Below are positions 1-22,645 of a DNA stretch of 22,645 nucleotides, piece after piece. A program made the position numbers and the translations under genes. Numbering within the stretch: the first letter of the stretch is position 1; every line of letters begins with the position of its first letter. This DNA is from a virus. The notes below the pieces were generated by a model. The model saw nothing but the letters and a program-made list of their open reading frames with translations. It made no database searches and had not been told where the DNA came from. The stretch spans positions 1-22,645 of the IMG/VR virus record IMGVR_UViG_3300024255_003004; one strand, given 5' to 3'.

Positions 1-15
1 GCCTCCCCTAAAATT

Positions 16-741
16 CTATTCGTCGCCATAGACCGATAAAACTTCTTTTACAGCCTCATGCCTTTCAATGTCTCCTTGTTCGAAACGGACTACGTCCAGG
101 TGCTTGTTTTGACCGTGTGATTCAAATTGGTGAATAAAGTCAATCAAACCGTTATCTACTTTACGATCTGCTTGAGCTAAGTCACCAGTAACGACCATCT
201 CTGAGTTATCTCCTAGCCTTGTTAATAACATTTTCATCTGGTTAGGGGTTGCGTTTTGCATTTCATCTGCAATAATATATGCGTCTTTGAAAGTTCTACC
301 ACGCATAAATGCTAGTGGAGCAATCTCAATTATGCCTTCTTCAATCATGCCTTCAATTTGTTTTGCATCAAAATATTCTCTTAACACATCAAATATAGGT
401 CTTGTCCAAGGCGCCATTTTTTGTTCTAGCGTACCTGGTAAAAACCCTAGATCTTCGTCAACCGACACTGCTGGTCTTGTTACAATGATCTTATCAATAT
501 TACCTTCTTTAAACTTCTTCACAGCCGCTTGGACTGCTAACATAGTTTTACCCGTGCCAGCAGGACCAATAGCAAAAACTATTGATTTGGTCGTATCTAG
601 CAATTTTAGGATATATGTTTCTTGATGTTTATTTCTTGGAATAAGTTGTACTGATGTTTTCTTGTTAAAAGTATTGAATTCGATAACATTGCTGTTACCG
701 TTTGCGACCCGTTTATCACGAGCTTTTCTCTTTGCACCCAT
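16..741 (-). CDS. phoH: PhoH-like P-loop ATPase
   Basis: This 241-residue protein matches the PhoH family of cytoplasmic P-loop NTPases, common in marine phages and often linked to phosphate stress or RNA metabolism, although the phage role is unproven. Visible motifs are a Walker A, GPAGTGKT (residues 59-66), a Walker B-like IIADEMQN, and a following VVTGDLAQAD segment typical of the family. The N-terminus is basic. The start is supported by a strong Shine-Dalgarno (AGGAGGAC on the minus strand, + strand 747-754) just upstream of the ATG. It is the only gene here on the minus strand and is divergent from the next gene. The stop codon lies at 16-18, so the gene is complete. Confidence 0.93.
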   Translation of the reverse strand: MGAKRKARDKRVANGNSNVIEFNTFNKKTSVQLIPRNKHQETYILKLLDTTKSIVFAIGPAGTGKTMLAVQAAVKKFKEGNIDKIIVTRPAVSVDEDLGFLPGTLEQKMAPWTRPIFDVLREYFDAKQIEGMIEEGIIEIAPLAFMRGRTFKDAYIIADEMQNATPNQMKMLLTRLGDNSEMVVTGDLAQADRKVDNGLIDFIHQFESHGQNKHLDVVRFEQGDIERHEAVKEVLSVYGDE

Positions 742-896
742 TAATTGTCCTCCTATATGGATAACTGGAGCAGGAAATGTTTACCCGTAGGCTATATCTC
801 CTACAAAAGTATTTACCTCCGTAGACACATTATAAAAATATATGTTAACTAACTTATGCGGATAAATAAGTATATAAGAATATTGGAAGCAAACTC
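742..896. promoter_or_regulatory. divergent intergenic region, phoH leader and upstream region of the 897 gene
   Basis: This 155-base gap separates the two divergent genes and is the longest gene-free stretch in the window. It holds the phoH Shine-Dalgarno (747-754), a small inverted repeat GTAGG/CCTAC (787-791 and 800-804, eight-base loop) that would lie in the phoH leader, and a minus-strand TATAAT (829-834) without a good -35 box. The + strand late box at 861-868 is listed separately. I see no tRNA or small gene in it. Confidence 0.45.
861..868 (+). promoter_or_regulatory. T4-like late promoter box GATAAATA
   Basis: GATAAATA matches seven of eight bases of the T4 late promoter box TATAAATA, recognised by the gp55-type sigma with the gp45 clamp. 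It lies 28 bases before the ATG at 897, a normal distance for a short leader. By eye, ATAAATA occurs six times on the + strand of this window and always at gene junctions, which supports a real signal. Confidence 0.6.
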
Positions 897-1430
897 ATGC
901 AAGATATAATGAATATTATTAAAAATGTTGAATCTATCTATGATAGCAATACAGCATTTAATGTATTAAAAGACTTTGAAAAAGTCCTAGACGAACTTGA
1001 TCTTTACGTTTATAAGAACTGGGAAGATGGCGAACTTGCTATGGGTCCACAAATTGATAGACATTGGGTAACCTGTGGCTTTATGTGGGAAAAGGAAAAT
1101 ATGCCTGATCCTATGGGAGGCAAGCGTTTACTAGATTATGATTGTAAAGTACGCTTTAAGAAAGATACAATACTAGTTCCTAGAAAAATTACTAACCCTG
1201 ATGATATACGTCCTGGTAGTAAAAAAGGTAAACTTGATCGTAAACCAATTTGGATAGTAGAGATTCAAATGCCTAAGAAACTTATTATAGATATAGTAGG
1301 ACAAATGGATACAGAATCATATGCACAACAACCTGCTAACGATGCGGCACCACAAGCACAAGCAGAAGAACAACCAGCAGACGCGGCAGTAGCGGCGGCT
1401 CCAGCACCTGAAGTAGAGGCGACAGTATAA
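897..1430 (+). CDS. unidentified phage protein with Ala/Pro/Gln-rich tail
   Basis: I do not recognise this 177-residue protein. Residues 1 to about 140 look like a folded alpha/beta domain with many aromatic residues (WEDGELAMGPQIDRHW, then an MWEKENMPDP segment). The last 35 residues are a low-complexity tail rich in Ala, Pro, Gln and Glu, probably disordered. The ATG lies 28 bases after a late-type box, so late expression is likely. Its stop codon TAA overlaps the ATG of the next gene (1430), so the two are probably translationally coupled and may act together. A virion or assembly role is possible from late expression but is not shown by any motif. Confidence 0.8.
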   Translation: MQDIMNIIKNVESIYDSNTAFNVLKDFEKVLDELDLYVYKNWEDGELAMGPQIDRHWVTCGFMWEKENMPDPMGGKRLLDYDCKVRFKKDTILVPRKITNPDDIRPGSKKGKLDRKPIWIVEIQMPKKLIIDIVGQMDTESYAQQPANDAAPQAQAEEQPADAAVAAAPAPEVEATV

Positions 1431-2146
1431 TGGGATTAAAAGCAGGCGATCTTAGAGACACATTAGATCATACATTTGAAGTTGACTCTTTTGCAAGCAA
1501 AATGGGTGAAGATAAAGACATTGTAACAATGAGCTTTAGTCTTAAAGAAAAAGCCGCGGCAGATGACTTAATGGCTTTCTTAGAAAGAGGTTACGGATTT
1601 ATACTAGACGCAGATGCAACATCAGGCGAACAACGTGACGGCACATATAAAGTGTTTGTTGAACTTGCTAGAGATAAAGAAGTACACAATAACATCATGG
1701 AACTAATAGATGGTGTTAAGAGTCTTGCTGAAATGGACGACTTTAAATTTAGATACTATAAAAACTGGCGTTCAAATGATGTAACACAAGAAGCATTAGA
1801 AGAACTTATACCAAATGACCCAGACAACTATGGTATTAAAGTTGAAGAAGCAAGAATGAGTAATTATAAAGAGTTCTTTAATAAGAGCTTTTTAGACGAA
1901 GTAGAACTTAAAGAAACTAAGTTAAGTATATCAAAGAAATATTCAGATCCGTTATTCTTTGAATTTATTGATTTCGGTGATGTAGTAAATATAAAAGATA
2001 ACATTGATGGCAAATTCGACATAATGGAGAGCTATCCTGAAATACTCTTTTTGACCAAGTATATTGGTGACTACAACATAAGTAAGTATGGAGACAAACT
2101 TGTCTTTGAGAATAAAGATAAGGGTCTCGTTTTAAAAAGGATCTAA
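1430..2146 (+). CDS. unidentified conserved-type phage protein, partner of the upstream gene
   Basis: This 238-residue acidic protein has no motif that I can assign to a known function. It begins MGLKAGDLRD and has alternating beta and helical segments (VTMSFSLKEKAAADDLMAFL; DDFKFRYYKNWRS; ILFLTKYIGDYNISKYG). It has no signal peptide or membrane segment. Its ATG overlaps the previous stop codon (TAATG), implying translational coupling. The overall look recalls unnamed proteins that I believe are conserved in marine T4-like phages, but that is memory and not a search result. The following endolysin starts two bases after its stop codon. Confidence 0.8.
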   Translation: MGLKAGDLRDTLDHTFEVDSFASKMGEDKDIVTMSFSLKEKAAADDLMAFLERGYGFILDADATSGEQRDGTYKVFVELARDKEVHNNIMELIDGVKSLAEMDDFKFRYYKNWRSNDVTQEALEELIPNDPDNYGIKVEEARMSNYKEFFNKSFLDEVELKETKLSISKKYSDPLFFEFIDFGDVVNIKDNIDGKFDIMESYPEILFLTKYIGDYNISKYGDKLVFENKDKGLVLKRI

Positions 2147-2147
2147 A

Positions 2148-3014
2148 ATGTTTGAACTACAAAAAGAACACCTGGCACAATTAATTCCAGGGAACGATAA
2201 CGTTGACGGATGGCATGAAGCTCTTGTAGCAATTATGCCTAAGTATGGTATTAACACAGTAAGACGTGCCGCACACTTTATTAGTCAGTGCGCACATGAA
2301 TCTAACAACTTCCGTAGTTTACAAGAAAATTTAAACTATAGTGAAAAAGCACTTAACGCAGTCTTTGGCAGATACTTTGGTCCAGCACCAAAACGTAATG
2401 CGGCAGAATATGCACGTAACCCAGAGATGATTGCTAACTATGTTTATCAAGACGAGTTTCGTAAATATAAAATGGGCAACGTTAACGAAGGTGACGGTTG
2501 GTTATTTAGAGGACGTGGACTAAAGCAATTAACAGGACGTGAAAACTATACACGTTTTGGCGCAACAGTAGACATGACAGCAGAACAAGCGGCTGAATAT
2601 GTTGCTACTGAAAAGGGTGCTGTTGAATCAGCATGTTGGTTCTGGGACGCAAATAATTTAAATTCTATTGCAGACACAGATGACGTTGTAAAAATGACTA
2701 AGAAAATTAACGGTGGTAACATCGGACTTGAGTCACGTCAGAAGCGTTATACAAAAGCAATGGAAGTATTTGGTAGCCCAGTAACACTTGCAGACGATGC
2801 AGGTGATGATGATTTTGATATCGATGATATTGGAGTACTACGCAAAGGTTGCAGAGGCGAAGGTGTACAAATGATGCAAGAAGCATTAGGCATTGGCGCA
2901 GATGGAATTTTTGGTCCAGGTACAGAACGCAAATTAAAAGAGTGGCAAGCAAGTAAAGGCTTAACAGCAGACGGAATAGCCGGACCTGCTACACTCGGAG
3001 AGTTACTAGGCTAA
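2148..3014 (+). CDS. endolysin: GH19 glycoside hydrolase with peptidoglycan-binding domain
   Basis: This 288-residue protein is predicted to cut the peptidoglycan glycan strand during lysis. The N-terminal GH19 (chitinase-like) domain covers about residues 1-212. AHES (Glu51) fits the catalytic acid, and GDGWLFRGRGLKQLTGRENY (115-134) is a typical GH19 signature. An acidic linker (about 215-230, ADDAGDDDFDIDD) leads to a C-terminal PG_binding_1 domain (about 231-288) with the usual GADGIFGPGT and TADGIAGPAT repeats. There is no signal peptide, so it would need a holin to reach the wall. It is followed nine bases later by the spanin pair, which makes this a lysis cassette. Confidence 0.92.
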   Translation: MFELQKEHLAQLIPGNDNVDGWHEALVAIMPKYGINTVRRAAHFISQCAHESNNFRSLQENLNYSEKALNAVFGRYFGPAPKRNAAEYARNPEMIANYVYQDEFRKYKMGNVNEGDGWLFRGRGLKQLTGRENYTRFGATVDMTAEQAAEYVATEKGAVESACWFWDANNLNSIADTDDVVKMTKKINGGNIGLESRQKRYTKAMEVFGSPVTLADDAGDDDFDIDDIGVLRKGCRGEGVQMMQEALGIGADGIFGPGTERKLKEWQASKGLTADGIAGPATLGELLG

Positions 3015-3022
3015 TTACAATT

Positions 3023-3508
3023 ATGTTTAGTTCAATTAAAATTGCTATGATAGTCGTTGCCCTTGCTACAGCAGGCGGCGGCTTTCTACATTACAAAAAT
3101 GTTAAAGCAGACTTAGAAACAGCTAAAGCAAATAATATATTACTAGAGGCGTCCATTGATGGACAGAAGGCTGTAATTGCACAGCAGGCTAATGATTTTA
3201 AATCAATACTAGCCGCTAACGAAAAACTACAAGCACAAAACAAAGTTTTATCAAACGAGTTTAAAGCACTAGATGAACGCTTTAATAAAATCAACGGTCA
3301 AGGCGAAGTACGTGATATAGGTAAACTTGCTGTTGAGCGTAGTAGCTCAGTTGAACGTGTTATTAATGGTGCTACCAAAAAAGCAATGAGATGTGTAGAA
3401 ATTGCAATGGGTGCGCCGCTAACGGAGAAAGAGATTAATGCAACTAAGAAATCACAGATCAATTCTGAGTGTCCTAGCATTGCTAACCCTAACTACATTC
3501 CTTACTAG
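3023..3508 (+). CDS. i-spanin (Rz-like inner membrane spanin subunit)
   Basis: The 161-residue protein has one N-terminal membrane segment (about residues 4-22) followed by a long Gln/Lys/Glu/Ala-rich region (about 28-95) predicted to be coiled coil, then a periplasmic tail ending in NPNYIPY. This is the architecture of an i-spanin, which joins an outer-membrane lipoprotein to fuse the inner and outer membranes at the last step of lysis. The identification rests on architecture and context: it lies directly after the endolysin, and a lipoprotein gene starts inside its 3' end in the +1 frame. Spanins diverge too far for residue motifs to help. Confidence 0.82.
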   Translation: MFSSIKIAMIVVALATAGGGFLHYKNVKADLETAKANNILLEASIDGQKAVIAQQANDFKSILAANEKLQAQNKVLSNEFKALDERFNKINGQGEVRDIGKLAVERSSSVERVINGATKKAMRCVEIAMGAPLTEKEINATKKSQINSECPSIANPNYIPY

Positions 3509-3830
3509 TTGTAGTACGGTACAAAAGTTAGATGTGTTTGCTACTGAAGTAGAAAGAGCACCTTTAAATCTACCCAATCCTGACACACCTAAACTAGAAG
3601 AACTTAGATGGACTATCATTACTAGCGAAAACGCACAAGAAGTATTTGCTAAAATGCAAGAGCAAGGTAAAGACCCTGTACTGTTTGGTTTAAGTGATGA
3701 TGACTATGAGTTGTTATCTAAGAACTTTGCACAGATACGTGCTTACATGATACAACAAGGTTTAACACTTGAACAGTATCGTGAATATTATGAACCAAAA
3801 GAAGAAACAGGAAAGGAAAATGCCAATTAA
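3438..3830 (+). CDS. o-spanin-like outer membrane lipoprotein
   Basis: The 130-residue protein starts with a charged N-region (MQLRNHR), a hydrophobic stretch and a lipobox LTSC (22-25), so Cys25 would be lipidated and the mature protein would have about 106 residues. The mature part begins with a Pro-rich stretch (LNLPNPDTPK), as is common in o-spanins. The ATG has a GGAG about ten bases upstream. The first 71 bases overlap the i-spanin in another frame, and the signal peptide is encoded by the i-spanin's C-terminal codons. This overlapping layout is typical of Rz/Rz1 pairs, although the mature part is longer than Rz1 of lambda. Confidence 0.82.
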   Translation: MQLRNHRSILSVLALLTLTTFLTSCSTVQKLDVFATEVERAPLNLPNPDTPKLEELRWTIITSENAQEVFAKMQEQGKDPVLFGLSDDDYELLSKNFAQIRAYMIQQGLTLEQYREYYEPKEETGKENAN

Positions 3831-4002
3831 ATTTAGGCCTAGCCAGAAGGTAAGAGATAAAAACTCTGGCAAATACATTACAACACACTTTTATATTAAA
3901 AGTACACCAACAACTGAGTTACAAGAATTTTTAGAAAATCATAACTCACGTCCCAAGCACAAAGTTAAAGTAAAGAAAGAATTAACACGTAGAGGCTTAT
4001 AA
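3820..4002 (+). CDS. small basic protein, unidentified
   Basis: The likely start is the ATG at 3820, preceded by AGGAAA, giving 60 residues that begin MPIKFRPSQKVRDKNSGKYI. The same frame is open back to 3769, but that ATG has no ribosome site and would add codons wholly inside the o-spanin gene. The protein is strongly basic (many Lys and Arg) with no membrane segment, and ends KKELTRRGL. The motif pattern resembles a short protein that I believe recurs in marine T4-like phages, but no function is known to me. It overlaps the o-spanin stop by a few bases and ends at the ATG of the next gene. Confidence 0.75.
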   Translation: MPIKFRPSQKVRDKNSGKYITTHFYIKSTPTTELQEFLENHNSRPKHKVKVKKELTRRGL

Positions 4003-4193
4003 TGCTAAACTACGTTATTATTATTTCAGCCGCATTAATTGCCGCACTTTTTTTATCTGGCATAACCTGGTTCATCTACGATTTACTATTTGGTAAAGAA
4101 GGAACTAAAGGACTTGCTGAAGTTCCTTTTACAAGTCCACTGAGTGGCGAAGTACGTACAGCAAAACAATCACGTCAGGATCATATAGTATGA
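4002..4193 (+). CDS. small single-pass membrane protein
   Basis: A 63-residue protein with one hydrophobic segment (about residues 3-27, rich in Ile, Ala and Leu) and a hydrophilic C-terminal tail of about 35 residues (EVPFTSPLSGEVRTAKQSRQ). The ATG overlaps the stop codon of the preceding gene (TAATG), so translation is likely coupled. It is the first of a run of tiny membrane proteins after the spanins. A lysis-related role (holin, antiholin or accessory) is possible by context only. Confidence 0.65.
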   Translation: MLNYVIIISAALIAALFLSGITWFIYDLLFGKEGTKGLAEVPFTSPLSGEVRTAKQSRQDHIV

Positions 4194-4291
4194 TCAATTG
4201 GCTTAGTGATCTACTAGGCCGTTGGTTAGAACGTTCGTGGCAACGCAAAGCAAACAAGTTTCAAAAAAATTATCCCCGTTACCGAAAGTAA
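4190..4291 (+). CDS. 33-residue cationic small protein
   Basis: The ATG at 4190 overlaps the previous stop codon as ATGA and opens a 33-residue frame, MINWLSDLLGRWLERSW followed by a strongly basic, Tyr-containing tail to the TAA at 4289-4291. The N-terminal half would form an amphipathic helix with three Trp, and the tail is rich in Lys, Arg and Gln. This suggests a membrane-surface peptide, but the function is unknown. The stop codon sits inside a weak terminator-like hairpin. The call rests on the ATGA junction and gene packing, not on homology. Confidence 0.5.
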   Translation: MINWLSDLLGRWLERSWQRKANKFQKNYPRYRK

Positions 4292-4301
4292 CACCTTTTT
4301 T
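4278..4301 (+). terminator. weak rho-independent terminator candidate
   Basis: A five-base-pair stem, GTTAC (4278-4282) and GTAAC (4288-4292), with a five-base loop is followed after three bases by six T (4296-4301). It ends the lysis gene string just before a late box and a sigma70-type promoter, where a terminator makes sense. The stem is short, so read-through is likely. Confidence 0.35.
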
Positions 4302-4310
4302 ATTCATTTA

Positions 4311-4318
4311 GATAAATA
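4311..4318 (+). promoter_or_regulatory. T4-like late promoter box GATAAATA
   Basis: GATAAATA lies 20 bases after the stop codon at 4291 and 44 bases before the ATG at 4363. It sits four bases upstream of a sigma70-type -35 box, so the small membrane gene run may have both early and late promoters in tandem. Confidence 0.5.
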
Positions 4319-4321
4319 TGG

Positions 4322-4350
4322 TTGACTTATAAAGGTTTATAAGTTATTAT
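4322..4350 (+). promoter_or_regulatory. sigma70-type promoter with spacer palindrome
   Basis: TTGACT (4322-4327) and TATTAT (4345-4350) are separated by 17 bases, a good match to a host vegetative sigma promoter. The spacer is almost filled by a perfect inverted repeat, ACTTATAAA-GG-TTTATAAGT (4325-4344), which could be an operator. The promoter would serve the small membrane genes from 4363 onward. Confidence 0.55.
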
Positions 4351-4362
4351 TATAAAACTTGA

Positions 4363-4473
4363 ATGAAACCTCCAAGAATTGACATAGATTCGATTCGAGA
4401 TAAACTCGAAATGGGCGCACTCGTGGCGATCTTTGTATTGTCTTTGTTGGGAGTAAACACATACACACATTAA
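4363..4473 (+). CDS. 36-residue single-pass membrane protein
   Basis: A short frame of 36 residues begins MKPPRIDIDSIRDKLEMG and continues with a hydrophobic segment (about residues 17-31, ALVAIFVLSLLGV) ending in YTH. It looks like a tiny single-pass membrane protein with a charged cytoplasmic N-terminus. It is the first gene after the sigma70-type promoter at 4322-4350. No clear Shine-Dalgarno is visible (AACTTGA upstream). The frame fills an otherwise empty gap and its composition suits a real peptide, but it has no known family. Confidence 0.5.
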   Translation: MKPPRIDIDSIRDKLEMGALVAIFVLSLLGVNTYTH

Positions 4474-4483
4474 GAGAAAACAC

Positions 4484-4618
4484 ATGACACAGATGATTTT
4501 AAAATTAAAACAAGACGAGCGAGTTTGCAAATTCTGCAACATTGTAGAAGGCTTGTTATTAGTTTCATTTCCGATTGCCTTACCATTTTTTATAATGGTT
4601 GCATCAACAAGATACTAA
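4484..4618 (+). CDS. 44-residue membrane protein with CxxC
   Basis: The ATG at 4484, with AGAGAAAA upstream, opens a 44-residue frame. The N-terminus is charged (MTQMILKLKQDERVCKFC) and contains a CxxC pair (Cys15 and Cys18), followed by one hydrophobic segment (about 22-41, VEGLLLVSFPIALPFFIMVA) and a short tail. Cytoplasmic zinc or redox chemistry at the CxxC is possible but untested. The TAA stop overlaps the next ATG (TAATG at 4616-4620), which supports both frames as genes. Confidence 0.55.
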   Translation: MTQMILKLKQDERVCKFCNIVEGLLLVSFPIALPFFIMVASTRY

Positions 4619-4785
4619 TGAGAGACGCAACACCCCAAGAAGTAAAAGAATGGCACGAAACTGACTACTGGATGAAAATGGACTTTGATCCATTAGTAAT
4701 GTTTGTAGTCATACCGACTATTATACAACTTATGGCCATGGGCCTAATGTTTGGTGTAATGGCCGTAAACAATGGCATTTTTTAA
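4618..4785 (+). CDS. 55-residue membrane protein
   Basis: The frame is open from 4525 but the sensible start is the ATG at 4618, which overlaps the previous stop codon (TAATG). The product has 55 residues: a charged N-terminus (MRDATPQEVKEWHETDYWMK) and one Met-rich hydrophobic segment (about 26-50) before a short tail NNGIF. It has an unusual density of Met in and around the membrane segment. No family is recognised. It overlaps the next gene by 14 bases. Confidence 0.6.
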   Translation: MRDATPQEVKEWHETDYWMKMDFDPLVMFVVIPTIIQLMAMGLMFGVMAVNNGIF

Positions 4786-4933
4786 AGCTATACTCAAGAC
4801 CGTAATTGGCGTTGGTAGTATAGAAGACGTAAAAGTTACTCCACTAACTATTATAGTATTTGCCGCAGGTGTAATGCTTGTGTTCCTAGGTACTATAGCA
4901 TCTTTGCTACTATTAGCGTCAATTATAATATAA
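4772..4933 (+). CDS. 53-residue membrane protein
   Basis: The ATG at 4772 lies inside the end of the previous gene, in another frame, and opens 53 residues. Residues 1-20 (MAFFKAILKTVIGVGSIEDV) could be an amphipathic helix. Residues 24-53 are almost wholly hydrophobic and run to the C-terminus (IASLLLLASIII). The TAA stop is part of an exact TATAAATA late box. It could belong to a holin-like set, but there is no specific motif. Confidence 0.55.
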   Translation: MAFFKAILKTVIGVGSIEDVKVTPLTIIVFAAGVMLVFLGTIASLLLLASIII

Positions 4934-4936
4934 ATA
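4929..4936 (+). promoter_or_regulatory. T4 late promoter box, exact TATAAATA
   Basis: This is an exact match to the T4 late consensus. It contains the stop codon of the preceding gene (TAA 4931-4933) and lies 27 bases before the ATG at 4964, leaving room for a short leader with the AGAGGG ribosome site. It would drive the two larger membrane genes, including the holin candidate. Confidence 0.7.
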
Positions 4937-4963
4937 CACATAGTTAATTAACAGAGGGTTACT

Positions 4964-5245
4964 ATGTGGGAAATGATTGAACAAATGGCGAGCAATCGCT
5001 TATGGATTTATACAGCATTAGCTGGATCAGTATTTGGCGCTGGATTTTTATTCTGGTTTAAAGATACAAGAATGGCAACATGGGCAGTACAAAAGTTTGA
5101 TGCTACATTAGAATACCTAGCAGTACGTTGGGGCTGGACATGGTTACAAGATGATCCAGATGCTTGGCGTGTAAAATATCCAAAAATAACATCTAAAATA
5201 GATGAGCTTGAAAAACGTATTAAACATCTTGAGGGGAAAAGATAA
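4964..5245 (+). CDS. 93-residue membrane protein, possible lysis component
   Basis: The protein has one clear membrane segment (about residues 13-32, LWIYTALAGSVFGAGFLFWF), a Trp-rich middle (GWTWLQDDPDAW) and a C-terminal coiled-coil-like helix (SKIDELEKRIKHLEGKR). The ATG follows an AGAGGG ribosome site and an exact late box. Its stop overlaps the start of the EF-hand protein (TAATG), so the two are likely co-translated and may form a complex. A holin or antiholin role is possible from late expression and context, but a single membrane segment plus coiled coil is not decisive. Confidence 0.7.
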   Translation: MWEMIEQMASNRLWIYTALAGSVFGAGFLFWFKDTRMATWAVQKFDATLEYLAVRWGWTWLQDDPDAWRVKYPKITSKIDELEKRIKHLEGKR

Positions 5246-5571
5246 TGAGCGAAGAAGAAATTAAAAAGTCAGGGCACCATCCAGCAGATACAAACGGAGA
5301 CGGAAAAGTTTCTGATGAAGAACACCAAATGTATATGGAGTTCAAACGTAAAGAACTAGAAGACAGAGATGCTATGCGTGATGCACAGCGTCAAATGGCT
5401 TGGTTTGCATTGTTTGGTATGTTACTATATCCATTCGCAGTTGTGGTTGCAGTGTTTGCAGGCATTGACGAAGCGGCTAAGATTTTGGGCTCAATGGCAC
5501 CAACATACTTTGTATCAGTTGCGGCGATTGTAGCGGCATTCTATGCCAAAGAAGCAGTAGCTAAAAAGTAA
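5245..5571 (+). CDS. EF-hand membrane protein, holin candidate
   Basis: The 108-residue protein starts with a hydrophilic domain that contains a complete EF-hand calcium loop, DTNGDGKVSDEE (15-26; ligands D15, N17, D19, S23, E26). A charged helix follows (about 27-48), then two hydrophobic segments (about 49-71 and 82-101) joined by a short loop, and a basic tail (KEAVAKK). Two membrane helices with a charged N-terminus and basic tail fit class II holin architecture, and the gene is late-expressed beside the lysis cassette. The combination with an EF-hand is unusual. The holin role is inference. Confidence 0.75.
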   Translation: MSEEEIKKSGHHPADTNGDGKVSDEEHQMYMEFKRKELEDRDAMRDAQRQMAWFALFGMLLYPFAVVVAVFAGIDEAAKILGSMAPTYFVSVAAIVAAFYAKEAVAKK

Positions 5572-5601
5572 GTCAATAATTATATTGCATAGTGGCCTGT
5601 G

Positions 5602-5609
5602 CGATAAGT
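5602..5609 (+). promoter_or_regulatory. variant late-type box GATAAGTA
   Basis: GATAAGTA differs from GATAAATA by one base and lies six bases before the dnaJ ATG at 5616. The geometry is close to the late boxes before 9817 and 14019. It is a weak call because the box is imperfect. Confidence 0.25.
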
Positions 5610-5615
5610 AATAGT

Positions 5616-6416
5616 ATGGACCACTATAACACTCTTGGCGTTACAAAAACTGCCTCTCAAGCAGATATTAAAAAAGCCTACCGAAAACTCGCAATGAAAA
5701 ATCACCCCGATCGCGGAGGTGATGAATCTAACTTTCAAAAAATATCAGAAGCATATGATACACTTAGTGACCCAACTAAAAGGTCACAGTACGATAACCC
5801 AACACCGCAATTTAGATTTGACACTGGTGGGTTCCGTAGTAACCAAAATCCTTTTGAAGACTTTATGAGAGGATTTTCTCCGGGACAAAGAAAGAACAGA
5901 GACGTAACGATTAACCTTACGCTTAGTTTGCAAGACGTACTATCAGGTAAGTCATTAGCAACAAGGTATAAGATACAAAGTGGCAGAGTTAAAGAAGCTG
6001 ATATTGAAATACCAGCAGGTGTTGCACATGGCGTAAATATACGCTTTCGTGACCTAGGTGATGATAGTAACACGTATTTGCCATCAGGAGATCTAATTGT
6101 AAAAATTAGTGTAGTAGAACATCCATTATGGAAGCGTGAAGGTAATAACTTAGTAATAACTTTACTATGCTCAGTATTTGATTTATTATTGGGCGGAGAA
6201 GCTAAGTTTAAAACTTTAGATGGTAAAGACTTATCAGTAAAGATACCTAAAGGCACACAACCAACTGCTAAATTTGCAATTCCTAATTACGGTATACCTA
6301 ATGTTAAAGACGGACACAGAGGTAATATAATTGTTAAACTAAACCCTGCAATACCAAATATTGAGAATGAAGGTATTGTACAAGAGTTGGAGAGGATAAA
6401 AGATGCACTTAATTAA
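5616..6416 (+). CDS. dnaJ: DnaJ-like co-chaperone (J-domain protein)
   Basis: The 266-residue protein starts with a J domain (residues 2 to about 66) with the HPD motif at 30-32, which would stimulate host DnaK. A short Gly/Phe/Asn-rich linker (TGGFRSNQNPFEDF) leads into a DnaJ C-terminal substrate-binding region (about 95-255). The Cys-rich zinc finger of type I DnaJ is absent, so this is a type II form. The frame is open from a GTG at 5592, but the ATG at 5616 gives the usual MDHYNTLGV start. No Shine-Dalgarno is visible. The gene overlaps the deformylase gene by 14 bases, and the next genes also act on proteins. Confidence 0.9.
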   Translation: MDHYNTLGVTKTASQADIKKAYRKLAMKNHPDRGGDESNFQKISEAYDTLSDPTKRSQYDNPTPQFRFDTGGFRSNQNPFEDFMRGFSPGQRKNRDVTINLTLSLQDVLSGKSLATRYKIQSGRVKEADIEIPAGVAHGVNIRFRDLGDDSNTYLPSGDLIVKISVVEHPLWKREGNNLVITLLCSVFDLLLGGEAKFKTLDGKDLSVKIPKGTQPTAKFAIPNYGIPNVKDGHRGNIIVKLNPAIPNIENEGIVQELERIKDALN

Positions 6417-6915
6417 ATCACCTGACCCATGGTTACAAAAAGTCGTAGTAGACTTTGACTTTGAAAAACTAGATGCAAAAGCAATTAGTGAAAAAATGAT
6501 TGACCTTATGAAAGAAGAAGGCGGTATTGGACTTAGCGCAAATCAAGTAGGATTAGATGCTAAAATATTTGTAATGAAACCACACCTATTAGAAGATAAT
6601 AGTCCATTGGTTATTATAAACCCTACTGTTGAAAGTGCAACGGTAAACTATGAAGACTTACCAGAAGGCTGTTTAAGTCATCCAGACTTATTTCTTACTA
6701 TAAAAAGACCAAGAGGTTTGGTTGCCAAGTTTCTTGACATTGATGCAAAAGAACGTATAATAGAATTATACGACATAGATGCTAGATGTTTTTTACATGA
6801 GTTCGATCACTTACAAGGTATTGAATTTACTGATCGCATTAGTAGACTAAAATTAGATCGAGCAAAAAAGAAACGTTTAAAAGAACTTAAAAAGAGGAAA
6901 ATACAGCATGGTTGA
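6403..6915 (+). CDS. def: peptide deformylase
   Basis: This 170-residue metalloenzyme would remove formyl groups from new proteins in the cytoplasm. All three deformylase motifs are present: GIGLSANQ (41-48; the usual second-last small residue is Ser here), EGCLS (88-92, metal ligand Cys90) and HEFDH (132-136, metal ligands His132 and His136, catalytic Glu133). After the core there is a very basic C-terminal helix (about 147-170, rich in Lys and Arg). Marine phage deformylases are often shortened at this end; this one keeps a helix. The ATG has GGAGAGGA upstream and overlaps dnaJ. Confidence 0.95.
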   Translation: MHLIKSPDPWLQKVVVDFDFEKLDAKAISEKMIDLMKEEGGIGLSANQVGLDAKIFVMKPHLLEDNSPLVIINPTVESATVNYEDLPEGCLSHPDLFLTIKRPRGLVAKFLDIDAKERIIELYDIDARCFLHEFDHLQGIEFTDRISRLKLDRAKKKRLKELKKRKIQHG

Positions 6916-9160
6916 ACCGAGTAATTCATTACAGTTGGTTTTTGAGAAAAGCATTAAAGATGCTAAGAAGTTACAACACGAGTATGTAACACTAGAACAC
7001 CTAGTGTTTGCAATGCTCTGTGAGGAGAATTTTTATAACGTAGTGAAGGGCTTTGGCTCAGACGTAGACTATCTTAAAAAGAATTTAGAACATTACCTTA
7101 CTACTAAGTTAGATGATATTAAAATAGAAGAAACAAAATACAAGCCAAAGAAAACACAAACAGTAGAACGTGTTCTTAACAGAGCATTTACACAAGTGTT
7201 GTTTCAAGGCCGTCCTGAAATTGATCTTACTGATGTACTTGTTAGTACACTTGCAGAAAAGAAATCAATGGCAGTTTACTACTTAGAAGAATCAGGTATT
7301 ACTAAAGAAGCATTTGCTGAATATGTAAGTACAGAAATAACAACTACAGAAGATGACATAGCAGAAACAGGTCAAGGACAAAAAGCACTTCGAGCATTTA
7401 CAACAAACTTAAATGATGAAGTTAAGCAAAACAAAATTGATCCTGTAATTGGCAGAGCTGAAGAAATTGAAAGCATTGCTCTTTCATTAGGACGTAGACA
7501 AAAGAACAACGTACTACTAGTTGGTGATCCAGGTGTTGGTAAAACTGCTATTGCAGAAGGTCTAGCATGGAAAATTGTTAACGATCAAGTTCCAAAGTTT
7601 TTAAAAGAATACAATGTTTATAACCTTGATATTGGATCGCTACTAGCAGGTTCAAAATATAGAGGTGACTTTGAAGAACGTTTTAAACTTGTACTAGCAG
7701 GTTTAAAAGGCAAAGGCAAAACAATTATGTTTATTGACGAAGCACACATGATAAGTGGTGCAGGTGCAGGTGGCGGCAACAGTGCAAATGACCTTGCTAA
7801 TATGCTAAAGCCAGCACTAAGTAAAGGTAACATTAAAGTTGTTGCGTCAACTACTTGGGATGAATACCGCAAGTACTTTGAAAAGGATCGTGCATTGATG
7901 CGTCGATTCCAACGTGTAACAGTTGATGAGCCAACTTCAGAAGTAACAAAAGATATCTTACATGGTATTAAAAAGTACTACGAAGATTTTCACAAAACTG
8001 TAATTACTGATGATGCTATTGAAGCGGCTGTAAAACTAAGTGTGAAATATCAAGCAGACAAGAAACTACCTGATAAAGCAATTGACTTGTTAGATGTTGC
8101 ATGTGCAAGATTTAAACTAAAAGAAATACCACCTGAGCAACAAATTGTTGATGAAAGTAGTGTACAATTTGAACTTAGTAAAATGTTAAACTTGCCTGAA
8201 GAGCAAGTAGCAGAACGTGAAACAGAAAATCTTGCTAACTTAGAAAAGAATCTTAAGAGTCAAGTATACGGACAAGACGAAGCAATTGAAAGTATTGTTG
8301 ATAAAATTTTAGTTGCACAAGCAGGACTTAAACCGGAAGACAAGCCAGTAGGTTCGTTTGTGTTTATGGGTCCAACAGGTACAGGTAAAACAGAAACAGC
8401 AAAACAACTTGCATCAGCACTTGGTGTAGGACTAGTACGTTTTGATATGTCAGAGTATCAAGAGAAACATGCTGTTGCTAAACTGTTAGGTTCACCTCCA
8501 GGATATGTAGGACACGAAGAAAAAGGTGGGTTACTTATTGAGAAAATTCAAGAGAATCCTAATTGTGTATTACTACTAGATGAGATTGAAAAAGCACATC
8601 CAGACGTATCACAGATTTTATTACAAGTTATGGACAATGGTAAAGTTACAGGCTCTAATGGTAGAGAAGCAGATGCACGTAATTGTATTCTAATTCTTAC
8701 TACTAACTTAGGTGCTAAAGAAGCAGAGAAAAATACTATTGGATTTGACGAAGACTTTGATGGCGCAGGATACGAAGATAAAGAACTTAAAAAATTCTTT
8801 GCACCAGAATTTAGAAACAGACTTGATGCAACAATTACATTTGCTAAATTAGGCAAAGAGATAATGATGAAGATTGTTGGCAAGTTCCTTGTTGAACTTA
8901 AAAATATGGTTAAGGATAAGCAAGTAGATATTATTATTACTGATGAAGCATTAGATCAATTAGTTGAAAAAGGCTTTGATAGTAAGATGGGTGCAAGACC
9001 TTTACAACGAGTTATCGATAAAGAGATTAAACGTCCACTGTCAAGAGAACTATTATTTGGTAGTTTAAAAGATGGCGGCAAGGTAACTGTTGACTTTAAG
9101 GACGGCGCATTTGTTCTAGAGTCTGAAGGTCAAGTCGTTGAAGAAATTAGAGACAACTAA
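6908..9160 (+). CDS. clpA: ClpA-type AAA+ unfoldase with ClpP-docking loop
   Basis: The 750-residue protein has an N domain (about 1-145) and two AAA+ modules. Module 1 has Walker A GDPGVGKT (206-213), pore loop KYRGDF (250-255) and Walker B FIDEAH (275-280). Module 2 has Walker A GPTGTGKT (488-495), pore loop GYVG (532-535) and Walker B LLLDEI (555-560). The coiled-coil M domain of ClpB is absent, so it is ClpA-like. Residues 611-613 are IGF, at the place of the ClpA IGL loop that docks to ClpP. No clpP is present here, so it would use host ClpP. It overlaps the deformylase gene by 8 bases. Confidence 0.93.
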   Translation: MVEPSNSLQLVFEKSIKDAKKLQHEYVTLEHLVFAMLCEENFYNVVKGFGSDVDYLKKNLEHYLTTKLDDIKIEETKYKPKKTQTVERVLNRAFTQVLFQGRPEIDLTDVLVSTLAEKKSMAVYYLEESGITKEAFAEYVSTEITTTEDDIAETGQGQKALRAFTTNLNDEVKQNKIDPVIGRAEEIESIALSLGRRQKNNVLLVGDPGVGKTAIAEGLAWKIVNDQVPKFLKEYNVYNLDIGSLLAGSKYRGDFEERFKLVLAGLKGKGKTIMFIDEAHMISGAGAGGGNSANDLANMLKPALSKGNIKVVASTTWDEYRKYFEKDRALMRRFQRVTVDEPTSEVTKDILHGIKKYYEDFHKTVITDDAIEAAVKLSVKYQADKKLPDKAIDLLDVACARFKLKEIPPEQQIVDESSVQFELSKMLNLPEEQVAERETENLANLEKNLKSQVYGQDEAIESIVDKILVAQAGLKPEDKPVGSFVFMGPTGTGKTETAKQLASALGVGLVRFDMSEYQEKHAVAKLLGSPPGYVGHEEKGGLLIEKIQENPNCVLLLDEIEKAHPDVSQILLQVMDNGKVTGSNGREADARNCILILTTNLGAKEAEKNTIGFDEDFDGAGYEDKELKKFFAPEFRNRLDATITFAKLGKEIMMKIVGKFLVELKNMVKDKQVDIIITDEALDQLVEKGFDSKMGARPLQRVIDKEIKRPLSRELLFGSLKDGGKVTVDFKDGAFVLESEGQVVEEIRDN

Positions 9161-9812
9161 GTTATTTTGGGGCAAGTATCTTTACAAACTTGCTATTAAC
9201 AATAGTATAGGTAGTATATTCAGAGACAAGAACCTTTCTCATGCTAGAGAGGTTCTTGATACACTCCAACAACAATACGAGTCAGGTCAGCCTTTAGTTT
9301 TAAAGAGCTTTGCTCGTGTACTTTCTGTAAGTGAATTAAGTTTCTTAGATGCTCGTAAACTATATAAGTTCTTAGTTAGAGCAAGAGACGACTATACTTT
9401 ACGAATTCAAAACATTAATATTAGTGTATACTCTAATAACCACGAATGGATACACACTTTAAAAAGTGCTATTAATAAAGACAACCTATTAGAACTTTGG
9501 GAACCAAATCCAAGTCATATTCCAACACTTGATTCAAATACTATTATTGTTGACAGTAGCAACGGATACGAATATAAAGTAACGTTTGGAGTTAACGTAG
9601 GCGACACTTCCGGCTTTGCTAATTGGGCTAAAAATAATACTAGACAAGTTAAAGTAGGTCCTGTACTATTAGAACAATTAACCTACAATGGGTATGTAAA
9701 CGATATGTATTTTTATGCTAGAGACGAAAAAACATTGCAATTATGCAGTTTAATGCTATCTAATGTTAGGCGTGTGGATAAATTAGTAGTCAAGTCCGAT
9801 ATTGATAAATAG
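9138..9812 (+). CDS. unidentified 224-residue protein, TTG start inside clpA
   Basis: The frame opens with TTG at 9138, preceded by GAAGG at 9125-9129, eight bases upstream, and overlaps the clpA 3' end by 23 bases. No in-frame ATG lies near, so the TTG start is likely. The N-terminal half looks helical (WGKYLYKLAINNSIGSIF; a SARVL-type helix; VSELSFLDARKLYKFLVRAR) and the C-terminal half looks alpha/beta. There is no signal peptide, membrane segment or catalytic motif that I can name. Translational coupling to clpA suggests a related role, perhaps as adaptor or substrate, but that is speculation. The stop TAG lies within the next late box. Confidence 0.75.
   Translation: MKKLETTKLFWGKYLYKLAINNSIGSIFRDKNLSHAREVLDTLQQQYESGQPLVLKSFARVLSVSELSFLDARKLYKFLVRARDDYTLRIQNINISVYSNNHEWIHTLKSAINKDNLLELWEPNPSHIPTLDSNTIIVDSSNGYEYKVTFGVNVGDTSGFANWAKNNTRQVKVGPVLLEQLTYNGYVNDMYFYARDEKTLQLCSLMLSNVRRVDKLVVKSDIDK
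9804..9811 (+). promoter_or_regulatory. T4-like late promoter box GATAAATA, adjacent to the start codon
   Basis: GATAAATA overlaps the stop codon TAG (9810-9812) of the previous gene. The next ATG, at 9817, starts only five bases after the box. In T4 the box occupies about -13 to -6, so transcription would begin at or next to the A of the ATG, giving a leaderless message. Confidence 0.55.
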
Positions 9813-9816
9813 TTAT

Positions 9817-10173
9817 ATGGCAAACAGTATAACAATATTATCAAATAATACACACGACGGTGATAGCACAGTTCAAACTGTCACTGGCAGTAAGTACAAA
9901 GGTGACGGTTACTATGGACGTAGTGACGGTTTTCATACGGTACAATATAACTTAACAGGTTTTATTGGTACTATAAATGTCCAAGCAACACTTGCTGTTG
10001 ACCCTACAGACGCTGATTGGTTCACTGTGTATACACAAGCATACCCAGTAGTAAATAACCAAGGTACAACTAAAAGTAACCTTACTAACTTTACAGGAAA
10101 CTATGTATGGGTTAGAGCGAATATTAGTAATTGGACAGACGGCACTGTTAACAGTGTGCAATTAAATCATTAA
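9817..10173 (+). CDS. probable virion surface or decoration protein, beta-rich
   Basis: The 118-residue protein is rich in Thr, Asn, Ser, Val and aromatics with alternating polar and hydrophobic residues (FIGTINVQATLAVDPTDADW; NFTGNYVWVRANISNWT), as expected of a small beta-sandwich. This pattern is typical of small phage capsid or tail decoration proteins, but I cannot name a family with certainty. The frame is open to a TTG at 9802, but the ATG at 9817 is preferred because the earlier codons form part of the late box. There is no Shine-Dalgarno before the ATG. Late expression fits a virion role. Confidence 0.7.
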   Translation: MANSITILSNNTHDGDSTVQTVTGSKYKGDGYYGRSDGFHTVQYNLTGFIGTINVQATLAVDPTDADWFTVYTQAYPVVNNQGTTKSNLTNFTGNYVWVRANISNWTDGTVNSVQLNH

Positions 10174-10182
10174 GGCGGAACA

Positions 10183-10779
10183 ATGGAACATTTTATTAGA
10201 GTAGTGATGGAGAAACAAGATAATTTAAACGAAAGTTTAAATGAGTCAGTATTTCCAGGAAGTGCAATTTATGAATCAGAGCAAGGTGCTAGTATATTTG
10301 AAATGCCATTACCTACAGCATTAAGCGAAGAGCAAGCAGACGAATTTGCAAACAAATTAGCAAACTTTGTTTTTGAACAAGGCTACGAAGATTTTGATAT
10401 TGAAATATCAGCAGACGGCGCTATTGATGAAGACGAAGAAACATACGAAGACGACGATGAATTTTATGAACAGTACGGTGTTATGTGGTACAATGAAGAT
10501 GATGACCCGATAGACGAAGCAGAATACCAAGGCCGTAAAGTCAAACTTGGCAAGCCTATGCAAGGTGATGTTAAGAAATTTAAAGTATACGTCAAAGATC
10601 CAAAGACAGGTAATGTTAAAAAAGTAAACTTTGGACACGGCGGTAGCAGTGTTAAAGGTAAAGCAATGAAGATTAAAAAATCTAACCCTGCACGTAGACG
10701 CTCATTTAGAGCAAGACACAATTGTGATAACCCAGGGCCACGTACTAAGGCACGTTACTGGTCTTGTAGGAAGTGGTAA
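10183..10779 (+). CDS. acidic protein with C-terminal DUF5872-like Cys/Trp domain
   Basis: The 198-residue protein has an acidic N-terminal region (about 40-115, with runs of Asp and Glu) and a basic C-terminal domain (about 117-198). The latter holds GDVKKFKVYVKDPKTGNVKK, then SNPARRRSFRARHNC and GPRTKARYWSCRKW, with Cys181 and Cys195. I recognise this domain from many marine T4-like phage proteins, where it is attached to different N-termini and may match DUF5872. Its function is unknown; virion or prohead core roles have been suggested by context. The ATG has AAGGCGG upstream. The next gene starts two bases after its stop. Confidence 0.75.
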   Translation: MEHFIRVVMEKQDNLNESLNESVFPGSAIYESEQGASIFEMPLPTALSEEQADEFANKLANFVFEQGYEDFDIEISADGAIDEDEETYEDDDEFYEQYGVMWYNEDDDPIDEAEYQGRKVKLGKPMQGDVKKFKVYVKDPKTGNVKKVNFGHGGSSVKGKAMKIKKSNPARRRSFRARHNCDNPGPRTKARYWSCRKW

Positions 10780-10780
10780 A

Positions 10781-11125
10781 ATGAAACTTAATGAAGTACA
10801 AGAAAAACAACAGGATGAAATACCATTTGATGTAGCAGAAGATCTTGCTATTTTTATGCGTAATGATCCTATGTTTTATCGTAAAACATTTTTTCCAGCT
10901 ATGGCTGATGTAAGTGATAGAATGGAAAAAGGAGACTCGATTGATCCTGCTGTAATGTTAAAACCTATAGTCGATCAAGGTGTTAAGGGCTATTGTAAAA
11001 AATATATTAAAGATAAACGTGCTGAAGATGTTTTTACCGAAAAAGATAAAAAGGCCTGTGTAGATAAAATTAGTGCAGAGGAAATGCCTAATATCAAAAA
11101 AGGTATGTATAAGGTCGAAATTTAA
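10781..11125 (+). CDS. unidentified protein with capsid-targeting-like N-terminus
   Basis: The start is the ATG at 10781, after an AGGAAG ribosome site; the upstream in-frame ATG at 10724 lies inside the previous gene and is unlikely. The 114-residue product begins MKLNEVQE, which matches the shared start of several neighbours and ends in a hydrophobic-x-Glu motif. The rest is mostly helical and contains DPMFYRKTFFPAMADVSDRM and PIVDQGVKGYCKKYI. No enzyme motif is visible. It ends in a TAATG overlap with the nucleotidyltransferase gene. Confidence 0.72.
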   Translation: MKLNEVQEKQQDEIPFDVAEDLAIFMRNDPMFYRKTFFPAMADVSDRMEKGDSIDPAVMLKPIVDQGVKGYCKKYIKDKRAEDVFTEKDKKACVDKISAEEMPNIKKGMYKVEI

Positions 11126-12288
11126 TGCTATTAAGAGAATTATATGAAGCACCAAAGAAGGTAGCAGTTGCGGCATTTGGTCGTATGAATCCGCCAACTA
11201 TTGGACACGAAAAACTTGTCAATGCTGTTAAAAAACAGCAAGGTGATCATTATATTTTTCTAAGCCAAACACAAAAACCTAAAGACAATCCTTTACCGTT
11301 TGATGTAAAATTAGAGTTTGCTAAAAAGTCTTTTCCCGGTGTTAACGTAGGACACCCTACAGTACGTACACCAATTCAAATGTTACAGATGTTAGAAAAA
11401 CTAGGTTACACAGATGTTATCTATGTAGCAGGTTCAGATCGTGTAGCAAGTTTTGATAAACTGTTTAACGACTACAACGGCAAAGAATATAACTTTGATA
11501 GTATTACTGTTGTTAATGCAGGCGAACGTGATCCAGATGCAGATGGTGCAGAAGGTATGAGCGCAAGTAAAATGCGTCAAGCGGCTGCTGAAGGCAACTT
11601 AGAAGCATTTTCACAAGGCGTACCTAAACCAGATCTAGCACAAAAAATGTATGATGCTGTACGTAAAGGTATGGGTATTAAGGACGAACAGCCTGTAGAA
11701 GAATGGGCAGTGCCTGCACTAAAGGGTGCAAAGTACGCATTTCAAATTAGTAAATGGTTATGGAATAATAAATGGGCTATTACATTCTTTATGGGTGCTT
11801 GGAAAACTATCGACTGGATTGGTGATGCTATAAACTTTGCTAAAAGATTTTTAGATCATCCGGTTGTTAAAACAATGTCTAAGTACGGGCTTCCAGCAAT
11901 AGGTATTGCTATTGCATTATACGGTGGTAAAAAACTATACGACGAACTAGTTCAAATTAAAGACGAACGTGAATTAGAAAAACTTTTAACAGAATTTAAA
12001 CCTGATATGTCTGAGTTAGAGACACTTGAGGCAGAACTAGAAGCAATGATTGCTGATGAAAAGACAGATAAAGCAGGCGCACTTGACGAAGGTGATTTAG
12101 TAGTAGATAAAGGTTCATTAGTATCATACTTACGTGATATGATACAAAAATATGTTATGGAAGAAAACGATGTTGAAAAACTTTCACAACTATTAAAATT
12201 TATGGTAGGCAAAGAAATTAAGCCTCATGGTAAACAAAGATATCGTATAACATCTGAAGATATAATTAGGGCATTGAAACGTGGATGA
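11125..12288 (+). CDS. nucleotidyltransferase fused to a membrane domain, capsid-targeting-like N-terminus
   Basis: The 387-residue protein begins MLLRELYE, resembling the T4 capsid-targeting sequence. Residues 12 to about 180 form a cytidylyltransferase-fold domain with GRMNPPTIGH (19-28, the T/HxGH nucleotide motif) and MSASKMR (145-151, the second nucleotide motif). This is closest to NMN/FMN adenylyltransferases, but the substrate is unknown. A middle region has two hydrophobic segments (about 212-232 and 253-268), and the C-terminal part is acidic and helical, ending in a basic RITSEDIIRALKRG. A membrane-inserting C-terminus on a nucleotidyltransferase is unusual. The start codon overlaps the preceding stop. 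Confidence 0.85.
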   Translation: MLLRELYEAPKKVAVAAFGRMNPPTIGHEKLVNAVKKQQGDHYIFLSQTQKPKDNPLPFDVKLEFAKKSFPGVNVGHPTVRTPIQMLQMLEKLGYTDVIYVAGSDRVASFDKLFNDYNGKEYNFDSITVVNAGERDPDADGAEGMSASKMRQAAAEGNLEAFSQGVPKPDLAQKMYDAVRKGMGIKDEQPVEEWAVPALKGAKYAFQISKWLWNNKWAITFFMGAWKTIDWIGDAINFAKRFLDHPVVKTMSKYGLPAIGIAIALYGGKKLYDELVQIKDERELEKLLTEFKPDMSELETLEAELEAMIADEKTDKAGALDEGDLVVDKGSLVSYLRDMIQKYVMEENDVEKLSQLLKFMVGKEIKPHGKQRYRITSEDIIRALKRG

Positions 12289-12508
12289 ACTGTCTGACAT
12301 CATACGTCTAGCCGGTGTAAACGAATTCAAAGGTTATACTGAATATACTTTAGAAAATATTAGTGACGCAGCAAATTCTAATGCAAAAAAAATGCGTGAT
12401 AATAATATAAAGCCTGGAGACGAGGAATGGTTTAAGTTATGGTTCAGTCAACCTAAAATGATGAATCAAAACATGCCACGAGGATTTAGAGGAAGAACAA
12501 AAAAATGA
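12281..12508 (+). CDS. small protein with WFKLWFS motif
   Basis: A GTG at 12281 starts a 75-residue protein and overlaps the nucleotidyltransferase gene by eight bases. It begins MDELSDIIRLAGV and ends with GDEEWFKLWFSQPKMMNQ and then a basic GFRGRTKK tail. The C-terminal EWFKLWFS segment and the FRGR end recall a short module that I believe is repeated in marine phage proteins. There is no membrane segment, and the function is unknown. The stop overlaps the next ATG. Confidence 0.72.
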   Translation: MDELSDIIRLAGVNEFKGYTEYTLENISDAANSNAKKMRDNNIKPGDEEWFKLWFSQPKMMNQNMPRGFRGRTKK

Positions 12509-13536
12509 GACTGCGTCAGTTATTTGAAGATGGAAGAATTGTAAAAGGTGTTAACACTACTCCTGACGTTGACGTAAATTCTATTTCTAAAGAAGCAGCA
12601 AAGTTAGGCTTTACTGTAGATAAAGACGGAGTTCCTCCTACACTAAGTAAAAAAGTAAAAGGCAAGTCAACAAATGTTGCATTTAATTTAGGTATGACTG
12701 AAGGTAACTTATTTAAGAATCCTGCAAATACATTCTTAGCAAAATCAGATACAGCATACGACTTTCTTAAAATAGGAACAAATTTAGCAAATTTAAAAGA
12801 TGTTCCAAGTAACTCTAATGTAGATGAACCAGACATTATGATTGCTCCATACGCAGGTGCTAAAGAAATGAAGTATCTTATGAAGCAACTTAATCGTATT
12901 GGGTATAAAACACAAGATGCTAGTGGCTATAAAGATGCACACTTTGACAACAAGCCAACAGGCGGTAATGCACCTCCGCAATTAAAAAAATTAGGGTCAT
13001 TAGGTAAAATTAAAATTGATAAACTTAAAAGTGTACAGAACGAAAGACAATGGCACAAACTAGGTAAGCAATTAGTTAAAGTTATTAATGATGATTATGC
13101 TCCAATACAAATTGATCGTAAAGGTAGAGTAATTAACGGTCATCACAGACTTGATGCATTACGTTTAGTAGGTGAAGAATATGCTCGTGTATATATGGCA
13201 GACGATGTAGTAGAAAACATGTTAGGCGAAACATATGCTGATGAAAAAAGAGAGAAAACAAAACGTACACTTGCTAAACACGACAAAGCAATGATCAAAG
13301 TAGCTCGTGATTCTATTAAGAAGTACGAGAAAGACAAAGAAGATAAAGAAACTAATGAAAACTTTGCCGACGGTAAAAAAAAGGGCAAAAGTAAGCCTGG
13401 TAGAGTAAAGAAGTCAGGTGCTAGTTGTAATGGCAGTGTAACAGCACTACGCAAACGTGCTAAGAACGCAAGCGGTGAGAAGGCTAAAATGTATCACTGG
13501 TGTGCTAATATGAAATCAGGTAGAAAGAAGAAGTAA
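12505..13536 (+). CDS. ParB/Srx-like domain protein with capsid-targeting-like N-terminus and Cys tail
   Basis: The 343-residue protein begins MRLRQLFE. A ParB/sulfiredoxin-type domain spans about 165-235, shown by YAPIQIDRKGRVINGHHR (198-215) and the following helix. NGHHR (211-215) is the signature nucleotide-binding or nuclease box of the superfamily. The C-terminal part (about 245-343) is very basic and includes a Cys module, KKSGASCNGSVTALRKRAKN, then MYHWCANMKSGRKKK. I believe this module recurs in marine T4-like phage proteins. DNA binding, nuclease or NTPase activity are all possible. The ATG has GAGGA upstream. It ends in a TAATG overlap. Confidence 0.82.
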   Translation: MRLRQLFEDGRIVKGVNTTPDVDVNSISKEAAKLGFTVDKDGVPPTLSKKVKGKSTNVAFNLGMTEGNLFKNPANTFLAKSDTAYDFLKIGTNLANLKDVPSNSNVDEPDIMIAPYAGAKEMKYLMKQLNRIGYKTQDASGYKDAHFDNKPTGGNAPPQLKKLGSLGKIKIDKLKSVQNERQWHKLGKQLVKVINDDYAPIQIDRKGRVINGHHRLDALRLVGEEYARVYMADDVVENMLGETYADEKREKTKRTLAKHDKAMIKVARDSIKKYEKDKEDKETNENFADGKKKGKSKPGRVKKSGASCNGSVTALRKRAKNASGEKAKMYHWCANMKSGRKKK

Positions 13537-13736
13537 TGTTCAGTAAACAATGTAAATTACATCTAGAAGAAAAAGGCGAAACAGGATGTCAGCATATGAA
13601 AGCGGCACTAAAGACAGCCGTTAGACTACAATTACTTGTACCAACACTAATAATACACAGTGTTGCGCCACGTTTTTTTACAGACACAGCAACACGAGTA
13701 ATGAAAGATATACTAGATGACAGAACAGGAACTTAA
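13536..13736 (+). CDS. small membrane protein, DUF6356-like
   Basis: The 66-residue protein begins MFSKQCKLHLEEKGETGCQH, has a hydrophobic segment around residues 26-44 (AVRLQLLVPTLIIHSVAPRF) and ends in a polar helix. The pattern H-L-E-x-x-G...H...IHxxxPxFF matches what I remember of DUF6356, a family of short phage and bacterial membrane proteins of unknown role. It starts by translational coupling to the ParB-like gene (TAATG) and overlaps the next small frame by 20 bases. Confidence 0.65.
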   Translation: MFSKQCKLHLEEKGETGCQHMKAALKTAVRLQLLVPTLIIHSVAPRFFTDTATRVMKDILDDRTGT

Positions 13737-13836
13737 ACACTACATCGAAAAGTACAAAGAACACGAAGAAAAACAGCTAAGTACTAATGAAAGAAACGAG
13801 TACTGGAGGAAATACAATGAAGATAACAGACATTGA
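13717..13836 (+). CDS. 39-residue charged peptide, tentative
   Basis: An ATG at 13717 opens a 39-residue frame (MTEQELKHYIEKYKEHEEKQ, then a Tyr/Asn/Arg-rich tail to the TGA at 13834-13836). It is highly charged and would form one helix. It fills the otherwise empty space 13737-13816 and overlaps both neighbours by 20 bases. No ribosome site is obvious, so the call rests on its protein-like composition and gene packing only. Confidence 0.4.
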   Translation: MTEQELKHYIEKYKEHEEKQLSTNERNEYWRKYNEDNRH

Positions 13837-14011
13837 TAAAGATATACTAGACGAAACTACATCAGCAGGCAGTGTTGCAGGTGTTGCTACTCCAGTAGGC
13901 GGAATGATTAGTCGTCAAATGAAAAATGCAGACGGCACTGCTAAAAATGCTCTTGACATAGATGCAAACATCTTAGGGCATAAAAAGAAGAAGAAAAAGA
14001 ACAAGCGATAA
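13817..14011 (+). CDS. small protein with poly-Lys tail
   Basis: The ATG at 13817 follows a strong GGAGGA (13805-13810). The 64-residue product starts MKITDIDKDILDETTSAGSV, has a Gly/Val/Ala-rich middle and ends in a run of Lys (HKKKKKKNKR). The N-terminus resembles that of its neighbours, and LDE at 11-13 would be a prohead-protease-type site. The basic tail suggests nucleic acid binding. The frame is open further upstream to 13787, but without a ribosome site. The stop TAA is part of the next late box. Confidence 0.68.
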   Translation: MKITDIDKDILDETTSAGSVAGVATPVGGMISRQMKNADGTAKNALDIDANILGHKKKKKKNKR

Positions 14012-14014
14012 ATA
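14007..14014 (+). promoter_or_regulatory. T4-like late promoter box GATAAATA, adjacent to the start codon
   Basis: GATAAATA contains the stop codon TAA (14009-14011) of the preceding gene and ends four bases before the ATG at 14019. As at 9804, transcription starting about six bases after the box would leave no leader. There is no Shine-Dalgarno before this ATG. Confidence 0.55.
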
Positions 14015-14018
14015 CAGT

Positions 14019-14966
14019 ATGCGTATTAAAGATATAAATGAAGGACCGTTAAAATCATTTCAGCAAAATGTTGCTAAAGGATTTCAGGCCACACAAAAAG
14101 GCGGCGGCTGGCTTGCTCCTGACGGTGTAGAAAAAGGTATTAAGAAGTTTTTTACTCAAATAGATGATCCTGATAAAGATAAAGATAAAAAAGCTGCTAA
14201 AGGCGGTGCTGGTACAAAAGACAGTGTTACTAAAGCAGACGCAAAGAAATTAAAGGGCGACGGCGAAGGCATTCTTAATCAAATGGCTGCTAAAAGAAAA
14301 TATGCTAAAGAACTAGCAGGTTATAAAAATTCAAAAGCAGATAGCACTCCTCCGCAGGATGCTAGATTAATCGGAAAAGACGGTAAATTATATCACTGGA
14401 GCGGAAATAAATGGTTAGTAAGGAATGACACTAACGGACGTTATGAAGCAACAAAAGACCAAGAGTCAATAAAAGCAAGTTGGATAGATGCCGCTTCAAA
14501 AGGTAAAACAACATATATTAAAAAGGAATCGATGATGAATAGAAAATCAATTGAGGAAGGGTTGGCCGACTTAGCTGATATGGCTGAAAGAGATCACGAA
14601 GTACAAATGGCACGTGCCGATCTATATAAGATTGCAAAGTATGCTATTCAACTGCACGACATGATGAAAAATGTTACTGAAGCAGACGGAATTGAAGGTT
14701 GGCAGCAATCTAAAATTACTAAAGCAGCAGACTATATGGGAAGTGTGTATCATGCACTAGACTATGATTTAAAGTTTGGAGAAGAAGTAACTGAAGCAAA
14801 AGATACACATTGTTCAGATAAATGTTGTGGAGCAGATGTAAAAAGAGAAGACTGTGAATGCCCACCTACTTGTAAGCATTGCAACTGCAACGAATCAGTA
14901 AATGAAACTGTCGACATGTATAAAGCAAGTATTGCTAAAAAACTAGCAGAAAAACTAGGTAGATAA
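14019..14966 (+). CDS. Cys-cluster protein with capsid-targeting-like N-terminus
   Basis: The 315-residue protein begins MRIKDINE. The N-terminal third is basic and low in complexity (DDPDKDKDKKAAKGG). A segment with KDGKLYHWSGNKWLVRND (about 124-141) looks like a small beta domain. A helical part (about 170-255) follows. Residues 265-290 hold eight Cys (265, 269, 270, 279, 281, 285, 288, 290) in 26 residues, suggesting a zinc or other metal cluster. The end is helical (YKASIAKKLAEKLGR). Function is unknown; I recall related helical and Cys segments in other marine T4-like phages. The ATG lies four bases after a late box. Confidence 0.75.
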   Translation: MRIKDINEGPLKSFQQNVAKGFQATQKGGGWLAPDGVEKGIKKFFTQIDDPDKDKDKKAAKGGAGTKDSVTKADAKKLKGDGEGILNQMAAKRKYAKELAGYKNSKADSTPPQDARLIGKDGKLYHWSGNKWLVRNDTNGRYEATKDQESIKASWIDAASKGKTTYIKKESMMNRKSIEEGLADLADMAERDHEVQMARADLYKIAKYAIQLHDMMKNVTEADGIEGWQQSKITKAADYMGSVYHALDYDLKFGEEVTEAKDTHCSDKCCGADVKREDCECPPTCKHCNCNESVNETVDMYKASIAKKLAEKLGR

Positions 14967-14967
14967 T

Positions 14968-15705
14968 ATGGATTATCACGCACTACAGAAAAAATTATTT
15001 GACATTCAGCCATCAGATCCTGCACAAGAAAAAGCAAGTATGATTGCTGCTCTACAAGGTGGTCAACCGCAAGAAAGTGTGCAAAACACAGTTTCTTTAG
15101 TGCATGAAAGTGTACAAGTACAGGAAGGTACATTGCCAATAGATAGAGATTATTCTGTAAGTGATTTTGCTGCCCTAGCTGGTGTAAAATTAACTGAAGC
15201 ACCTGTTGCTCCAGCAGTAGCACCTGATGCAAATAAAGTAGGTATGGGCGCAAAACAAGTTGGTAATAAACTTGGTGCTAAAGGTGGCGCAGGAATGATG
15301 TCTAAAGCATTGGGCAAAGTTGCACAAGGCGGTGCATTGCCAGCAAATCTTTCTAAACAGATTGCTCCATTTGCTGCTCAACTAGAAGTTATCTTAGGCG
15401 ATCCAGGACTAAGAAATAAGTTTATGGCTATTGTTAAAGCTGCTGAGGCAGTTAGTAAGAAAAATGCAGCAGTTGCTCCGGCACAGCCTGTAGAAAGAAC
15501 ACTTACTAAAAGTGAAGAAGCTAAAAAAGAAAAGAACGTCAAAGGTATGAAAAAGAACAAAGACGACTTTAAGAAGCGTTACGGTAAAGACGCAGAAGCA
15601 GTTATGTATGCAACTGCAACTAAAAATGCCAAAAAAGAATCATTTATCAAAGATGAGCTCTATCGTAGATTAGCCGAATACGAATTCAAATCTACCAAAA
15701 AGTAA
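14968..15705 (+). CDS. mosaic phage protein with C-terminal RYGKDAEAVMYATATK motif
   Basis: The 245-residue protein starts one base after the previous stop, at MDYHALQKKLFDIQPSDPAQ, a start type I believe recurs in marine T4-like phages. The middle is rich in Ala, Pro, Gly and Val (about 75-185) and likely partly disordered. The C-terminal part has KKNKDDFKKRYGKDAEAVMY and then ATATKNAKKE, a module found on many phage proteins, ending in a charged helix. No catalytic motif is visible. The stop codon sits in an inverted repeat that reaches the -35 box of the next promoter. Confidence 0.72.
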   Translation: MDYHALQKKLFDIQPSDPAQEKASMIAALQGGQPQESVQNTVSLVHESVQVQEGTLPIDRDYSVSDFAALAGVKLTEAPVAPAVAPDANKVGMGAKQVGNKLGAKGGAGMMSKALGKVAQGGALPANLSKQIAPFAAQLEVILGDPGLRNKFMAIVKAAEAVSKKNAAVAPAQPVERTLTKSEEAKKEKNVKGMKKNKDDFKKRYGKDAEAVMYATATKNAKKESFIKDELYRRLAEYEFKSTKK

Positions 15706-15743
15706 AAATTTTACTTGACTTTTATCTAAATATCCGCTATAAT
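15700..15743 (+). promoter_or_regulatory. sigma70-type promoter with upstream palindrome
   Basis: TTGACT (15715-15720), a 17-base spacer and TATAAT (15738-15743) form a near-consensus host promoter. A perfect inverted repeat, AAGTAAAA-A-TTTTACTT (15700-15716), overlaps the -35 box and the stop codon of the upstream gene. With a one-base centre it suits a DNA-binding dimer better than an RNA hairpin. The promoter serves the DsbA-like gene. Confidence 0.75.
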
Positions 15744-15770
15744 ATAACTTAACTAACATAGGAGTATATT

Positions 15771-16031
15771 ATGAGTTCACGTACCTACGGTGCCGACGAA
15801 AAAGCAAAACTAGAACGCCTTGTAAGAGAAGGTGTAACTGTACTGCAAGAAGTAGAAGATTTGAATACAGGGTTAAAAGAAACTGTTAAAGCAGTAGCAG
15901 AAGAAATGGATATTAAGCCAAGTCTTATTAACAAAGCAATTAAAATTGCACAAAAACGTGACTGGGATAATCATGCTGATGCCTATGACGATTTAGAAAC
16001 ATTAATCGTTACGCTTGGTTATGATAAGTGA
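15771..16031 (+). CDS. DsbA-like small DNA-binding transcription protein
   Basis: The 86-residue, all-helical protein begins MSSRTYGADEKAKLERLVRE, and its C-terminal half (AVAEEMDIKPSLINKAIKIA, then RDWDNHADAYDDLETL) aligns by eye with the pattern of T4 DsbA, a double-stranded DNA-binding protein that affects late transcription. The match is by pattern, not clear identity, so it could be another small T4-like protein. It has its own near-consensus sigma70-type promoter and a GGAG ribosome site. Its place just upstream of gp43 supports a replication or transcription role. Confidence 0.6.
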   Translation: MSSRTYGADEKAKLERLVREGVTVLQEVEDLNTGLKETVKAVAEEMDIKPSLINKAIKIAQKRDWDNHADAYDDLETLIVTLGYDK

Positions 16032-16306
16032 TTAGTCAAGTAAAATCATTTTTTAAGGAAAGTTATAAACTAAGTCCAGTTGCATTTTACTGCGAAATGG
16101 TCGAAGCAGTGTTTTTGATCTCAGCAAGTGCAATTCTTAGTTTTACTATCCTTGACCCTGCTACAAAGTTATTTGTACCTATGTATCTTATTGGTAGTAT
16201 ACTAGGTATTGTAAGTGCAGTAATTAGACGTGCGGCATTTGTAATATTACTTTGTAGTTGGTTTACTGCAATGAATTTATTTGCACTGGTTCAGTTGTTT
16301 TTATAA
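16028..16306 (+). CDS. small multi-pass membrane protein
   Basis: A GTG at 16028 overlaps the stop of the DsbA-like gene (GTGA). The 92-residue protein has three hydrophobic segments (about 22-42, 46-64 and 69-91) after a short basic N-terminus (MISQVKSFFKESYKLSP). The motif PVAFYCEMVEAVFLISASAI recalls membrane proteins that I believe lie before gp43 in other marine T4-like phages. Function is unknown. The stop codon TAA is contained in an exact TATAAATA box. Confidence 0.75.
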   Translation: MISQVKSFFKESYKLSPVAFYCEMVEAVFLISASAILSFTILDPATKLFVPMYLIGSILGIVSAVIRRAAFVILLCSWFTAMNLFALVQLFL

Positions 16307-16309
16307 ATA
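16302..16309 (+). promoter_or_regulatory. T4 late promoter box, exact TATAAATA
   Basis: Exact late consensus, containing the stop codon TAA (16304-16306) of the membrane protein gene. It lies 71 bases before the gp43 ATG, leaving a leader that could hold regulatory RNA structure. Late transcription of a polymerase gene would be unusual, so its use is less certain than that of the other boxes. Confidence 0.4.
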
Positions 16310-16316
16310 CAAGTAC

Positions 16317-16336
16317 GCCCATAGCAATAGCTAGGC
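16317..16336 (+). other. small hairpin in the gp43 leader
   Basis: GCC (16317-16319), a CA bulge, TAGC (16322-16325), loop AATA, GCTA (16330-16333), GGC (16334-16336) can pair as a seven-base-pair stem with a bulge. It lies about 45 bases before the start codon. Its role is unclear; it is not the best candidate for a translational operator. Confidence 0.3.
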
Positions 16337-16346
16337 ATGAAGAAGG

Positions 16347-16370
16347 TTAAGTTGGCCATAAGCAACGTAA
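16347..16370 (+). promoter_or_regulatory. candidate translational operator hairpin before gp43
   Basis: TTA (16347-16349) pairs with TAA (16368-16370), an A-G mismatch follows, then GTTG (16351-16354) pairs with CAAC (16363-16366) around an eight-base loop, GCCATAAG. The stem ends directly at the GGAG ribosome site (16371-16374). In T4, gp43 represses its own translation by binding a hairpin with an eight-base loop at the same place. The loop sequence differs from that of T4. Confidence 0.4.
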
Positions 16371-16380
16371 GGAGAAATGA

Positions 16381-19050
16381 ATGCCATATGTAGACGCGAT
16401 GTTCGATCGCGACCAGGATATCATCCGTGTCGTAGAACGTAGAGACGGTAAAAGACAGTTTACTGAATATCCTGCAAAGTACACTTTTTATTTTAAAGAC
16501 GAGCGAGGCAAATACAAAAGTGTATTTGGTGACCCTCTTACAAGAATTGTATGTAAGAACACAAAAGACTTTCGAAAAGAAGTTGCAATCAATCGAGATA
16601 AGAAACTTTTCGAAAGCGATATTAATCCAATCTTCCAGTGTTTGAGTGAAAACTATCTTAATCAAGATGCACCTAAATTAAATATTGCATTTTTTGATAT
16701 TGAGACTGATTTTGATCCAGAGCGTGGCTTTGCTGATCCTGCTGATCCGTTTATGCCTATTACTTCCATAAGTGTATACTTACAGTGGCTAGAAACAATG
16801 ATATGTTTAGCTGTGCCGCCTAAGACACTTACAATGGAGCAAGCCGAAAAAGAACTAGAAGGCATTGACAATGTAATGTTATTTGAAAAAGAAGGTGATA
16901 TGATTGACACTTTCTTAACACTAATTGAAGATGCTGATATTTTGTCAGGCTGGAACAGTGAAGGTTATGATATTCCTTATACCGTTAATAGAACTAGTCG
17001 TGTACTGAGCAAAGATGACACACGTAGGTTCTGCTTATGGGGCCAACTGCCTAAGAAACGTGAATATGAAAAGTACGGGAAGCAAGCTGTTACATTTGAT
17101 TTAATAGGTCGTGTACACTTAGATAGTTTAGAGCTATATCGTAAGTACACATATGAAGAACGTCACACATATCGACTTGATGCTATTGGTGAAATTGAAG
17201 TAGGCGAAAACAAAGTCCCTTATGAAGGTACTTTGGACCAGTTATACAACAATGACTTTAGAAAGTTTATCGAATACAACATACAAGATACTGCACTACT
17301 AGACAAGCTAGACAAAAAACTAAGATTTATTGATCTTAGTAATACTGTTGCACACGAAAACACTGTGTTACTACAGACTACTATGGGTGCTGTTGCTGTT
17401 ACAGAACAAGGCATTGTTAACGAAGCACATAACAGAGGCTTACAAGTTCCTAATCGTCCTAAGCGAGACGATACAGAAAACACACAAGCGGCTGGTGCGT
17501 ATGTTGCGTTTCCAAAGAAAGGCTTGCACAAGTGGGTAGCTTCAATGGATTTAAATTCATTGTATCCTAGTGTTATTAGAGCGTTAAATATGGCTCCTGA
17601 AACTGTCGTAGGGCAAATACGCCCAGACATAAGCGAAGCCCGTGTACACGAAGATATGACGCTTAAAAAGAAGTCATTTGCAGGTAGTTGGGAAGGACGT
17701 TTTTCGACAGAGGAATACGAAGCCGTAATGGAAAAACGTAAAGATATTTCCCTTACAATTGACTGGGAAGATGGTCGTACTGATGTTTTGAGTGGTGCAG
17801 AAATGTATCAGTTAGTCTTTGATAGTCAAATGCCGTGGATGCTTAGTGCTAACGGTACTATCTTTACAACAGAGTTCGAAGGTGTTATTCCTGGACTATT
17901 AAAGCGTTGGTACGCTGAACGTAAAGATATGCAGAAGATGTTAAAGAAAGCAAAAGATGCAGAAAACAAAGCTGAGATTGAATACTGGGACAAGAGACAG
18001 TTAGTTAAGAAGATTAACTTGAACAGTTTGTATGGTGCTATTCTTAATCCTGGTTGTAGATTCTTTGATAAACGTATTGGTCAAAGTACAACACTAAGCG
18101 GCAGAACTATTGTTAAACATATGTCAGCAGAAGTAAACAACTGTATTACTGGTGAATACGACCATGTAGGTAAAGCAATGATATATGGTGATACTGACTC
18201 TTGTTATTTTAGCGCCTGGCCCTTATTAAAAGACGATGTTAATTCTGGAAAACTGGAATGGAGTACTGAAAAAGCTATTGCACTGTATGATCAAATTTGT
18301 GAGCAAGCAAACACAACATTTCCGAAGTTTATGGCACAAGCATTTCATTGCCCAAAGAGCCGTTCAGATGTTATTGCCGCTGGTAGAGAAATTGTAGCAC
18401 AGTCAGGCTTATACATCACTAAGAAACGTTATGCGGCACTAGTTGTTGACAACGAAGGCTTTAGAACAGATGCTGACGGTGTAGGTAAAGTAAAGGCAAT
18501 GGGCTTAGACTTACGTAGGTCAGACACGCCTGTGTTTATGCAGGACTTCTTAAAAGAACTATTAACAATGGTACTTACTGATGTTCCGCAGAAAGAAGTG
18601 CTAGATCGTATTACAGAATTCCGTAAGGAGTTTAGTCAACGACCTGGCTGGGAAAAAGGTTCTCCTAAACGTGCAAACAAAGTAGGACACTACAGACGTT
18701 TAGAAGAAAAACAAGGAAAAGCAAACATGCCTGGGCATGTACGAGCAAGCATTAACTGGAATACACTCAAGCGAATGAACGGAGACAAGTATTCGCAGGA
18801 AGTTGTTGACGGAATGAAAGTTATTGTTTGTAAACTAAAACAAAATCCTTTAGGATACACAAGCGTTGCTTACCCAACAGATGAATTGCGTATTCCTGAA
18901 TGGTTTAAAGAACTGCCATTTGACGATGCGGCTATGGCAGAAACTATTATTGATAACAAACTAGACAATTTAATCGGAGTGCTTAATTATCCACTAGAGG
19001 ATACTAAGTCACATACAACATTTGGCAGTTTGTTTGAATTTGGAGACTAA
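16381..19050 (+). CDS. 43: DNA polymerase, T4 gp43-like family B
   Basis: The 889-residue protein is the replicative polymerase with 3'-5' exonuclease; T4 gp43 has 898 residues. The exonuclease motifs are FDIETD (105-110, metal ligands Asp106 and Glu108), WNSEGYDIPY and a YNIQDTALL segment. Polymerase motif A is DLNSLYPS (390-397), motif B KKINLNSLYG (543-552) and motif C YGDTDS (602-607). The gene is intact with no split or intein. The start ATG has AAGGAG six bases upstream, right after a hairpin. It would work with the gp45 clamp encoded at 20384. Confidence 0.97.
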   Translation: MPYVDAMFDRDQDIIRVVERRDGKRQFTEYPAKYTFYFKDERGKYKSVFGDPLTRIVCKNTKDFRKEVAINRDKKLFESDINPIFQCLSENYLNQDAPKLNIAFFDIETDFDPERGFADPADPFMPITSISVYLQWLETMICLAVPPKTLTMEQAEKELEGIDNVMLFEKEGDMIDTFLTLIEDADILSGWNSEGYDIPYTVNRTSRVLSKDDTRRFCLWGQLPKKREYEKYGKQAVTFDLIGRVHLDSLELYRKYTYEERHTYRLDAIGEIEVGENKVPYEGTLDQLYNNDFRKFIEYNIQDTALLDKLDKKLRFIDLSNTVAHENTVLLQTTMGAVAVTEQGIVNEAHNRGLQVPNRPKRDDTENTQAAGAYVAFPKKGLHKWVASMDLNSLYPSVIRALNMAPETVVGQIRPDISEARVHEDMTLKKKSFAGSWEGRFSTEEYEAVMEKRKDISLTIDWEDGRTDVLSGAEMYQLVFDSQMPWMLSANGTIFTTEFEGVIPGLLKRWYAERKDMQKMLKKAKDAENKAEIEYWDKRQLVKKINLNSLYGAILNPGCRFFDKRIGQSTTLSGRTIVKHMSAEVNNCITGEYDHVGKAMIYGDTDSCYFSAWPLLKDDVNSGKLEWSTEKAIALYDQICEQANTTFPKFMAQAFHCPKSRSDVIAAGREIVAQSGLYITKKRYAALVVDNEGFRTDADGVGKVKAMGLDLRRSDTPVFMQDFLKELLTMVLTDVPQKEVLDRITEFRKEFSQRPGWEKGSPKRANKVGHYRRLEEKQGKANMPGHVRASINWNTLKRMNGDKYSQEVVDGMKVIVCKLKQNPLGYTSVAYPTDELRIPEWFKELPFDDAAMAETIIDNKLDNLIGVLNYPLEDTKSHTTFGSLFEFGD

Positions 19051-19051
19051 T

Positions 19052-19213
19052 ATGAAAGTAAAACTTGAAGTTGAACTTGATACTGAAAAACAAAAAGACT
19101 TAGATATGATTGAAGATGTGATTTATCATTTACAAGACGTCCGTGAAATTTTAGAAGAACATCAAGAAAACCTAAATAACAATACTAAACATAAAAACAA
19201 TCGGAGAAAATAA
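19052..19213 (+). CDS. 53-residue coiled-coil-like protein
   Basis: The ATG at 19052 follows a TGGAGAC ribosome site and starts right after the gp43 stop. The 53-residue product begins MKVKLEVELDTEKQKDLDMI, continues as a charged helix (EDVIYHLQDVREILEEHQEN) and ends in an Asn/Lys/Arg tail. A dimeric coiled coil is likely. The frame is open upstream into gp43 (19022), but that start is less likely. No function is known. It lies between gp43 and the cytidylyltransferase and ends just before the latter's ATG. Confidence 0.68.
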   Translation: MKVKLEVELDTEKQKDLDMIEDVIYHLQDVREILEEHQENLNNNTKHKNNRRK

Positions 19214-19624
19214 ATGAAAGTTGGTTTTACTTGTAGTACATTTGATTTATTGCACTCAGGACACGTACAAATGCTACGTGAAGCAAAAGATCAATGCGAT
19301 TACTTGATATGCGGATTACAAGTTGATCCTAGTGTTGACCGAAAAGATAAGAATAGTCCTATACAAACAGTAGTCGAACGATATACTCAGCTTAAAGCAG
19401 TTGGCTATGTAGATGAAATTATTCCATATGGCACTGAAGAAGATTTAGAAGATATACTTAGTATGTATTCGATAAATGTGCGTATACTAGGAGAAGAATA
19501 TAGAGATAAACCGTTTACTGGCAGAGATATTTGTCGTAAACGAGATATTGATATCTACTTTAATAATAGAGATCATCGATTTAGTTCAAGTGATTTAAGA
19601 CAAAGGGTTACAGATGCAAAATAA
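19214..19624 (+). CDS. TagD-like cytidylyltransferase
   Basis: The 136-residue protein has the full set of cytidylyltransferase motifs: GFTCSTFDLLHSGH (4-17, with HSGH at 14-17), ERY (55-57) and RFSSSDLRQR (122-131, equivalent to the STTxxxxR nucleotide motif). Length and motifs match glycerol-3-phosphate cytidylyltransferase (TagD), which makes CDP-glycerol from CTP. The true phosphoalcohol or sugar substrate in a phage is unknown. It overlaps the HAD gene by 11 bases, so the two probably act in one pathway. Fusions of related enzymes are used for cell envelope or glycan synthesis. Confidence 0.88.
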   Translation: MKVGFTCSTFDLLHSGHVQMLREAKDQCDYLICGLQVDPSVDRKDKNSPIQTVVERYTQLKAVGYVDEIIPYGTEEDLEDILSMYSINVRILGEEYRDKPFTGRDICRKRDIDIYFNNRDHRFSSSDLRQRVTDAK

Positions 19625-20324
19625 ATTTGTCTTTGATGTTGACGGAACACTAACTCCTAGTAGACAACCAATTGATAATAACTTTGCAAAGTTCTTTTAC
19701 AATTTTTGCTTAGGTAATGATGTATATCTTGTTACAGGAAGTGATAGAGCAAAAACAATAGAACAAATAGGTGAAAAAATATACAACAGATGCAGACGTG
19801 TATACCAATGTAACGGTAATGATGTTTGGAAAGGCAATGTTAATGTTCGAACAAATGAATGGACACTTCCAGACCTAGCAAGAACATTCCTTATTAGTTG
19901 TGAATACGAAAGTAACTTTGATATACGCACAGGAAACCATATTGAAGAACGTCCGGGTATGGTAAACTTTAGTGTAGTAGGACGTAATGCATCTTTATAT
20001 GAACGTAAACAGTATGTTGATTACGACACAAAAGAAAACGAACGTAATACAATAGCAAAAGCATTTAATACAATGTTTCCAGACTTATCAGCAAAAGTAG
20101 GCGGTGATACAGGTATTGATATTTCACCTAAAGGTTGTGATAAATCACAAGTTGTAAAGGACTTTGATAAACAGGACAAACTGTGGTTCTTTGGAGATGC
20201 GATTTACGAAGGTGGCAATGATTATCCGTTAGCGCAAGTAGTAAAGAATTACAGAAAGGTTACTGGATGGTCGCAGACTAAAGAATATTTAGAAGTATTT
20301 CAAGATCAAAGAATGGCAAATTAA
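19614..20324 (+). CDS. phosphomannomutase-like HAD-family protein
   Basis: The 236-residue protein has the HAD nucleophile motif DVDGT (8-12, Asp8 and Asp10) with the PMM-like continuation LTPSRQ. It also has EERPGMVNFSVVGR (111-124), IDISPKGCDKSQ (168-179) and FFGDAIYEGGNDYPLA (192-207). These match the eukaryotic-type (PMM2) phosphomannomutases, which convert mannose-6-phosphate to mannose-1-phosphate. The family also holds sugar phosphatases, so substrate and reaction are not certain. It overlaps the TagD-like gene, pointing to a sugar or glycerol activation pathway. A strong promoter lies right after its stop. Confidence 0.85.
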   Translation: MQNKFVFDVDGTLTPSRQPIDNNFAKFFYNFCLGNDVYLVTGSDRAKTIEQIGEKIYNRCRRVYQCNGNDVWKGNVNVRTNEWTLPDLARTFLISCEYESNFDIRTGNHIEERPGMVNFSVVGRNASLYERKQYVDYDTKENERNTIAKAFNTMFPDLSAKVGGDTGIDISPKGCDKSQVVKDFDKQDKLWFFGDAIYEGGNDYPLAQVVKNYRKVTGWSQTKEYLEVFQDQRMAN

Positions 20325-20327
20325 TGC

Positions 20328-20356
20328 TTGACAAACAAGTACTTATGTACTATAAT
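20328..20356 (+). promoter_or_regulatory. near-consensus sigma70-type promoter with spacer repeat
   Basis: TTGACA (20328-20333), a 17-base spacer and TATAAT (20351-20356) match the full vegetative consensus. The spacer holds an inverted repeat, AGTAC-TTAT-GTACT (20338-20351), that touches the -10 box. The GGAG ribosome site and the gp45 ATG (20384) follow. This is the strongest promoter in the window and fits an early or middle gp45/TGT transcript. Confidence 0.8.
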
Positions 20357-20383
20357 TATAATAACACTAATGGAGAATCATAA

Positions 20384-21112
20384 ATGAAAGACATTTTACA
20401 AGACGTGGTAGCACATACACACGCACTAGGCTTTTTATCGCTTGTTAAAGTAAGCAACGATGAAGGTACAGCAATCGACTCAATGGCAGAAGATCGTTCA
20501 GTTATTTTAACAGGAACAACAGCAACTCCGGTTAATGAGTTCAAAGGTACATTTGGCATGCCTAACTTAGACAAGTTAGCATTGCATTTGAAAAATCCCG
20601 AGTACAAAGATAACGCAAAGATCGATGTTGTTGAAGCAGAACGTAACGGCGAACTTATTCCGACACATATTCACTTTGAAAATGCAACAGGTGACTTTGA
20701 AAACGATTATCGCTTTATGAATAAAGCAATTATTGAAGAAAAGTTAAAAACTGTTAAGTTCAAAGGTGCTACATGGGAAGTATCTATACAGCCAAGTATG
20801 GCAAGTATTGCACGTATGAAGTTAATGAGTGCTGCTCATTCAGAAGAACCTACATTTAATGTAAAAACTACTGGCGGCAACTTAGTGTTTAGCTTCGGCG
20901 ATGCAAGTACTCACGCAGGTGAATTTGTATTCCAACACGGTATTGAAGGTTCATTACAGCATCAATGGAGTTGGCCTGTAGCACAAGTACAAGCAATCTT
21001 AAACTTAGATGGCGATGCAACTATGAGTATTAGTGACCAAGGTGCAATGAAGATTAGTATAAACAGTGGTATGGCAACATACGACTATATTTTACCAGCA
21101 CAGAGCAAGTAG
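20384..21112 (+). CDS. 45: sliding clamp, T4 gp45-like
   Basis: The 242-residue protein matches the T4 gp45 clamp (228 residues), a trimeric ring that tethers gp43 to DNA and, in T4, activates late transcription through gp33/gp55. Evidence is the N-terminal pattern (MKDILQDVVAHTHALGFLSL), the alternating beta/alpha organisation and the FGMPNLDKLALHL segment, together with the gene context after gp43. It has its own near-consensus promoter and a TGGAG ribosome site. Since the window has late boxes of the T4 type, a dual role in replication and late transcription is likely. Confidence 0.88.
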   Translation: MKDILQDVVAHTHALGFLSLVKVSNDEGTAIDSMAEDRSVILTGTTATPVNEFKGTFGMPNLDKLALHLKNPEYKDNAKIDVVEAERNGELIPTHIHFENATGDFENDYRFMNKAIIEEKLKTVKFKGATWEVSIQPSMASIARMKLMSAAHSEEPTFNVKTTGGNLVFSFGDASTHAGEFVFQHGIEGSLQHQWSWPVAQVQAILNLDGDATMSISDQGAMKISINSGMATYDYILPAQSK

Positions 21113-21115
21113 AAT

Positions 21116-22645
21116 ATGCGTAAAGACTTAACCGCAGAACAACATGACTATGCACGTTTTTTGCCTGCACTGAGTGGCTTTTATGCTACTTATGTGGGCA
21201 AACAACGTTATGACGAGTATGTAGATAAGTCACGTATTCCTAGTAACTTTACTCACGGTGTCGAAAGTCTAAACTACCTAAATGATCAAGAAGGACAGTT
21301 CCAATATAAATGGACACTGTATTCAGCAGGTCATGCTGAGCTTGACATCAACAAACATAGTCCTAAAGAAGATATGATCCGTAATAGAGATAGAGAAAAC
21401 TCTTGGATGCTTGGAGACTCAGGTGGTTTCCAGATCGGTAAAGGCGTGTGGGAAGGTGATTGGAAAGATCCTAACTGTCCTAAGGCACAGAAAAAACGTG
21501 ATGGTGTATTGCGTTGGATGGACGCTTATATGGACTATGGCATGATACTTGATATTCCAGCGTGGGTAGCACGTTCGCCCGAAGGCGCAAAAGCAACAGG
21601 CATTAGTACATACGACGAAGCTGTAAAAGCAACACGTATAAACAATGACTATTGGATGAAACATAGAACAGGTGCTTGTAAATTCTTAAATGTATTACAA
21701 GGTGAGAATCATACAGATGCCGATGACTGGTATGAGCAAATGAAAGACTATTGCGATCCAGTTAAGTATCCTGACAATCACTTTAATGGTTGGTCTATGG
21801 GTGGTCAGAATATGTGTGACGTACACTTAGTTCTTAAACGCATTGTTACATTACATTTTGATAACTTGTTACAAACAGGTGTACACGATGTAATGCACTT
21901 CTTAGGTACATCTAAACTAGAGTGGGCGACATTGCTCACTGATATTCAACGTGCAGTAAGAAAGAATTACAATGAGAACTTTACTATTACCTTTGACTGT
22001 GCTAGTCCTTTCCTCGCAACCGCGAATGGACAAATCTACATTCAAAACGAGACTGAAGACCGAAGCAAATGGACGTATCGTATGGTGCCGTCAGTTGACG
22101 ATAAAAAATATGCTACAGACAACCGTGGATTTAGAGACACTGTTATATCAGATGGGATATTTAAAAACTTTGAAGACTCGCCACTTACAGCCGAACTTAA
22201 AGTATCAGACGTTTGCACTTATGCTCCAGGCGATCTAAATAAGATAGGTAAAGAAGGAAAGACATCATGGGATTCATTTAGTTATGCTATACAAATGGGT
22301 CACAACGTATGGAGTCATATTAATGCCGTACAAGAAGCAAACAGGCAATATGATGCAGGCATTGTTCCTAAGATGCTTGTACAAGAAACATTTGACAGAG
22401 TATTCTTTAGAGATGTAGTAGAAGAAATATTTGCTATTGACAATCGAGAAGAAGCCCTAGCAAAGATTGATGAGTATTCGAAGTTCTGGATGGCTATTCC
22501 AGGTACTAGAGGTGCTATTGGCAAAAAAACTGTAAATGCCAGTACACACTTTAACGCATTATTTGATGTAGAAGAAACTGATGTAGTTGAAGAAGACGAA
22601 TTAGATGAAACTAAATTGGAGAATCTCGAGGATGAGCAATTATGA
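21116..22645 (+). CDS. TGT/DpdA-like guanine transglycosylase
   Basis: The 509-residue protein shows the tRNA-guanine transglycosylase fold motifs in order: LGDSGGFQI (99-107, Asp101 as general acid/base), LDIPAW (145-150), NVLQGE (192-197), GWSMGGQN (225-232), MHFLGTS (260-266) and TFDCASPF (292-299, Asp294 as likely nucleophile). GHNVWSHINA (395-404) fits the His after the zinc site, but only one nearby Cys (367) is seen instead of the usual CxCxxC. The tail is acidic. In phages such enzymes (DpdA) exchange guanine in DNA for 7-deazaguanine bases. It starts four bases after gp45 and is complete. Confidence 0.85.
   Translation: MRKDLTAEQHDYARFLPALSGFYATYVGKQRYDEYVDKSRIPSNFTHGVESLNYLNDQEGQFQYKWTLYSAGHAELDINKHSPKEDMIRNRDRENSWMLGDSGGFQIGKGVWEGDWKDPNCPKAQKKRDGVLRWMDAYMDYGMILDIPAWVARSPEGAKATGISTYDEAVKATRINNDYWMKHRTGACKFLNVLQGENHTDADDWYEQMKDYCDPVKYPDNHFNGWSMGGQNMCDVHLVLKRIVTLHFDNLLQTGVHDVMHFLGTSKLEWATLLTDIQRAVRKNYNENFTITFDCASPFLATANGQIYIQNETEDRSKWTYRMVPSVDDKKYATDNRGFRDTVISDGIFKNFEDSPLTAELKVSDVCTYAPGDLNKIGKEGKTSWDSFSYAIQMGHNVWSHINAVQEANRQYDAGIVPKMLVQETFDRVFFRDVVEEIFAIDNREEALAKIDEYSKFWMAIPGTRGAIGKKTVNASTHFNALFDVEETDVVEEDELDETKLENLEDEQL

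Follow-up and report, generated by a model that had tools for sequence, protein, structure and literature searches.

A widespread phage protein family with a calcium-type loop ahead of two membrane helices is a candidate for a holin-type lysis protein

Class II holins, whose prototype is S21 of phage 21, have two transmembrane (TM) helices, a charge bias that places both termini inside the cell (N-in/C-in), a basic C-terminal tail, and endolysin and spanin genes as neighbors. The phage protein described here is predicted to be alike in these respects but differs in having an N-terminal region of ~50 residues, predicted to be cytoplasmic, that carries a cation-binding loop, a region that to our knowledge class II holins lack, and in having no detected match to a holin family. 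The GTA_holin_3TM (PF11351) and phrog_2524 proteins are likewise small membrane proteins encoded directly upstream of the endolysin in roseophages, but theirs is a separate gene that can adjoin the calcium-loop gene in one and the same cassette, as in phage CRP-810. XhlA (PF10779) and the holin XhlB are paired small membrane proteins encoded beside an endolysin; the products of three gene clusters discussed below (c0, c3, and c43) are loosely XhlA-like in role, although just one c43 member, from locus L007, matched the XhlA model, weakly and below the cut-off, over its membrane segment. Among known phage lysis proteins, the endolysin LysGH15 has an EF-type Ca2+ loop, but there the EF-hand-like Ca2+ binding and dependence reside in the CHAP enzyme domain and not in a membrane protein (PMC4022735). 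No EF-hand holin was found in the open literature searched, in agreement with the original prediction, whose author knew of no characterized holin of this kind.

The gene lies in a viral record of 22.6 kb, the whole of which was analyzed (here, the window) and which appears from our reading of its genes (PhoH, a B-family polymerase, and others) to be T4-like. Its start codon overlaps the gene before it by one base, the last of that gene's stop codon, and the encoded protein consists of a short acidic N terminus, the loop, a charged helix, and then two hydrophobic segments (Table 1). The endolysin, Rz, and Rz1 genes are found ~1.4 to 3 kb upstream on the same strand. The original prediction placed the gene next to these lysis genes, which is accurate for strand and vicinity, but small open reading frames (ORFs) intervene in the window. 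Several of these, between positions 4002 and 4933, encode single-helix proteins and are not present in the relatives inspected; one small ORF (4484 to 4621) has a zinc-ribbon-like match. In the related loci L027 and L007, no small ORFs separate the spanin genes from the calcium-loop gene. The c43 protein encoded directly upstream is a candidate partner of the calcium-loop protein or a candidate rival for the role of holin. In one locus, a 252-residue protein that reads as lipase-like is inserted between the two genes (L020, 5243 to 6001). Downstream of the calcium-loop gene are a gene for DnaJ, identified by Pfam, and genes whose translations read as a peptide deformylase and a ClpA-like ATPase.

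Table 1. Lysis-related genes of the window and predicted features of the calcium-loop protein
Feature	Coordinates	Strand	Evidence or remark
Endolysin, GH19-type with peptidoglycan-binding domain	2148..3014	+	phrog_181, E 2.4e-71; PG_binding_1, E 1.8e-11
Inner-membrane spanin, Rz-like	3023..3508	+	phrog_739, E 3.3e-8
Rz1-like outer-membrane spanin (lipoprotein), in a different frame from Rz, which it overlaps	3438..3830	+	phrog_812, E 5e-9; lipobox LTSCS
Probable membrane protein, 93 aa, cluster c43, directly upstream	4964..5245	+	conserved in 13 related loci
Membrane protein of 108 aa with calcium loop and two helices, putative holin-type lysis protein	5245..5571	+	ATG start
EF-hand-type loop DTNGDGKVSDEE, residues 15-26	5287..5322	+	pattern unique in window; ligand positions kept in relatives
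Predicted TM1, residues 54-72	5404..5460	+	hydropathy; AlphaFold2 model helix 24-71, continuous with loop exit helix
Predicted TM2, residues 80-98	5482..5538	+	hydropathy; AlphaFold2 model helix 75-107

A strict loop pattern, D.[DN].[DN]G.[ILV][DST]..E, matched once across the six frames of the window, at the loop given in Table 1, and such a loop arose in 2 of 400,000 trials with shuffled versions of the 108-residue protein. Pattern scan and hydropathy together confirm that an EF loop precedes two membrane helices. The loop has the 12 residues of a canonical EF loop, with ligands at positions 1, 3, 5, 9, and 12 and glycine at position 6. An EF-hand in the helix-loop-helix sense, with both helices and a Pfam gathering score, was not found: the Pfam EF-hand models matched the protein below their cut-offs (EF-hand_5 at an E value of 0.0044, with 16.9 bits where the cut-off is 25.9), and in the AlphaFold2 model only an exit helix flanks the loop, a helix at residues 3 to 8 being of low confidence. 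In the family members from CRP-345, CRP-810, and CRP-1, the N terminus begins only a few residues ahead of the loop (MVEDYDLNGNG in CRP-345). The EF-hand of the original prediction thus holds for the canonical 12-residue loop but not for the entering helix or the Pfam score, and the protein is better described, as modeled, as a canonical loop plus exit helix without an entering helix, in which the calcium-type loop caps a stalk. Two family members (L080, 5857 to 6312, and one in L086) have an additional Pro/Ala-rich N-terminal extension of ~40 residues ahead of the loop.

Homologs lacking the EF-hand ligands would have counted against the original prediction, but the ligands are kept. The strict pattern is present in 142 of 145 distinct relatives, the three exceptions being one masked residue and two proteins with Glu at position 9, and in 57 of the 58 distinct proteins of the CRP-1-like clade, where the exception is a protein cut by a contig end. 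In an alignment of 61 diverse relatives with identities as low as 29%, the residues D15, G20, E26, D46, and P63 are invariant, while the other ligand positions are N or D at residue 17, D or N at residue 19, and mostly S, T, or D at residue 23. Loop position 1 is encoded by GAT or GAC and position 12 by GAA or GAG, each in 144/144 sequences, and the nonligand loop positions 2, 4, 7, 10, and 11 differ in amino acid among relatives. Since ligand codons vary synonymously while the amino acids are confined to D/N, S/T/D, and E, we take cation binding by the loop to be under selection. Searches with the membrane part only recovered the same isolates and no convincing loop-less relatives among isolated phages; search bias in the conservation of the loop appears limited, although some may remain.

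Two helices were predicted by hydropathy in 142 of 145 proteins. The 15 residues ahead of TM1 contain on average 2.3 lysines and arginines, compared with 0.8 in the segment separating the helices and 2.2 following TM2, a distribution that predicts an N-in/C-in layout with the loop on the cytoplasmic side. The AlphaFold2 model of the window protein (mean pLDDT 79.5, pTM 0.49) reaches a pLDDT of 83 to 92 across most of the hairpin. Hydropathy, charge counts, and model all predict the two-helix, N-in/C-in arrangement of class II holins.

Searches with tblastn found relatives in complete genomes of isolated phages, namely, the Melnitz methylophages (76%), pelagiphage HTVC008M (63%), roseophages CRP-207, CRP-345, CRP-810, CRP-1, and CRP-9, and Limnohabitans phage DC31, and the protein is annotated as hypothetical in every one of them. 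The hypothetical protein MelnitzEXVC044M_108 of Melnitz corresponds in position to the family member of a near-identical sister genome. Four scans of IMG/VR, which may overlap, yielded no fewer than 574, 48, 325, and 193 related stretches; up to 80 from each scan were retained. Three contigs with relatives were found in bacterial genomes, and no match was found in plasmids. No match to a named holin family was found in Pfam, PHROGs, or NCBIfam, which returned only the subthreshold EF-hand hits and scattered weak matches. Foldseek searches against PDB and BFVD returned chance helical bundles, with the exception of a single viral protein (54% identity) that carries no name. The nearest family description is PHROG 27150, which carries no function and matches the CRP-1 member (E value of 9e-12) and 15 of 61 relatives but the window protein at just 0.18. 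The calcium-loop proteins are a large unnamed phage family that this PHROG partly covers.

The genomic neighborhoods of the family point repeatedly to lysis. In the DC31-like clade, a lysis gene lies within six genes in 80 of 81 loci, typically in the order calcium-loop gene, Rz, and M15 endolysin (Rz-like gene at +1 and M15 at +2 in ~62). In CRP-1 and CRP-9, the calcium-loop gene is followed by an M15 endolysin gene and a u-spanin-like gene, the ORFs overlapping or abutting; the u-spanin-like product reads as a lipoprotein with a C-terminal membrane segment. In the CRP-1 clade, M15 follows immediately in 45 of 82 loci, and among the annotated genes of CRP-1 that were scanned the calcium-loop protein is the sole small endolysin-adjacent protein with the two-helix layout of the family. 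Window-like phages have the order GH19- or GH24-type endolysin, Rz, Rz1, (c43), calcium-loop gene, and DnaJ. L027 (GH19) and L026 (GH24) show this arrangement up to the calcium-loop gene without c43, which leaves the calcium-loop protein as the only nonspanin membrane protein seen in the cassette, and in L066 the Rz-Rz1-calcium-loop order recurs in a differing genome context. The setting among lysis genes that is typical of class II holins was thus found, though not in a tail-operon lineage and not in further loci from the clade to which the window belongs; in that clade, a lysis gene was near only 16 of 86 loci by an automatic count that left out GH24-type lysozymes. These clade counts indicate that association with lysis genes is pronounced in certain lineages and lacking in others.

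Because a GTA-type holin occurs in some cassettes and a conserved tail-anchored protein is encoded upstream in many, the main rival is that the calcium-loop protein is an antiholin or accessory lysis regulator that pairs with the GTA-type holin, c43, or c0 and sets its partner's timing, the loop sensing the cation shift at membrane failure and freeing the partner. In the CRP-345/810-like clade, where 45 of 50 loci have a lysis gene no more than six genes away, a GTA-type holin-like gene lies directly downstream in 23, and in CRP-810 the calcium-loop gene, GTA-type holin gene, and GH108 endolysin gene are consecutive. In most of 75 loci, a conserved single-helix tail-anchored protein, c0 (phrog_32327), is encoded at a distance of one or two genes on the upstream side, and it is also found upstream in 50 CRP-1-clade loci. 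Such an arrangement is what a regulator with a partner would have, but no recognized other holin adjoins the gene in L027 or L026, nor, c0 aside, in the CRP-1 cassette, and we regard the regulator role as somewhat unlikely. The membrane proteins c0, c3, and c43 encoded upstream are alternative holin candidates in their loci. Examples of c0, a possible partner of the calcium-loop protein, are found in L220 (3260 to 3721) and L005 (4514 to 4999). The product of CRP-207 gp73 (L003, 3292 to 3873), annotated as a putative lysozyme, reads as a membrane-anchored coiled-coil protein.

In ~25 loci in all, among them those of HTVC008M and Melnitz, the calcium-loop gene instead lies in a tail operon, where it adjoins gp51 and a tape-measure-like gene. 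In both of these named phages it is away from annotated endolysin genes. These neighbors would fit a virion, ejection, or assembly factor that is encoded near lysis genes by chance in some phages. However, the family also occurs in the 55-kb roseophages CRP-1, CRP-9, CRP-207, and CRP-345 and in DC31, which have other genome plans, mostly near endolysin or spanin genes, and we consider a tail function improbable. The T4 holin gene t itself sits beside tail-fiber genes, so that a position in the tail operon is compatible with a holin. In a further ~23 loci, the calcium-loop gene is beside a DUF1353 gene upstream of a terminase-like gene. Melnitz also encodes an 87-residue two-helix protein near a GH108 hydrolase and, at 24173 to 24908 (L221, MZ577097.1), an unannotated overlapping Rz/Rz1 pair (phrog_739, E value of 5e-17; phrog_812, E value of 5e-15), which precedes the gene for a DUF1353 protein whose N terminus bears a membrane segment.

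Because the gene recurs in the holin slot of several different cassettes, some of which show no other obvious holin, and because its product has a two-helix layout, we slightly favor the reading that the protein is an inner-membrane lysis protein, most likely the holin or a member of a holin pair, whose Ca2+-binding loop is cytoplasmic. This assignment is inferred from neighborhood and topology. The holin of the original prediction is partly supported, by the lysis context and the predicted N-in/C-in hairpin, while the tail-operon lineage and the missing named-family match speak against it. As a holin, the protein would have its cation-binding loop in the cytoplasm capping a long helix that runs straight into TM1, followed by a short turn, TM2, and a C-terminal tail that is basic. 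Like class II holins, the protein would collect in the inner membrane and oligomerize at lysis time, letting the endolysin out or depolarizing the membrane, after which the spanins would complete lysis. Cation binding would order or dock the N-terminal stalk.

What the loop would contribute to such a holin depends on its ion and on when it is filled. Glu at position 12 is the bidentate Ca2+ ligand of known EF loops, while Mg2+-tuned EF sites often carry Asp there; from the conserved Glu, the bound ion is most likely Ca2+ over Mg2+. It is quite possible, if somewhat short of an even chance, that the loop is purely structural, with constitutive Mg2+ or Ca2+ binding that caps the stalk helix of an ordinary holin and signals nothing. 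This concerns the role of the loop only and thus overlaps with the holin reading. The loop is invariant in marine phages and one freshwater phage and occupies a helix N-cap position in the AlphaFold2 model, both of which suit a structural role, while the strictness of Glu at position 12 (144/144) argues against it. Free cytosolic Ca2+ is low and lone EF loops bind weakly, so the loop should fill mainly after the membrane leaks, and calcium could then sharpen or lock in the opening and not start it. Since calcium enters only after the membrane is breached and the loop is predicted to lie inside the cell, the first-trigger role allowed for in the original prediction is unlikely; an amplifier of the leak is possible. 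In its strongest form, in which a widespread holin family has a loop that is empty in the intact cell and filled at the first leak, making calcium a positive-feedback, all-or-none lysis switch, we think the idea unlikely to be correct. The original prediction also appealed to the calcium level of seawater, an idea that we set aside: the freshwater phage DC31 retains the loop, so high seawater calcium is not needed.

The family bears on phages with no recognized holin. The Melnitz genome record has no gene named holin, and the description of Melnitz mentions none, proposing instead that the curli pore CsgG may serve as a pinholin-like pore (PMC9004378). For phages like Melnitz, the calcium-loop family offers a concrete holin candidate, one that they share with roseophages and freshwater phages. 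Should the loop gate lysis, this would be a novel means by which a phage coordinates failure of the membrane with the host's transmembrane ion gradient.

Follow-up and report, generated by a model that had tools for sequence, protein, structure and literature searches.

Why should neighboring phage genes for unrelated proteins open with nearly the same eight residues? In the window, the whole 22,645-nucleotide stretch analyzed here, four products begin MKLNEVQE (gene 10781, genes being named by their first position), MLLRELYE (11125), MRLRQLFE (12505), and MRIKDINE (14019), and a fifth (13817) begins MKITDIDKDILDE, with LDE at residues 11–13; re-reading the translations confirms all five starts as first described. 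The four octapeptides share the pattern M-x-[LI]-x-x-[LIV]-x-E, and a Shine-Dalgarno-like sequence of 3 to 5 bases lies upstream of each of their genes. The preliminary description took the tag for a capsid-targeting signal removed by a prohead protease, and comparison supports this through the concentration of the tag, a cyanophage virion family, and copies of a capsid maturation site. The tag is very probably a T4-type capsid-targeting propeptide in shortened form, which a gp21-type protease would remove by cutting behind the Glu; its cargo would be packed into the head and probably ejected.

Table 1. Coordinates, in the window, of the genes and sites discussed.
Feature	Position	Strand	N-terminus or site
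198-aa protein, C-terminal RARHNC..YWSC module, possible member	10183..10779	+	leader MEHFIRVVME
114-aa protein, doubtful member	10781..11125	+	tag-like MKLNEVQE
Nucleotidyltransferase, PPAT/NMNAT-type fold, helical C-terminal part	11125..12288	+	tag MLLRELYE at 11125-11148
75-aa protein, GTG start, possible member	12281..12508	+	possible longer leader MDELSDIIRLAGVNE
ParB-like protein, Cys-containing C-terminus	12505..13536	+	tag MRLRQLFE at 12505-12528
64-aa protein, alternative in-frame ATG at 13787	13817..14011	+	leader MKITDIDKDILDE (13817-13855), then TTSAGSVAGVATPVGG
Three-module fusion with tag, followed by DHEVQ helical module and Cys (metallothionein-like) module	14019..14966	+	tag MRIKDINE (14019-14042)
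Glu180, putative protease site, internal joint 1	14556..14558	+	SIEE|GLADLA
Glu259, putative protease site, internal joint 2	14793..14795	+	EVTE|AKDTHCSDKCC
Second cytidylyltransferase-like protein outside the cluster, untagged control	19214..19624	+	begins straight in domain

Is the Likeness Due to Chance?

An eight-residue pattern of loose residue classes, set post hoc, is easily spotted by eye. Within the proteins of the window, however, the core [LIV]..[LIVMF].E occurs only 34 times at 6707 internal positions, and against that frequency its presence at the N-terminus of 4 of the 34 called genes has a binomial p of 2.7e-5, a value that is indicative only because the pattern was framed after these starts had been seen. 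Among relatives, the tag stands on 104 of 462 proteins of the cluster families (2.2 expected) and on 13 of 3352 other proteins (16.2 expected). Chance is thereby refuted for the set as a whole, for which it has become scarcely credible, although the likeness of gene 10781 taken singly could be fortuitous. Likewise, the suspicion that the motif might be equally common in non-virion genes is not borne out by these counts, which compare cluster families with other proteins, virion and non-virion genes being inseparable here. A near-identical pattern, with alternative ATG starts permitted, was found in 0/177, 0/182, 3/170, 3/146, 2/128, 3/113, and 3/113 called genes of seven large relatives; judged by sequence, 8 of these 14 tagged genes belong to the homologous cluster, coding for its nucleotidyltransferase, ParB-like, or SAG proteins. 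Counted by N-terminal position over all proteins of the relatives, [LIVMF]xE gives no clear peak. TATAAAT, a T4-like late promoter motif, lends no support, with 7 occurrences in the window and 10.25 expected.

Tagged Proteins and Their Joints

As first described, unrelated domains follow one tag. It stands on two kinds of nucleotidyltransferase and on ParB-like, Cys-rich, SAG, and other proteins. A hydrophobic residue at P3 and Glu at P1 characterize the nucleotidyltransferase, ParB, SAG (13817), DHEVQ, and Cys families, but not that of 10781. Conservation of Glu8 holds for the families of 11125, 12505, and 14019 and fails for that of 10781, whose membership is doubtful because only 2 of 45 unique relatives carry the full tag; in some phages its domain closes large proteins at the C-terminus, and several of these begin with T4-like leaders such as MVAFKEFLFE.

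In the family of 11125, L3, L6, and E8 are nearly invariant (90% or more; 33 aligned homologues), and hydrophobic-x-E is present in 43/43 unique nucleotidyltransferase leaders, with P1 at residue 8 in 38, at 9 in 1, and at 10 in 4. Cleavage would fall before APKK. The product matches the PHROG cytidyltransferase family (E 1.4e-57) and, short of its curated cut-off, Pfam PF01467 (E 0.0091), and a PDB sequence search with its domain gave nothing significant. Its predicted structure places it in the nucleotidylyltransferase superfamily with a PPAT/NMNAT-type fold (Z 14.9 to 3pxu over 153 aligned residues, rmsd 2.8, by VIA; Foldseek E 2.1e-5 to 5ts2_A); the fold as aligned spans residues 11–186 and so begins downstream of the tag. 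The untagged control, 19214, matches PF01467 from residue 6 (E = 2.5e-14; N-terminus MKVGFTCSTFDLL).

For the product of 12505, the predicted cleavage site lies before DGRIVKG, and the ParB module is immediately preceded by hydrophobic-x-E in 32/32 N-terminal and 6/6 internal contexts. The ParB assignment comes from a weak PHROG match (E 3.7e-5) over 42 residues only; Pfam gave no match and a PDB sequence search nothing significant.

In the fusion protein 14019, M1, R2, I6, E8, E180, and E259 are invariant among nine aligned homologues. Its DHEVQ module also occurs alone with its own tag, and hydrophobic-x-E precedes it in 31/32 N-terminal and 16/21 internal contexts, the other 5 of the 21 internal joints lacking a hydrophobic P3; for the Cys module the counts are 8/9 and 25/27. 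At joint 1, in-frame ATGs at 14532/14535 with AAGGA upstream allow internal initiation as an alternative. The AlphaFold model (mean pLDDT 45.5) is too poor for the linker nature of the joints to be read from it. As protein queries, 14019, 12505, and the 13787–14008 frame had no match in the cultured-phage collection.

The TTSAGSVAGVATPVGG segment of the 13817 product resembles, in shorter form, the N-arm of the mature major capsid protein. Two relatives of this module read E|SATAGATSAGNIAS where the lineage's capsid proteins have E|SATAGATSAGNVAT; E|SATAGATSAGN is exact in both and common to capsid proteins. Relatives of the 13817 product closely reproduce the site at which the capsid protein itself is matured. 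Once capsid proteins and one chance match to a DNA polymerase are set aside, hydrophobic-x-E precedes the module in 10/10 N-terminal and 13/14 internal contexts.

Two further genes are possible members. The 12281 family has hydrophobic-x-E ending at residues 10–20 in 41/50 unique relatives; among 45 of them the usual form is LAG[VI]xE followed by F or Y, bulky residues where small ones follow elsewhere. In the 10183 family it occurs at residues 8–12 in 30/41 unique N-terminal 14-mers, and in some phages the RARHNC..YWSC module is placed behind leaders such as MTKTFKDYLKE.

A Protease and Candidate Scaffold in the Lineage

The window, a fragment, gave no match to Peptidase_S77 or recognized head genes, in a search that had no working control, control genomes being unmatched as well. 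One relative, G001, whose DNA polymerase is about 85.5% identical, matches both Peptidase_S77 (gp21-type) and Gp23; it is the only one of 25 relative records to match either, the others being perhaps fragments and the control genomes again unmatched. Between its gp21 and gp23 lies a protein, gp22 by position only, with 18 [LI]xE sites (6.7 in shuffles), while T4 gp22 has 16 (5.7 in shuffles). Through G001 the lineage therefore has a cognate gp21-type protease and an LxE/IxE-rich scaffold candidate, and the proteases themselves have hydrophobic-x-E within ten residues in 61/61 unique N-termini. It counts against the reading that G001, which alone among these relatives has known head genes, carries the strict tag on 0/177 genes; its homologues begin MKAKEFMSE and MKQSELLE.

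Evidence from Cyanophage Virions

Nucleotidyltransferase homologues of cyanophages S-SM1 and S-CREM2 have been reported in virions by mass spectrometry; the S-CREM2 authors note that detected proteins may include contaminants and leave packaging versus contamination open. In these two phages the family bears leaders like that of T4 IPIII. Of nine cultured phages whose cytidyltransferase was read, 8 have such a T4-type leader on it; that of P-HM2 has no leader. For the virion-associated cytidylyltransferase, SAM hydrolase, and kinase, the leaders are MKKFSAFLNE in S-SM1 and MKNFSSFLTE, MKRFDAFLTE, and MKDFDSFLEE in S-CREM2. A pattern in the register of T4 IPIII, framed after the S-CREM2 N-termini had been seen, fits 4/27 non-structural detected, 0/23 structural (tail parts included), and 0/173 undetected proteins (p = 2.7e-4), a count that takes an earlier GTG for ORF14, which fits at its annotated GTG, and leaves ORF174 and the capsid gene uncalled; with annotated starts 5/28 non-structural detected proteins fit (p = 3.8e-5) and 23/28 do not. 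A looser test, hydrophobic-x-E with Glu at 8–13, gives 7/28, 2/24, and 15/173, respectively (p = 0.019), and is weaker than the IPIII-register test.

Mechanism and Alternatives

The octapeptide would draw unrelated cargo proteins to the scaffold core of the prohead, where the gp21-type protease would then cleave hydrophobic-x-Glu sites behind the Glu, the next residue usually being small or acidic. Once matured, the nucleotidyltransferase, the ParB-like protein, the small protein resembling the capsid arm, and the metal-binding modules would remain inside the head alongside the DNA, with which they probably pass into the host. For the phage of the window, cleavage, packaging, ejection, and cargo function are what we infer. 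More tentatively, and with the balance of probability against it, 14019 might be a cargo polyprotein with one leader, from which the head protease releases three cargo proteins by cutting at Glu8, Glu180, and Glu259, and the 13817 family a decoy or anchor derived from the capsid N-arm that fastens cargo inside the shell.

Could the tag instead direct proteins to the neck, tail, or baseplate during virion assembly, with the Glu site incidental? A DHEVQ-domain relative does sit between gp16 and gp17 in cyanophage S-SM2, and in S-SM1 the IPIII-register pattern, on 3/223 called genes altogether, also falls on the baseplate hub gp5 and on an opposite-strand frame, while localization in the phage of the window is itself deduced. 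Such docking is nonetheless improbable, given that the capsid maturation site reappears in relatives of the 13817 module, that the leaders resemble T4 head-core propeptides, and that the S-CREM2 pattern spares every structural gene, those of the tail among them.

Less probable still, by a little, is that the peptide is functionless and merely marks mosaic recombination, modules having been swapped at a common 5' end made up of the ribosome site and first codons. The genes do adjoin and their modules are shuffled, and in 12/21 DHEVQ fusions, that of the window included, an in-frame start with a ribosome-site-like sequence lies near the joint. Internal joints without a nearby start, however, keep hydrophobic-x-Glu (Cys 24/24, SAG 10/11, ParB 4/4, although DHEVQ only 5/9), and the intervening residues vary while the hydrophobic and Glu positions stay constant.

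If the capsid-targeting reading is true, the implications are considerable. An N-terminal code would read out head cargo among unknown genes of marine T4-superfamily phages, the presence of a cytidylyltransferase, SAM hydrolase, and kinase in cyanophage virions would be accounted for, and one could test directly whether phage enzymes are delivered into marine bacteria. What is probably a removable head-packaging label on an uncultured marine phage would thus predict particle-borne, perhaps host-delivered, enzymes.

Comparison with Known Systems

The nearest likeness is to the capsid-targeting sequence of T4 (IPI, IPII, IPIII, Alt, and gp24), which is likewise N-terminal, ends in hydrophobic-x-Glu, stands on unrelated proteins, and is cut by gp21; the likeness extends to the lineage of the window, which has a protease of gp21 type and a scaffold candidate rich in [LI]xE. 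IPII and IPIII begin MKTYQEFIAEA and gp24 MAKINELLRES, with cut positions taken in part from PMC9026906. The start of Alt, called similar in the preliminary description, reads MELITELFDED and is alike by eye. The tag here has eight residues, is hydrophobic at positions 3 and 6, and ends in Glu at position 8 (P1 at 9 or 10 in a few nucleotidyltransferase leaders), whereas that of T4 has ten with hydrophobics at 4, 7, and 8. In IPIII, PMC9026906 assigns targeting to residues 4 and 7 and processing to residues 8 and 10, and since the tag is two residues shorter its targeting positions are out of that register. According to the same paper, replacing the P1 Glu of IPIII by Asp prevents processing and leaves packaging intact. 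Here, further, the cargo comprises enzymes, ParB-like, and Cys-rich proteins, modules are also fused with the site retained inside, and cleavage is presumed. The virion cytidylyltransferase, SAM hydrolase, and kinase of S-SM1/S-CREM2 include a nucleotidyltransferase homologous to that of 11125; their leader is the ten-residue T4 form and they were seen by mass spectrometry, whereas the protein of the window is known from sequence alone. Phage P1 likewise uses an N-terminal signal, that of DarB and its antirestriction proteins, to load the head with cargo to be delivered, but according to PMC9024508 that signal must be longer than nine residues and shorter than 30, and BLAST gave no consensus among Dar N-termini. 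Finally, in SPN3US/phiKZ, as PMC5694885 and PMC10052503 describe them, the prohead protease also cuts after x-Glu and two diverged ejection proteins have identical N-termini, although the propeptides mostly exceed 100 residues, only two being short, at 20 and 24 residues.

Distribution of the tag

The five N-termini in the window, four bearing the octapeptide M-x-[LI]-x-x-[LIV]-x-E and that of 13817 with LDE at residues 11-13, read as the preliminary description gave them, and ribosome-site-like sequence lies ahead of all four octapeptide genes. Within window proteins the core pattern has an internal background of 34 in 6707 positions, against which its occurrence at the N-terminus of 4 of 34 window genes has p = 2.7e-5, for a pattern framed post hoc. 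The tag lies outside the fold of the nucleotidyltransferase 11125, because the fold in the structural matches of its model covers residues 11-186. The domain of 19214, a second cytidylyltransferase-like window protein, begins at the start, without a tag, making it a useful internal control.

Whether the motif is equally common elsewhere was addressed in 3814 unique called proteins, comprising relatives of three of the window proteins (limited for the third query to the best 80 among 592), relatives of the capsid protein of G001, a 181,934-base relative (the best 80 of at least 600), and seven large records. At called starts, the strict tag stands on 104 of 462 proteins akin to nine cluster proteins of the window (2.2 expected); of the 3352 remaining proteins 13 carry it (16.2 expected). 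These counts express concentration, not independent origins, because the loci were retrieved with tagged queries and share descent. A shared N-terminal tag, as first proposed, holds for the set as a whole but is doubtful for 10781, whose tag recurs in only 2 of 45 relatives. The 13 tagged outsiders include further cargo-like proteins, among them a Cys-rich one with the start MKISELLE and another with the start MKIRDISETTSGG, and also one prohead protease (MKLNLLRE).

Window features, with occurrence of the strict tag in the corresponding families
Feature	Window position	Strict tag in family	Remark
Endolysin, then two small overlapping genes	2148-3830		One of the small genes begins like a lipoprotein; the group resembles a lysis cassette with spanins (spanin reading by eye)
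DnaJ-like, peptide-deformylase-like and ClpB-like proteins, consecutive	5592-9160		From sequence only
10183 family	10183-10779	1/54	
10781 family	10781	3/46	
Nucleotidyltransferase family	11125	52/65	
12281 family	12281	2/51	
ParB-like family	12505	32/91	
DUF6356 family	13536-13736	0/8	66-aa protein (E 3.9e-8) within the cargo cluster, without the tag
SAG family	13817	9/35	
14019 family	14019	9/86	
14968 family	14968-15705	11/62	Tag matches at least partly via a C-terminal module common to tagged proteins
Second cytidylyltransferase-like protein	19214		

The C-terminal module YGKDAxxVMYATATKxAKK, at residues 186-230 of the 14968 protein, recurs on unrelated proteins (loci of the relatives L009, L047 and G003). 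Tagged proteins are among its carriers: some nucleotidyltransferases and, in G003, a protein of 2222 aa. The C-terminus of the 10183 protein, RARHNC..KARYWSC, is common to a tagged 755-aa G003 protein (76352-78619; 88% identity over 89 residues), and by eye cyanophage T4-GC119 proteins have a similar Cys motif at their end.

Conserved sites before modules and at internal joints

Across 33 aligned nucleotidyltransferases L3, L6 and E8 are nearly invariant, and hydrophobic-x-Glu is present in all 43 unique leaders of this family, with the Glu at residue 8 in 38, at 9 in one and at 10 in four. In other N-terminal contexts hydrophobic-x-Glu adjoins the start of the ParB (32/32), SAG (10/10) and DHEVQ (31/32) modules, and it precedes the initial Cys by at most a few residues in the Cys modules (8/9). 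The 14019 protein is built of three modules, of which DHEVQ and Cys occur singly elsewhere, each with its own tag; across nine homologues M1, R2, I6, E8, E180 and E259 are invariant and the stretches between modules one and two are variable. At internal joints hydrophobic-x-Glu is found in ParB (6/6), SAG (13/14), DHEVQ (16/21) and Cys (25/27), against a background of 0.024 per residue for the proteins concerned. Internal initiation could account for part of the conservation at DHEVQ joints, because 12 of the 21 have a start codon and a ribosome-like site close by; at the window's own DHEVQ joint, ATG 14532/14535 is preceded by AAGGA. Where no start is near, the site is kept at 24/24 Cys, 10/11 SAG, 4/4 ParB and 5/9 DHEVQ joints.

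Lineage, capsid maturation site and protease

The window is a fragment, 22,645 bases long, from an uncultured virus. The cultured phages closest to it in DNA polymerase have large genomes, for example Phosso (49.6%) and Atu_ph07 (45.0%); the G001 polymerase is 85.5% identical. Nine window genes from 12505 onward have collinear homologues in G001, with the 19214 homologue at a different place, and both Peptidase_S77 (prohead protease) and a Gp23 capsid protein are encoded there. None of the called genes of G001 carries the strict octapeptide; its leaders are instead MKAKEFMSE preceding TTSAG, MKQSELLE and the ten-residue-type MKTFTQILTE.

In 66 unique capsid N-termini of the lineage, the sequence ahead of RVILPVIRR is mostly YL[AS]E followed by [TS]ATAGATSAGN[VI]AT, the first part varying to HLSE, YLIE or YLQE, and the position of this site corresponds to the T4 gp23 cut at FLTE, residue 65. 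Beyond capsid proteins the core of this pattern occurs in 27 proteins, by eye 26 with the 13817-type module and one DNA polymerase, set aside as a chance match. Two 13817-type proteins read E followed by SATAGATSAGNIAS, a twelve-residue stretch that capsid proteins have unchanged, and others are off by a few; 13817 itself reads E followed by TTSAGSVAGVATPVGG, a shorter likeness of the capsid site. The G001 protein between gp21 and gp23, by position gp22, has 18 [LI]xE sites against 6.7 in shuffles, like T4 gp22 with 16 against 5.7, counts reached by 0 of 2000 shuffles. Hydrophobic-x-Glu lies inside the first ten residues of lineage proteases in 61 of 61 unique N-termini, a count that is not independent because the proteases are homologues.

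Leaders in cultured phages and virions

T4 IPII and IPIII begin MKTYQEFIAEA, and gp24 begins MAKINELLRES. The 11125 enzyme matched 526 records, and T4-type leaders stand on eight of the nine cultured-phage relatives whose N-termini were examined (S-SM1, P-SSM7, S-SM2, ACG-2014f, S-BM3, DLP_6, S-CREM2, and S-T4 if an upstream start is used); the P-HM2 relative has none at its N-terminus. For the S-T4 cytidyltransferase (L185), the start annotated at 3833 is probably too late: MKNFLAFITEA lies in frame upstream.

According to Sullivan et al. 2010 (PMC3037559), purified virions contain the S-SM1 relative, T4-GC190. For S-CREM2, PMC10665884 gives 52 virion proteins, including a cytidylyltransferase, a SAM hydrolase and a kinase, in a list for which the study's own authors caution of contamination; all three carry T4-type leaders at annotated starts. 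The IPIII-register pattern (hydrophobics at 4, 7 and 8, Glu at 10), taken from the T4 literature and applied to S-CREM2 after its N-termini had been seen, matches 4/27 non-structural detected, 0/23 structural and 0/173 undetected genes in 170,000 of 174,876 bases (p = 2.7e-4), and 5/28 non-structural detected genes at annotated starts (p = 3.8e-5). The pattern is not clean, because its matches among S-SM1 called genes (3/223) are, besides the cytidyltransferase, the gene for baseplate hub gp5 and a frame on the opposite strand.

By eye, a GLxxDGHGxWxDxxG-like stretch of about 35 residues follows the leader on a nucleotidyltransferase, a kinase and a 'Cas9-like' virion protein of cyanophages (S-CREM2 ORF12 and ORF14; S-SM1, S-SM2, S-BM3 and ACG-2014f cytidyltransferases; L176, L183, L186, L187, L268), and is perhaps a second exchangeable module; a pattern for it gave 0 matches in 3814 marine proteins.

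Proposed mechanism and comparison with known systems

By analogy with T4 (PMC9026906), the leader would bind the scaffold core while the prohead assembles; the protease, judging from the site matches, would take it off after Glu, and the cargo would remain with the DNA and then be ejected. We infer packaging, cleavage and ejection of the tagged proteins in the window phage. The fold of 11125 points to a likely role in nucleotide or NAD-type metabolism, the Cys module likely binds metal, to judge from its residues, and for 12505 a DNA- or nucleotide-related role is weakly suggested. A limited search of openly accessible literature found no report of a capsid targeting sequence in cyanophage. 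Such sequences are already known in T4, and analogous signals in P1 and SPN3US; compared with T4 IPIII, the window octapeptide, with hydrophobics at 3 and 6 and Glu at 8, stands in a different register.
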